DNA of 55,821 nt, from assembly GCA_030145385.1 (NCBI GenBank), contig JAQYVU010000018.1, positions 1 to 55,821 on the forward strand, given 5' to 3'. Numbering within the stretch: the stretch's first letter is position 1; every line of letters starts with the position of its first letter. Both the position numbers and the translations under genes were made by a program. This document shows, piece after piece, positions 1-55,821 of this stretch. The notes under the pieces are model-generated. The model was not told the origin of the DNA, did not search any database, and saw only the letters and a list, made by a program, of their open reading frames with translations. Source of the DNA: Desulfococcaceae bacterium (GTDB lineage Bacteria > Desulfobacterota > Desulfobacteria > Desulfobacterales > Desulfosalsimonadaceae).

Positions 1-128
1 TAGAAACATATTTGATCCAAAGGGCTCTTGAAGCAACCGGAGCTAATCGTACAAAGGCTGCAAAGCTTCTTGAAATCAGTCATCCATCGCTTTTAAGCAA
101 GATAAAGGCCTATAATATTTTATTGTAA
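1..128 (+). CDS. Sigma-54-dependent response regulator, C-terminal fragment (partial)
   Basis: This open frame enters from the left edge and ends at TAA 126-128. Its 41 visible residues match the C-terminal Fis-type helix-turn-helix of NtrC-family activators: the motif NRTKAAKLLEIS followed by a recognition helix (PSLLSKIKAY). In this family the helix binds upstream activator DNA while a central AAA+ domain, outside the window, remodels sigma-54 polymerase. Only the DNA-binding tail is visible, so the sensor type (receiver or PAS) and the gene name cannot be given. A strong terminator follows 40 nt later. Confidence 0.75.
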   Translation, partial: ETYLIQRALEATGANRTKAAKLLEISHPSLLSKIKAYNILL

Positions 129-167
129 TCTGATTTCCTGAACATATAGGCATCAAGCGGAAAAGAC

Positions 168-200
168 AAAAAGCCTTCCCAGAAATTGGGAAGGCTTTTT
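168..200. terminator. Bidirectional rho-independent terminator
   Basis: A perfect 13-bp inverted repeat (arms 168-180 and 188-200, loop 181-187) carries an A5 run on its left flank and a T5 run on its right flank. It can therefore end transcripts from the plus-strand regulator and from the minus-strand ihfA gene. Confidence 0.9.
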
Positions 201-343
201 GGTTAATAATATATATGCCGGGAACAATTCAATCCCAAAAGGATTGATTTATTTTCCGGAGCAATTTTTTTATAGATGGAAACAGTCTACCAATATAGAA
301 TGGTAGCTGATTCATTTTGTGTAAAGAATTGGGCTGATCTTGA

Positions 344-625
344 TTATTTATCGTTGATGCTTTCTCGTAATTTTCCAGAGCATTTGAAAGTTACAACATT
401 TCTTTCATCTAAGAGAAGGTCTGCACCGGTTGCAGGGTTTCTCCCGCGTCGTGTGGATTTCTGTTTAACGCAGAATTTACCAAACCCTGATACAAGAACA
501 TCTTCACCATCTTCAAGGCTACTTTTAATAATTTCAAGAAGCGATTCAACAATTTCAACTGATTTTTTTTTTGTAAACCCAAGTTCATTTACATGTTCAA
601 CGATTTTGTTTTTTGTTAATGCCAT
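344..625 (-). CDS. ihfA: Integration host factor alpha subunit (HU/IHF family)
   Basis: The 93-residue protein begins MALTKNKIVEHV and carries the HU/IHF beta-arm signature GRNPATG at about residues 60-66, then VVTFKCSGKLRE. The opening MALTK and the overall length fit IHF-alpha better than HU. IHF bends DNA sharply and commonly brings sigma-54 activators to their promoters, relevant here because the window has two sigma-54 activator genes and a sigma-54 promoter. The start is set by a strong AGGAGG seven nucleotides upstream. It follows a small minus-strand ORF. A second DNA-bending protein (HU) is encoded at 17263-17535. Whether it pairs with an IHF-beta elsewhere is not visible. Confidence 0.85.
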   Translation of the reverse strand: MALTKNKIVEHVNELGFTKKKSVEIVESLLEIIKSSLEDGEDVLVSGFGKFCVKQKSTRRGRNPATGADLLLDERNVVTFKCSGKLRESINDK

Positions 626-681
626 TGTGCCTCCTACTTAGGCTGATTAGATTAGTAACCTTATATTTAATATATGCTCAA

Positions 682-834
682 TCAAATATTCTGCTGATCA
701 GATTTTTCATTTTTTGATGGGTCCGAATCCTGGTCCATCGGATAATACTGATTTACCGTATTGATGATCGCATCAATTTTATCCGCGATTTCTTTAATCT
801 CCTCTTTTAGAGCGATTTCATTCGGTAAGTTCAT
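682..834 (-). CDS. Small hypothetical protein upstream of ihfA
   Basis: A 50-codon minus-strand frame (MNLPNEIALKEEIKEIAD...) ends 56 nt before the ihfA start. The product is strongly acidic and helical in character, with a charged N-terminal helix and a polar Asp/Ser/Gln-rich tail (QDSDPSKNEKSDQQ). I recognise no family. Support comes from its position directly upstream of ihfA in the same orientation, with no stop in 50 codons inside otherwise AT-rich DNA. The ribosome binding site is weak (CACGGA). It may be a coding leader gene or a chance frame. Confidence 0.45.
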   Translation of the reverse strand: MNLPNEIALKEEIKEIADKIDAIINTVNQYYPMDQDSDPSKNEKSDQQNI

Positions 835-1324
835 GTTTTTCCGTGGTTTAAAACGTTTGCACCAAAAAATAATTAATAATAAACAAAGGTTTGTATCTGA
901 TTCTTATTATTAATAATAATTTTTATATAATGCAAATATAACTAATATTATTATAAATAAATATATATGATGGATATGTCAAGAAAATTTATATTTTTTA
1001 AATATATATCGGTTTGATTTGTTTCCTTTTTTTTAAATACCGGGGTGTAAAAAGTCCAATTTGTGAGTCTTTAGCCAATTCGTCTGTCTTTAGAAAGATC
1101 AGATCAGAAAAAAATTTCCCATCTCAGAAGAAATTTTGCTTTTCTGATATCGTTTTTTTGGCAGGTGTTTCTGTTTTGGCTTTTTTACCAGTCAGTTTTA
1201 TATGGATATAAATCACCCACATTTTAAAAAATAAAAATGCGGATTGTAATTTAAGTTAAAGTTTTGTTAAGAAAGATATCTTAATTTATTAAAGCGAAAA
1301 TTTTAATAATAAAATAAAAAAAAG
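835..1324. other. AT-rich intergenic region
   Basis: There is no convincing gene. The part at 880-1000 is extremely AT-rich and probably holds the minus-strand promoter for the small ORF and ihfA, though I cannot pick one pair of boxes. An imperfect inverted repeat (1103-1118 with 1130-1148) is followed by T7 at 1153-1159 and could be a weak terminator. Confidence 0.4.
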
Positions 1325-1400
<76 letters not shown>

Positions 1401-1522
1401 ACTTTGTAAGACTTAAAAAATATCATGATTCATTAACATGCTCTTATATGACCGTCAAGCTGTTTTTGTCAGTTGTTTTAGATGGTTTTTTAGCTTAAAA
1501 ACTTGTGAGTTAGGGGAGATAG

Positions 1523-1579
1523 ATGTTTCAATTTTTTCAAACAATTGTTTTATCCGGAAAGATTATTAATAATGGATAA
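1523..1579 (+). CDS. Possible 18-codon leader peptide overlapping the mfd start
   Basis: An ATG at 1523 sits four nucleotides after a good Shine-Dalgarno (AGGGGAG, 1512-1518) and opens a frame of 18 codons ending at TAA 1577-1579. That stop overlaps the mfd ATG at 1572 in the arrangement ATGGATAA, which is typical of translational coupling. The mfd start itself has only a weak ribosome site, so ribosomes finishing the leader could re-start there. This is inference from layout; the peptide is hydrophobic and unremarkable. Confidence 0.35.
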   Translation: MFQFFQTIVLSGKIINNG

Positions 1580-4500
1580 TTTCACTGGTGAGAATAATGT
1601 ACATTTGCTAGCCGAATCTGTTCGGCAGGGACACAATCTTGTACAATGCAACGGTATTGGCAAAACTGAAAGGGCCTATCTTATTTCCCGGTTGTGCCGG
1701 GAAATACATAAAACCCAGGTCATCATTCTTCCGGATCTTAAGGCCTGTGAATCGTTTGCTGAAAATCTTAGCTTTTTTGCGGATAGTAATACACCGGAAA
1801 TTATACTTTTTCCTCCGTATAATATTTTACCGTTTAAGCGAATCTCTTATAACAATGAGACTGCAGCAAATCGTATTCATACGCTTTATAATTTAGCGGT
1901 AAACAGTTTCCCGAAAATTGTTTTAACACCAGTTGAAACTTTGCTCCAGCGCCTGATCCCTAAACAGGTCCTTTGTGACTATGCGGAATTGCTTATGTGC
2001 GGGGAAGAAATTGATCGGGATGAATTAGTGGCCAAGCTGCATTCGGGCGGATATACGCATGTAACCCTTGTGGAGGATTTTGGCGAATATTCGGTTCGCG
2101 GCGGCATTATTGATATTTATTCACCCATGTATCCTGAACCGCTGCGCATTGAACTTTTTGGGGATACCGTTGACTCCATCCGATTTTTTTCATCTGCCAC
2201 ACAGCGCAAAATCGACAGTGTGAATGAAGCGATTATTCTGCCGGCCCGGGAAACCGTTCTTGAAAAATCACGCATGAATCAGACCATTCGAAGAGTTCGG
2301 GATCAGGTCGCTGAAAACGGGCTGGCCAGCCAGACCGCCGAAGAATTTATCGACCGTATCCGTAAAGAAGGGGTTTTCCCGGGCATCGAAAGCCTTTTGC
2401 CACTGGTGTACCAGCAGCTTGACAGCTTGTTTGATTATATGCCCTCAAGCGCTTTATGGATTCAATCCGATACGGGAGAAATCGACAAAGCGGCCATACA
2501 TGCAGAAGGGCAGGCGGCAAAAAATTATCTGAATGCGGTGCAGGATAAAAGACTGTGTGTTGATCCCGAGGTATCATATTTAAACTGGGCATCAGTAAAA
2601 GAACGGATAAAAAAAGAAAGCCGATTGCTTTTTTGCGAATTTGCTACAATTACGCCGAATAAGGAAAGCGGACCATCTTCTATATATATTGATTTCTCAG
2701 TGCAAAACAATACGGAAATCAGTACGACCCTGTTAAAAGAAAAAAAAGACAGCCATATCCTGGAACCGCTTTCCGAGTGGATTAACGAAAAACAGTCTGC
2801 CGGATTTTTGACACTGATTGTCTGCAGTTCCGAATCTCAGATAAAAAGACTGCAGTCTTTAATCGAGCCTTACGGTATTTACGCCCGTTTGACCGAGACA
2901 CCGGTAGAAAAAATTAAATATCGAAAATCAGGAATTTATATCTGCCTGGGTAATCTTTCGGCCGGATTTGTATGGTATGACGAATCGCTGGCAATTATAA
3001 CAGACAATGAAATATTCGGTTCCAAACAGCGCCGCCGCCGGTTGAAGAAAAAAACCGGGGAAATAAAGACGGCCCTGCTTGATTTCGGCGAATTAAATTC
3101 CGGCGATCTGGTTGTACACATTGAACATGGCATAGGGAGTTATCAGGGACTTGAAAAATTAAGATTTGAAGGCATTGTCAACGATTATCTTTTAGTCGAA
3201 TATAAGGATGGCGATAAACTTTTTCTGCCGGTTGATCGTCTGGATATGGTCCAGAAATATATGGGGGTTGACGGTATTACGCCGGTGGTTGATAAAATGG
3301 GCAGCAAATCCTGGCAGCGGATTCGTGCAAAGGCAAAAAAATCAGTTGAAAAAATTGCCGGAGAACTGCTTGAGTTGTATTCCTCACGCAAGGTGATGAA
3401 GGGCTATGCGTTTATGCCGCCGGATAATTACTTCCAGGATTTTGAAGCAAGTTTTCCTTACGAAGAGACATCTGATCAGCTAAAAGCCATTGACGATGTG
3501 CTTTGCGACATGGAAGACCCCTCTCCCATGGATCGCCTGATCTGCGGTGATGTAGGGTACGGAAAGACTGAAATAGCACTACGGGCAGCCTTTAAAGCCG
3601 TCAATGATGGTAAACAGGTAGCGATTCTGGTGCCCACAACACTCCTTGCCGAGCAGCATTACAAAACCTTTGCCGAGCGTTATGAAAGATATCCGGTAAA
3701 TATAGACTGTCTGAGCCGTTTTCGGACCAGGAAACAGCAACAGGAAATTTTAGGCCGATTAAAGGAAGGAAAATCCGATATCGTTATTGGCACACACCGG
3801 CTGGTTCAAAAGGATGTAAAGTTCAAAGATTTAGGCCTGGCTGTAATCGATGAGGAACAGCGCTTTGGCGTCAAGCATAAAGAAAAATTAAAAAAAATGA
3901 GGAAAAACGTCGATGTTCTGTCTTTGACGGCCACGCCGATTCCCCGAACATTACATATGTCTTTGCTGGGTGTGCGGGATATCAGTATTATCCAGACGCC
4001 GCCGGAACAGCGGCAGGCGATTCTTTCATATATATCTGAATTTGACCCGGTCATCGTTACCGAAGCCATACAAAAGGAAATGGACCGTAACGGGCAGATA
4101 TTTTTTGTTCACAATAATATCAATACCATCTGGAATATTGCGAAATATCTGAAAGAACTGGTTCCGGATGTTCGGCTGGCGGTTGCCCATGGACGGTTGA
4201 GCGAAGAAGAACTTGAAAAAGCCATGTTCCAATTTTTGAACAAAGAGATTGATATGCTGGTATGCACAACCATTGTGGAGTCGGGACTGGATATTCCCAA
4301 TGCCAATACGATCATCGTCAATCGTGCGGAACGTTTTGGTCTGGCCCAGATTTATCAGTTAAGAGGGCGCGTGGGCCGGTCGAATGAACAGGCATATGCG
4401 TATCTTCTTATTTCAAAGGAAGCCGCGCTGACCCGTACTGCTGAAAAGAGACTCAGGGTGTTAATGGAACATACCGGGCTCGGGGCAGGTTTTCAGATTG

Positions 4501-5096
4501 CAATGAATGATATGAAAATCCGGGGCGGCGGGGCTGCGCTGGGCGTATCCCAGTCCGGGCACATTGCAGCGGTTGGTTATGATATGTTTTTGCGGCTGAT
4601 GGAAGATTCCATTGCGTCATTAAAAGGGGAGAGAGTTGTTGAAAAACTGGAGCCTGAAATTAATGTTCCGATGTCAGTCTTTATTCCTGAATCTTATATT
4701 TCAGATATTGACCAGCGGCTCATGGCTTACCGGCGGCTTGCAAAAATGATGGAATTAAAGGATGTCGCAGATTTCAAAGAAGAATTGATTGACCGGTTTG
4801 GTAATTTACCCAAAGAAGCGGGGAATCTGCTTTTAAAAATTATGTTGAAAATCCTTTCAATCAAGGCCGGTGTTAAAAAGCTGGATTTAAATGAACAGTC
4901 TGTTTTTCTCTGGTTTTCAGAGCTTCACCAAAAACGTCCGTTTGCGCTGCTTGAAATGGTGGATGAAAACCCGAAACAATATAATTTTATGCCTGATAAT
5001 GGACTCAAAGTCCTGCTTAACGGTAACGGGCTGGGAGGAATTATTGGACAAACCAAAAATATCTTGATGGAAATTGCCGGGTATGTTAATAAATAA
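1572..5096 (+). CDS. mfd: Transcription-repair coupling factor Mfd
   Basis: The 1,174-residue protein has full Mfd length. Mfd removes RNA polymerase stalled at DNA lesions and recruits UvrA. Visible modules are the UvrB-like N-terminal region (VRGGIIDIYSP at about 175-185), the RNA-polymerase-interacting domain (GDLVVHIEHGIG near 515), the RecG-type helicase with Walker A GDVGYGKTE near 660, DEEQRFG near 760, SLTATPIPRTL, and QLRGRVGRS near 930, then the TRCF C-terminal domain. The ATG at 1572 is preferred to an in-frame TTG at 1545, since the family-like sequence begins at the ATG. The next gene, a SurA-like foldase, follows within about 70 nt. Confidence 0.95.
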   Translation: MDNFTGENNVHLLAESVRQGHNLVQCNGIGKTERAYLISRLCREIHKTQVIILPDLKACESFAENLSFFADSNTPEIILFPPYNILPFKRISYNNETAANRIHTLYNLAVNSFPKIVLTPVETLLQRLIPKQVLCDYAELLMCGEEIDRDELVAKLHSGGYTHVTLVEDFGEYSVRGGIIDIYSPMYPEPLRIELFGDTVDSIRFFSSATQRKIDSVNEAIILPARETVLEKSRMNQTIRRVRDQVAENGLASQTAEEFIDRIRKEGVFPGIESLLPLVYQQLDSLFDYMPSSALWIQSDTGEIDKAAIHAEGQAAKNYLNAVQDKRLCVDPEVSYLNWASVKERIKKESRLLFCEFATITPNKESGPSSIYIDFSVQNNTEISTTLLKEKKDSHILEPLSEWINEKQSAGFLTLIVCSSESQIKRLQSLIEPYGIYARLTETPVEKIKYRKSGIYICLGNLSAGFVWYDESLAIITDNEIFGSKQRRRRLKKKTGEIKTALLDFGELNSGDLVVHIEHGIGSYQGLEKLRFEGIVNDYLLVEYKDGDKLFLPVDRLDMVQKYMGVDGITPVVDKMGSKSWQRIRAKAKKSVEKIAGELLELYSSRKVMKGYAFMPPDNYFQDFEASFPYEETSDQLKAIDDVLCDMEDPSPMDRLICGDVGYGKTEIALRAAFKAVNDGKQVAILVPTTLLAEQHYKTFAERYERYPVNIDCLSRFRTRKQQQEILGRLKEGKSDIVIGTHRLVQKDVKFKDLGLAVIDEEQRFGVKHKEKLKKMRKNVDVLSLTATPIPRTLHMSLLGVRDISIIQTPPEQRQAILSYISEFDPVIVTEAIQKEMDRNGQIFFVHNNINTIWNIAKYLKELVPDVRLAVAHGRLSEEELEKAMFQFLNKEIDMLVCTTIVESGLDIPNANTIIVNRAERFGLAQIYQLRGRVGRSNEQAYAYLLISKEAALTRTAEKRLRVLMEHTGLGAGFQIAMNDMKIRGGGAALGVSQSGHIAAVGYDMFLRLMEDSIASLKGERVVEKLEPEINVPMSVFIPESYISDIDQRLMAYRRLAKMMELKDVADFKEELIDRFGNLPKEAGNLLLKIMLKILSIKAGVKKLDLNEQSVFLWFSELHQKRPFALLEMVDENPKQYNFMPDNGLKVLLNGNGLGGIIGQTKNILMEIAGYVNK

Positions 5097-5166
5097 AATT
5101 TCGATAGTTAAAAATATTAATTATTATAATAACTTAATTGCCTCCAAAAAGGTTGGTTTAAAAAAT

Positions 5167-6180
5167 ATGATGAATATAATTTGTTTGTTTTCTTTAAAGA
5201 AAAAGTTTTTTTTGGGGTTTTTTGTTGTTTTATTTCTTGCGCTTGTCTCATTGCCTCCAGGGATTGCTGTGTCTGTCGAGGTGGTTGACCGTATTGTTGC
5301 AGTTGTGAATGACGATATTATCCGGCTTGTGGAACTTAACAAGGCGGTATCCCGATTTGAGGAACAGATTCGGTTAAAGGGATATTCCCCTGATAATGAA
5401 AATGAACAAATCTATAAAATTCGGATGGAGGTTTTAAATAACCTGATTGATGAAAAACTGGCGGATCAGGAAATAAGAAATACCGGTATTTTTGTTGATG
5501 AAAGAGACATCGACAATGCCATCGAGCAGGTCAAGGCCATGAATTATTATTCCGATGAAGATCTTCGTATGGCATTGACATCCAGCGGCGTCAGTATGGA
5601 AGAATACCGGGATGAGATTAAGCGGCAGATTCTCAGGAATAAGCTGGTGAACATAAAGATCAAATCAAAAATTATTATTACCGAATCGGATATTAAAAAT
5701 TACTATGAAGAGAATCTGGATAAATACGCATCCAGGAAAAAATATATGCTGCGAAATATTATGATGACCTATCCCATTTCAATGGATATTCAGTCAAAGC
5801 AAACAGTATATTCCCGGATGGAGGCTGTTTATAAACAGCTTGATGCAGGGGCATTATTTACGGAAATAGCGCAGCAAAATTCTGAAGCCATGAATGCTTC
5901 AGATGGCGGCAGACTCGGTCTCTTTACGATTGATGAACTGGCGGAGAATATTGCCGAAGCAATAAAAGAGCTAAATCCCGGAGAAATTTCTTCAATTATT
6001 GAAACTGACCAGGGATACCAGATATTCTTTGTTGAAAAAATTGAAGAAACAGGCGGGCGGACACTCAGTGAAATGACAGATGAAATCAGGCAACTGCTTT
6101 ATGAAGAATCGGTAAATGAAAAATTTCAGTCATGGGTTGAGCATCTTCGGGAGGACGCGCATATTAAAATTATCCGTTAA
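5167..6180 (+). CDS. Exported SurA-like peptidyl-prolyl isomerase/chaperone
   Basis: From the ATG at 5167 the 337-residue product begins with a signal peptide (KKK followed by about 18 hydrophobic residues ending near GIAVS). The SurA N-terminal domain follows (VVDRIVAVVNDDIIRLVEL), then a single parvulin-type domain with SDGGRLGLFTIDEL and GYQIFFVEKIEE. Proteins of this type help outer-membrane proteins fold in the periplasm. It is shorter than E. coli SurA, with one parvulin domain instead of two, as is common outside Gammaproteobacteria. Upstream in-frame starts (TTG 5074, ATG 5083) would place a long polar stretch before the signal peptide, so the later start was chosen. Confidence 0.85.
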   Translation: MMNIICLFSLKKKFFLGFFVVLFLALVSLPPGIAVSVEVVDRIVAVVNDDIIRLVELNKAVSRFEEQIRLKGYSPDNENEQIYKIRMEVLNNLIDEKLADQEIRNTGIFVDERDIDNAIEQVKAMNYYSDEDLRMALTSSGVSMEEYRDEIKRQILRNKLVNIKIKSKIIITESDIKNYYEENLDKYASRKKYMLRNIMMTYPISMDIQSKQTVYSRMEAVYKQLDAGALFTEIAQQNSEAMNASDGGRLGLFTIDELAENIAEAIKELNPGEISSIIETDQGYQIFFVEKIEETGGRTLSEMTDEIRQLLYEESVNEKFQSWVEHLREDAHIKIIR

Positions 6181-6242
6181 TCCTTTCTGTGTAACCTGAG
6201 TTGAGCGATTTTTAAGTTTGCCCCAAAGACCGGGAATTTTAA

Positions 6243-6992
6243 TTGAACAACAATATATTGAATCCAGATCTATCCGCCATGGCGTTCGGGCGTTATCTTA
6301 AATCCATGCGAACCCAGATGGGGATACCCCTTGAAACAGTTGCAGAGGAAATACGAATCAGCGCACGGCAACTGTCGCTCATAGAGGCGGAGAACCACCA
6401 GGAATTGCCGGATGCGGTCTATGTTAAAGGCCTTCTCAGGGCATATGCCAAATTCATCGGTGTTGATGATGATGATATTGTCGATCGTTATGCTATCAAC
6501 CGGTCAGCATATGAAAAAAGGCAAACAGCGGAAGCAAAATTTTTTAATTACAATAAAAAAGTATTGTCCCGTATGGGTTTATTGACAGGACTTTTGATAA
6601 TCGTCATTGTGTTATCCGTCTATATGATATATGGTTCCCAATCTAATCCGCTTCATAAAGCCTTAGGAAACCATATCGAAAAAATGGATTATGATGCTTC
6701 CGGGGCGGCTGAAATATTAACACCCGGTTCATTTGCCGCGAATCAAAATGACAAACTGTTTTTGCAGATAGATGCTGTTGAAGACACTTTGTTGGAGATT
6801 GTTATCGATGATTCAGAGCCATTGGAATATTTGCTGCATCCAATGGATCATATGGAACTGGAAGCATCTTCAAAGATTAAATTGCTGGTTAGAAATGCTG
6901 CCGGCGTGAAAATTTTGTTAAATGAGAAGCCGGTCTTTATTCCGGGAAAAAGTGGTGAAGCTGCATATATTGAGCTGCCCCAATCAAAATAA
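6243..6992 (+). CDS. RodZ-like membrane protein with N-terminal HTH
   Basis: The 249-residue protein has a RodZ-type helix-turn-helix at residues 12-75 (FGRYLKSMRTQMGIPLETVAEEI..., then LPDAVYVKGLLRAYAKFIGVD), one transmembrane helix near 115-133 (GLLTGLLIIVIVLSVYMIYG) and a periplasmic C-terminal beta-rich domain. RodZ links MreB to the cell-wall elongation machinery; many bacterial homologues keep the fold with an unproven role. The start is TTG at 6243 behind a CGGGAA sequence; the next ATG (6279) has no ribosome site. It lies between the SurA-like foldase and mgtE, all with short gaps. Confidence 0.8.
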   Translation: MNNNILNPDLSAMAFGRYLKSMRTQMGIPLETVAEEIRISARQLSLIEAENHQELPDAVYVKGLLRAYAKFIGVDDDDIVDRYAINRSAYEKRQTAEAKFFNYNKKVLSRMGLLTGLLIIVIVLSVYMIYGSQSNPLHKALGNHIEKMDYDASGAAEILTPGSFAANQNDKLFLQIDAVEDTLLEIVIDDSEPLEYLLHPMDHMELEASSKIKLLVRNAAGVKILLNEKPVFIPGKSGEAAYIELPQSK

Positions 6993-7010
6993 ATAAAGCG
7001 AATATAGTCA

Positions 7011-8366
7011 ATGTTAGTTGAGCGAAATAGAATTTTAACAGAAACCATTAAACGCCTGATGCGTCGGGGAGCCACCGCCCGGCTTGCGAAAATAATCAGC
7101 AAGGTTCATGCCGCTGACCTGCCGGCTGTTTTTCCGTCTTTGTCCGTCTCTAATCAGAGAAAATTATTTCAGCTGATCCATGATCCTGAAAAAAAATCAT
7201 TAGTTGTCAGTGAACTGGATGAAGATATCAGTCTTAATATTATTGAGGGACTATCTTTAGAAGAACTTGCCGAGATTATGGAAAACATGCCGTCTGATGA
7301 CAGTGTGGCATTTATCAAGATGCTGCCCCAGAATAAAGCGGACGCTGTGTTGGGCATGATGGAAAAAACCGAATCGGAAGAAGTGGAAGGTCTCCTGCGA
7401 TACAAGGATGATACTGCCGGTTCGATAATGATTCCTGACTTTATCGCTTTAAAAGAGAATATGACGTCAAAAGACGTTATTGAATCGCTTCAGTCCAAAG
7501 AATACCTTGACGTTGAGATGCCGTTTTATATTTACGTCGTGGATGAAAAAGAACGCCTGGTGGGCGTCAGCTCGCTTCGTCAGCTTGTTGTTGTCCCATC
7601 ATCGACGCCGCTTCGTAATTTTATGGGAAAAGATGTCATTTCCGTCACCACCGACATGGACCAGGAAGAGGTTGCCAAAATTGTTGCCCGATACAATATC
7701 CTGGCTGTTCCGGTGGTTGATGAAGATGAGAAAATGGTAGGTATTGTCACCGTTGATGACGTTATTGATGTATTCCGGGAGGAAGCCACCGAAGATATCC
7801 TGAAAATGGCCGGTGTCGGGGAAGAGTTTGTTGAAACAAAATCTATTGTCAGAAGCACCCGAATTCGCTTGCCCTGGCTTTTTGCCAGTTTTCTGGGCGG
7901 TATTGTTGCCATATTCATTATCGGTTATTTTGAAGAAAGCCTGAAACAGGTTTCCTACCTGGCTTTGTTTATTCCCGTCATCATGGGCATGGGGGGAAAT
8001 ATCGGCATTCAGTCTTCGACGATCGTTGTCCGCGGCATTGCCACCGGCCGGATTAATATTCGGGATTTATGGTCCGTGGTGTCAAAGGAACTGGCTATCG
8101 GCGTCATTTTAGGTTTATTTTACGGGGCCCTTTTAGGGACCCTGGTTCAGTTTCAATACAGTATTGATGCCCTGGCAATATCGGTGGGCATAGGCGTAAT
8201 TTCATCCATGTCCGTTGCAGCCCTTGTAGGTTCTTTCATGCCGATGATGTTTGCCCGCATTCATATCGATCCTGCGGTTGCCACGGGTCCGTTTGTCACT
8301 TCCTCCATTGATATCCTCAGTGTTTTAATCTATTTTCAGGTGGCCACAATACTTCTTGGTATTTGA
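7011..8366 (+). CDS. mgtE: Magnesium transporter MgtE
   Basis: The 451-residue protein has the full MgtE architecture: an N-terminal superhelical domain (roughly 25-130, with LEELAEIMENMPSDD), two CBS domains (about 135-255; VVDEDEKMVGIVTVDDVIDV closes the second) and a C-terminal five-helix pore domain with the family motif MGGNIGIQSSTIVVRG. MgtE is a homodimeric Mg2+ channel whose cytosolic CBS and N domains close the pore when internal Mg2+ is high. It starts 18 nt after the RodZ-like gene with a weak ribosome site, which suggests co-transcription. No Mg2+ riboswitch is visible upstream. Confidence 0.93.
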   Translation: MLVERNRILTETIKRLMRRGATARLAKIISKVHAADLPAVFPSLSVSNQRKLFQLIHDPEKKSLVVSELDEDISLNIIEGLSLEELAEIMENMPSDDSVAFIKMLPQNKADAVLGMMEKTESEEVEGLLRYKDDTAGSIMIPDFIALKENMTSKDVIESLQSKEYLDVEMPFYIYVVDEKERLVGVSSLRQLVVVPSSTPLRNFMGKDVISVTTDMDQEEVAKIVARYNILAVPVVDEDEKMVGIVTVDDVIDVFREEATEDILKMAGVGEEFVETKSIVRSTRIRLPWLFASFLGGIVAIFIIGYFEESLKQVSYLALFIPVIMGMGGNIGIQSSTIVVRGIATGRINIRDLWSVVSKELAIGVILGLFYGALLGTLVQFQYSIDALAISVGIGVISSMSVAALVGSFMPMMFARIHIDPAVATGPFVTSSIDILSVLIYFQVATILLGI

Positions 8367-8455
8367 ATTTTTTTTATGAAAAAACGTCATCCCTGTCATA
8401 GAGAATAACTTTATCAATGATTTTAAATGTAATGGTTCAGTTCGTGTGAAGAAAA

Positions 8456-9229
8456 ATGTCAACTTTTTCCACCCCCGCCATTCTGCTTCGCCGGTCATCA
8501 TATGGCGATTATGACCTTATTATAACTCTGCTGTCATTGGCTAAAGGCAAGATCACCGTAATTGCCAAAAATGCCAAAAAAAGCCGGAAACGGTTTGCCG
8601 GTGTGCTGGAACTTTTTTCCGTACTCCATATGGAATGCAGGACCCCGCGCGGACGGGGGATGCCTGTTTTACAGGATGCGGCATTGGAAAATCCGTTTTC
8701 AGGTATCCGCGGCAATATTATGAAAACCTCTTATGCGAGCTACTGGGCGGAACTGGTCAATCTCTGGCTGGAAGAAGGAAAAGAACAGACCCGTATTTAT
8801 CATTTACTCCGGTACTGCCTTGATTCTCTGGATTCCGGGATTATCGGCAACGAGGAATTAAGCATCATTTTTCAGCTTCGGTTTTTAAGTTTTTCCGGCC
8901 TGTCCCCGAATTTTTCAGAGTGCAACATGTGCCATATAAAAACAGATGAAATCAAAGGCAATCATCTCTTTTTTGAACTTGCAAAGGGGGGGATACTGTG
9001 CAAAGGATGTTCATCAAGCAGATTATACTCTCTGAACCTTTCAAAAGGCACCGTTAAACAGCTTTTATGGATTCAGGAAAATGACTTAAAAACAGCCGGC
9101 CGCCTTAAATTAAGCCGGATGGCTTTAAGTGAAGGTCTTAAGTTTTTAGAAAAATTTATTGTTTTTCATATCGGAAAAGAACCCAAAAGTCTTAAGTTTC
9201 TGCGAAATTTACGCTCACAGATGCCTTAA
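8456..9229 (+). CDS. recO: DNA repair protein RecO
   Basis: The 257-residue protein matches RecO in length and order: an N-terminal OB fold (TPAILLRRSSYGDYDLIITLLS) with GKITVIAKNAKKSRKRFAG, a helical C-terminal part, and a zinc site built from CNMC near 160 and CKGC near 182. RecO works with RecR and RecF to load RecA on SSB-coated single-stranded DNA and anneals complementary strands. Its gap to mgtE is about 90 nt. The C-terminal basic tail is intact, and no frameshift is seen. Confidence 0.9.
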   Translation: MSTFSTPAILLRRSSYGDYDLIITLLSLAKGKITVIAKNAKKSRKRFAGVLELFSVLHMECRTPRGRGMPVLQDAALENPFSGIRGNIMKTSYASYWAELVNLWLEEGKEQTRIYHLLRYCLDSLDSGIIGNEELSIIFQLRFLSFSGLSPNFSECNMCHIKTDEIKGNHLFFELAKGGILCKGCSSSRLYSLNLSKGTVKQLLWIQENDLKTAGRLKLSRMALSEGLKFLEKFIVFHIGKEPKSLKFLRNLRSQMP

Positions 9230-9325
9230 CCGAAGTTGATCGTTTAAAATTTTAACGTTCAATTGAGGTATACGTTAAATACACCCGGTGGTATTGACCG
9301 GTTTTAATGACCTGTTTCAGAACTG

Positions 9326-10387
9326 ATGAACACTAAAATAAACGAAATATTAAAATCTGATTTAATCGAAGCATCCGCACCCTGTCGGATTGATATGGGC
9401 GGCACGCTGGATATCAGCAGTTTTTATTATCCCCTGTCATATCTTAATCCCTGCACTTTCAATATCGCACTTGACATGCGCACCCGTGTTCAGATTGTCC
9501 CGTTTCAGAAAGGTTACATTAAAATATCCTCAAAGGGATTTGCAAGCGCTGAGTTTCCTCTTGAAAAAGTGCCCTTTGATCATCCCATGGGGCTGATGTT
9601 CGCTATTGCGGCATATTTTCAGGTCAGCGGCATTCATATTATTATTGAATCCGGCTCTCCGCCGCGCAGTGCGCTGGGCGGATCTTCGGTTGCAGCCGTT
9701 GCCCTGATTGCGGCATTTAATTGTCTGCTGGGAAAAGCAGGCAGGCCGATGGTTGTTCATGAACAGATTCCGCTGCTGGCCCACGGCATTGAAGAAAGTG
9801 TGGCCGGAGTGCCGTGCGGACTCCAGGACCAGCTGGCAGCCGTCTACGGCGGCATCAACGCCTGGTATTGGAATGGAGCCGGAACCCCTCTGCCATATAT
9901 ACGGAAGCCGATTGCCAAACCGGAACGTTATGAGGCATTGTCAAAACACCTGCTGGTGGCTTATTGCGGTATCCCGCATGAATCCAGAAATATTAACGGT
10001 ATATGGGTAAAACAGTTTATCACCGGTGAATGCAGAACCCGGTGGGTTGAGATTGCAAGCTGTACCCGTGCGTTTGTTGAAGCTTTTGATTCACTAAACA
10101 TAGAAGAAGCAGTGACGCATTTAAATCGTGAGACTGCCATCCGGGTGGAGATGACGCCTGATGTGCTGGATGATACCGGATCTCAATTGGTTCGTTCTGC
10201 CCTTGATTATGGCTGCGGCGCCCGGTTTACCGGTGCCGGCGGCGGCGGATGTATCTGGGCGCTGGGGAATGAGGACAAAATATCTGAATTAAAAATCGCA
10301 TGGGATAATATTCTTTGCCAAAGAAAAGAAGCCTGTCTTCTGGATATTAATATTGATGAAGACGGATTAGTAGCAGGTCCGGTTTAA
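9326..10387 (+). CDS. GHMP-family small-molecule kinase
   Basis: The 353-residue protein shows the three GHMP kinase motifs: an N-terminal substrate-binding stretch (ASAPCRIDMGGTLD), the ATP-binding motif PPRSALGGSSVAAVAL near 112-127, and a C-terminal glycine-rich loop GAGGGGCIWALG near 305-316. GHMP kinases phosphorylate sugars, mevalonate or homoserine. The motif order and GxxDQLAAVYGGI (a galactokinase/heptose-kinase-like stretch near 165) suggest a sugar or sugar-phosphate substrate, but the precise one cannot be named. It lies alone between recO and glyQ, and a palindromic repeat begins at the base after its stop codon. Confidence 0.75.
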   Translation: MNTKINEILKSDLIEASAPCRIDMGGTLDISSFYYPLSYLNPCTFNIALDMRTRVQIVPFQKGYIKISSKGFASAEFPLEKVPFDHPMGLMFAIAAYFQVSGIHIIIESGSPPRSALGGSSVAAVALIAAFNCLLGKAGRPMVVHEQIPLLAHGIEESVAGVPCGLQDQLAAVYGGINAWYWNGAGTPLPYIRKPIAKPERYEALSKHLLVAYCGIPHESRNINGIWVKQFITGECRTRWVEIASCTRAFVEAFDSLNIEEAVTHLNRETAIRVEMTPDVLDDTGSQLVRSALDYGCGARFTGAGGGGCIWALGNEDKISELKIAWDNILCQRKEACLLDINIDEDGLVAGPV

Positions 10388-10516
10388 CAGGTTAATGCAA
10401 AACTATTGCGCTTGTCAACACAGCGTTAAAATTCGGCTCAATATGCTCATTTATTGACATAAGCTCCGCTATTTCGCCTTGTTTTGCCTGCGCTCATTAC
10501 GTTTTGCAATAACCTG
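10388..10516. repeat. Imperfect palindromic intergenic element, 129 bp
   Basis: The left arm starts CAGGTTAATGCAAAAC and the right arm reads, in reverse complement, CAGGTTATTGCAAAAC. Similarity continues inwards with small bulges (TATTGCGC against GTAATGAGCGC) and a weaker inner pairing around CGGCTCAATATG. The element begins at the nucleotide after the GHMP-kinase stop and separates it from glyQ. It resembles dispersed palindromic repeats found between genes; only one copy was found here. Confidence 0.6.
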
Positions 10517-10587
10517 TTTCGAGTGGGATCTGTTTTAGTATAAAATATAGAATTTGGTTTATATTTAGAAATTATAAGGATAGAAAT

Positions 10588-11454
10588 ATGTATTTTCAGG
10601 ATGTGATTCTTGGACTTCAAAAATTCTGGGCCCAAAAGGGGTGTGTTCTGGTTCAGCCGTATGATATGGAAGTCGGTGCCGGAACTTTTCATCCCGCAAC
10701 TCTTTTAAAAGCACTGGGGCCCGAGCCATGGAATGTGGCGTATGCGCAGCCTTCCCGGAGGCCGACAGACGGTCGATACGGTGAAAATCCCAATCGGCTG
10801 CAGCATTATTATCAGTTTCAGGTTATTCTCAAGCCGTCTCCGACAAACATTCAGCAATTGTATCTCCAGAGTCTGAAGGTTCTGGGCATTGATCCTTTGG
10901 ATCACGATATTCGCTTTGTTGAAGATGACTGGGAATCTCCCACCCTCGGAGCCGCCGGGCTTGGCTGGGAGGTCTGGCTGGATGGCATGGAAATTACCCA
11001 GTTTACTTATTTTCAGATGGCCGGCAGCATTGATGTGCATCCGGTGCCGGTGGAAGTCACGTATGGGCTTGAACGAATCTGCATGTATCTCCAGGGGGTT
11101 GATAATGTTTTTGACATCCAGTGGAACAGCAAGATCAATTACGGAGATGTCCATCATCAGCAGGAGGTCGAGCAGTCAACGTATAACTTTGAAGTAGCTG
11201 ACATTGACATGCTCTTTAATTTTTTCAGCACATTTGAGAAAGAATCAAAGCGGTCGAGTGACGCCGGGCTGGTGCTGCCGGCATATGAATATTGTTTGAA
11301 ATGTTCGCATGTGTTTAATTTGCTGGACGCCCGGGGTGCCATCAGCGTGACGGAACGTACCGGATATATCGGCAGGATCAGAAACCTTGCCCGCGCCTGC
11401 GCGGAAGGCTATGTTCAGCAGCGCGAGGCAATGGGATTTCCGTTACTGAAATAA
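10588..11454 (+). CDS. glyQ: Glycyl-tRNA synthetase alpha subunit
   Basis: The 288-residue product matches the bacterial alpha2beta2-type GlyQ in length and sequence ([21 protein letters not shown] near residues 13-33, [40 protein letters not shown]). It carries the catalytic core that activates glycine and charges tRNA-Gly together with GlyS. The ribosome site AAGGATAG lies just upstream. glyS follows 81 nt later, the usual operon order. Confidence 0.96.
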
Positions 11455-11535
11455 GAAATAACGAACAAAACTTTTATGTTTATTCGAAGCGGAATAAACT
11501 TTAAAATAAGATTATAAAAAATAACAGGAGTTACT

Positions 11536-13620
11536 ATGAATCGGTTATTGGTGGAAATCGGAACCGAAGAAATTCCGGCAGGATATATTTATCCGGCATT
11601 GGAATCGTTTTCAGCGATTCTGCGGAAAAAAATGGAAGTCGCCCGTATTGCGCACGGTGAAATTCATGTTTACGGAACGCCCAGGCGTTTGACCATTATT
11701 ATTGATGATGTGGCGGGAAAACAGACCCCGCTGTCCGTTGAAATGATGGGACCGCCCGAACGGATCGCCATGGATGACAGCGGCAATCTGACGGTTCCGG
11801 GCCAAAAATTTGCAGAGAAAATCGGTGTATCGCCAAAACAGTTAAAGGTCATGGAAACGGACAAGGGACGTTATCTTTATGCTGTGAAAACTGAACGCGG
11901 TATTGCCGCAAAAAAAATATTAAAAGAAATACTTCCTGAATCCATTTTGTCCATATATTTCCCTAAAACCATGCGCTGGTCAAATCTGAACATTCAATTT
12001 GCCCGGCCGATTCATTCGATTGCAGCGCTTTTGGGTAATGATGTGATCCCGTTTCAGGTGGGTGACGTGAAAAGCGGCAGAAATACATTCGGGCATCGGT
12101 TTATGGCACCGAAAAAACTAAAACTCTCTTCACCGGATCAGTACCTGGAAATCCTGTCTGACGCCTTTGTAATGGCTGATATCAGCAGGCGTAAAGAAGA
12201 ACTTGTCACGCAGATGAACGAAGCGGTCGCCCGAATCAACGGCCTGGTGATACCCGATGACGCGCTCGTGGATACTGTCACAAATCTTATTGAATATCCG
12301 GCAGCCGTCGTGGGCCGGTTTGACGATGAATTCCTTGAACTGCCCCGCGAGATACTAATTACCTCCATGCGGGTTCATCAGAAATATTTTGCGGTTGTAG
12401 ATCATCAGGATAATCTGATGCCTTATTTTGTGGCTGTAAATAATACGAAGGCCAATGACATGGATTTGGTCGCAAAAGGTCATGAACGTGTTTTAAGAGC
12501 CCGGCTGGCAGATGCTCAATTCTTTTTTAACACGGATTTAAAAAATTCGCTGGATGATAAGGCGGAAAAATTAAATTCCGTTTTATTTCAGGCTGATCTC
12601 GGATCCATGCATGACAAAATTCATCGGATTAAAAAACTGGCTGTTTTTCTGGCGGCAACACAAAATCTGGATGAAACTCAGACAGCCCATATTTCAAGGG
12701 CTGCCGGCTTATGCAAATCAGACCTGGTCAGTCATGCGGTGATCGAGTTCCCGAAGCTCCAGGGAATCATGGGGCGGGTATACGCACACAAACAAAAGGA
12801 GTCGGGCAGTGTGGCCACGGCAATTGAGGAACATTACCGGCCTACATCTGCAGGCGGCCCTTTGCCGGAAACCGTTGAAGGAGCTGTTTTAAGTATTTCA
12901 GATAAAATTGACTCGATATGCGGTTGTTTCAGTATTGGTCTGATACCGACCGGTGCCTCGGATCCCTATGCGCTTCGACGCCAGGCAAACGGGATTATCC
13001 TGATTGCCCTTGAAAATAAATTTACATTTTCATTAGACGATCTCATTAAAAACAGCCTTAATCTGTTTAATAAATGTGATGCATCTGAAGTCGATCTTTT
13101 GACAGAGAAGATCATAGAGTTTTTAAAAGGTCGAATGGCACATCTGCTGGAAGAGGAAGGCATTTCAAAAGACGCTGTTGCCGCTGTTTTGTCTGTTTCA
13201 AAAGACAATATTCCGACTATCTGGCAGAAGGCCCATGCGTTCCAGCTTTTAAAATCCGAACCTGATTTTGAAATTCTGGCCACTGCTTTTAAGCGAGTGG
13301 TGAATATTATCAAAAAAGCCGATTCATCGGAAACGGTTTCCCAAACCGTTTCCGATTCGCTCTTTGAACACAATTCCGAATCTGCGTTATTCAATTTATA
13401 CAAAGACGTCAAACAACGTGTCGACACCCACATTAAAAACGGAAACATTGACAAGGCGTTTTCCGATATTGCATCCATGCGTGAATCCGTTGACCGCTTT
13501 TTTGATGATGTCATGGTTATGGCGGAAGATATTGATATCCGAAGAAACCGTTTGGCCCTTTTGGGACAAATATCCGGTTTGTTTGCACTGCTGGCTGATT
13601 TTTCTAAAGTTTCTACCTGA
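11536..13620 (+). CDS. glyS: Glycyl-tRNA synthetase beta subunit
   Basis: The 694-residue protein begins MNRLLVEIGTEEIPAGYI, the invariant GlyS opening, and continues with MRWSNLNIQFARPIHSI, LPREILITSMRVHQKYFAV, and the HD-like stretch with GLIPTGASDPYALRRQANG near 470. The C-terminal helical anticodon-binding region (from about 560) is complete. GlyS binds tRNA-Gly and partners GlyQ. The start is set by CAGGAGT upstream of the ATG. No truncation is visible. Confidence 0.96.
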   Translation: MNRLLVEIGTEEIPAGYIYPALESFSAILRKKMEVARIAHGEIHVYGTPRRLTIIIDDVAGKQTPLSVEMMGPPERIAMDDSGNLTVPGQKFAEKIGVSPKQLKVMETDKGRYLYAVKTERGIAAKKILKEILPESILSIYFPKTMRWSNLNIQFARPIHSIAALLGNDVIPFQVGDVKSGRNTFGHRFMAPKKLKLSSPDQYLEILSDAFVMADISRRKEELVTQMNEAVARINGLVIPDDALVDTVTNLIEYPAAVVGRFDDEFLELPREILITSMRVHQKYFAVVDHQDNLMPYFVAVNNTKANDMDLVAKGHERVLRARLADAQFFFNTDLKNSLDDKAEKLNSVLFQADLGSMHDKIHRIKKLAVFLAATQNLDETQTAHISRAAGLCKSDLVSHAVIEFPKLQGIMGRVYAHKQKESGSVATAIEEHYRPTSAGGPLPETVEGAVLSISDKIDSICGCFSIGLIPTGASDPYALRRQANGIILIALENKFTFSLDDLIKNSLNLFNKCDASEVDLLTEKIIEFLKGRMAHLLEEEGISKDAVAAVLSVSKDNIPTIWQKAHAFQLLKSEPDFEILATAFKRVVNIIKKADSSETVSQTVSDSLFEHNSESALFNLYKDVKQRVDTHIKNGNIDKAFSDIASMRESVDRFFDDVMVMAEDIDIRRNRLALLGQISGLFALLADFSKVST

Positions 13621-13676
13621 TTAACTTAAGACACCAAAACACAATTATAATATATTAATGACGGAGGCATAAGGTT

Positions 13677-13937
13677 ATGGCAGGTTATGATCCAGAAAAA
13701 GATAAAACGCTCAAAGAATGGAAATGCGAAGAGACCGGTCTGATGGTTTCCATTAATCAGTACGGGGAAGGGGAGCCGAAGCTTCAGATCGGCCCGCGCA
13801 TCCTGTTGAAAAAGGATGGGACGGAAAGGCGACCGGCAAAAGCGGGACGGCTGACCATTGAAGATGTTATGTGGCTTTATGATATGATCGACGAAATAAA
13901 GGATGACATGTCCGGCCTGGTTGACCCGATGAAGTAG
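13677..13937 (+). CDS. Conserved-looking small protein of unknown function
   Basis: An 86-residue acidic/basic mixed protein follows glyS by 56 nt behind a clear GGAGG ribosome site. It opens MAGYDPEKDKTLKEWKCEET, has a central beta-like stretch (MVSINQYGEGEPKLQIGPRI) and a helical tail (TIEDVMWLYDMIDEIKDDM). One Cys, no signal peptide, no membrane segment. I do not recognise the family; the good ribosome site and codon use like its neighbours argue that it is real. Confidence 0.7.
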   Translation: MAGYDPEKDKTLKEWKCEETGLMVSINQYGEGEPKLQIGPRILLKKDGTERRPAKAGRLTIEDVMWLYDMIDEIKDDMSGLVDPMK

Positions 13938-13950
13938 GTAAATAGAAGGT

Positions 13951-14028
13951 CAGGTTGAAGGCCGAAGGCTTTTAGGTAAAAAAATATCCATTTTCCTTTT
14001 ATCCTTGCAGTCTTCAGCCTTTAACCTT
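13951..14028. repeat. Imperfect inverted repeat between genes
   Basis: The left arm (AGGTTGAAGGCCGAAGGC, from 13952) is mirrored by AAGGTTAAAGGCTGAAGAC read in reverse from 14028. The GAAGGC unit is itself nearly repeated inside. It starts 13 nt after the stop of the small gene at 13677-13937 and could act as a 3' hairpin, or be one of the dispersed repeats of the genome. There is no T-run, so it is not a classical terminator. Confidence 0.5.
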
Positions 14029-14068
14029 GTTTAAAATTCCTCACAAAAGATAAAGTCAGATTATCTCT

Positions 14069-16872
<2,804 letters not shown>

Positions 16873-16923
16873 GTTTTTTGACTACATCTATTCATCTTAA
16901 AATTGGCAATAATGAGAAGCCCT

Positions 16924-17205
16924 ATGAATGAAAAAAAAGCAGTCCATGCAATTATCAACGGCAGGGTGCAGGGTGTTTTTTTCCGGATGGAGACCCGTCG
17001 GGCTGCTGAACGGTTTGGTGTAAACGGGTGGGTTAGAAATCGTCCGGACGGGACCGTGGAAGCGGTTTTTGAAGGAGAATCTGAAAAAGTTGACCAGATT
17101 GTCGACTGGTGCAAAAAAGGCCCGTCAGCGGCATCTGTTTCAGGTATGGAAATCTTGGAAATCGCGTTTACGGGAAAATTTGAGGATTTTTCAATCCGAT
17201 ATTAA
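16924..17205 (+). CDS. acyP: Acylphosphatase
   Basis: From the ATG at 16924 the 93-residue product has the usual length and both catalytic residues: Arg21 in GRVQGVFFR and Asn39 in GWVRN, followed by DGTVEAVFEGE. Acylphosphatases hydrolyse acyl phosphates such as carbamoyl or acetyl phosphate. Earlier in-frame starts (TTG 16903, ATG 16912) would add up to seven residues before the family start. The gene ends in a strong terminator shared with the convergent HU gene. Confidence 0.9.
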   Translation: MNEKKAVHAIINGRVQGVFFRMETRRAAERFGVNGWVRNRPDGTVEAVFEGESEKVDQIVDWCKKGPSAASVSGMEILEIAFTGKFEDFSIRY

Positions 17206-17209
17206 AAAA

Positions 17210-17238
17210 GGGCGGCATGATATTAAATCATGCCGCCC
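17210..17238. terminator. Bidirectional rho-independent terminator
   Basis: A perfect 12-bp GC-rich stem (17210-17221 with 17227-17238, five-base loop) is flanked by A6 on the left and T7 on the right. It sits between the convergent acylphosphatase and HU genes and can serve both. Confidence 0.92.
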
Positions 17239-17262
17239 TTTTTTTAATTGTGTATGATTCTG

Positions 17263-17535
17263 TTAAACTGAATCTTTTAAAGTCTTGCCGGGTTTGAATT
17301 TAACCACATTGCGAGCTTTAATTTTAATCGGATCACCAGTTTGCGGGTTTCTTCCTGTTCTGGCTTTACGGCGAACTTTAGCAAAAGTACCGAAACCTAC
17401 GAGAGTTACTTTGCCGTCTTTTTTCTTTAAGGCTTTAGTAACACCGTCCATGAATGAATTCAAAGCGGTTGTAGCGGCAACTTTAGAAATCCCTGCTTCT
17501 TTGGCCATTTTTTCTACCAATTCTGCCTTAGTCAT
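17263..17535 (-). CDS. DNA-binding protein HU
   Basis: The 90-residue protein has standard HU length with MTKAELVEKMAKEAGISK, VTLVGFGTFAKVRRKARTGRNPQTG (arm signature near 46-70) and KFKPGKTLKDSV at the end. HU is the abundant nucleoid protein that bends and compacts DNA. A GGGAGG ribosome site lies six nucleotides upstream of its ATG. It is more basic than the IHF-alpha at 344-625 and is clearly a separate paralogue. Confidence 0.92.
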   Translation of the reverse strand: MTKAELVEKMAKEAGISKVAATTALNSFMDGVTKALKKKDGKVTLVGFGTFAKVRRKARTGRNPQTGDPIKIKARNVVKFKPGKTLKDSV

Positions 17536-18086
17536 TGTTCCCTCCCATTAATAAAAGTTAGTGGTTTTGAAAAACCCTGATTAATTGGTACGTTAAAGGA
17601 GGCATTTGAGCTTGTCAATAGATAAAATGGGTTTTTATGGTTTTTTTTCAAAAAAATCTCTTCTTAACCGGCTTTATACGCGAGTTTTATTTAAATAGTA
17701 ATTAAAAAAACACTGCTACCATGCATTGAAAGGTATATAGTCCTGGTGTTGAACGGTTCATCAGTTTTGTGCAGTATCGAAGAGATTAAAAAAAAATACA
17801 ATTGACCTTGGTTAATGTATATTTTTTTAAAAAACAAATACTTACAAATTTTACTTTAAGCAATTCCTTATATTTCAGTGGGTTGGAGAAACGTTATTTT
17901 TGTTCGACATTTAAATAAGTTGTCGGACTATAGATAAAGAAATAAAACTAATATTGGAATTGCGCATGTTTCTACTTATGCGATTGGAAATATATGTTAA
18001 AAAAAGATATAAAGTAAAGAATTCGCACGAATTTTTCCTTGTTGGTGCCGAAAGGGTGAACACTGTACGGAAAGTAAAACATGATC
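17536..18086. other. Intergenic region between HU and ftsY
   Basis: About 550 bases of AT-rich DNA without a credible gene. An open frame running from 17954 into the ftsY coding region looks like an antisense shadow. The stretch should contain the minus-strand HU promoter; I could not choose specific boxes. Confidence 0.4.
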
Positions 18087-19451
18087 CTACAAAAGTGCAT
18101 CCACAAACAGTTTGGGATCAAATTTCTGGAGATCATCGATTCCTTCACCGATGCCGATATATCGGATCGGGACGTTTAAGGAATTGCAGATACTCAAAAC
18201 AATCCCACCTTTTGCCGTTCCATCCAGTTTTGTGAGTACAATCCCTGTAATATCAGTACTTTCATTAAATAGTTTGGCCTGGGAAACGGCATTCTGGCCG
18301 GTTGTCGCGTCCAGAACCAGCAGAGTCTCATGGGGAGCGGATGGAATCTTTTTGCCGATACTTCGTTTGATTTTTTTCAATTCTTCCATCAGATTCACTT
18401 TAGTATGCAGTCGTCCGGCCGTATCAACAATCACCACATCAACATCCCTTGCGATTGCCGCTTCGATACTGTCAAAAGCGACCGCCGCAGGATCTGATTT
18501 ATCGCGGTGTTTTACAATGTCAGCACTTGAACGAGTTGCCCAGATCTCCAGTTGCTCTATCGCTGCGGCCCGGAATGTGTCTGAAGCGGATAACAGGACT
18601 TTTTTTCCTTGTGCCGAATATTTTGCAGCCAGTTTTCCGATAGTGGTTGTTTTGCCGACGCCATTGACCCCCACGACCATGATGATGTGGGGTTTTTCTA
18701 AAGTTTCTTTTGGATATTGAATGTCAACAAGAGAAAGCATTTCTTTTTTGAGCTGAGCTTTGAATTCGTCGGCATTTGAAATTTTGTCGGCTTTTTTCCC
18801 AATTCGTTCCATCAGCTCCATTGTTGTCGGAACACCAATGTCTGAAGTGATCAGCACTTCTTCGATTTCTTCCAAAACATCGTCATCAATTTTTCGGCTG
18901 CCGGAAAGAATGGAATCAAATCGGTTTGAAAGTGATTGCCTGGTTTTTGAAAGTCCTGATTTGAGACGATCCATGAATCCAACCGCTTCAACCGGCTTTT
19001 CCGGTAACGGCTCAGCGATTACTTCTTCTTTTTCCTCTTCTTCTCCTTCTTCAATTTCAACTTCAGAAACCGGTTCTGTTTCCGCGGGTTCGTAAATGGG
19101 TTCAGTATCCTGGTCTTCCATAATTTCCGGAAGCTCACCCGCAGCATCTTCAAAGATCTCTTTTATCGCCTCATCTGTTTTAATCGCTCTTAATTCATCA
19201 AAAGACACTTGGGCATCTGTCTCAAAGTCTGCCTCAATATCCGGTGCCTGATCCTGATCCATTTGAATCAATTCCGACTTTTTTGCTTTCCGGCTTTTTC
19301 TGATTCGTCTGAAAATAAGAAGCAGCAAAATGATTGTTAAAAATGCGGAAATTTCATCCAATGATTCATATATATTAATTTCCATATTGAAATTAATTGC
19401 CATAATGTATTGGATAACAATGTCATAGACATCAATGAGTTGTTCGAACAT
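18087..19451 (-). CDS. ftsY: Signal recognition particle receptor FtsY
   Basis: The 454-residue protein has an N-terminal hydrophobic helix near residues 33-48 (ISAFLTIILLLLIF, then basic residues), a long acidic linker rich in Glu (about 60-145), and the SRP-type NG GTPase domain: GVNGVGKTTTIGKLAA near 255-275, DTAGRLHTKVNLMEELKK, and TKLDGTAKGG. FtsY docks ribosome-SRP complexes at the membrane. The added membrane anchor is a known FtsY variation. It lies 29 nt downstream of smc on the same strand, probably co-transcribed. Confidence 0.94.
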   Translation of the reverse strand: MFEQLIDVYDIVIQYIMAINFNMEINIYESLDEISAFLTIILLLLIFRRIRKSRKAKKSELIQMDQDQAPDIEADFETDAQVSFDELRAIKTDEAIKEIFEDAAGELPEIMEDQDTEPIYEPAETEPVSEVEIEEGEEEEKEEVIAEPLPEKPVEAVGFMDRLKSGLSKTRQSLSNRFDSILSGSRKIDDDVLEEIEEVLITSDIGVPTTMELMERIGKKADKISNADEFKAQLKKEMLSLVDIQYPKETLEKPHIIMVVGVNGVGKTTTIGKLAAKYSAQGKKVLLSASDTFRAAAIEQLEIWATRSSADIVKHRDKSDPAAVAFDSIEAAIARDVDVVIVDTAGRLHTKVNLMEELKKIKRSIGKKIPSAPHETLLVLDATTGQNAVSQAKLFNESTDITGIVLTKLDGTAKGGIVLSICNSLNVPIRYIGIGEGIDDLQKFDPKLFVDALL

Positions 19452-19480
19452 CTGGTTTTACCTTTTTAAGTTATATGTGT

Positions 19481-22400
19481 TTAATTCCGTGAATGGGCCC
19501 GTCCTGACAGTTTTTCAATATCCACTGTAACAAGTTTTGATACACCGCTTTCCCCCATGGTAACGCCGAACAGCATATCGGAAAATTCCATGCTTCTCTT
19601 GTTGTGGGATATCATGATAATTTGAGATTTTTCGCCGATGATTTTCAGCAATTCGTTAAACCGGTTGGTGTTGGCTTCATCAAGCGGGGCATCAATTTCA
19701 TCCAGCAGGCAGTAAGATGCCGGATTGATGAGAAAGATCGAGAATATAAATGCGATTGCCGACAACGCTTTTTCACCGCCTGATAAAAGGCTCAATCGGG
19801 TGACTTTTTTCCCGGGCGGGTGAATCATCAATTCCACCCCGGTTTCAAGGGGGTTGTTGGGCTGGGTCAGCTCAAGCCAGGCAGAACCGCCGGCAAAAAG
19901 CCGTGGAAACATGGCTTTAAACTGTTCATTAATACTATGAAACATTTCCATAAACAGTTTCTGGGTAATCCGGTTGATTTTTTTAATGACACTCTGTAAA
20001 TCATCAATGGCTTCAACCAGATCATCGCGCTGCTGCATGAGAAAGTCATGGCGGGTTTTCTGCTCTTCATAGGCTTCGATTGCCCCCAGGTTGACGTCTC
20101 CGATTCGATCAATTTTTTTTCTGAAAGAGGCAAGGGCGGCTTCTGTTTTTTCGATTGAGAAATCTTCAGACTGCACGGTTTCACGGAAATCAGTCAAAGA
20201 CTGGGAAAAGGACTGCGAATATCGGTCCAAAAACCGGTTAACCACATTTTCACGCTTGATATTAAACCCGGAAAGTTCAAGCTCCAGCTGGTGGACTTTG
20301 CCCTGAGCTTCTTCAATAATGCTCCGGGTCTGGTTGATGGTGTTATCTGTTTTGCTGATTTCTTCGACAATGTTCTGGTAATCCGCATCGTGCTCTTTTA
20401 ATTCCATGTTGATGCTGTTTAAACTTTCAAGTGTATTGGACAGCTTTTTTTCCGCCGCCTCAATTTCGTCGGCAGCCTGTTCGCTCTTTTGCGTCTTGAT
20501 GATAATATCTTTTTTAATTTGTTCGGTCTGTTTGAGCCCTTCTGTCTGAAATTCTTTCAGCCGGTTTAAGGTTTTGGTCGTATTTTCAAGTTCTGCATTA
20601 AATTTTGTCAATGAAAGTTTTAAGTCCATTTCCGATTGATTAAATGCCTTGATCTGTGAAGATAATGATGAGATCCGGTCTGTAATTTTCTTTATTTCCA
20701 GCTCAGCTGATTCTTCATTTTTGCTGATTTCCGAAAGTGCGGCATCATGGGCGCTTATTTCATCTTCAATATCTGTTTTTTCGCCTAACAGCTTTTCTTT
20801 TTCAAGGGAAATAATCTCATAATGACTCAAGGTGTGCTTCAGGCTTTCTGATGCCTGGAAATGCTTTTTTTCAGCATCGATACTTTCTTTTTCAAAATTC
20901 ATTTTTTGAACCGTAAGTTTCTGGATTTCCATCTCCAGTTGTTTTACGGCTGATTCAAGATTGGTTTGAACTTTCTGACCGGATTCCAGGGCAGTATCCA
21001 GTTCTGTCAGCGTGTTGCTTAATTGTTTTAGTTCCAGTTTTTTTTTGTAAATACCGGATAATTTATCCTGGCTGCCGCCGACCATAATACCGTTTGAAGA
21101 GATAGCGTCTCCATTTTTAGTCACCACTTTGCAATAGCCATTGGCCGGTGTGCAGAGTTTTAAGGCGGCCTCAAAGTCTTCGGCTACAGCGACACCTTCC
21201 AACAGTTCGGTAAACATTTCTTCATATCCGGCCTTGACCGTTACATGATTTATCAGAAGCGGCAGGTTCGGGTCCGGCTGTGAAATCTCTTTGCTGGTTT
21301 TTTTTAATGCCGTTATTGGGATAAACCCGCTTCTGCCGGTATTGCTTTGTTTTAAATAATTAATAGATGCAAGACCTGCTTCCTGATCTTTGATGACGAT
21401 GTATTGAAGGGATTCACCGAGGGCTGCTTCAAGGGCGATTTCGAACCCGGGCTTCGGCTCCAGGCCATCAGCTGTTATTCCGAGAATACCGTTATTCTCT
21501 GCAGATGATGAATTATCCGAATTAATATTTTGCTGTGTCATGACCGCTTTGACACCGTCTTTATACCACTCGTAATTGTCATCCATTTTTTTTAAAGCCA
21601 TAAATTCAGACTTGGCCTTATTGCGATCATTGAGCAGGATATTCACGGTTTTGATTTGTTTTCCGAGCTGTGTGCTTTGATCGTCCAATCGTTCTTTTTT
21701 TTCAGCAATTCTTTGCCGAATGCTTTCCCTGGCGTCGGTGATATCCTGCAGGGTTTCTTTGGCGTCTGATGCCGTTTTCTTCAGTTTGGTAATTTTTTCT
21801 GAAAGTTCCGCTTCATCTTTTCTGATTCGCTTTATTCGCTGGCTGAGATTCTCTTTATTGGATTCAGCGTTTTTAAATATGTTCTGATACTTTGCTTTTT
21901 GGGCCATTAGGCCCATAAGCTGCTTTTTTTGTTCTTCAAGGGTTTTCTGTAGCTGACTCAGCTGTGTTTGAATTTCCTGGGTTTCGGATGTTTTTTCACC
22001 CAGCGAAATTTTGTTTTCCTCGATCTCAATGCCCAGGTTTTTTCTTTTTACGGATTCTTCGGCAATTTCGTCTTTAAGTTTCTGATTTTTTGCTTCAAGA
22101 TCAATAATTGCCGCATCCAGTCCGGTAATTTCAGCATACAGTCTTTTTTCTTCATTTCGCAGATATTTGAGATCATTTTTTAGTTTATCAACCGTTTTCT
22201 CGGCATCGGTTTTTTCTGATTTTTTTTGTAAAATGATCTGGTCTTTGGAAAATCGGTCGGATTTGATTTTGTCTAAGGCGGCAGTGAGTTTTTGCAGCTC
22301 AAAAGCATGGGTTGAGTCTTTTTCTTTTATTTCAGATAAAAGATTCCGTGTACCGGTTATTTGAGAAGTGTATAGTTCATGGTAGTAAACAGAAACAAGA

Positions 22401-23092
22401 ATATCCGATGTCTTTAAACCATCACGAAAATCCTTATACCGCATGGCTTTGCGTGCCTGGCGGCGGAGGCTGTTCATCTGTTTTTTAATTTCATCAATAA
22501 TATCATTTAATCGCAGCAGATTCTGGTTGGTTGAATTAACCTTGCTGATGGCTTCATTCTTTCTGGTTTTATAACGGGTAACACCTGCGGCTTCTTCAAT
22601 ATAGGTTCTTCTTTCCTCCGGTGCCGCGTCCGTGATGGCGCCGATATTTCCCTGTTGAACAATGGCGCATGACCTTGCCCCCATCCCGCTGCCTAAAAAT
22701 ACATTATGGATATCTTTAAGCCGGCATGGCTGTTTGTTGATCAGGTAAGCGCTTTCCCCGGACCGAAAAAGTCGGCGGGTTATCATAATTTCAGTTAACT
22801 GGCTCAGGCCGGCTTCAACAGTATCCGGGGTATCATTGGAGAGCGTCAGTGAAACTTCGGCCATATTCAGCTGAAGCCTTTTTTCAGTGCCTGAAAAAAT
22901 GACATCCCCCATGGATTTCCCGCGGAGTTGCTTGATGCTCTGTTCTCCCATTACCCATTTGATTGCATCAATAATATTACTTTTTCCGCAGCCGTTTGGA
23001 CCGACAATCGCGGATATTCCGGCGGGAAAGTCAATTGTACACTTGTCCGGAAATGATTTAAATCCTATGATTTCGAGTCGTTTTAGCCGCAT
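19481..23092 (-). CDS. smc: Chromosome condensation ATPase SMC
   Basis: The 1,203-residue protein is full-length SMC: the head opens MRLKRLEIIGFKSFPDK with Walker A GPNGCGKSN (Lys37), then a first long coiled coil (about 170-500), a hinge near 520-680 (GILGITADGLEPKPGFEIAL, GRSGFIPITAL), a returning coiled coil, and the C-terminal head with signature LSGGEKALSAIAFIF and Walker B LLDEIDAPLDEAN. SMC with ScpAB extrudes loops and separates chromosomes. scpA/scpB are not in the window. ftsY follows directly. Confidence 0.96.
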   Translation of the reverse strand: MRLKRLEIIGFKSFPDKCTIDFPAGISAIVGPNGCGKSNIIDAIKWVMGEQSIKQLRGKSMGDVIFSGTEKRLQLNMAEVSLTLSNDTPDTVEAGLSQLTEIMITRRLFRSGESAYLINKQPCRLKDIHNVFLGSGMGARSCAIVQQGNIGAITDAAPEERRTYIEEAAGVTRYKTRKNEAISKVNSTNQNLLRLNDIIDEIKKQMNSLRRQARKAMRYKDFRDGLKTSDILVSVYYHELYTSQITGTRNLLSEIKEKDSTHAFELQKLTAALDKIKSDRFSKDQIILQKKSEKTDAEKTVDKLKNDLKYLRNEEKRLYAEITGLDAAIIDLEAKNQKLKDEIAEESVKRKNLGIEIEENKISLGEKTSETQEIQTQLSQLQKTLEEQKKQLMGLMAQKAKYQNIFKNAESNKENLSQRIKRIRKDEAELSEKITKLKKTASDAKETLQDITDARESIRQRIAEKKERLDDQSTQLGKQIKTVNILLNDRNKAKSEFMALKKMDDNYEWYKDGVKAVMTQQNINSDNSSSAENNGILGITADGLEPKPGFEIALEAALGESLQYIVIKDQEAGLASINYLKQSNTGRSGFIPITALKKTSKEISQPDPNLPLLINHVTVKAGYEEMFTELLEGVAVAEDFEAALKLCTPANGYCKVVTKNGDAISSNGIMVGGSQDKLSGIYKKKLELKQLSNTLTELDTALESGQKVQTNLESAVKQLEMEIQKLTVQKMNFEKESIDAEKKHFQASESLKHTLSHYEIISLEKEKLLGEKTDIEDEISAHDAALSEISKNEESAELEIKKITDRISSLSSQIKAFNQSEMDLKLSLTKFNAELENTTKTLNRLKEFQTEGLKQTEQIKKDIIIKTQKSEQAADEIEAAEKKLSNTLESLNSINMELKEHDADYQNIVEEISKTDNTINQTRSIIEEAQGKVHQLELELSGFNIKRENVVNRFLDRYSQSFSQSLTDFRETVQSEDFSIEKTEAALASFRKKIDRIGDVNLGAIEAYEEQKTRHDFLMQQRDDLVEAIDDLQSVIKKINRITQKLFMEMFHSINEQFKAMFPRLFAGGSAWLELTQPNNPLETGVELMIHPPGKKVTRLSLLSGGEKALSAIAFIFSIFLINPASYCLLDEIDAPLDEANTNRFNELLKIIGEKSQIIMISHNKRSMEFSDMLFGVTMGESGVSKLVTVDIEKLSGRAHSRN

Positions 23093-23566
23093 ATAGTATT
23101 GTGGACACCGATTTGCAGTGTTAATGGGTATTGAAAATGACAGCCATGAAAAATTTCGAGATTAATACGGTCAGTGTTTTTTGGTGGCAGTATTAAAATA
23201 TCGCTTTATTATTGCAGAATTTTTTTTATTTAACCTAAATAAAATACGCTGTGCAATAAAAAACTCATTCTCTGATGGCTGAAATGTCCAATTTTATAAG
23301 TAAACGTGTATAAGTTCATAAATTCGTAAGCTGTATTGACGATTCGAATGCTCTCAGAATACGATCATCTCCAAGGCCGGCAAAATATCTTGACTCAATA
23401 TAAAGGATAGTTAAAAATAAAACATTTATACAAATAGTTATTTAATATCTCGTGTATATTCTTCAGTCACAGTTTTTTTCTTGATATTTCAAATTATAAT
23501 ATTTTTGCTTCGGTCACGCCTGCCGGATAAAGAGACTGGCCGGTCTGATTTGTCAGGATAATTAAT
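23093..23566. other. Divergent intergenic region between smc and the hybrid kinase
   Basis: About 470 bases without a gene. It must hold divergent promoters. One weak candidate on the plus strand is TTGACG (23336-23341) with TACGAT (23360-23365), spacing 18. No operator repeat or riboswitch stood out. Confidence 0.35.
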
Positions 23567-26500
23567 ATGCTTACAATTCCCGGCTACAGTATTGCCCGTC
23601 AGATCCATGACGGTCGCCGGTCACAGCTTTTCCAGGCAACCCGGTCAATTGATAATCTTCCTGTCATTATCAAAACATTAAAAAATAAATTCCCCTCCCT
23701 ATCTGAAAATCTCAGTTTTCAACAGGAATACAGTATCCTTCAAAATGCCGGATCCTATGGTATTGTCCGGGCGCATGCAATGGAAACCCTGCAAAATGTC
23801 ACCATGATTGTCATGGAGGATTTCGGAGGGATTTCCCTGGACAGGGCACCTGAGGTTAAAAAATTAAAACTGCCTGAATTGCTGACACTTTTTATCCGAA
23901 TTGCAGAGATCCTGGATGAAATGCACCAGCAATCAATTGTTCATAAAGATATTAATCCGTCCAACATTGTCTGGAATCCGGATACCGGCCAAACCAAGAT
24001 CATTGATTTCGGCATTTCTGCTAAAGTATCAAAAGAAAAAACAGACCGGCTGCCTTCGGATGTATTTGAAGGTACCCTGGCATATATGTCTCCGGAACAA
24101 ACCGGCCGAATGAACCGGTCTCTGGATTACCGTACGGATTTATATTCTCTGGGGGTCACGTTTTATGAACTTTTAACCGGGCAGCTGCCCTTTACCGCCC
24201 GTGATTCAATGGAATTGGTGTATGCGCATTTTGCAAAAACACCAATCCCGCCCTGTGCCATAAAACCTGAAATTCCTGAAATCCTGTCGGATATTATATT
24301 GAAACTGATGGCAAAGATGGCGGAACATCGCTATCAAAGTGCAATCGGCCTGAAAGCGGACCTTGAATTATGTCTTCAGAATATTCAGGCCGACGGCACG
24401 ATAAAATTTTTTAAAATAGGCCGAAAAGACATTTCCGACCAGTTCCGTATCCCTCAAAAACTTTATAACCGCAGTAGTGACATTCAATCCCTGCTTGTTG
24501 CATATGACTGTATAAGTCTGGGTGCCAAGGAAGTCATGATGGTCGCCGGGTATGCCGGCGTTGGAAAATCTTCACTGGTCAATGAAATACAGAAAATGGT
24601 GGTCAGCCGGGGCGGATATTTTATTTCCGGAAAATTTGATCAGTTTAAACGCGATATCCCTTATGAACCGCTTATTTTTGCATTCCGGAAACTTGTTTTG
24701 CAGTTACTTTCCCAGAGTGCTGATGCTGTCAGTTACTGGAAGGAGAATCTGTCAAACGTTCTGGGAATTAACGGTCAGGTGATTGTCGATGTAATCCCCG
24801 AACTTGAAATGGTTATTGGAAAGCAGCCATTGGTTCCGGCATTGCCGTCCGTTGAATCACGCAACCGGTTTCATGTTGTTTTTCAAAATTTTGTCAGTGT
24901 GTTTTCAACTAAAAGACATCCGCTGGTTATTTTTCTTGATGATTTACAGTGGGCGGATTTGCCGACACTTAATTTAATTGAGTTACTGATGACCGGCACT
25001 GACGGGAATCATTTGCTGATAATCGGTTCATACCGGGATTTAGAAGTTGGTGATGCGCATCCGTTAATGGAAGTTTTGGCTAACATCCGGCAAAACAGTA
25101 TCAATGTCAGCACGATCTATTTAAAGCCCCTTGAACTGCAGCATGTCAAACAGTTGCTTGCCGAGACATTTTTTTCCGATTTGCCAAGTGTCTCTGAACT
25201 GGCTGAACTCTGTTTTAAAAAAACCTATGGCAATCCTTTGTTTTTAAATCAGCTGCTGCTTCTGATGTATGATGAGGACCGTATTCAATTTAATAAAAAT
25301 AACGGAAAGTGGGAATGGGATATTGAAAAACTCAAACAGGTAAAGATTACGGACAATGTCGTCGATTTAATGGTCAAAAAGATTAAAAAGCTTCCGGAAG
25401 AAACATTTAGCCTGCTAAAAACCGCTGCCTGTATCGGTAATCACTTTGACGTGAAAACCCTTTCCAGGCTCAATGGGATTCCTCCGCGAAATATTGCAGG
25501 CATACTGTCCCTGCCTTTACAGGAAGGCCTTGTGGAGCCTTTTGTTGATGTGAATGATTACTATCGGATTTCCCAAAATAAAACTTACGGGATTTCCTAC
25601 ACGTTTTCCCATGACCGTGTGCATCAGGCGATTTATTCCATGGTCGATATTGATCAGCGGAGCAGGCTTCATTTGGAAATCGGGCGCTTTCTGCTGGATA
25701 ACAATTCTAAAATCAAAAGTGCTGATAATTTATTTGATATTGTCACACACTGGAATCTGGGCCAAAACCAGATCGAAGACAGCATTGATTTGAAATTGGT
25801 CGCCGAGTTAAATTTAAAGGCCGGGAGAAAGGCCAAAACAAGTGCCGCATTTGAATCTTCCTATTATTATTTCAAGACAGGGATTGAAGTGCTGAAAAAC
25901 AAACCATGGGAAAACAGCTATGATCTGACACTTGATTTATACACTGAAGCCGTGGAGTCAGCTTATTTAAATTCCGATTTTATCCAGATGGAGCTGATGG
26001 CAGATGAAGTATTGAATCATGCAAAATCCTTTATCGATAATATCAAAATTTTTGAGGTCCGGGTGCTGGCCTACATTGCCCAAAACAGGCTGACCGATGC
26101 GATTGATACGGCACTGTTTGCGTTAAAAGACCTGAACATTCATTTTCCTGAAAAGCCAGGGGCTTTTCATATTTTAAGAGGCCTGGTTCGAACAAAACTG
26201 CTTTTGAAAAATAAAAGTGCCGATCATTTCATTGAAAAGAAATTTATGGACGATCCGGTCAAGACAGCGACCATCAGAATGCTGACGCGCATGTCTTCTG
26301 CTGCTTTTTTTTCACATCCCGAGTTGCTCCCCTTGATTACCTTTCAACAGATTAAATTGACACTCAGGCATGGTGTTGCATCTGATTCAGCGGCCGCTTT
26401 TGCCATTTTCGGTCTGCTTGAATGCGGTGTCACCGGCAATATCAAGTCCGGTTGCTTCTATGGAGAGGTGGGCCGGCAGATGCTGAATCGTCTGAAAGGC

Positions 26501-29236
26501 CGTGAACTTGAAACCAAGGTCCATGTGATTTTAAATTCACAGATTCGTCACTGGAATGAACATGCCGGCAAGACGCTGGCCCCTTTGCTGGAAGCGTATC
26601 AGAGCGGGCTTGAAACCGGTGATCTGGAATATGCCGCTTATGCCGTTCATATATTCTGCTGCAATTCATTCTGCCTTGGCAGGAACCTGGCGGGACTGGA
26701 AGGCCATTTTAAATTCTACGGTGAAATTATCCGGCGGTTAAATCAGAAAACTGCTTACAATTTTCATCAGATATGGCATCAGAGCCTGATGAACCTGCAG
26801 GGAAAAAGCAATACAACGGAAATTCTGTCCGGTGATATCTATAATTCGGAACAAATGCTGCCAATCCATGAAGCGGCAAATGACCGGACCTCCATTTTTG
26901 ATGCCTACTTACATCAAATGATGCTTTCTTTCATGTTTGGCAATTATTCAGGAGCCGTAAAATATGCTCAAATGGCTGAAAAATATGCTGATGGCGTTAC
27001 CGGAATGCTGTATGTTCCGGTAATGGTTTTTTATGCATCATTGTCACGGCTCGCCTGGTGCCGTTTTCTGAGTGGACGCAAAAGAAAACGACTATTGAAC
27101 AAGGTTCGCCGGGACCGGAAAAAAATGAAAAAATGGTCCTGTTTTGCCCCTGAAAATTTTTTGCATAAGCTGTATTTGATTGATGCGGAATATTTTCGAG
27201 TCACCGGTAATGAGAAAGAGGCCAGAAACTGTTATTCCCAGGCCATAGAACTGGCTTCAGAAAACGGGTATATCAATGAACAGGCCATTGCCAACGAACT
27301 CTATGCACAATTCTGGATTGAAATTTCCGAGAAGGATATCGGTTATTTATATCTGGCCCGTGCCAGGCAGGGGTATCAAATCTGGGGAGCGAACGCCAAG
27401 GTAGATTTTATCGACAAAACCTATTCCGACGGTTTCAACAAACCGCTTGAATCAGCTGTTCACAAGCCGGGAGATGCTGTGGATATAACCACCATGAGTT
27501 CCGGTGACATATCTTCTTCCATTGATACCCTGTCGGTTGTGAAGGCTTCACAGGTGATTTCCGGTGAGATCCGGCTGGACGAACTGCTGAAAAAATTAAT
27601 GAACATTGTCATTGAAAATGCAGGGGCTGAGTCCGGGAGTCTGGTGATCAGGCGGGAGGACGGCCTGTATGTTGAAGCTGAGAAACTAAAAGATGTTGAT
27701 GAGATTAAATTATTGCATTCGGTTCCCCTTGATGATGCCAATCTTCCGGCATCGGTTATTCATTTGGTTGAACGGACCCTGGAACCCGTTTTTTTTGATA
27801 ATGCGTCTGAAAAAGATTTTTTTTCAAAAGATACTTATATTAAAAGCAAAAAACCGAAATCTGTTTTGTGCATGCCGGTTATTCACCAGAATAAACTGGT
27901 CGGGGTTTTATATGCTGAGAATAATTTTATAACCGGGGCATTTACTAAAAAACGTCAGAAAACACTTGAAATTTTATCTTCACAGGCTGCTATATCCCTC
28001 GATAATGCGCTACTTTACGAAGAACTCAAACGAACCGAGTCAAAATGGCGGACATTAATCCGGACAGCCAAAGAGGGATTTATTGAGTTTGATTCTGAAT
28101 CCTATATAACAGAAGTGAATCCGGAAATGTGTTCTATCTTAGGCATGGAGCGCTCCGATGTCATCGGCAGAAATCTTTTGTCCACCGTTGATCAGCACAA
28201 CGCGGATATTTTTCGAAAAGAACTGGAATTAAGAAAACAAGGCAAACGCAGCACTTATGAAATTACATTTTTAAAACCGGATAATGCGGAAGTGCACTGC
28301 CTGATCAAGGCAACGCCTATTTATGAAGAGACTTCCCAGGTCGGTTCATTTGCTATGGTAACCGATATTACGGAAAGAAAATTTGCGGAAGAAGAAATCC
28401 GTAAATTAAACGAAGAGCTCGAAGAACGGGTAAAATCAAGAACTGAAGAGCTTGAGGCATCCCTTGAAAGACTCAAGGCAACCCAGAAACATCTTGTTGA
28501 ATCGGAGAAAATGGTCTCGCTCGGAAGGCTTGTGGCCGGTGTGGCACATGAAGTCAATACGCCCATAGGCGTTGCGGTCACGGCAGCCTCTTTTCTCAAT
28601 GATAAAACGCAGATTCTTTCTGAAAACTATTCGATCAACGAAATGTCTCAGGAAGATTTTGAAAAATACATCCAGGCAGCGGAAGAATCATCCCGGCTGA
28701 TTCTCTCAAATTTGCTCCGGGCAGCAGACCTGGTCAGGAGCTTTAAGCAGGTTTCAGTGGATCAGTCCGCAGAAGAAAAAAGGGTGTTTGGGCTGAAGCG
28801 GTATATTGATGAGCTGTTAATAAGTATCCGGCCCAAATATAAGAATACACAGCACACTATCCAAATCATCTGTTCGGAAAAAGTGAAGGTCAAAAGCTAT
28901 CCCGGCGCATTTGCGCAGATACTCACAAATCTGGTGATGAATTCATTAATTCATGGATTTGACGGGATTGAAACCGGCACAATTGTTATTGAGATCACCC
29001 GGCATGATCAGGAAATCCGTATGCAATACAGTGACAATGGCAGGGGTATGAATGAAGATACCCTTAAAAAGATTTACGAGCCATTTTTTACGACCAAACG
29101 ATCTCATGGCGGAACCGGGCTCGGCATGCACCTGGTTTACAATTTGGTCACCCAGAAGATCGGCGGTGTTCTCGAATGTTCGAGCTCCCCCGGAAACGGA
29201 ACCATTTTTACAATTTCTTTTCCCCAGTTGTCATAA
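23567..29236 (+). CDS. Hybrid Ser/Thr kinase - AAA ATPase - GAF - PAS - histidine kinase
   Basis: This 1,889-residue cytoplasmic protein joins several signalling parts. A Ser/Thr kinase domain (about 1-280) has the catalytic HKDINPSN (Asp128) and DFG motif (IIDFGISAK). A large STAND/AAA-type ATPase follows (Walker A AGVGKSS, Lys334; Walker B VIFLDDLQWAD), then a helical-repeat region to about 1300, a GAF domain (about 1325-1480), a PAS domain (about 1490-1610), a coiled coil, and a HisKA/HATPase pair with phosphoacceptor His1661 (VAHEVNTP), N-box LTNLVMNSLIHG and DNGRGMNED/GGTGLGMHL. The family is known as multi-sensor hybrid kinases; ligand and partner are not predictable. No response regulator lies beside it. 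The aminotransferase starts 37 nt downstream. Confidence 0.9.
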   Translation: MLTIPGYSIARQIHDGRRSQLFQATRSIDNLPVIIKTLKNKFPSLSENLSFQQEYSILQNAGSYGIVRAHAMETLQNVTMIVMEDFGGISLDRAPEVKKLKLPELLTLFIRIAEILDEMHQQSIVHKDINPSNIVWNPDTGQTKIIDFGISAKVSKEKTDRLPSDVFEGTLAYMSPEQTGRMNRSLDYRTDLYSLGVTFYELLTGQLPFTARDSMELVYAHFAKTPIPPCAIKPEIPEILSDIILKLMAKMAEHRYQSAIGLKADLELCLQNIQADGTIKFFKIGRKDISDQFRIPQKLYNRSSDIQSLLVAYDCISLGAKEVMMVAGYAGVGKSSLVNEIQKMVVSRGGYFISGKFDQFKRDIPYEPLIFAFRKLVLQLLSQSADAVSYWKENLSNVLGINGQVIVDVIPELEMVIGKQPLVPALPSVESRNRFHVVFQNFVSVFSTKRHPLVIFLDDLQWADLPTLNLIELLMTGTDGNHLLIIGSYRDLEVGDAHPLMEVLANIRQNSINVSTIYLKPLELQHVKQLLAETFFSDLPSVSELAELCFKKTYGNPLFLNQLLLLMYDEDRIQFNKNNGKWEWDIEKLKQVKITDNVVDLMVKKIKKLPEETFSLLKTAACIGNHFDVKTLSRLNGIPPRNIAGILSLPLQEGLVEPFVDVNDYYRISQNKTYGISYTFSHDRVHQAIYSMVDIDQRSRLHLEIGRFLLDNNSKIKSADNLFDIVTHWNLGQNQIEDSIDLKLVAELNLKAGRKAKTSAAFESSYYYFKTGIEVLKNKPWENSYDLTLDLYTEAVESAYLNSDFIQMELMADEVLNHAKSFIDNIKIFEVRVLAYIAQNRLTDAIDTALFALKDLNIHFPEKPGAFHILRGLVRTKLLLKNKSADHFIEKKFMDDPVKTATIRMLTRMSSAAFFSHPELLPLITFQQIKLTLRHGVASDSAAAFAIFGLLECGVTGNIKSGCFYGEVGRQMLNRLKGRELETKVHVILNSQIRHWNEHAGKTLAPLLEAYQSGLETGDLEYAAYAVHIFCCNSFCLGRNLAGLEGHFKFYGEIIRRLNQKTAYNFHQIWHQSLMNLQGKSNTTEILSGDIYNSEQMLPIHEAANDRTSIFDAYLHQMMLSFMFGNYSGAVKYAQMAEKYADGVTGMLYVPVMVFYASLSRLAWCRFLSGRKRKRLLNKVRRDRKKMKKWSCFAPENFLHKLYLIDAEYFRVTGNEKEARNCYSQAIELASENGYINEQAIANELYAQFWIEISEKDIGYLYLARARQGYQIWGANAKVDFIDKTYSDGFNKPLESAVHKPGDAVDITTMSSGDISSSIDTLSVVKASQVISGEIRLDELLKKLMNIVIENAGAESGSLVIRREDGLYVEAEKLKDVDEIKLLHSVPLDDANLPASVIHLVERTLEPVFFDNASEKDFFSKDTYIKSKKPKSVLCMPVIHQNKLVGVLYAENNFITGAFTKKRQKTLEILSSQAAISLDNALLYEELKRTESKWRTLIRTAKEGFIEFDSESYITEVNPEMCSILGMERSDVIGRNLLSTVDQHNADIFRKELELRKQGKRSTYEITFLKPDNAEVHCLIKATPIYEETSQVGSFAMVTDITERKFAEEEIRKLNEELEERVKSRTEELEASLERLKATQKHLVESEKMVSLGRLVAGVAHEVNTPIGVAVTAASFLNDKTQILSENYSINEMSQEDFEKYIQAAEESSRLILSNLLRAADLVRSFKQVSVDQSAEEKRVFGLKRYIDELLISIRPKYKNTQHTIQIICSEKVKVKSYPGAFAQILTNLVMNSLIHGFDGIETGTIVIEITRHDQEIRMQYSDNGRGMNEDTLKKIYEPFFTTKRSHGGTGLGMHLVYNLVTQKIGGVLECSSSPGNGTIFTISFPQLS

Positions 29237-29273
29237 ACCTTTAATTCATATTAAAATTATTCCGGAGACAAGT

Positions 29274-30509
29274 ATGAGCGCATCAAAAGACCGGGTGATT
29301 GAGCTAAACAAAGGGTATGTGTGCCCGGATAAAATAAGAATTTTTAACCAGATCGGAATTGACCTGGTCATCGGTAAGCGTGAAGGGCCTTATATCTATG
29401 ACCTTGACGGAAAAAAACTGATTGATATCCATATTAACGGCGGCACCTATAATCTGGGGCACCGGCACCCGGAAATTATTAAGACGATGAAAGAAGCCCT
29501 GGAAATGCCGATCGATATCGGCAATCACCACTTTCCCAGTCTGTTGCGGGGACAAGTGGCTGAAATGCTGGTCACCCTTTGTCCGGGAGATATGAAATAC
29601 TGCGTGTTTGCCAGCGGCGGCAGTGAGGCTGTCGATATTGCAGTTAAATCCGCACGACACGCCACCCAAAGAAGAAAAATCGTCTCTATTGACAATGGAT
29701 ATCATGGCCGCACCGGTCTTTCGGGGGCTGTAGGAAATACCAAAAACGCCGCATTTTTTTTAAGTGACACGCCCGATGATTCTGTGACGGTCCCGTTTAA
29801 TGATGTTTTCGCAATGAAAGGTGCGCTTTCAAAAGAAGATATTGCAGCGGTGATCCTTGAAACCATTCCCGCTACCTTAGGTTTTCCTTTACCTGAAAAC
29901 GGATATCTGGCAGAAGTCAAATCCATTTGCGAGCAGACCGGCACACTGTTTATTGCAGATGAAGTGCAGACCGGCCTTTCCAGGTCCGGAAAAATCTGGG
30001 CCATTGAAAAATTTGGTGTTGTTCCCGATATCATTGTTTCTGCAAAAGGGCTGTCCGGCGGAATGTATCCGATTGCCGCTGCAATATTAAACGAAAAGGC
30101 CGGTTCATGGCTTTTAGAAGACGGATTTGCCCATGTTTCCACTTTTGGCGGCTCTGAAATCGGATGTCATATTGCAAAAAAAGTACTCGAAATTATCAGC
30201 CGGCCGGAAACCCTGGATCATGTGAACAGGGTTTCAAAATACCTGGCAGATTCACTTGAAAAACTTCAGGAAAAATACTCCCACCTGATTGAAGTTCGCC
30301 AATGCGGATTAATCGCCGGACTGAAATTCGAAGGAGAAATAGGCGCTGTCACGATGTCAAAAGCATTGTATGACAATGGGGTCTGGGCAATGTTTTCCGG
30401 TTATGATCTGTCAGTGCTGCAGTTTAAGCCCTATCTCTTTACTGATGAGGTGCTGGTGGACGAGTTGATGGATAAACTTGAAAAATCAATTGTTCAGTGT
30501 ACGTCATGA
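29274..30509 (+). CDS. Class III PLP-dependent aminotransferase
   Basis: From the ATG at 29274 (GGAG ribosome site) the 411-residue protein shows the class III pattern: GGTYNLGHRHPEI, FASGGSEAVDIAVKSAR, the signature LFIADEVQTGLSRSGK and the PLP lysine in SAKGLSGG (Lys258). Enzymes of this class move amino groups from omega- or alpha-amines (ornithine, 4-aminobutyrate, glutamate-semialdehyde and others). The substrate is not evident. A longer frame upstream overlaps the kinase gene and is not family-like. It stands between a signalling kinase and an unknown kinase-fold-like gene, so the set may make or modify a small molecule; this is inference. Confidence 0.85.
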   Translation: MSASKDRVIELNKGYVCPDKIRIFNQIGIDLVIGKREGPYIYDLDGKKLIDIHINGGTYNLGHRHPEIIKTMKEALEMPIDIGNHHFPSLLRGQVAEMLVTLCPGDMKYCVFASGGSEAVDIAVKSARHATQRRKIVSIDNGYHGRTGLSGAVGNTKNAAFFLSDTPDDSVTVPFNDVFAMKGALSKEDIAAVILETIPATLGFPLPENGYLAEVKSICEQTGTLFIADEVQTGLSRSGKIWAIEKFGVVPDIIVSAKGLSGGMYPIAAAILNEKAGSWLLEDGFAHVSTFGGSEIGCHIAKKVLEIISRPETLDHVNRVSKYLADSLEKLQEKYSHLIEVRQCGLIAGLKFEGEIGAVTMSKALYDNGVWAMFSGYDLSVLQFKPYLFTDEVLVDELMDKLEKSIVQCTS

Positions 30510-30539
30510 GTCGATAAATTATTAAGAGGTTTCGTCAAA

Positions 30540-31484
30540 ATGAATGTAGATCCGACACTTCTCGGCGAATTTGAAGATTCATTAAATCCGGCATTTCCTG
30601 ACAAAAGCGGAATTTTACCCGAAATTCTCGGTTACGGTGAAATCTCAACCACCTTTTCTCTGGCATCCATGCCGGATGTTGCGTTTAAAAGAATGCCGCC
30701 TTTTGAAAATCCCGATCAGATCACGGCATATAAAACAGCAGTGAAAAATTACTGTTCGCTGCTGTCGGATGTCTGCGGCATCCGTGTGGCTGAGTATCAC
30801 TTTTATGAGCTTTTTAATTGTCATGAAGAACATGTTCTTTATGTTGCACAAACCCGGCTGCCCCGTGAAACCATCGGGCATAATGTATTGAAATCCGCAA
30901 CCCGCCAGGAGCTTGAAGCCATGCTCCCCGCTTTGATGGAACGACTGATTCTTCTTTTTAAATTTAATCGTGAAAACCGGCGAAACGAGTCCATCGGCCT
31001 TGATGGCCAATTGTCCAACTGGAGTTTTCAATCATCAGCTGAAAATAATGTGGATCCTGTCTATTTCGATATTACGACGCCGCTGTTCCGGGTGAATGGC
31101 AAAGAGCAGCTGGACACGGAACTTTTTTTAAAAAGCTGTCCGTCCTTTCTGATCTGGCTGGTTCGCTGGCAGTTTCTGGACGAAGTGCTGGATCGCTATC
31201 ATGACGTTCGCCTGATTTTAATCGATATGGTCGCCAATTTTTACAAAGAAGGCCGTGATGATCTGATTGATCCCGCTTTATCGATTATCAATTCATATCT
31301 TGAAAAAGAAAATCAGGATAAACAGATCCGGAACCTGAAAAAATCCGAAATAGACAGCTATTATAAAAATGACGCGTTTATCTGGGCATTGTTTTTGTCG
31401 CTCAGGCGTTTTGACCGGTTTGTGAAAACAAAAATATTCAGGCAGCGGTATAACTTTATTCTGCCGGGTAAGATAAGCCGGTAA
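30540..31484 (+). CDS. Unknown protein with kinase/phosphotransferase-like pattern
   Basis: The 314-residue protein is not assigned to a named family. Some features recall aminoglycoside-phosphotransferase-type folds: an N-terminal glycine loop and lysine (EILGYGEISTTF then VAFKRMPPF near 28-52), a possible catalytic loop GLDGQLSNWSFQ near 155-166 in place of HGDxxxxN, and VYFDITTPLF near 176-185 in place of the metal-binding IDxD. The usual histidine is absent, so activity is doubtful. It starts 30 nt after the aminotransferase and is likely co-transcribed. No signal peptide or membrane span. Confidence 0.6.
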   Translation: MNVDPTLLGEFEDSLNPAFPDKSGILPEILGYGEISTTFSLASMPDVAFKRMPPFENPDQITAYKTAVKNYCSLLSDVCGIRVAEYHFYELFNCHEEHVLYVAQTRLPRETIGHNVLKSATRQELEAMLPALMERLILLFKFNRENRRNESIGLDGQLSNWSFQSSAENNVDPVYFDITTPLFRVNGKEQLDTELFLKSCPSFLIWLVRWQFLDEVLDRYHDVRLILIDMVANFYKEGRDDLIDPALSIINSYLEKENQDKQIRNLKKSEIDSYYKNDAFIWALFLSLRRFDRFVKTKIFRQRYNFILPGKISR

Positions 31485-31621
31485 TCACTTAATTTTTTTT
31501 CGTGTATTTTCTTATTTTAAGGTATAGGATTTTCTTTATAGGTTAATTTTTGGCAATTTTGAACTTTTCAATCTTATCCGGAATATCCGAAATATCCGGG
31601 CCCTGAAAAGGATGCAATGCG

Positions 31622-32920
31622 ATGTGTGATACCCAGGTACTGATTAAAAACAATGTCGTTTATTTTGCTAAAAACAGTGACCGGGAACCCGGCGAAACGC
31701 AACTGGTTGTCCGCATACCGCCCGAATCAAATGATAAACAGCAAAAGTTGCAAACGACCTATATTACCATTGAGCAAACACCAAGCCGTCATGGGGTTAT
31801 CTTAAGCAAGCCGTTCTGGATATGGGGCGCTGAAATGGGGGCAAATGACCGGGGGGTGGTTATTGGAAATGAAGCAATCTATTCCCGGGCGATTGATAAA
31901 AAGCGCGGGCTGATCGGCATGGATCTCCTTCGACTGGGGCTCGAACGGGGCGATACGGCCGAGCATGCCATGCATGTGATTATTGAATTGATCGAGAAAT
32001 ACGGGCAGGGGGGTGTTTGCGGATATCGGGACCAGCGCATGCGGTATGACAACAGTTTTATTATCGCTGATGCAGAACAAGCTTGGATCCTGGAAACTGC
32101 CGGCCGTTTCTGGGTTGCCAAAAAAGTGATGTTCTTTGCGGCTATTTCAAATTGCCTGACCATTGGTGAAGACTTTGATCTTAAGTCTGAAGGTCTTGAG
32201 GACATGGCAAAACAAAAAGGGTTGTTTAAGTCCAAAGCCGATTTTAGTTTTAAGAAAACCTTTGATACCCGTTTTATTCCATATTTTGCCGCTTCCCGTC
32301 AGCGTCTTCAGTCAGGTCATAACTGTCTTCAGCAGACATTTCAGGAGCCGCAGATTAACATTCAGCAGATGATGAATAATCTCCGGACCCATTATGACCA
32401 ATCCGCATCGCCTGACAGCGGAACAAACCGTGACATCTGTATGCACGCCGGAGGTTTTATTCGAAGAAGCCAGACCTGCGGTTCGATGGTGTCAAGACTC
32501 TGGGATAAACACAGCCTCCACTTTTGTACAGGGACTTCCGCGCCCTGCATGTCGATTTTTAAACCCGTTTCCTTTGACCTTGATATCGATTTCAGCGTCT
32601 TGAACCCGGACGAAAAAACCGTTGAGGGGTCTTTGTGGCAGAATCATGAATACATTCACCGGCGTCTGGTTTTTATGGATAAAAAACGACATGTGCTGCA
32701 GGAGTCGATCGCCCGGACAGAAAATGAGATGTTGTCTGTTTTTGAAGAAAATAATTTTGATCCTTCTGCCGATGACATGATAAAAGCCGATGATATTGTT
32801 CGGAAATGGACGGACCGGTGTTTCCATGAATATCGGCATCACACGTTTCATTATCCATCCATGAGCCTGTATGGCAGGTTCTGGAAAAAGACAAACGAGC
32901 AGGACGGGTTTATTCTTTAA
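31622..32920 (+). CDS. C69-family (secernin-type) Ntn hydrolase
   Basis: The 432-residue protein begins MCDT, so Cys2 becomes the N-terminal nucleophile when Met is removed, as in peptidase family C69 dipeptidases and secernins. Further family features are YFAKNSDREPGETQ near 14-27, WIWGAEMGANDRGVVIGNEA near 67-86 and the stretch AEQAWILETAGRFWVAKKV near 150-168. Such enzymes cleave dipeptides or amide bonds. The ATG at 31622 has an AAAGGATG site upstream. It is followed by a hairpin and the convergent S45 hydrolase, giving two amide-bond hydrolases back to back. Confidence 0.82.
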   Translation: MCDTQVLIKNNVVYFAKNSDREPGETQLVVRIPPESNDKQQKLQTTYITIEQTPSRHGVILSKPFWIWGAEMGANDRGVVIGNEAIYSRAIDKKRGLIGMDLLRLGLERGDTAEHAMHVIIELIEKYGQGGVCGYRDQRMRYDNSFIIADAEQAWILETAGRFWVAKKVMFFAAISNCLTIGEDFDLKSEGLEDMAKQKGLFKSKADFSFKKTFDTRFIPYFAASRQRLQSGHNCLQQTFQEPQINIQQMMNNLRTHYDQSASPDSGTNRDICMHAGGFIRRSQTCGSMVSRLWDKHSLHFCTGTSAPCMSIFKPVSFDLDIDFSVLNPDEKTVEGSLWQNHEYIHRRLVFMDKKRHVLQESIARTENEMLSVFEENNFDPSADDMIKADDIVRKWTDRCFHEYRHHTFHYPSMSLYGRFWKKTNEQDGFIL

Positions 32921-32925
32921 CGGGG

Positions 32926-32957
32926 CATTCCCTCCGGCTTTAAAACCGGAGGGAATG
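32926..32957. terminator. Hairpin between convergent genes, probable terminator
   Basis: A perfect 12-bp GC-rich stem (32926-32937 with 32946-32957, eight-base AT-rich loop) begins six nucleotides after the C69 gene and ends ten before the stop of the convergent S45 gene. It lacks a clear T-run on either side, so termination is likely but not certain. Confidence 0.6.
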
Positions 32958-32967
32958 GATACCTTGA

Positions 32968-35382
32968 TCAGTCAAACAGCGGGAAGGGACGGTGGTCAAA
33001 ACTGTCATAAACAGGGACCATGCTGAAAAAATTGGGATCTAATATAGGGGAAAAACCCGGTCCCATGAGAATATTACCCGATTCTCCTAAGGGAAACATA
33101 CTTTCAATGCGAACCGGTCCTTGTTTTCCATATTCCACACAATGGGCATAGGTGGATCGCGAAGAAAACGGCATGTCATGAACTATGCCTATCATATTAT
33201 GGTTAAAGGGGATGACACCCCGCGCATCTACTCCCCAGGGCTGTGGGCCCATGGCTGTGAGAACCGTGTCTAATGCCGCTACAATAATTTTTTCGGCGGT
33301 CTGGGGTGCTTTCGGGTCCATCAAATTCCGGAACCAATCATATTGATTCGCTATACCTGAACCCGACCCTGCCAGGCCGTGCAGCAGGACATTAAAGAGA
33401 ATTGATTTTCGTTCGGTCAGCACCAGTTTCTCCCCGTCCATAATGCCGAGTTCGTCAAGAAATGTTAATTCAATCACCGCACGAATCCACTGGTCCATCA
33501 GAATCCAGGCATCGGCACGATCCATTCCAAATGCCCATTGGGAAGGCCCGCCGGCGACAAAATGTCCGTCCCATGCGTCCATCAGATTAATCGCCGCCTC
33601 TCGCTCAGGCGTTAAACCGGCCGCAGAAACGGCTGCCGTGAATTCTGTGTCCACAAATTTCCATGGATTTCCGCCGCCGAGAAAAGAATCCGTGGTGGCA
33701 ATATTTAGGGCTAAATTGCGTACATCATCATAGCTGACCTTGCCGTTTTCTGCGAGCTGTTCATCAAAATAATCATAAATAACCTGGGTTCGGTGACAGG
33801 GCCCGTAAATGGCACCAGCGGAATTAAAACCGGATGGATATGATGCACTGGTCTTGTTGTTCCAACCCGCATACCATCCGCGGGGAGTATTCTGGTCATG
33901 CGACAGCGGTCTGACAAGGCCCGCATCCCATTCAAGCTGCTGTCCTGAAAACAAACCTTGGGGCAATCGCCATTCACCGGGAGATCTTATGGGATCTCGT
34001 CCGGACATCCAGTAGGCAATATCTCCTTTTTTATCCGCATAACAAAAATGCTGACTCACAGCGACCTGTTCAAGGCCGCGCTGGAATTTTTTAATGTTGT
34101 GTGCTTTGCTAAGTTCAATAAAAGCAGTGATCGTGTCAAACTCATATCCCCAATGGGCATACTTCCAGGCAACAATAGGATTTTTAAGGCTTGGTTCAAA
34201 TGTAGCGGGATTATACGGAAGCGGATTGACAATCGGCCCATGGCCGGATCGATAAACAGGCAGCAGCGTATCCGCTTCCCCGCGTACGTGAATGGTTTCA
34301 ATTCGGTGCAGGGATACGTCGGAAGGCTTCTCAAAATAATAATCGGTTGTGTGCGCATGACCGACCTGCATTGACCATGCATGATGCGGTGTGCGACCAA
34401 TAACGATTCCCGGCAGGCCGGGTACGTTCATTCCTGATACATTAAAACCGCCGGCACGGATCGATCCTTCCATTACAATAGACGGCACGGAAAACCCCAT
34501 CTGGGGACCGGAGTAAATAATCGGGTTTCCGGACTCGGTATGATCACCGGAAACCACCCAGGCATAACTGCCCATTTTAATATGCGCATTGATTTTTTTA
34601 AGATTTTGAATCACATTTTTGCGGGTTTTGAGCATATCTTTAACTGCTTTGAGTGGTTTGTAAGATAATCCTTTTAATACTGCCGGCTCAGAGGCGACGG
34701 TTGCAGTCACGGCGGCATCCGGCGCATAATCAATGTATGTCGGTGCGGTCGGGTCGTTTGTCCGGCGCAGGTCATTAAACATGAGCAGCGCGTTTGGCAA
34801 ACCGAATTTGTATTCAAGTGTCATGAGAAGTTCGGCATTTTCAAGCTGGGTCATGTTAAGCGCTTCAGGATCAAAATTACGCAGCATCATAGCGGTCCAG
34901 GCCAAAACATCTTTTTCGCTCCAGGCATCGGGCATTATGCCCATCGCTAAAAACTCAAAAGGCACCTGGGCCGGGTCTGTGCTGAATTCCGCAATGCGTC
35001 TGTTTATCCCGCTCACATAACCGCTCACAACTTTTTTGGTATTGGTTTTCAGGTTATCAAATCCAGCCTGGAGTTCATCGTCAGAGTAGCCGATTGTCCG
35101 CATAAAAATATCTGTTTCCAGCTGACTGGCTCCAAATATTTCTGATAATTTTCCCAGGGACTGCCGTCTGTAAAGTTCCATCTGCCATAACCGGTCGGTA
35201 GCTACCGCATAACCGACTGCCTCAAAGATTTCATAGCAGGTGGCATCATCCGGTCCGGTGATAAACCACACACCCTTGTCATCCCGGGTTGTCTCAATCT
35301 CATTGGCAATTGATTCCGAAGGGGTGTTTAACAACGCAAAGGCAACAGTAATACTCATAAAATACAGGAATAGTTTTTTCAT
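32968..35382 (-). CDS. Exported penicillin-acylase-family (S45) amidohydrolase
   Basis: From the ATG at 35382 (AGGAGG ribosome site) the 804-residue precursor has a signal peptide (MKKLFLYFMSITVAFALL), an alpha-chain segment, a spacer and a beta chain. The self-cleavage and catalytic serine is Ser272 in GSYAWVVSG, the expected Gly-Ser-x-x-Trp context. VGHAHTTDYYFE and the late PFNHNMIGI region also fit. The family cleaves amide bonds in penicillins, cephalosporins or N-acyl-homoserine lactones in the periplasm; the substrate here is unknown. A longer in-frame reading to 35544 has no signal-peptide logic. A strong hairpin lies 61-111 nt upstream of its start. Confidence 0.85.
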   Translation of the reverse strand: MKKLFLYFMSITVAFALLNTPSESIANEIETTRDDKGVWFITGPDDATCYEIFEAVGYAVATDRLWQMELYRRQSLGKLSEIFGASQLETDIFMRTIGYSDDELQAGFDNLKTNTKKVVSGYVSGINRRIAEFSTDPAQVPFEFLAMGIMPDAWSEKDVLAWTAMMLRNFDPEALNMTQLENAELLMTLEYKFGLPNALLMFNDLRRTNDPTAPTYIDYAPDAAVTATVASEPAVLKGLSYKPLKAVKDMLKTRKNVIQNLKKINAHIKMGSYAWVVSGDHTESGNPIIYSGPQMGFSVPSIVMEGSIRAGGFNVSGMNVPGLPGIVIGRTPHHAWSMQVGHAHTTDYYFEKPSDVSLHRIETIHVRGEADTLLPVYRSGHGPIVNPLPYNPATFEPSLKNPIVAWKYAHWGYEFDTITAFIELSKAHNIKKFQRGLEQVAVSQHFCYADKKGDIAYWMSGRDPIRSPGEWRLPQGLFSGQQLEWDAGLVRPLSHDQNTPRGWYAGWNNKTSASYPSGFNSAGAIYGPCHRTQVIYDYFDEQLAENGKVSYDDVRNLALNIATTDSFLGGGNPWKFVDTEFTAAVSAAGLTPEREAAINLMDAWDGHFVAGGPSQWAFGMDRADAWILMDQWIRAVIELTFLDELGIMDGEKLVLTERKSILFNVLLHGLAGSGSGIANQYDWFRNLMDPKAPQTAEKIIVAALDTVLTAMGPQPWGVDARGVIPFNHNMIGIVHDMPFSSRSTYAHCVEYGKQGPVRIESMFPLGESGNILMGPGFSPILDPNFFSMVPVYDSFDHRPFPLFD

Positions 35383-35442
35383 GTTGATATTCCTCCTTAT
35401 TATCGGTTTACGTTTTAAGGTGAGATTGTATTGTACTGTGGT

Positions 35443-35493
35443 AGCGGAATTGCTCCCGGCAGAAGTGCATCGCCTGTCGGGAGCAATCCCGCT
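35443..35493. repeat. Strong palindrome upstream of the S45 gene
   Basis: Two 20-nt arms (35443-35462 and 35474-35493) pair with only two mismatches around an 11-nt loop; the core is TTGCTCCCG against CGGGAGCAA. It lies in the presumed 5' leader of the minus-strand S45 gene. It could be a regulatory hairpin, an upstream terminator or a dispersed palindromic repeat. Confidence 0.65.
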
Positions 35494-36308
35494 GAATTTG
35501 CTTTTGCGTATCATGTCCGTTACAATTTGAGTGCTCTCAATCATGAAACCACCTGGCCCGGCATGTACTGTCCTGGGAAATCATTCTTTTGAAGGGAAAA
35601 CCGACTAAAAATATCAATCGGTATATTCTATTATTCTAATTATCCTAAATTAAAAAAAACTCAATTGGTCCTTGGAAGGATTTTTATTAAAAAATAAATT
35701 GTAAATCAGCAGCTTGTATCAAACCATCGACCTAAGTCATTTTGATTTTATTTTTTTTATCTTAACGGAAATGATTCGAACCGAATAACAAAGAGAGTTA
35801 TTGCACAATGGATCAATTGGTCAGCCGTTTCATTTATCATTTTCCAACCCGTGGATAATCCTCCAATCAAAAGACGGCAATCGACAGCCCTCTGTTTAAA
35901 TTGATCAACCATCGCAAGCATTGTGTTGGCAAGTGTACATCGCTAATAATCCCAAATCAGAGGGCTGAATTTTTCCCTGATATTTGGAGAGCAGCATAAA
36001 ATTGATATGATGTGAAAGGCCATATTTTGTGGTGAGTCGAATGGCTATTGAAGTCTGCAATGGAGGGATGGGGTTTTATGGCGAGAACTGCCAGATTCAA
36101 GGTGCAGAATTTATGAGAGACAGCAATATTTTCACGGATATCAAGTTATGTCCTCAGGCTGTCGGCATAAAATTCGGCAGCATTTTAACACCGCCTTTTA
36201 ATGCCATTGTTCGAAGGTATTACTTATTATTTTAAATTCCATTTTCAAGTAAATCAAAAAAATTGGTGATACTGATAATGCAGTTGAATCGGTCAAAATA
36301 ATTAAAGC
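35494..36308. other. Long intergenic region before the GRE locus
   Basis: About 800 bases with no recognised gene. A 68-codon plus-strand frame (36029-36235) and a roughly 55-codon minus-strand frame near 35760-35940 resemble nothing I know and have no convincing ribosome sites. The stretch has the patchy look of decayed mobile-element DNA, but no transposase motif survives. Confidence 0.4.
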
Positions 36309-36327
36309 GGGTCATCATGACCCACTT
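36309..36327. other. Perfect palindrome GGGTCA-TCA-TGACCC with ACTT tail
   Basis: The 15-nt core is a perfect inverted repeat with a three-base centre, about 110 nt upstream of the sigma-54 promoter. Two readings are possible. It may be an upstream activator site for the sigma-54 regulator at 51452-53266. Alternatively, the following TGACCCACTTT...CCCATTTTTTCTTGATCG looks like the short multiple terminal repeats of IS21-family elements, so it may be a relic end. A near copy lies at 53800-53818. Confidence 0.5.
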
Positions 36328-36431
36328 TCCTGGACAACAACGCCCATTTTTTCTTGATCGTCCTTCCTGAAAAATTCAAAAATTTCATTAAATAACATCA
36401 TAACAAATACTTATTTTAGTAATCATATTCT

Positions 36432-36447
36432 TGGCACTCTCCTTGCA
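36432..36447 (+). promoter_or_regulatory. Sigma-54 (-24/-12) promoter of the GRE operon
   Basis: The sequence TGGCAC-TCTCC-TTGCA matches the sigma-54 consensus at every conserved base, with GG at -24 (36433-36434) and GC at -12 (36445-36446). It predicts a start near 36458, about 68 nt before the first gene, and fits the sigma-54 activator encoded at the end of the locus. Confidence 0.85.
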
Positions 36448-36525
36448 GTTCAACTAGACATCATTAAAGAAAACACTCTCATTTGACCATTCAAAAATAG
36501 ACCGGTTAGGCAGGGAGATCCCCCA

Positions 36526-36945
36526 ATGGATCAGAAAAAAATGAATATGGAAAAAAAGATTCGCGTACTGGTGGCGAAGCCGGGACTGGACGGGCATGAG
36601 CGGGGCGCCCATGTAGTGGCCTACGGCTTAAGAGATGCCGGCTTTGAAGTGATTTACACCGGTCTGCGGCAGACAACCAAACAGATTGTCAATACCGCTA
36701 TTCAGGAAGATGTGGATGTGATCGGCCTTTCAATCCTTTCCGGCGCGCATCTGTCGCTCAGCCAAAAAGTGATCGAAGGCCTCAAGACCCAAGACGCTGA
36801 AGATATCATAGTGATCGTCGGCGGAATTATTCCTGAGGAAGACATTCCCCTTTTAAAGGCTATGGGGGTTTGCGAAGTGTTTACAGCCGGAACACCAGTG
36901 TCCGCGATATCGGATTTCATCTCGGCTTCAATTTCATCTAACTGA
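36526..36945 (+). CDS. B12-binding small subunit of acyl-CoA mutase
   Basis: The 139-residue protein is a stand-alone cobalamin-binding domain of the methylmalonyl-CoA mutase family. It shows the base-off/His-on signature DGHERG (DxHxxG; His near 24), LSILSGAH (the SxL motif) and GGIIPEEDIPLL near 103-114. It binds adenosylcobalamin and works with the catalytic subunit encoded 54 nt downstream. GGGAG lies before the ATG. In a fumarate-addition locus the expected job is to move the thioester carbonyl of an alkylsuccinyl-CoA to give an alkylmalonyl-CoA; this assignment rests on context. Confidence 0.9.
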   Translation: MDQKKMNMEKKIRVLVAKPGLDGHERGAHVVAYGLRDAGFEVIYTGLRQTTKQIVNTAIQEDVDVIGLSILSGAHLSLSQKVIEGLKTQDAEDIIVIVGGIIPEEDIPLLKAMGVCEVFTAGTPVSAISDFISASISSN

Positions 36946-36999
36946 TTATCGACGGTTTTGTTCCAGCAGTCGTTGTTTTTCAGATGTAAGGAAAATATC

Positions 37000-38757
37000 A
37001 TGTCAGGTAACAGTAATCCCATGGAAAAATTCGAAACAGCGGAAACACAATGGAAACAAAATATCCTCGATAAACGGCTCAAAAGGTTTAATCTGTCAAA
37101 AAGTCCCACCCGATTTTATTCCCCCCTTGCAAACAAAAATTCGGATTTTCTGGAAAATGTCGGTTTTCCCGGACAGTATCCTTTTACCGCGGGCAGCAAC
37201 CCCTTTGATTTCTGGCGGGCGTATGCAGAAGATGCCGCTAAAATGGGGTATCGACCGGATTGGGGGGGCGCTGGCGGAGTCGGTAAATATGGCGGGTTCG
37301 GGACGGCTGAAGATTACAGGGACTACCTGATCCGCATGCATGCCATGGGACGGACCGGTGGTCCGAATATGGCTTTTGACCTGGTCACCCAGTGCGGATA
37401 TGACTCGGACAGCGATTACGCGGAAGGCGAAGTCGGCCGTGTGGGTGTTGCAATCGATTCTTTCAGGGACTTTGCCACGATTTATGAGCCGTATACCGGA
37501 GATCTTGGCATCGACAAAGTCCCTTCCAACTTTACCATCAATGCGCCCGCGGCCATCATCATCGCCATGTACGCAATTCTGGCGGATAAACGGGGAATTC
37601 CCCTAGATAAGCTGCGGGGCACTCCTCAGAATGATATTTTAAAGGAATTTATTGCCCGGGGAACCTATATTTACCCGCCGGAGCAGTCGCTTCGGCTTTT
37701 CCGCGACATCTGTGTTTTCTGCACCCGACATATGCCCAAGCTGAACATCAACAGCATCGGCGGCTATCATATCCGGGAAGCCGGGGCCACCCGCGAACAG
37801 GACCTGGCATTTTCCATGGCCAATGCGGCGGCTTATATCCAGGCAGGAATTGCCGGCGGCCTTGACGTGGACAGTTTTGCGCCCAAACAGACCTTTAATG
37901 CGTTTGGCGGGAGCATGGAAATTTATCAGGAGATTGCCCTGCAGCGGGCAGCCCGGCGAATTTACGCGCGAATGCTCAAGGAGCGGTTTAAAGCGAAGAA
38001 TCCCCGGAGCATGATGATCCGTCAGCCGATCACCGCTCACATCGGATGCGTGTCAACCACACTGCAGCGGCCATTGAACAATCTAACCCGTGCTGTTGTC
38101 GGCGGAATGGCAGCCGGCATGTCCGGAGGCATGCCCGGAGTTTTCCCGCCCTATGATGAGCCGTTAGGCCTTGGCCATAGCCAGGAGGCGGTTCAGCTCC
38201 AGCTCGATGCCACCCGAATCCTCATATACGAGGCAAAAGTGGCGGATGTGAATGACCCGTGGGCTGGTTCTTATTTTATGGAATCCCTGACTGATGACAT
38301 AGAGGCCCGGGCCACGGCTGAAATGGAAAAAATCGAGAAAATGGGCGGGGCTGTGGCAGCCATTGAAAGCGGGTATATGCAGAAGGCGGTGTCAAAAAGC
38401 GCCTATGAAAAACAGAAGCAGATTGAACGCCAGGAAGAATTTGTGGTGGGGGTCAACTGTTTTAACGATGACAATGAAATCAGTGTGAATGTCAACCGGG
38501 AAGTCGAAGCATCGTATGATCCGGAATTATTAAAAAGCGCGGAAGACAGGCAGCAGCAGAAACTGAAAAAGCTAAAAAGGCAGAGAAACAGCAAGGCAGT
38601 TTCATCCGCACTGTCTGCCTTAAAGGCCCATGCGAAAGATGAAAGCGTAAATCTGATGGTCGATATCTGTGAGTGTGTTCGAAATGATGTCACGCTTCAG
38701 GAGATGTGTGATGTTTTACGGGAGGTTTTTGGTGAATTTCAACAATCCAAATTGTGA
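37000..38757 (+). CDS. Acyl-CoA mutase catalytic (large) subunit, methylmalonyl-CoA-mutase type
   Basis: From the ATG at 37000 (TAAGGA site) the product is 585 residues, an (alpha/beta)8 substrate domain without its own B12 domain. Family landmarks are FDLVTQCGYDSDS, GTPQNDILKEFIARGTYIYPP, SIGGYHIREAGAT and DPWAGSYFMESLTD. By hand alignment the residues that select dicarboxylic acyl-CoA in methylmalonyl-CoA mutase, Tyr89 and Arg207 of the Propionibacterium enzyme, are kept as Tyr97 (KYGGF) and Arg220 (IARGTY). The RPWTIR stretch is replaced by a longer glycine-rich segment, and the region around MSGGMPGVFPPYDEP also departs from standard mutases. A divergent enzyme for a bulkier substrate is likely. 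A 125-bp palindrome begins at its stop codon. Confidence 0.88.
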   Translation: MSGNSNPMEKFETAETQWKQNILDKRLKRFNLSKSPTRFYSPLANKNSDFLENVGFPGQYPFTAGSNPFDFWRAYAEDAAKMGYRPDWGGAGGVGKYGGFGTAEDYRDYLIRMHAMGRTGGPNMAFDLVTQCGYDSDSDYAEGEVGRVGVAIDSFRDFATIYEPYTGDLGIDKVPSNFTINAPAAIIIAMYAILADKRGIPLDKLRGTPQNDILKEFIARGTYIYPPEQSLRLFRDICVFCTRHMPKLNINSIGGYHIREAGATREQDLAFSMANAAAYIQAGIAGGLDVDSFAPKQTFNAFGGSMEIYQEIALQRAARRIYARMLKERFKAKNPRSMMIRQPITAHIGCVSTTLQRPLNNLTRAVVGGMAAGMSGGMPGVFPPYDEPLGLGHSQEAVQLQLDATRILIYEAKVADVNDPWAGSYFMESLTDDIEARATAEMEKIEKMGGAVAAIESGYMQKAVSKSAYEKQKQIERQEEFVVGVNCFNDDNEISVNVNREVEASYDPELLKSAEDRQQQKLKKLKRQRNSKAVSSALSALKAHAKDESVNLMVDICECVRNDVTLQEMCDVLREVFGEFQQSKL

Positions 38758-38881
38758 TGGCGTCGTTAAACAACCCATCTGCTTCGTTATAGCAATTTTT
38801 CATCCACTCAACATACGAAAAGTATGCCTTCACAGATGAAAAATCACTACGCCTTGCATATGGGCCTTTTAACTTAGCCAT
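38757..38881. repeat. 125-bp palindromic repeat, copy A
   Basis: Starts ATGGCGTCGTTAAA and ends TTAGCCAT, overlapping the last base of the mutase stop codon. Both halves pair along most of their length; the strongest stems are ATTTTTCATC/GATGAAAAAT and the central CATAC-GAAAA-GTATG. It is 77% identical without gaps (96 of 125 positions, counted by eye) to copy B at 45504-45628. Read on the minus strand, both copies keep an open frame (MAKLKGPYARRS... here). Confidence 0.85.
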
Positions 38882-38914
38882 CGATGATCGTAAATCTGCA
38901 TTTTCGAAACCGAT

Positions 38915-39892
38915 ATGTTTAAAAAAATGGAAAAAGCTAAGCAAATCGAAAATTCTTGGGACAGTCTGGTCGCCGGTGTCCGGGCCGGAAATGTCCGGGC
39001 CATGGCGCGGCTGATTACAAGGGTGGAAGATCGGGAACCCGGGTGGAAAGATGCCATGAAAGCCATCTGGCCGCATACCGGTAATGCCCGGATTTTCGGG
39101 ATCACCGGTTCACCGGGCACGGGCAAAAGCTCGTTGACCTGTGAAATTGCCGCAGAACTTGTCAGCCGGGGTCTCAGTGTCGGCATCATTGCAGTGGATC
39201 CCTCAAGCCCGTTTACCGGCGGCGCATTGCTTGGGGACCGGCTGCGCATGAAGAAGATTTTTAATCTGAAAGATATTTTCATCCGATCCATGGCCACCCG
39301 GGGAATGCTCGGCGGCCTGAGCCAGGCAGCCCGGGACGTTGTCCGGATAATGGATGCGTTTGGAAAGGATATTATCCTGATCGAGACGGTCGGGGTTGGC
39401 CAGGACGAGATAGAGGTGGTCAAAGCAGCGGATCTGGTGATGATGGTTTGTATTCCGGGCCAGGGAGACGGTATCCAGGCCTTAAAAGCCGGGGTCATGG
39501 AAATCGCGGATCTTTATATCATCAATAAGGCCGACCTGCCCGGAACCGATGAAGTGATGGCGGACATTCAGGGAATGCTGGAGTTGTCCTCCGAAATAGG
39601 ATATCCGGTTGCCCCGGTATTGAAAACATCCGCACTAAAAAATCAAGGTATCAAGGATCTGGTAGAAACGCTTCTGACCCATCAGGCCGGAAAAAATAAG
39701 CAGGAATTTAAACGTGGAATTCAGGTGAAAGAAGAAATTCTTACGCTCATGGAAAGGGAAGTGTTCCGCAGTATCCGGAGCCGATGGGAGCACAGCGGAG
39801 AACTTGCCGAGGCCGTGCAGCAGATGATTGATAAGAAAAAGGACCCGTATTCTACGGTCACGGAAATGCTGGATCACATTTTGAAAGAATAA
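38915..39892 (+). CDS. MeaB/ArgK-type GTPase chaperone of B12-dependent mutase
   Basis: The 325-residue G3E GTPase has Walker A GSPGTGKSSLT near 65-75, DPSSPFTGGALLGDRLRM, ETVGVGQDEIEV and NKAD near 205. MeaB proteins gate adenosylcobalamin loading and protect or repair the mutase. Its place after the two mutase subunits supports that role. The ATG at 38915 has no good ribosome site, and the palindromic repeat lies just upstream, so its translation may be low or coupled through mRNA structure. Confidence 0.9.
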   Translation: MFKKMEKAKQIENSWDSLVAGVRAGNVRAMARLITRVEDREPGWKDAMKAIWPHTGNARIFGITGSPGTGKSSLTCEIAAELVSRGLSVGIIAVDPSSPFTGGALLGDRLRMKKIFNLKDIFIRSMATRGMLGGLSQAARDVVRIMDAFGKDIILIETVGVGQDEIEVVKAADLVMMVCIPGQGDGIQALKAGVMEIADLYIINKADLPGTDEVMADIQGMLELSSEIGYPVAPVLKTSALKNQGIKDLVETLLTHQAGKNKQEFKRGIQVKEEILTLMEREVFRSIRSRWEHSGELAEAVQQMIDKKKDPYSTVTEMLDHILKE

Positions 39893-39921
39893 AAATGTTA
39901 ATCTTTGTTGAGGAGTGATTT

Positions 39922-41274
39922 ATGACCGCCCAGGCCGAACCGCAATCTGTTGGAATGACACAAAGGCTTTCAGAATTTATCGTCAAAACCAATGCGGATA
40001 AAATTTCTCCGGAAGCATATGAGCATGCAAAAGTCGCTTTTATGGACTGGGTGGCCGTCACCATGGGCGGCAAGGATGAACCGGTGGTAATCAAACTGCT
40101 GGAATACTCACAGATTATGGGGGGAGATCCCCAGGCAACGATACTGGGCCACGGGGTAAAGAAAAATGTCAGCCAGGCCGCGCTGATCAACGGGACGGCA
40201 TCTCATGCCCTGGATTATGACGATACCCTGATCTCGTTTTTCGGGCACCCGTCCGTCACGCTTTTTCCCTCTCTGCTGGCGCTTTCTGAGTGGCAGGATA
40301 TCAACGGAAAAGACTTTTTAACTGCCTACCTGATCGGCCTTCAGGCAGGCGCCACCATCGGGGTGTGTGCGAGTCTGGATCATTACATGGCTGGTTGGCA
40401 TGCCACGTCTACCCTGGGACATATGGCTTCGGCAGCCGGATGCGCTAAGCTGATGGGGCTCGATACAAAACAGACGGCTTACGCGCTTGGCATTGCCGCT
40501 ACCCAGTCATCCGGTTTAAAGCGCGTTTTCGGAACCATGTGCAAGCCGTATCACGCGGGAAAATCCGCTCAGGCCGGATTGATGGCAGCGCTGCTGGCCC
40601 AAAACGATTTTACCAGTGCCGAAGATATTCTGGAAGGACCGCAGGGTTTTTTTGAGGTTTTTAAAGGCTCTGTTAACGAAGATGTTTTGGCTCTGCTCGG
40701 TCTGGGGTGGGATGTGATCAATATTTCTCAAAAATATCATGCGTCGTGTCATGCCACGCATTCCCCTTTGGAAGCGGCCATGGCCATTGTGAAAGAAAAA
40801 AATATCCCGCTCGCTGAAATCAAAAAGATAACGGTTTATTCTTCCAAACTGGCATTGGATGCAGCCGGAAAAATGGTTCCGTCCTGCGGCCTTGAAGGTA
40901 AATTCAGTATTCCGTATTGCGTGGCAAATGCATTGTGCAGCGGCATCACCGGCAACCAGGCATTTACGGACGATAAGATCAAAGCCCCGGATGTCTGCGC
41001 GGTAATGGAAAAAATCAATGTGAAGCTGGATCCTGAAAAAACAGCCCTGGAATCCCGTGTCGTAATCGAAAGCATGGACGGAAATAAACATGAGGGATTT
41101 TCCGATATTCTGCAGCAGATACCGCCCCTTGAAACAAAAAAAGACCGGGTCAGTAAAAAATATTCTGATCTTTGCGGGCCGGTGTTGAGCGGCAAAAAGA
41201 TTGAGCAAACTTCGGAAATGATTAATGACCTGCAAAGTGTCAAGAGTATGAGAATGTTTGCGGAAACATTTTAA
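39922..41274 (+). CDS. MmgE/PrpD family protein (dehydratase/epimerase fold)
   Basis: The 450-residue protein has the family's all-helical domain with ASHALDYDDTLISFFGHPS near 92-110 (conserved Asp, Thr and His), KPYHAGKSAQAGLM near 205-218 (conserved Lys) and KYHASCHATHSPLEAAM near 272-288. Family members include 2-methylcitrate dehydratase, cis-aconitate decarboxylase and iminodisuccinate epimerase; all handle acidic C-H bonds next to carboxylates. In this locus it could epimerise or dehydrate a substituted succinate. GAGGAG precedes the ATG; the GRE activase follows 26 nt after its stop. Assignment to the family is firm, the reaction is open. Confidence 0.85.
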   Translation: MTAQAEPQSVGMTQRLSEFIVKTNADKISPEAYEHAKVAFMDWVAVTMGGKDEPVVIKLLEYSQIMGGDPQATILGHGVKKNVSQAALINGTASHALDYDDTLISFFGHPSVTLFPSLLALSEWQDINGKDFLTAYLIGLQAGATIGVCASLDHYMAGWHATSTLGHMASAAGCAKLMGLDTKQTAYALGIAATQSSGLKRVFGTMCKPYHAGKSAQAGLMAALLAQNDFTSAEDILEGPQGFFEVFKGSVNEDVLALLGLGWDVINISQKYHASCHATHSPLEAAMAIVKEKNIPLAEIKKITVYSSKLALDAAGKMVPSCGLEGKFSIPYCVANALCSGITGNQAFTDDKIKAPDVCAVMEKINVKLDPEKTALESRVVIESMDGNKHEGFSDILQQIPPLETKKDRVSKKYSDLCGPVLSGKKIEQTSEMINDLQSVKSMRMFAETF

Positions 41275-41300
41275 AACACGGTGAACTGAGGCGAAATATC

Positions 41301-42275
41301 ATGAAACATGAAGTGCTGGTGTCGGATATTCAGAAATTTGCGGTCAATGACGGACCGGGGTTCAGAACCATTGTGTTCCTGAAAGGATGCGCCTTGAATT
41401 GCGCGTGGTGCCATAATCCGGAAACCATGTCGCCGTTTCCGGAAATCTATTGGAAAAAAAGGCTGTGTGTGCAGTGCGGTGCCTGCCTGGAAGTGTGCCC
41501 GAATCAGGCAATCAACCCGCCCATCCCGCCGGAACAGGCTTTGAACAAGGATACAAAATACCACAAAATCATCCGTGAGAAATGCGATCGCTGCATGGCG
41601 TGTGTGGATGCCTGCCGTTATGACGCGCTTTCTATTGTCGGAAAACAAATGTCGGTTGATGAAATATTAGATGAAGTGGAAAAGGACAGACCTTTTTATG
41701 ACAATTCCGGGGGCGGAATGACGTTAAGCGGTGGGGAACCGACATTACATGCGAATTTTTCGATTTCATTACTTAAAAATGCAAAATTACGAGGGTTCCA
41801 TACCTGCCTGGATACCAACGGTTTCCGTGAATGGGAGTCGTTCCGCCAGGTCGTTGAATATGCGGATCTTGTGATGTTTGATTTAAAGCATATGGATTGC
41901 AGCCTTCATAAAAAAATGACCGGGGTCGATAATATCAATATTTTAAATAACCTTTCCCTGCTTTCGAAAACAGACAAGGAAATCTGGGTGCGTATCCCGG
42001 TGATTCCGGGATTCAATGACACCCCTGATTTTCATGATCGTGCATCCGATTTTCTCGCAAATCTACCGAGGCCGATCAGCCGGGTGGATCTGCTGCCGTT
42101 TCACAACTGGTGCCAGGATAAATATGGCTGGCTGGGTATTGACTGGCCGATGAAAGACGTCGAGGCCACGGATCCTTCGTTTCTTGAAATCCCGGCGGAT
42201 TTATATATTAAAAAAGGCCTTCAGACAACGGTCGGGGGGTCCGGGTTTGAAAATTGTGAACGGGCTGCCGGCTGA
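41301..42275 (+). CDS. Glycyl-radical enzyme activating protein (radical SAM)
   Basis: The 324-residue enzyme has the radical SAM cluster motif in GCALNCAWCHNPET (CxxxCxxC, near 30-40), followed by a ferredoxin-like insert with two four-cysteine sets (CVQCGACLEVCP and CDRCMACVDAC). GGGMTLSGGEP (SAM binding) and a TIM-barrel remainder complete it. It generates the glycyl radical on the catalytic subunit encoded downstream. The double-cluster insert is typical of activases for benzylsuccinate synthase and related enzymes, while PFL activase lacks it. GAGG lies before the ATG. Confidence 0.92.
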   Translation: MKHEVLVSDIQKFAVNDGPGFRTIVFLKGCALNCAWCHNPETMSPFPEIYWKKRLCVQCGACLEVCPNQAINPPIPPEQALNKDTKYHKIIREKCDRCMACVDACRYDALSIVGKQMSVDEILDEVEKDRPFYDNSGGGMTLSGGEPTLHANFSISLLKNAKLRGFHTCLDTNGFREWESFRQVVEYADLVMFDLKHMDCSLHKKMTGVDNINILNNLSLLSKTDKEIWVRIPVIPGFNDTPDFHDRASDFLANLPRPISRVDLLPFHNWCQDKYGWLGIDWPMKDVEATDPSFLEIPADLYIKKGLQTTVGGSGFENCERAAG

Positions 42276-42354
42276 TATAGGGTGAAGTTAAATCAATCCA
42301 GGACCGTAATCAGGATCAATAAGAACAATAACCATATCACAGGAGGTGGATCAC

Positions 42355-42531
42355 ATGACAACGTGCCAGGAATGTAAAAGTTTTTTCCCACTAGACGAAG
42401 ATCAGGCAAAAGGCGATTGTGTTCAGCGGGTGAAAGATCCCCGGCAGGCCTATTATATGGCAAAACCGGTGAATGCGGAAGATGACTGCAGTTCATGCGC
42501 TTCATTTCACAAGAAAGAGTTTGTTCAATAA
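42355..42531 (+). CDS. BssC-like small (gamma-type) subunit of fumarate-adding enzyme
   Basis: The 58-residue Cys-rich protein starts MTTCQECKSFFPLDED and continues GDCVQRVKDP and CSSCASFHKKEF, close in size and opening to the gamma subunit of benzylsuccinate synthase, which carries an iron-sulfur cluster and stabilises the large subunit. AGGAGG at 42341-42346 selects the ATG at 42355. The cysteines at about 4, 7, 20, 40 and 43 could bind a [4Fe-4S] cluster. It lies 21 nt before the catalytic subunit, the usual order (activase, gamma, alpha, beta) for this enzyme class. Confidence 0.85.
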   Translation: MTTCQECKSFFPLDEDQAKGDCVQRVKDPRQAYYMAKPVNAEDDCSSCASFHKKEFVQ

Positions 42532-42552
42532 ACCCAAGAAAAGGAGTGAACC

Positions 42553-45063
42553 ATGACACAGGCGGCATTAAGAGACACAAGTGTTGATGTGTTTGAAAAG
42601 AACCAGGAATGGTGGTGGGCGGCTGAAAAAAAAAGGTCTACACGGCTGGACTATCTGAGAAAAGCGATCTGGAAAAAAGGCGCCATTGGCGGTCTGTACG
42701 CGCCCGGCGTCAAAGTTGACCTTGAACGGGCAAAGCTGCATACCCAAAAAGCAAAGGAAATGGAGGCCTCTCCGGATCCGTTTGTAATGAAATTTGCTAA
42801 AATTTTAGCACATGTCCTGGATAATAAAACCATCTTTATAACTGATCAGGCGCAGTTGGTCGGCTATACCGGCAGTCTGCCACACACCATGGCCTGGGAT
42901 CCCAGCTGTGCATCTATTTTAAATGAAGAAGCATATAATGATCCGACGGCTATTCCCGATCCGGTTGATGAGAATCAGCAGGTCATTCGGGAAATCTGTA
43001 ACTACTGGATCGGTAAGTCGGATCTGGACAAGATGATGCCGGTTTTTGACATGGAAGACCTGATGAAAATGCTGTCCGGGTCTATCGGGTGGGGTGTTCC
43101 CCTGGCGCGGGGAGGGTATTCGAACAAGGATTATGAATACATCATGACCGGCAAAAGGGCATTTGGAGATATCATTGAAGAACTGGACCGGAAAATAGAT
43201 GAAGTGGACGCGGAAGTTCATAAGCCGGGTGCGACGGCTGAAACAGCCAGAATGTATGACAAGCTCAATAACTGGGATGCCATGAAAATAACACTGGAGG
43301 CCGGTATCCGGATCGCTAAGCGATATGCGCGGCTTGCCAGAATCATTGCCGAGAATTTTGAAGAAGATCCGCAAAGAAAAGAAGAACTGTTGAAAATAGC
43401 TTCTGCCTGCGAACAGGTTCCGGCCAAACCGCCCAGAACGTTGCAGGAATCTTTTCAGTACGATATTTTTATTCAGATGATGAGTCGCAACGAAGCCATT
43501 GAAGGTGCCTGGCCCTCCCGGCCGGATTACTATCACGGGCCTTATTATGACAAGGATGTGAATATTGATAAAACCCTGACAAAGGAAGAAGCACTGGATC
43601 TAGTCGGTGAGTTCCTGATCCGCGCGGCGGAAGTGTGCCAGTTCAAACCTAAATGGACACGGGAAGGGCTGCAGGGTATCGACGGCACCTGGGTATGGAC
43701 CATGGGCGGGGTGAAAAAAGATGGAAGCGATGCCTGCAATGATTTGACCATTGCGTTTATGCAGGCCGCGCGGCTGGTCCGGGTGGCGAACCCGACGTTT
43801 TCCTTCCGGTGGCATCCGAAAGTATCAGATGAAGTCATGCGGGAAATTTTTGAATGTATCCGCCAGGGACTGGGGTATCCTTCCATGCGCCATGACCCGG
43901 TGCTGATTGCCAATTCAATGCACTGGCACGGACATCCTATCGAGGAAGCCAGAACATGGGTTCACCAGGCATGTCTGTCGCCCTGTCCGACCACCAAGCG
44001 CGGGTATCAGCCGATGCGCATGGCAAATGCAACTGCCAACTGCGCCAAGATTATCGAATATGTATTTAGCAGCGGATTCGATCATGTGGTCAACATGCAG
44101 GTGGGCGCAGAAACACCTGATGTCGCGACATTGACAAATTTTGAGGAGTTTTTCGGCGCCTGGATCGAGCAAATGAAAACGATTTTCAGCATTCTGGTCC
44201 GTGCTGTGAACCGGGCAAGGATGCTGGCACCCACATTGACGCCGAGACCTTTCCTATCCGGTATTTCCGAACGCTCGATTGAAAGTGGACTTGATACCTG
44301 TGAACCGTCTCTTGCTCAGGGCAATGCCTGGATCACAGCCTTTACATGGGTTGAAAATATCGACAGTCTGGCAGCGGTGAAAAAACTTGTTTTTGATGAA
44401 AAAAAATACACCCTGGCCGAACTCAAAGAAGCACTTGCCAAAAACTGGGAAGGTTGTGAGGAAATGCGACTGGATTTTGTAATAAATGCGCCCAAGTGGG
44501 GAAATGATGACGATTATGTGGATGATATCATGCTGCGCTGCCTGGATGAAGCAGCGAAATTCTCCAAAGTGCTTAAATGTCCGTCAGGAAACAACTGGCC
44601 GATTCTGCCGGAAAATGTCAGCGGGAATATTCATTATGCCAATATTGTCGGCGCACTCCCCAATGGAAGGCGTTTGGGCGACGCTCTCTATGATGGCGGT
44701 GTTTCTCCGGGGCCGGGTCTTGATAAAAACGGACCGACAGCGGTGCTGAAATCCTGCGGTAAAATTGATCATATCACCGGCGGCAGAGCGTTTTTGTTAA
44801 ACCAGAGATTGTCCCCCACGCAGCTGGCCGACGAAAAGGGATATCAGTTGTGGCGGGCCTATATGCGAACCTGGGCGGATTTAGGAATTGACCATATTCA
44901 GTTTAACATGGTGGATGATAAAACACTGCGTTCAGCCCAAAAGGATCCGGAAAAATACCAGGAGGTCATTGTCCGTGTGGCTGGCTACAGTGCCCATTTT
45001 GTTGATATCAGCCGGAAGACTCAGGATAACATCATCCAGCGGACGGTTCAGGGGTTGGGATAA
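42553..45063 (+). CDS. Fumarate-adding glycyl radical enzyme, catalytic (alpha) subunit
   Basis: The 836-residue subunit belongs to the benzylsuccinate/alkylsuccinate synthase group. The thiyl cysteine is Cys474 in VHQACLSPCPTTK and the radical glycine is Gly811 in RVAGYSAHFVDIS, near the C terminus as in all such enzymes. The ending QDNIIQRTVQGLG matches the group. It would abstract hydrogen from a hydrocarbon and add the carbon radical to fumarate. Neighbouring mutase genes point to an alkane-type substrate ((1-methylalkyl)succinate synthase), but toluene-type or other substrates cannot be excluded from sequence. AAGGAG lies before the ATG. A second Cys (478) close to the thiyl residue is noteworthy. 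Confidence 0.93.
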   Translation: MTQAALRDTSVDVFEKNQEWWWAAEKKRSTRLDYLRKAIWKKGAIGGLYAPGVKVDLERAKLHTQKAKEMEASPDPFVMKFAKILAHVLDNKTIFITDQAQLVGYTGSLPHTMAWDPSCASILNEEAYNDPTAIPDPVDENQQVIREICNYWIGKSDLDKMMPVFDMEDLMKMLSGSIGWGVPLARGGYSNKDYEYIMTGKRAFGDIIEELDRKIDEVDAEVHKPGATAETARMYDKLNNWDAMKITLEAGIRIAKRYARLARIIAENFEEDPQRKEELLKIASACEQVPAKPPRTLQESFQYDIFIQMMSRNEAIEGAWPSRPDYYHGPYYDKDVNIDKTLTKEEALDLVGEFLIRAAEVCQFKPKWTREGLQGIDGTWVWTMGGVKKDGSDACNDLTIAFMQAARLVRVANPTFSFRWHPKVSDEVMREIFECIRQGLGYPSMRHDPVLIANSMHWHGHPIEEARTWVHQACLSPCPTTKRGYQPMRMANATANCAKIIEYVFSSGFDHVVNMQVGAETPDVATLTNFEEFFGAWIEQMKTIFSILVRAVNRARMLAPTLTPRPFLSGISERSIESGLDTCEPSLAQGNAWITAFTWVENIDSLAAVKKLVFDEKKYTLAELKEALAKNWEGCEEMRLDFVINAPKWGNDDDYVDDIMLRCLDEAAKFSKVLKCPSGNNWPILPENVSGNIHYANIVGALPNGRRLGDALYDGGVSPGPGLDKNGPTAVLKSCGKIDHITGGRAFLLNQRLSPTQLADEKGYQLWRAYMRTWADLGIDHIQFNMVDDKTLRSAQKDPEKYQEVIVRVAGYSAHFVDISRKTQDNIIQRTVQGLG

Positions 45064-45083
45064 TTTCTCCATATTGCTTTCAC

Positions 45084-45111
45084 GCAGCCCGGCCATAATT
45101 GACCGGGCTGC
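45084..45111. other. Intercistronic hairpin between alpha and beta subunit genes
   Basis: A perfect 9-bp GC-rich stem (GCAGCCCGG, 45084-45092, with 45103-45111) lies 20 nt after the alpha-subunit stop. No T-run follows, so it is more likely an mRNA stability or processing element, or a partial attenuator, than a full terminator. Confidence 0.65.
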
Positions 45112-45143
45112 AGATCAAAAATTTTCAGGTGGAGAATCGTATT

Positions 45144-45503
45144 ATGTCCAGAAGAGATGAAAAAAGACAGGCATATACCAGTATGTTAATTCCTGAGAAA
45201 AAGGAAGACAGCAGCGCAAAAAGGGTGGGACAGAAAATATGTGGTACCTGTAAAAATTACATGGAAAGTTCCTGGTCCAACGATGGGCGAGGGTCCTGCA
45301 GTTGCCTCAAAATGGGATCGAATATCAGCATTAGCCCGCCGTTATATGTGTTAGATGGAAAAGAAGGATATTTGACCAAAACATTGTCAGACGCGGCTGC
45401 CTGTAAATATTTCGACAAGATGAAAATGATCGATAAAGACGGCTATGAATGCAGTGATCCGATTTATCGACGGTCGATGCGGCAATTGCAGCAAAATGAC
45501 TAA
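45144..45503 (+). CDS. BssB-like small (beta-type) subunit of fumarate-adding enzyme
   Basis: From the ATG at 45144 (AGGTGGAG site) the product is 119 residues. The core CGTCKNYMESSWSNDGRGSC, then AACKYFDK, gives the Cys spacing of the beta subunit of benzylsuccinate synthase, which binds a HiPIP-like [4Fe-4S] cluster. It is longer than the about 80-residue BssB, with extra basic sequence at the N terminus and a C-terminal tail (DPIYRRSMRQLQQ). Its stop codon touches repeat copy B. Confidence 0.8.
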   Translation: MSRRDEKRQAYTSMLIPEKKEDSSAKRVGQKICGTCKNYMESSWSNDGRGSCSCLKMGSNISISPPLYVLDGKEGYLTKTLSDAAACKYFDKMKMIDKDGYECSDPIYRRSMRQLQQND

Positions 45504-45628
45504 ATGGCGTCGTTAAAATCTCCATCTGCTGCTTTGCAGCTGTTTTTCCGCCACTCAATATACGACTTGTATGTTTTCGAGTCTGAAAAACCGCTACGCC
45601 TTGCATATGAAGCTTTTACCTTAGCCAT
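45504..45628. repeat. 125-bp palindromic repeat, copy B
   Basis: Same length and ends as copy A (38757-38881), starting at the base after the beta-subunit stop codon. The inner stem is GTTTTTC/GAAAAAC where copy A has ATTTTTC/GAAAAAT, an A-T to G-C compensatory change that supports selection for, or inheritance of, a hairpin. The minus strand encodes a closed 42-residue frame (45500-45628) with an YARRSGFSDSKTYKSY-type sequence. Confidence 0.85.
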
Positions 45629-45686
45629 GATGCTCTTGACCATAAGAATTAAATTGTAAAAACCTGAAAAAATAAAGGAGAAAACA

Positions 45687-45902
45687 ATGAAATGCACAGA
45701 ATGCGGAAATGTTGTCCCTGTAAAAGATTTTCGCTATCTTTATAACGCACGGATAGATTCGTCAATCAGCATCAGGCAGTGCACAAAATGTGAAACATGG
45801 CTGGCTGTTGATGAACTCAATGGTGTTGTTACCCAGGCAGTCGGTGCCGGGGAAGCACCATGGGGGAAATCAGCCGGTATAGAAGGGGTGGCTGCAGCAT
45901 AA
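45687..45902 (+). CDS. Small zinc-ribbon protein
   Basis: A 71-residue protein with two CxxC knuckles: CTECGN at the start and CTKCET near 32-37. It ends in an Ala/Gly-rich tail. AAAGGAG precedes the ATG. Four cysteines in this spacing normally bind one zinc ion or form a rubredoxin-like site. It lies between the small-subunit gene and the TGA-containing gene; its role in the GRE system is unknown. Confidence 0.75.
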   Translation: MKCTECGNVVPVKDFRYLYNARIDSSISIRQCTKCETWLAVDELNGVVTQAVGAGEAPWGKSAGIEGVAAA

Positions 45903-45914
45903 GGGAAAGAAAGT

Positions 45915-46253
45915 ATGGAAATGATATGTCGAAACTGCGGCCATACCGACGAATACACGGGATTTGATTTTTTGTGCAAGAACGGGTGACCGGCAACCGG
46001 AGAGTCTGATCTCCGGCAATGTCCCCGTTGCGGGACAGAATGCGTGTTTTCTCGATCTGAATCACTCTATGATGAAGAAGATCAGATGCGCCGGCTTTCC
46101 AGAAAACTTGCGGCAATCTCAAAAACAAAAGATACGACTCTTTTAGCCGTAGCAAAAGAACTGATTATACGGTTGAAAACGATCAACCGGCGCTGGAATA
46201 TTGACGGACTGAATCGATTCATCAAGGATAAACAGAGAGAACTTTTCTTTTAA
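45915..46253 (+). CDS. Zinc-ribbon protein interrupted by in-frame TGA (candidate selenoprotein)
   Basis: One frame runs from ATG 45915 (AAGGGA site, 12 nt after the previous stop) to TAA 46251-46253 with a single interruption, TGA at codon 25 (45987-45989). Before it are CRNCGHTDEY and DFLCKNG; after it are QCPRCGTECVF and a helical C-terminal part (LLAVAKELIIRLKTINRRWN). The CxxC before and CxxC after the TGA form one zinc ribbon only if the frame is read through, which argues that the two halves belong to one protein. A hairpin lies immediately downstream. Full length would be 112 residues with selenocysteine at 25. Alternatives are a real nonsense mutation, a sequencing error, or two separate products. 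Confidence 0.6.
45997..46016 (+). promoter_or_regulatory. SECIS-like hairpin after the in-frame TGA
   Basis: A perfect 7-bp stem (CCGGAGA, 45997-46003, with TCTCCGG, 46010-46016) closes loop GTCTGA. Bacterial SECIS hairpins sit in the coding region just after UGA with a G in the first loop positions; GUCU also occurs in the E. coli fdhF loop. Spacing from TGA to the stem is 7 nt, somewhat shorter than the about 11 nt of fdhF, a point against. Confidence 0.45.
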
Positions 46254-46270
46254 TAAAAAATGGAAGCAGA

Positions 46271-47122
46271 ATGGAAAATATTCAAAAAAAAATAGCTGTT
46301 CCTGAACCGGATGGACATTTTTTTCTGCCCGAATCAGTCATTGATAACATTCACCGGATAAGCCTTCTTTCAAAGCGCCATCCGGTAAATGTGCTCGTGG
46401 CAGGAAAGCAGGGTTGCGGCAAGTCGACACTGGTCCGGCAGTTTGCCGCACGGAACAACCGGCCGCTGGCGACCTTTCAGATCGGGCTGCTTTCTGAACC
46501 CGGACAGCTGTTCGGCGAACACGCATTAAAGGACGGGGAAACCTATTACAAGAAATTTCTTTTTCCGGATGCTATCCAGACACCAGGCTGTGTCATCCAT
46601 CTTGAGGAAATCAACCGGCCGGAACATCCCAAGGCGCTGAATATGTTGTTTTCCGTTTTGTCCGAAGACCGGAGTATTTATACGGACGAGCTGAATCATA
46701 TAAGGGTGGCGGATGATGTGGTTTTTTTTGCTACGTTAAATGAAGGGGATGAGTTTGTCGGCACGGAAATGCTGGATGCCGCGCTGCGGGATCGGTTTTA
46801 TGTGACGCTTTTAGATTATCTGCCGCCGGAGGTAGAAACCCGTGTGCTTTGTTTAAAAACGGGCATTAAAGAAGCCGACGCCCAGACTATCGTCAATGTG
46901 GCTGCCAGACTTCGAAATAATTCGCGGCACCCGATGGTGGTATCGACCCGGCATACGTTGATGATTGCGGAAATGATATCTGTCGGTTCGACTGTGGAAC
47001 AGGCATTTTCCGGTAGCCTTCAGATCAGTCGGGACATGCTGGAGTCTGTTCTGCTTTCCCTGCATGTGGAAACAGGAAAAACATTTAACGGCACGAATGG
47101 AAACGGCTATCAGCGCTATTAG
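46271..47122 (+). CDS. MoxR-type AAA ATPase
   Basis: The 283-residue ATPase has Walker A AGKQGCGKST near 44-53, Walker B VIHLEEINRPEHPKALN near 108-124, sensor FFATLNEGDEF near 154-164 and arginine-finger ALRDRFYV. MoxR/NorQ-type proteins act with VWA proteins as metal-cofactor or assembly chaperones. BssE in toluene-degrading loci belongs to the same group. It begins 17 nt after the TGA-containing gene and overlaps the start of the VWA partner. Confidence 0.88.
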   Translation: MENIQKKIAVPEPDGHFFLPESVIDNIHRISLLSKRHPVNVLVAGKQGCGKSTLVRQFAARNNRPLATFQIGLLSEPGQLFGEHALKDGETYYKKFLFPDAIQTPGCVIHLEEINRPEHPKALNMLFSVLSEDRSIYTDELNHIRVADDVVFFATLNEGDEFVGTEMLDAALRDRFYVTLLDYLPPEVETRVLCLKTGIKEADAQTIVNVAARLRNNSRHPMVVSTRHTLMIAEMISVGSTVEQAFSGSLQISRDMLESVLLSLHVETGKTFNGTNGNGYQRY

Positions 47123-48887
47123 ATGCAGTCAAATAATCCCGACTCAACCACCGGAATCTTTTTTACCAGTCAAAGACAAAGGCAGAAATGATTATGCCTC
47201 TTTGACAAAAACCCGAAGCGGCATATCAGCGTACTGGCGAAAAAATATCTCGTCTGTTGAATCTATTGAACTGGCCAATCTGCTTCGTGCGTTAAGGAAA
47301 GTTGCCGGTCATCTGGGTAAAAATACCGGTCGGATTGCTTACACCGGTATGTCGACTACCTGCGATAACACGATTCTGATCGAACCGGAAATGTTAATGG
47401 GCGTCTATCCTGTGCCTGATAAACAGGTGGATCTTCTGGTCGGCTTGATCGTTCATGAAGCATTGCATCGTATTGAATGGACGGATTATGTATGGAAGAA
47501 TCTTGAACCGGCGATGGAAGCCATGAGGCCCATGGAAAAGGTGGTTTTCCAGAAAATTGTCCGCACCGGAGAGGATATATTTGTTGATCAGAAAGCTGAT
47601 CAAAGTGTTTTTGGCCTTTATGTCAAGATAGCCAGAGAAAAGTCGTTACGCCGTGAAAGAAAAATGATTGTTACGGATACGCCAAGTGTGGATGAACTTG
47701 AGCTGGAGTGGCTGAACTGCGCGTTTAACATTCATTCGGATCGTAAAATCCGGATCGAATACAATTTTTTTCTTCAGGAATTGAACGAACTGACACTGGC
47801 TTTGCGGTCTTTGGCTTTAAAATCAACCCGTGTTATAAAAAGATGCGAAAAAAGAGCCGGTCTGTATCTTGCCATATGGCAGCAGGTGAAAAGCCGGATA
47901 ATAAGCTTAAAAATCATTGATAAACATTTGTGCTGGTTCCCATCCACAGAAGATTTCAAGACGGCAAAAGTGTGTGCACCCGGTTGTCAGCGGAAAAGTG
48001 CAAAAAAAATGACGCCGTTTCTGGCACAAGAAATCGAAACACATCTTTCTGCTGATGCAGTGGATATGACGCCGATCATTCGATCCGTTGTGGGGGTAGA
48101 GAATGAAACCGTTGCCCCCATGTCCAGGTGGGATTTTAATATTATTGCACACCCGGTGATTGACCGGAAAATGGTCGGCCGCCTGAAAGCAATTTTTTCA
48201 AATTATGCGGACCGGAATTTTATCGTGAGCCGGGGGCTTTCCAGCGGACGGATAGACCACCGGAGGCTTTATCGGGCAGTGGTAAACGGAAGGTGTTTCA
48301 AGGCCGCAGACCGTGTTTCGAACCCGGACTGGAATGTCGCGCTGTTAATTGATGCCAGCGGATCGATGCGCGGCAATAAATGGCAGATGGTTGAAAATAC
48401 GGTTGCCAGCATTCACAAATCTTTGACCGGCTTTCATAATCGTTTGTCTGCATGGGCGTATTTTGAGGTCAACGGTATCTGTATGATTTCCCGGCTGATT
48501 CATAAGAATCGGCTTTTTTCTGTGCCGCCTTCCGGCCAGACCGCTTCCGGGCAGGCCATTATCGCAGCGGCCACCATGATGCCGGATAATATCAAACGCA
48601 ATATTCTGATCCATATTACGGACGGCGAATCTAATTTCGGCTGTGATGTATCCTATGGCATTGAATACTGCCGTCAGCAGAAGATCCATCTGATCACTCT
48701 CGGATGCGGTTATAAAAATAAAACAGCCATGAAGAAACAATACGGTAGAACCATTCAGTTTATTGACTATTTCGAACAATTACCAAAAGCAGTGGAGGCA
48801 CTTTTCAGATGGGCATTTGTCTACGGCGGACGGCAGACCTTTCCAAGTGCCGGTGATTCATCTAAATTCATCCTGAAAAATAAATAA
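47097..48887 (+). CDS. VWA protein with N-terminal metallopeptidase-like HExxH motif
   Basis: The 596-residue protein overlaps moxR by 26 nt, indicating coupled translation (an ATG at 47064 is an alternative start). The N-terminal half contains IVHEALH (His120-His124, an HExxH pattern), as in VWA-like proteins with a putative metallopeptidase domain. The C-terminal VWA domain carries the MIDAS motif DASGS (Asp419-Ser423), then HITDGESNFG. MoxR-VWA pairs typically remodel or insert metal centres in partner enzymes. Here the natural client is the GRE complex or its small iron-sulfur subunits. Confidence 0.8.
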   Translation: METAISAIRCSQIIPTQPPESFLPVKDKGRNDYASLTKTRSGISAYWRKNISSVESIELANLLRALRKVAGHLGKNTGRIAYTGMSTTCDNTILIEPEMLMGVYPVPDKQVDLLVGLIVHEALHRIEWTDYVWKNLEPAMEAMRPMEKVVFQKIVRTGEDIFVDQKADQSVFGLYVKIAREKSLRRERKMIVTDTPSVDELELEWLNCAFNIHSDRKIRIEYNFFLQELNELTLALRSLALKSTRVIKRCEKRAGLYLAIWQQVKSRIISLKIIDKHLCWFPSTEDFKTAKVCAPGCQRKSAKKMTPFLAQEIETHLSADAVDMTPIIRSVVGVENETVAPMSRWDFNIIAHPVIDRKMVGRLKAIFSNYADRNFIVSRGLSSGRIDHRRLYRAVVNGRCFKAADRVSNPDWNVALLIDASGSMRGNKWQMVENTVASIHKSLTGFHNRLSAWAYFEVNGICMISRLIHKNRLFSVPPSGQTASGQAIIAAATMMPDNIKRNILIHITDGESNFGCDVSYGIEYCRQQKIHLITLGCGYKNKTAMKKQYGRTIQFIDYFEQLPKAVEALFRWAFVYGGRQTFPSAGDSSKFILKNK

Positions 48888-48928
48888 GGCTGAATTTGTC
48901 TGAATTACCATTCATAAAGGAATCAAAT

Positions 48929-49726
48929 ATGGAAACTGAAGTGCTGATCAAAGAGATTGCAAACAAAGTAGGAACAATGAAATTAAACCGGCCGGAACGA
49001 GGCAATGCCCTGTCTCCCGATCTTCTGGTGGATCTGCATCTGACACTTCAAAAATGGGCGCATGATGATGCGGTTCGGGTGGTCGTGATAACGGGTAATT
49101 CTGGAAAAGCGTTTTCATCCGGTTATGACATTTCCGCTATTCCAACAGAACTTTCACCGGAAGCAGCGGAAATTTTAAAGGCGAGTAATCCACTTGAACT
49201 GGCGCTTACCAGTATAAAGAATTTCCCTTATCCGGTGATTGCCATGATCAACGGATATTGTTTCGGTGCCGGTCTGAATCTGGCCATTTGCTGTGACATG
49301 CGCATCGGTGCGGATCACATTAAAATGGGAATGCCTCCGGCAAAACTGGGTATTGTATATCATCCGGAAGGACTATGTCAGTTTATAGAAGTCATCGGGA
49401 TGGCAAAAACACGCGAGATTTTTTTTACCGGGCACACGTATTCCGGAAAAGAAGTTAAAGATATGCATCTTGCGGATCATCTGTTTCCGGTAAACGAACT
49501 TTCAAAGACCGTTTATGCCATGGCGGATGAAATTGCCAAAAATGCGCCACTTTCTTTGAAAGGAACTAAGAGAATTCTGAACATGATCAGTAAAAACGCT
49601 TTGATAACAACTGAAAACATCAATGAGGCAGAGACCCTTATTGCTGAAGCATTCAATAGTGATGACCTCAAGGAAGGTCAAACCGCGTTTTTTGAGAAAC
49701 GAATTCCCGTATTTAAGGGGAAATAG
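48929..49726 (+). CDS. Crotonase-fold enzyme, likely alkylmalonyl-CoA decarboxylase
   Basis: The 265-residue protein (ATG 48929, AAAGGAA site) has crotonase motifs: oxyanion-hole AFSSGYDISAIP near 60-71 and GYCFGAGLNLAICCD. Both catalytic glutamates of enoyl-CoA hydratase are missing: the position in GGGCELA is Asn117 and that in PEILLG is Pro137. In contrast it keeps a tyrosine (Tyr144, LGIVYHPEG) where E. coli methylmalonyl-CoA decarboxylase (YgfG/ScpB) has its active-site tyrosine in LGVPYNLVG, and the SSGYDIxxIP stretch also resembles YgfG. Decarboxylation of the mutase product would fit the pathway. Alignment is by eye. Confidence 0.75.
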   Translation: METEVLIKEIANKVGTMKLNRPERGNALSPDLLVDLHLTLQKWAHDDAVRVVVITGNSGKAFSSGYDISAIPTELSPEAAEILKASNPLELALTSIKNFPYPVIAMINGYCFGAGLNLAICCDMRIGADHIKMGMPPAKLGIVYHPEGLCQFIEVIGMAKTREIFFTGHTYSGKEVKDMHLADHLFPVNELSKTVYAMADEIAKNAPLSLKGTKRILNMISKNALITTENINEAETLIAEAFNSDDLKEGQTAFFEKRIPVFKGK

Positions 49727-49749
49727 TCGCAAATAATAAGGAGGATACC

Positions 49750-51330
49750 ATGTCATCAACCCCTTGGGATGTTGGTTATATACCCTATAAGCACGCTCAG
49801 ATGCATCCGGACAAAACGGCAATTATTTTCGAAGATGAACCGTATACATACGGACGGTTAAATGAGGGCGTCAACCGATGCGCGCACTTACTGCAGGCCA
49901 GGGGCCTTGCAAAAGGAGACCGGGTGTGTGTCCTGATGCTGAACTGTGTTGAATTTCTTGAAATTTATTTCGCGACGGCCCGCCTCGGGGGTATTTTCGT
50001 ACCGTTGAACTGGCGTCTGCTGGGACCGGAACTCGAATATCAGATTAATGATTGTGAAGCCCGGTTTTTGTTTTTTCATGATTCCTTTCTGGGCAGCATT
50101 GATCTGATCCGATACAGCCTGAAGGTTGAAGAGGACAAGTTTATTTATCTTAAAAACGGCGGGCCGCAATTACCGGGGTTTGAACTGCCGGATTGTCCGG
50201 AGTGGGCGGAGGAATACGTAAAGGTTGTCGCTGATCATAATACATTGGCACCGGTCACAGCAGAACCGGTTTTGATGAGTGACCCGCTGGCAATCGTTTA
50301 TACATCCGGCGTGACAGGGGACCCCAAAGGGGCGGTGCTTTCCCACGAACAGACATTTTTTAAGAATTTCCAGATCGGATCATATACGGATGCGTGTCCG
50401 TCCGATATGCTCATCGCCCAGATGCCCCTTTTTCATTCCGGTGGCCTTTTTATTGTTGCGACGCCGGCATTGAATTCCGGAATGACTATGGTTATGCGGC
50501 GAGGTTTTGATCCGAATGAATTTGCAGAAGATATTCAACGGTACCGGGGGACGATTGTTTTTGCCCTCACCACCATGTGGCGGATGATTATCGAGTCCGG
50601 AAAGCTGGATGAAATTGATGTCAGCAGCGTGCGGTGTGTTGTAGGCGGGGGAGAGAAAACGCCGTCACTGATGTTTGAGGAACTTTCCAGGCGCGGACTT
50701 CATATGCAGCAGGGGTTCGGGCAGACTGAGAATTCGGCGATGATGGTAATGCCGAAAGAAGATATTTATCGCAAAATGGGATCCATCGGAAAGCCGGGGT
50801 ATTTTACCGATATATGGATAGAGGACAAAAGCGGGAAACGGCTTCCTCCCGGTGAAATCGGTGAAATTGTAGCAAAGGGACCGACAGTGATGTCGGGGTA
50901 CTGGAACCAGCCTGAAATAACAAAACAGACGATTGTCAATGGGGCCCTTCATACCGGGGATCTCGGCTATATCGATGAAGAAGGATATTTCTATATTGTC
51001 GATCGGGCCAAGGACATGTACCGAAGCGGTGGAGAAAACGTTTATCCGGCAGAAGTTGAAAAAATTCTGCTGAATCATCCGGATATCTCTCAGGTCGCTA
51101 TCATTGGCGTCAATGATGTGAAATGGGGAGAAGTCGGTCTGGCATTTGTGATTCCAAAAGAAGCAGGCCAGAAAATTTCCATCGAAGAAATCCAGGGATA
51201 TCTGAAAAACAAGATCGCCCGTTACAAGCATCCTGCAAAAGTCAAAATGATGACGGAACTGCCGCTCACTGCTACCATGAAAGTCAAAAAAGCGGAACTT
51301 AAAGAAAAATATGCTGGTTTTAAAAACTGA
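49750..51330 (+). CDS. AMP-forming acyl-CoA ligase
   Basis: The 526-residue ligase shows the AMP-binding P-loop YTSGVTGDPKGAVLSH near 178-193, GFGQTENSAMM (A5-like), the hinge TGDLGYIDEEGYFYIVDRAKDM near 398-417 and a catalytic lysine region at the end (LPLTATMKVKKAELK). It makes CoA thioesters through an acyl-adenylate. In this locus it would activate the substituted succinate before mutase action, as AssK-type ligases do in alkane degraders. AAGGAGG precedes the ATG. Confidence 0.9.
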   Translation: MSSTPWDVGYIPYKHAQMHPDKTAIIFEDEPYTYGRLNEGVNRCAHLLQARGLAKGDRVCVLMLNCVEFLEIYFATARLGGIFVPLNWRLLGPELEYQINDCEARFLFFHDSFLGSIDLIRYSLKVEEDKFIYLKNGGPQLPGFELPDCPEWAEEYVKVVADHNTLAPVTAEPVLMSDPLAIVYTSGVTGDPKGAVLSHEQTFFKNFQIGSYTDACPSDMLIAQMPLFHSGGLFIVATPALNSGMTMVMRRGFDPNEFAEDIQRYRGTIVFALTTMWRMIIESGKLDEIDVSSVRCVVGGGEKTPSLMFEELSRRGLHMQQGFGQTENSAMMVMPKEDIYRKMGSIGKPGYFTDIWIEDKSGKRLPPGEIGEIVAKGPTVMSGYWNQPEITKQTIVNGALHTGDLGYIDEEGYFYIVDRAKDMYRSGGENVYPAEVEKILLNHPDISQVAIIGVNDVKWGEVGLAFVIPKEAGQKISIEEIQGYLKNKIARYKHPAKVKMMTELPLTATMKVKKAELKEKYAGFKN

Positions 51331-51451
51331 TTCGAGATCATCAATCACGAATTTTAAAAAAAAATTGATTTTATCATACCGGGTGGACTATTATTACCAA
51401 TGAAGCTGAATATTTGCAAAAAATGCAGGTTGATTTCGAACGGGGGGACGA

Positions 51452-53266
51452 ATGCCGGGAAAACCTTCGAAAAAAGAATTCGAAAAGAAAATTGCAGAAC
51501 TTGAGCAGGAAGTTCAGTTACTCAACACGCAGAATCAATTTTTTGAACTCCTCATTAACAATCTTCCAGGGTTGTTTTATCTTTTTGACAGTGATTTCAA
51601 GGTTCACAAATGGAATAAAAATGTAGAAACAGTTACGGGATATTCATCTGAAGAAGTTCAGATAAGACATGTCTTTGATTTGTTTACCGGCAATGATCTC
51701 ACCCAGATTCAAAATAGCATTGAAGATACATTTCTCCAGGGCGCTGCTTACACGGAAGCGATACTGAAAACAAAGGATGATCGCAGAATTCCATATTATT
51801 TCACCGGCGCCAGTACGACGCTTGATGATAAAAAATTCCTTATCGGCATGGGGATAGATATCAGCAAGCGGAAACAGGCTGAAAATGAATTGCGAGAGAG
51901 TGAGGCGCTTTACCGCATTCTGGCCGAGCGCCTGAGTGAAGGGGTGGTTCTTTTTCACGATTTTCGAATTCTGTTTGCCAATAACTCATTCACTGCCATG
52001 CTCGGTTATAAAGACCCATCGCAATTGATTACTAAAAATGTAATGGAAATGGTTGCCGAGGGTTTTAATGTGTATTTCCGTGAGATGTATGAAGCCATCC
52101 AGAATGATGTCTGTCGGGAACGCTTTTTCCAGGCCCGGTGGGTAACTTTGAAAAAAAATGAGATATGGGTTGAGGGCAGGGCAAACCTGATCAAATGGAA
52201 GGAAAAAAAAGCTGTCCTTCTCACTGCAAGGGATATAACGGAGGCCAAGTTAAAAGAAATCTCTTTAAAAGAGGAGACGGAGTCTCTTCGAAGAGAAAAC
52301 GTCAACCTCCGGTCTTCAATAAAGGATCGTTACCGTTTTGGTGAAATCATCGGAAAAAGCGAATCCATGCAGAAGATTTATGAACGGATTCTAAACGCGG
52401 CGGCTTCCAATGCAAACGTGGTCGTTTATGGCGAATCCGGAACCGGCAAGGAACTTGTTGCCAATGCGGTTCATAAATTGAGCCGGCGCTCCGCCAAGCC
52501 TTTTGTAGCGGTAAATTCATCCGCCATACCGGTGAATCTTCTTGAAAGTGAGTTTTTCGGTTATCAGAAAGGTGCTTTTACAGGAGCAAATGCGGACAAG
52601 TCTGGATACCTTGACCAGGCAGACGGAGGCACTTTGTTTCTGGACGAAGTCGGCGATCTGGACGCGGGTCTGCAGGCCAAGTTTCTCAGGGCCATTGAGG
52701 GCAGCGGGTATTCACCGGTGGGCAGTAGTATCATAAAATATTCTGATTTCAGAATCATTTCCGCCACCCATAAGAATCTATTGAATCAGATCAAAAAAGG
52801 CGAAATGCGTGAAGACTTTTTTTACAGGATTCATATCATTCCGATTAATCTTCCCCCGCTAAGAGAACGCAAAGATGATATTCCTCTGCTTGTTGAACAC
52901 TTTTTGCGAACCTATTCCCATGAATCCGAGTTGCGAGAGCTGCCCGGAGATGTGATGAAAGCCTTGATGAACTATGAATACCCCGGCAATGTCCGGGAAC
53001 TCCAGAATGTTATCCAGCGCTATCTGGCTGTCAAGTCCATTGATTTTTTATATGAAAATGATTCACTTCCGTCAGGACCTTCCGAGGCAGACACAAAAAA
53101 TAATAATCCTGGCGGGTTGAATCTTCAGGGAAATATTGACAGTCTTGAAAAGGAGATGATCCGCAAAGCACTTTTAAAACATGGAGAGAATAAAAGCCGG
53201 GCGGCGGAAGCACTCGGCATATCACGCAAAACGCTTGCCCGAAAACTTAAAATGTTTGAACATTAG
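51452..53266 (+). CDS. PAS-containing sigma-54-dependent transcriptional activator
   Basis: The 604-residue regulator has two PAS domains (about 30-140 and 150-265), a short coiled coil, the AAA+ domain with GESGTGKELVANAVH near 330-345, the sigma-54 contact loop GAFTGA (residues 374-379) and GGTLFLDEVGDL, and a C-terminal Fis-type HTH (NKSRAAEALGISRKTLARKL). It has no receiver domain, so PAS ligand or redox sensing is likely instead of phosphorylation. It is the obvious candidate to drive the sigma-54 promoter at 36432-36447. It lies 121 nt after the ligase and may have its own promoter. Confidence 0.92.
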   Translation: MPGKPSKKEFEKKIAELEQEVQLLNTQNQFFELLINNLPGLFYLFDSDFKVHKWNKNVETVTGYSSEEVQIRHVFDLFTGNDLTQIQNSIEDTFLQGAAYTEAILKTKDDRRIPYYFTGASTTLDDKKFLIGMGIDISKRKQAENELRESEALYRILAERLSEGVVLFHDFRILFANNSFTAMLGYKDPSQLITKNVMEMVAEGFNVYFREMYEAIQNDVCRERFFQARWVTLKKNEIWVEGRANLIKWKEKKAVLLTARDITEAKLKEISLKEETESLRRENVNLRSSIKDRYRFGEIIGKSESMQKIYERILNAAASNANVVVYGESGTGKELVANAVHKLSRRSAKPFVAVNSSAIPVNLLESEFFGYQKGAFTGANADKSGYLDQADGGTLFLDEVGDLDAGLQAKFLRAIEGSGYSPVGSSIIKYSDFRIISATHKNLLNQIKKGEMREDFFYRIHIIPINLPPLRERKDDIPLLVEHFLRTYSHESELRELPGDVMKALMNYEYPGNVRELQNVIQRYLAVKSIDFLYENDSLPSGPSEADTKNNNPGGLNLQGNIDSLEKEMIRKALLKHGENKSRAAEALGISRKTLARKLKMFEH

Positions 53267-53309
53267 TGATCGTTCAGGTAGAAAGAATACCCCTATATTT
53301 AGATGTCTG

Positions 53310-53630
53310 TTAGGCGTTTTGAAAACTTTTAGGCATTGCTGTATTCAGCTGATTGGCCATAAAGATCAGTTCATGGCCGTCCAGCCGGTCGACGTAATCA
53401 ACACTATGGCCCGTATTCAGGAGAAGTCGTCGGGCCTGGTGACATCCTGCCATGGAATGCGGAATACAAGAGCCCCGGTGCGAGTCTGCTGTCTGTGTAT
53501 CTAGTTTATTGGCAATATAAATCAGTTCATGACTGTCCAGTCGATTCAGGTAATCATCCCTGTACCCACTGTGTGCTAAGAATTCTCTGGCCTGCTTGAA
53601 TCCCAGCATCGTGTGTTCATATTTTTCCAT
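53310..53630 (-). CDS. Small protein made of two tandem repeats
   Basis: The 106-residue protein consists of two copies of a unit of about 36 residues (10-45 and 62-97, offset 52): QAR-(E/R)-(F/L)-L-x5-Y/H...DY-(L/V)-x-RLD-x-HELI-(Y/F)-x-AN-(K/Q)-L-(D/N)T. The start has a good AAGGA site. It is convergent with the sigma-54 activator gene. I do not know the family; the regular RLDxHELIxxAN pattern suggests a helical repeat or a short binding domain. Confidence 0.65.
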   Translation of the reverse strand: MEKYEHTMLGFKQAREFLAHSGYRDDYLNRLDSHELIYIANKLDTQTADSHRGSCIPHSMAGCHQARRLLLNTGHSVDYVDRLDGHELIFMANQLNTAMPKSFQNA

Positions 53631-54165
53631 GAATTTTTCCTTTTTTCCAGGTTGAGTTTAAGCATCAACGAGTCCCCATAATTTTAGATGCAATATAGGT
53701 GCCAAGAGCAATCTACTTTGGCTCATGAATTATATAACTGATATTAAAAGATATTATGATGGCTAAGAGAAGGCTGCCAAAAAACTAACTGGTAATGCCG
53801 GGGCATCGTGACCCACTTGGGCCATTGTAGCGCATTCTAAAAAGCAGTGAAGATATTGATATGTTCATTTGAGGAGATAGACCCCGAAGATATAGAATCA
53901 ACAAAAGTCTCGCCATAGGGAGGCAGTGAGTGATAGAAGACTGGCGGGCAAATCGACAGTATTCCTGAAATTTACAGGAGAGAGGACTATCGATAAGGAT
54001 TGTCAACATTCTTCATCTCGACAGACCACAATATCTTGGTTGTGATTTTCGCCGATTTTTTGGGAAAGCATCGTATCTTACTTTGGAAAAATTTAATTTT
54101 AAATATGATTTTGCCGAATTGTTAAAAAATGTTGTGGGGTTTAAATTCAAACAAACACTTGAAAT
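53631..54165. other. Intergenic region with mobile-element-like residue
   Basis: About 530 bases without a credible gene. A 74-codon minus-strand frame (53785-54009) is of low-complexity character and lacks a ribosome site. The stretch includes the IS21-like motif at 53800-53818 and looks decayed. Confidence 0.4.
53800..53818. other. Near copy of the 36309-36327 motif
   Basis: GGGGCATCGTGACCCACTT differs from the site at 36309 at two of 19 positions, and the preceding C is also shared. The palindrome is imperfect here by one position. With the other copy it brackets the GRE locus. It may be a relic of an IS21-type element end or a second regulator site. Confidence 0.5.
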
Positions 54166-54192
54166 AAGTTCGCACATATGCTAACTTATAAT
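54166..54192 (+). promoter_or_regulatory. Palindromic operator and -10 box of the toxin-antitoxin operon
   Basis: A 22-bp palindrome (54166-54187, AAGTT...GC...GC...AACTT, four mismatched positions) overlaps a perfect TATAAT (54187-54192). The XRE antitoxin or the toxin-antitoxin complex would bind it to repress the operon. TATAAT ends one nucleotide before the toxin ATG, so transcription may start at or after that ATG. Confidence 0.5.
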
Positions 54193-54193
54193 T

Positions 54194-54547
54194 ATGCGAA
54201 AAATTAAATTCTATAGATCCGAAACTGGTAATTGTCCTGTTGAAAAATATTTCGATTCGCTTACAAATAAACAATTTGAAAAAATAGCCTTTGTTCTTGA
54301 TATTATCGAACAACTTGACATTGTACCGCGAAAATTTTTCAAGAAGCTTCAAGGGACTAATGACATTTGGGAGGTTAGGGCGCAACAAGGCAATAATATT
54401 TTTCGAATATTGGGCTTTTTTGATGGGAAAGATCTTGTTATTTTAAACCATGCTTTCACAAAAAAATCTCAAAAAATTCCTCAAAAGGAAATTGCCGTTG
54501 CCGAAAAACGCCAACAAGATTATTTTAACCGAAAGGTAAAAGAATGA
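54194..54547 (+). CDS. RelE/HigB-type toxin (Gp49-like)
   Basis: The 117-residue basic protein has the Gp49/HigB layout: MRKIKFYRSETGNCPVEKYF, LQGTNDIWEVRAQQGNNIFRILGFFDGKDLVILNHAFTKK and a Lys-rich tail. Members usually cleave mRNA on the ribosome. It overlaps the antitoxin gene by four nucleotides (ATGA), the toxin-first order of higBA-type operons. No Shine-Dalgarno is visible upstream. Confidence 0.85.
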   Translation: MRKIKFYRSETGNCPVEKYFDSLTNKQFEKIAFVLDIIEQLDIVPRKFFKKLQGTNDIWEVRAQQGNNIFRILGFFDGKDLVILNHAFTKKSQKIPQKEIAVAEKRQQDYFNRKVKE

Positions 54548-54819
54548 GTGATTTACAAAAATATAAAAAAAAACGTGCGGAGCAAGATCCCAAATTTTGG
54601 ACAGGATACGATGACCGCCTTGAGACTTTTAAGCTTGGCATTATGCTGAAGCAAGCTCGCCTTGAATCCGGCCTGACTCAGGAACAAATCGCAAAAAGCT
54701 TAAAGACAACAAAGTCAGTCATTTCTCGTATAGAAAACCATGCAACTGATATTCGGCTTTCGACACTCGAAAAATTCGCGAAGGCATTGGGACGAAAAAT
54801 TCATGTAACCCTGTTGTAA
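54544..54819 (+). CDS. XRE-family antitoxin
   Basis: The 91-residue protein has a Cro/CI-type HTH at about 33-88 (LKQARLESGLTQEQIAKSLKTTKSVISRIENH). The N-terminal part likely wraps the toxin. Starting within the ATGA overlap, it is translated by coupling to the toxin gene and would bind the palindrome at 54166-54187. Confidence 0.87.
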   Translation: MSDLQKYKKKRAEQDPKFWTGYDDRLETFKLGIMLKQARLESGLTQEQIAKSLKTTKSVISRIENHATDIRLSTLEKFAKALGRKIHVTLL

Positions 54820-55221
54820 AATCTGAAAGTTTTCGCTGCAGTAAAGTTGCAAAAACGTCAGTATTCCAAAATTTTCCTGCATTGAAGATTGTCGATAAAA
54901 GTGGACAGGTTTTTTGATTTGGGGGGTATTCTATATATTGTGCCTGTTAATTTAAAAAAAAATCTTCGAATCGCTATTGAATTTATTGAAAACGACGCTG
55001 GTTTTGCTCATTTCCGAGGGTAATGAAAATTTCAACATGCTTGATAAAATCGACTATAATATGGCTCATTGGAATCCCCCATCCTTAATCCGACATTCTG
55101 CGATTTTTTTAATTTAATGGATTAACTGACTGTCCAGTATTTTGCAGCAGGATCAGTCTTTAATGCCTCAAATCCTTTTATGCAATGTGCTAAATTAATT
55201 GCCAGCCGGGAATCATTGAAT
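54820..55221. other. Intergenic region after the toxin-antitoxin genes
   Basis: About 400 bases of AT-rich DNA without a gene I can support. Short frames at 54950-55100 carry no motif. The stretch may be the edge of the inserted toxin-antitoxin segment. Confidence 0.35.
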
Positions 55222-55821
55222 TTAAATCTCAATAATATGATGATTTTTCAAAAAATTGTTTTTACAGGCCATGATCCGTTTCAGCGATTCTTTGTTTTTT
55301 CCCTTTAATACGTTGTCTTCAGATATTTTTTTCCGGATCTCTTGAACGGCGATCTCAATATTCGGCCCCTTGTGGCAGATCAGTGCGAGATCCACTTCCG
55401 CAGCTAAAATTTGCTTGATCACGGTGTAAATATCATAATGATTTTTAATGGCCCCCATGTCCAGGTCGTCGGTCATGACCATTCCATTAAATCCCATCCG
55501 GTTCCGGAGAAGGTTTTGTGCGATTTTCGGTGACAGGCTTGCCGGCCATACCGGGTCAATGCCGGTATAGCGGATATGGGAAAGCATGATTCCCGATACC
55601 TGAACATCAAAGGCGGCTTTAAACGGGATTAAATCAAACGATTCAAGATCGTTTTTTGTGGCTGCGAGTTCCGGCAAATCCAGGTGGGAATCCGTGGTGG
55701 TGCGGCCGATGCCCGGGAAGTGCTTTGCCACTGCCATGATGTTTTGTTCCTGATGCTGTTCGATGATTATCCGGCCCATTTTGGCAACCTGTTGCGGGTC
55801 GTGGGCGAAAATCCGCTTTTT
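55222..55821 (-). CDS. nagZ: Beta-N-acetylhexosaminidase NagZ, 3' part (partial)
   Basis: The minus-strand frame is open to the window edge; 199 residues are visible. GH3 landmarks are KHFPGIGRTTTDSHLDLP (the NagZ loop with catalytic Asp/His) and MVMTDDLDMGAI, whose Asp is the nucleophile. NagZ removes N-acetylglucosamine from muropeptides in cell-wall recycling. An internal Met at 55779 is not the start: the family-like sequence RIFAHDPQQVAKMGR continues upstream of it. Confidence 0.88.
   Translation of the reverse strand, partial: KKRIFAHDPQQVAKMGRIIIEQHQEQNIMAVAKHFPGIGRTTTDSHLDLPELAATKNDLESFDLIPFKAAFDVQVSGIMLSHIRYTGIDPVWPASLSPKIAQNLLRNRMGFNGMVMTDDLDMGAIKNHYDIYTVIKQILAAEVDLALICHKGPNIEIAVQEIRKKISEDNVLKGKNKESLKRIMACKNNFLKNHHIIEI

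Follow-up and report, generated by a model that had tools for sequence, protein, structure and literature searches.

The activation of alkanes by fumarate addition is a main anaerobic route of oil breakdown (PMC4703814). The closest described relative of the protein discussed here belongs to an enzyme of this route, (1-methylalkyl)succinate synthase (MASS). According to the 2025 cryo-EM study (PMC12358834), the MasE delta subunit is rubredoxin-like, binds one Fe on Cys3, Cys6, Cys32 and Cys35 and occupies the place at which the activase has to dock; the authors call its purpose 'enigmatic'. MASS produced in E. coli was obtained in low yield and was unstable. The string 'selen' does not occur in the main text of that article. 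On the selenoprotein side, a 2026 review (PMC13188914) states that it covers 119 families, and no entry of its catalogue, compared by name and motif rather than by sequence, was linked to a fumarate-adding or glycyl radical enzyme (GRE). No counterpart was found in the available text of PMC12013277, PMC9312934, PMC8318568 and PMC4402382, and searches combining selenium with Mas, Bss, fumarate addition or glycyl radical enzymes returned none among the matches listed, in the main text of openly accessible articles. A small gene of an alkane-activation operon is reported here that very probably encodes a selenium-containing protein, undescribed in the sense of not being found within the literature so covered.

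The gene lies in a stretch of 55,821 nucleotides, hereafter the window, from a Desulfococcaceae bacterium. The relevant features are the following.

41301-42275, + strand: radical SAM glycyl radical activating enzyme (TIGR02494, 332.7 bits, cut-off 174.35)
42352-42531, + strand, also taken as 42346-42531: masC, MASS gamma (PDB 9o8u_C, E=1.2e-14; 59-61 aa)
42553-45063, + strand: masD, catalytic glycyl radical subunit of (1-methylalkyl)succinate synthase (PDB 9o8u_A, 1244 bits; PF02901, PF01228)
45099-45503, + strand: masB, MASS beta (PDB 9o8u_B, E=1.1e-27)
45687-45902, + strand: masE, MASS delta, rubredoxin-like, paralogue of the N-terminal half of the putative selenoprotein (PDB 9o8u_D, E=5.6e-21)
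45915-46253, + strand: putative selenoprotein gene encoding 112 aa with a predicted Sec25; the N-terminal half (1-50) is rubredoxin-like, the C-terminal half (54-111) helical
45987-45989, + strand: in-frame TGA, codon 25, read as selenocysteine on the basis of the TGA/Cys pattern in relatives
45997-46016, + strand: hairpin 1, arms 45997-46003/46010-46016, perfect 7-bp stem, loop GTCTGA, UGA-to-loop 14 nt
46020-46037, + strand: hairpin 2, arms 46020-46025/46032-46037, perfect 6-bp stem, loop CGTTGC, UGA-to-loop 36 nt
46271-47122, + strand: MoxR-type AAA ATPase gene (PF07728)
47064-48887, + strand: VWA-domain protein, commonly encoded next to the AAA gene (PF00092)

An earlier note, made from the sequence alone, had placed this gene in a fumarate-addition (GRE) locus, and the assignment can now be refined to the alkane-adding MASS complex: all four subunits are encoded in the operon, each matched to its own chain of PDB 9o8u. 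The gene order runs from the activase through MasC, MasD, MasB, MasE, the putative selenoprotein, the MoxR-type AAA and VWA proteins to a crotonase and an acyl-CoA ligase, and is largely preserved in relatives. Parts of methylmalonyl-CoA mutase, MeaB and a PrpD-like protein are encoded upstream. The masC gene escapes open reading frame lists with an 80-aa cut-off. Elsewhere in the window a Gp49-like (DUF891) frame (54194-54547) is followed by an overlapping frame (54544-54819), an arrangement that we take to resemble a toxin-antitoxin pair.

The frame 45915-46253 comprises 112 codons closed by TAA, and its sole internal stop is the TGA at codon 25, exactly as claimed earlier. The two CxxC knuckles likewise lie one on each side of this codon (C5xxC8 and C36xxC39). 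As for the ribosome site attributed to the gene, a purine run, GGGAAAGAAAG, does precede the ATG, but it is weak. At such genes, standard annotation would probably report a 24-aa fragment or nothing.

Relatives were collected in two ways. A pattern scan of GTDB genomes, with patterns built from the window protein sequence alone, yielded two loci, both in Desulfatibacillum and both with TGC at codon 25. A profile search was run against 389 genomes of the order (E 0.001) and 395 of the phylum (E 0.0001), two partly overlapping sets, the latter phylum being, as we assume from named records, Desulfobacterota; matches were obtained in 29 and 19 genomes, respectively. After removal of duplicates (among Desulfatibacillum, L003 and L092 repeat L027, L004 and L078 repeat L026) and of short matches, a full-length set of 39 sequences from 38 genomes was retained, the window's included. 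Fragments, other small zinc ribbons and MasE (L002, L052, L053, L091, L093-L096, L098-L102) were excluded, as were short profile matches without an assigned locus, and L048-L051 and L097 were counted apart as distant relatives. Alignment A6 contains 38 of the 39 members, L034 being omitted for its early TAA. Searching plasmids by tblastn with a Cys homologue gave no match.

Codon 25 is TGA in 32 of the 39 full-length members, TGC in six and TGT in one, so that the earlier reading of codon 25 as selenocysteine is supported by TGA or Cys in every member, and none ends before this codon or carries an unrelated residue there. The TGA members are spread over 16 family codes. On the best tree, built without columns 25 and 28, a minimum of five changes between Sec and Cys is needed, three of them forced by starred branches. 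C5, C8, C36 and C39 do not vary, and C21 hardly does; A27, G29, R34, C36, P37, C39 and G40 are invariant in the 38 aligned members. Residue 28 is Cys or Thr, with Thr in 9 of the 32 TGA members, the window among them. Beyond the TGA, where the earlier note had judged the frame to read as plausible protein, pN/pS is 0.11-0.39 (Nei-Gojobori, 12 different close pairs), which indicates purifying selection.

The same comparison among the five distant near-full-length relatives gave a divided outcome. L048-L051 (25-28% identity) carry TGA at the aligned codon, but L097 (G571:C201:4975-5289, - strand), a divergent sequence that matches residues 3-108 (E 3.4e-8), contains no stop, and its loop between the knuckles lacks both Sec and Cys; the same genome carries a TGA member, L089. 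In the divergent group formed by L048-L051, L072, L073, L120 and L121, all with TGA at the aligned codon, the hairpin is placed differently: it has the form GAGGG-AATG-CCCTC and starts about 15 nt after the TGA. These loci contain an activase and/or VWA gene, and the MasD-like enzymes of the genomes are 43-46% identical.

Three ways of accounting for the TGA without selenocysteine can be weighed against these data. Since the window is a single MAG contig and its protein has Thr at position 28, a dying frame or a sequencing error that turned TGC or TGG into TGA could be imagined; the TGA recurs in 32 genomes, which a sequencing error cannot explain, and with its spread over the family codes and the selection acting downstream this recurrence leaves the explanation rejected, with next to no probability. 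A frame open on both sides would also be expected if UGA specified another amino acid, for example Trp, or were leakily read through. All seven non-TGA full-length members have Cys and never Trp, TGA terminates 8 of the 32 window frames taken as genes, and the selenocysteine machinery is present except selB; a general reassignment is therefore rejected as highly improbable. The last possibility, a true stop releasing a 24-aa peptide with the C-terminal part restarting at Met58, would fit the start codon that 31 of the 32 TGA members have at codon 58. However, codons 26-57, which would belong to neither product, encode many of the invariant residues, and the Cys members form a single frame, so that this explanation too was rejected and is given very little chance. 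Selenocysteine insertion at codon 25 is thus strongly supported by the comparison of homologous genes.

In the proposed mechanism, the UGA at codon 25 would be decoded as selenocysteine by means of the hairpins directly 3' of the codon. The exact coordinates of the perfect 7-bp hairpin with loop GTCTGA that the earlier note had located 7 nt after the TGA were reproduced. In the bacterial SECIS model given in PMC13188914, the stem has 4-16 bp, the loop 3-9 nt with a G in its first two positions, the spacing is 16-37 nt 'for most', and the minimum free energy is -7.5 or lower. The suspicion that the spacing from UGA is short holds for hairpin 1, which conforms to the model except that at 14 nt it lies 2 nt too close, but not for hairpin 2, which agrees in stem, loop, G and spacing (6 bp, CGTTGC, 36 nt). 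The minimum-energy fold of a 60-nt piece holds both hairpins at -22.9 kcal/mol, a value that refers to the whole piece (z -2.0; 6 of 200 shuffles fold as well). Hairpin 1 was rejected as stand-alone evidence, since a perfect 7-bp hairpin 3-19 nt downstream accompanies 30 of the 2438 TGA triplets of the window (both strands, its own included). It is because the hairpin is conserved, partly compensating and associated with the TGA/Cys pattern in relatives that it can be regarded as beyond chance.

Conservation was examined over the 32 TGA members. At hairpin 1, 92% of cells are paired, with two-sided changes at three of the seven pairs. Taken jointly, the two hairpins reach a covariation score of 0.167, where shuffles give 0.106 (0 of 500 as high); four pairs show two-sided changes against 2.2 in shuffles (reached in 11 of 500); the number of further pair types, 11 against 11.0, is no better than in shuffles (389 of 500 as high). 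When the partners are slid by 1-3 columns, pairing falls from 83% to 34-57%. Codon 28 ACC occurs with CGG at R34 in 8 of 8 cases, while TGC or TGT is accompanied by CGC in 17 members and by CGG in 4 (Fisher 1.2e-4; the 29 of 32 rows with either Arg codon), a covariation that is not significant after tree correction because the starred branches offer only three independent contrasts. Leu33 is encoded by CTC in 25 of the 30 members that have it; in the rest of these genes CTC accounts for 60 of 358 Leu codons.

The Cys members provide a comparison for the hairpins, in counts that ignore kinship. A stem of at least 5 bp with a loop G at the model spacing is present in 27 of 32 TGA but 1 of 7 Cys members, and in 21 of the 27 the longest stem sits at 35-37 nt, the place of hairpin 2. 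A stem with a loop G at 13-15 nt, the place of hairpin 1, is found in 22 of 32 against 1 of 7, so that 10 TGA members fail the loop-G test at hairpin 1. In hairpin 2 the loop G corresponds to the middle base of codon 38 and is present in 29 of 32 against 1 of 7 (again ignoring kinship). By the stem/loop-G test, L042 and L043 have hairpin 1 alone, and three TGA members of one genus (L081, L084 and L085) have neither hairpin; the genomes of the latter carry SelB.

The search for selA, selB, selC and selD that the earlier note had proposed was successful for three of the four genes. In the window genome, which is 97% complete, selA (610.7 bits) and a tRNA-Sec with anticodon tca (75.1 bits) were found, together with a selD whose two parts lie at contig ends, in C68 and C112 (L023:1471-1779, L022:2-784). 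The N-terminal part of this selD carries an in-frame TGA of its own, at what we take to be the usual Sec place of SelD. No selB was above the cut-off in this assembly, and the two best matches appear to resemble EF-Tu. In a genome of the same genus, selB lies one frame away from a gene that, by its sequence type, we assume to be HemW-like. The HemW-like gene of the window genome is cut short at residue 146, where contig C33 has 3 bases left, so that the absence of selB is most simply explained by an assembly gap, into which the gene apparently falls. SelB was above the cut-off in 40 of the 49 genomes searched, including 27 of the 32 TGA genomes, 6 of the 6 Cys-form genomes and 5 of the 5 other genomes of the same genus. 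Four genomes (G593, G327, G160 and G048) each contain two full-length SelB genes above the cut-off.

With respect to known families, the window frame itself gave none above the cut-off in Pfam and NCBIfam. For the 28 members of alignment A2, none came near its cut-off among the best 25 of 37 NCBIfam and the best 25 of 38 Pfam families, and single NCBIfam scans of 25 of the 28 led to the same result. Three described families deserve comparison. NF049953, the zinc ribbon-containing (seleno)protein DG (hypothetical protein DG of deep-Sep, PMC12013277), is also a zinc-ribbon selenoprotein, but spans 172 positions and has the catalogue motif GUxG in place of GUPAC/GUPAT; it was rejected on a weak local match of 20.2 bits at best (E=4e-4, 3 of 28 members) against a curated cut-off of 130. 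NF041197, the dual CXXC motif small (seleno)protein (OS_HP3 / hypothetical protein DW), is small, has two CxxC by name and is listed as a selenoprotein, but its catalogue motifs, RxU/GxU, differ; it was rejected because it was absent among the best 25 of 37 families for the 28 A2 members and in the single scans of 25 of them. The FmdB family zinc ribbon protein TIGR02605 is likewise small, with a UxxU selenoprotein form listed, but its best match was E=0.053, with 3 of 28 members.

A separate 66-67 aa two-knuckle protein was observed in three genomes of one genus (L093:1444-1641, - strand; L094:1501-1698, + strand; L095), with an in-frame TGA (GTGGU-HTVG) and a downstream hairpin. At the one locus examined, L119, it is encoded outside mas, next to a GltX-type synthetase, a glycosyl transferase and a radical SAM protein. 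In NCBIfam, L093 had no match at E 1e-10 and L094 none above the cut-off. This protein is possibly another undescribed selenoprotein.

The nearest kin of the window protein was instead found within its own operon. The best PDB match of the selenoprotein profile is MasE (9o8u_D, E 7.8e-4), and hhalign against 20 MasE sequences gave a probability of 94.7 and an E value of 5.9e-8 (one comparison) over 39 columns, to which the homology is confined and in which the four knuckle Cys are aligned. Both proteins thus have two CxxC knuckles (C3, C6, C32 and C35 in MasE; C5, C8, C36 and C39 here) and are encoded in the same operon. MasE differs by its length of 71 aa, by having no Sec and no equivalent of C28, and by its conserved terminal tail (PWGKSAGIE), which three C-terminal helices replace in the 112-aa protein. 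An AlphaFold2 model built from 38 sequences (mean pLDDT 84.9, pTM 0.60) places strands in residues 2-46 and helices at 47-50, 54-66, 74-94 and 97-111; the Sec loop (21-30) is the least certain part, at 68. Foldseek of this model against the PDB returned nothing at E <=0.001, the best value being 0.38 and the matches mostly kinases. The zinc ribbon of the earlier note is borne out as a two-knuckle site, and its homology to the iron-binding, rubredoxin-like MasE makes iron as likely a metal as zinc. In the window and many relatives masE adjoins the selenoprotein gene, so that the latter would encode a second protein and not a replacement: it looks like a second delta-type protein, in which a loop bearing Sec separates the knuckles and the tail is replaced by a helical domain.

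The association with MASS was assessed across genomes, with MasD accepted at E 1e-150 or better. In the order set, 32 of 389 genomes have MasD, among them 28 of the 29 with a selenoprotein match (Fisher 2.6e-37, which ignores kinship); in the phylum set it occurs in 19 genomes and in 17 of the 19 with a selenoprotein match. Without the doubtful short matches that these counts include (G283, G231 and G109), the figures become 26 of 27 and 16 of 18. In 30 of 33 cases the 1.5 kb preceding the selenoprotein gene contain a gene for a Mas subunit or an activase, and the AAA match begins 15-410 nt downstream of the selenoprotein match at 35 of the 37 full-length loci with enough sequence. No mas gene was found upstream of the selenoprotein gene in G318 and G163, and in G565 the gene lies outside any mas operon. 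Conversely, an intact copy is missing in 6 of the 32 MasD genomes of the order (G109, G217, G221, G231, G245 and G283), and in the phylum set G614, G741 and, but for MasE, G109 have no selenoprotein match. In G217, G221 and G283 masE and the AAA gene are directly joined, with no selenoprotein gene between them. The gene has been deleted in G217, whose MasD is 84% identical: the gap between masE and AAA (L104:5150-5300) retains what reads as KELFF-stop, with which the selenoprotein usually ends. In G283 solely a piece of the C-terminal half remains, on another contig. Two different activase-like genes were seen to adjoin in several mas loci (L069:3485-5382, L074:3192-5097 and L108:6868-8824).

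Comparison between genomes is what brings out the membership in the operon, the homology to MasE and the predicted Sec at codon 25. The core reading that combines them, a MasE-like MASS accessory with selenocysteine at codon 25, is held with good confidence. How the protein works is a more tentative matter. Its N-terminal half would be a rubredoxin-like metal site with C5, C8, C36 and C39 as ligands, the metal being Fe, by analogy with MasE, or Zn. A flexible loop would hold the Sec between the two knuckles that bind the metal, in a CxxxUxxC motif (UxxT in the window, where the partner of Sec is Thr), and the helical C-terminal domain would take the place of the MasE tail. The protein may bind the glycyl-radical/activase face of MasD, in conjunction with the neighbouring MoxR AAA-VWA machine; given how closely its gene is linked to that of the AAA protein, the AAA-VWA pair may serve to place or remove it. 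There, the selenol could perform thiol redox work, either reducing or repairing oxidised catalytic thiols of MasD or supplying electrons at activation, a step to which we give somewhat less than an even chance. As the gene has been lost in some MasD genomes, the protein presumably helps rather than being indispensable, and the existence of Cys forms suggests that a thiol does the job less well or under other conditions.

A serious rival, although one that we hold to be rather unlikely, has the same Sec-containing, MasE-like MASS accessory at its core and assigns to it metal handling or assembly. Sec, C21 and C28 would then make up a second site for a metal or cluster, and the protein would supply MasE with iron, or the small subunits with clusters, the AAA-VWA pair providing the drive. 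The AAA gene is indeed the most constant neighbour, C21 is nearly invariant and the site is MasE-like; on the other hand, Thr at residue 28 in the window and eight other TGA members weakens a site with several ligands. The favoured redox reading can be put forward tentatively as that of a first selenoprotein tied to a GRE, a Sec-bearing MasE paralogue that would dock at the activase face of MasD and whose selenol, powered or placed by the AAA-VWA pair, might serve in the activation, protection or repair of this alkane-attacking enzyme.

Genomes from 16 family codes encode a predicted Sec-bearing paralogue of MASS delta in much the same operon. If the protein is expressed, the supply of selenium would be linked to alkane degradation, a missing part would be offered for heterologous MASS, and the role of the delta-type domain would become testable. 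Selenium would then be tied to one of the hardest reactions in anaerobic biology.
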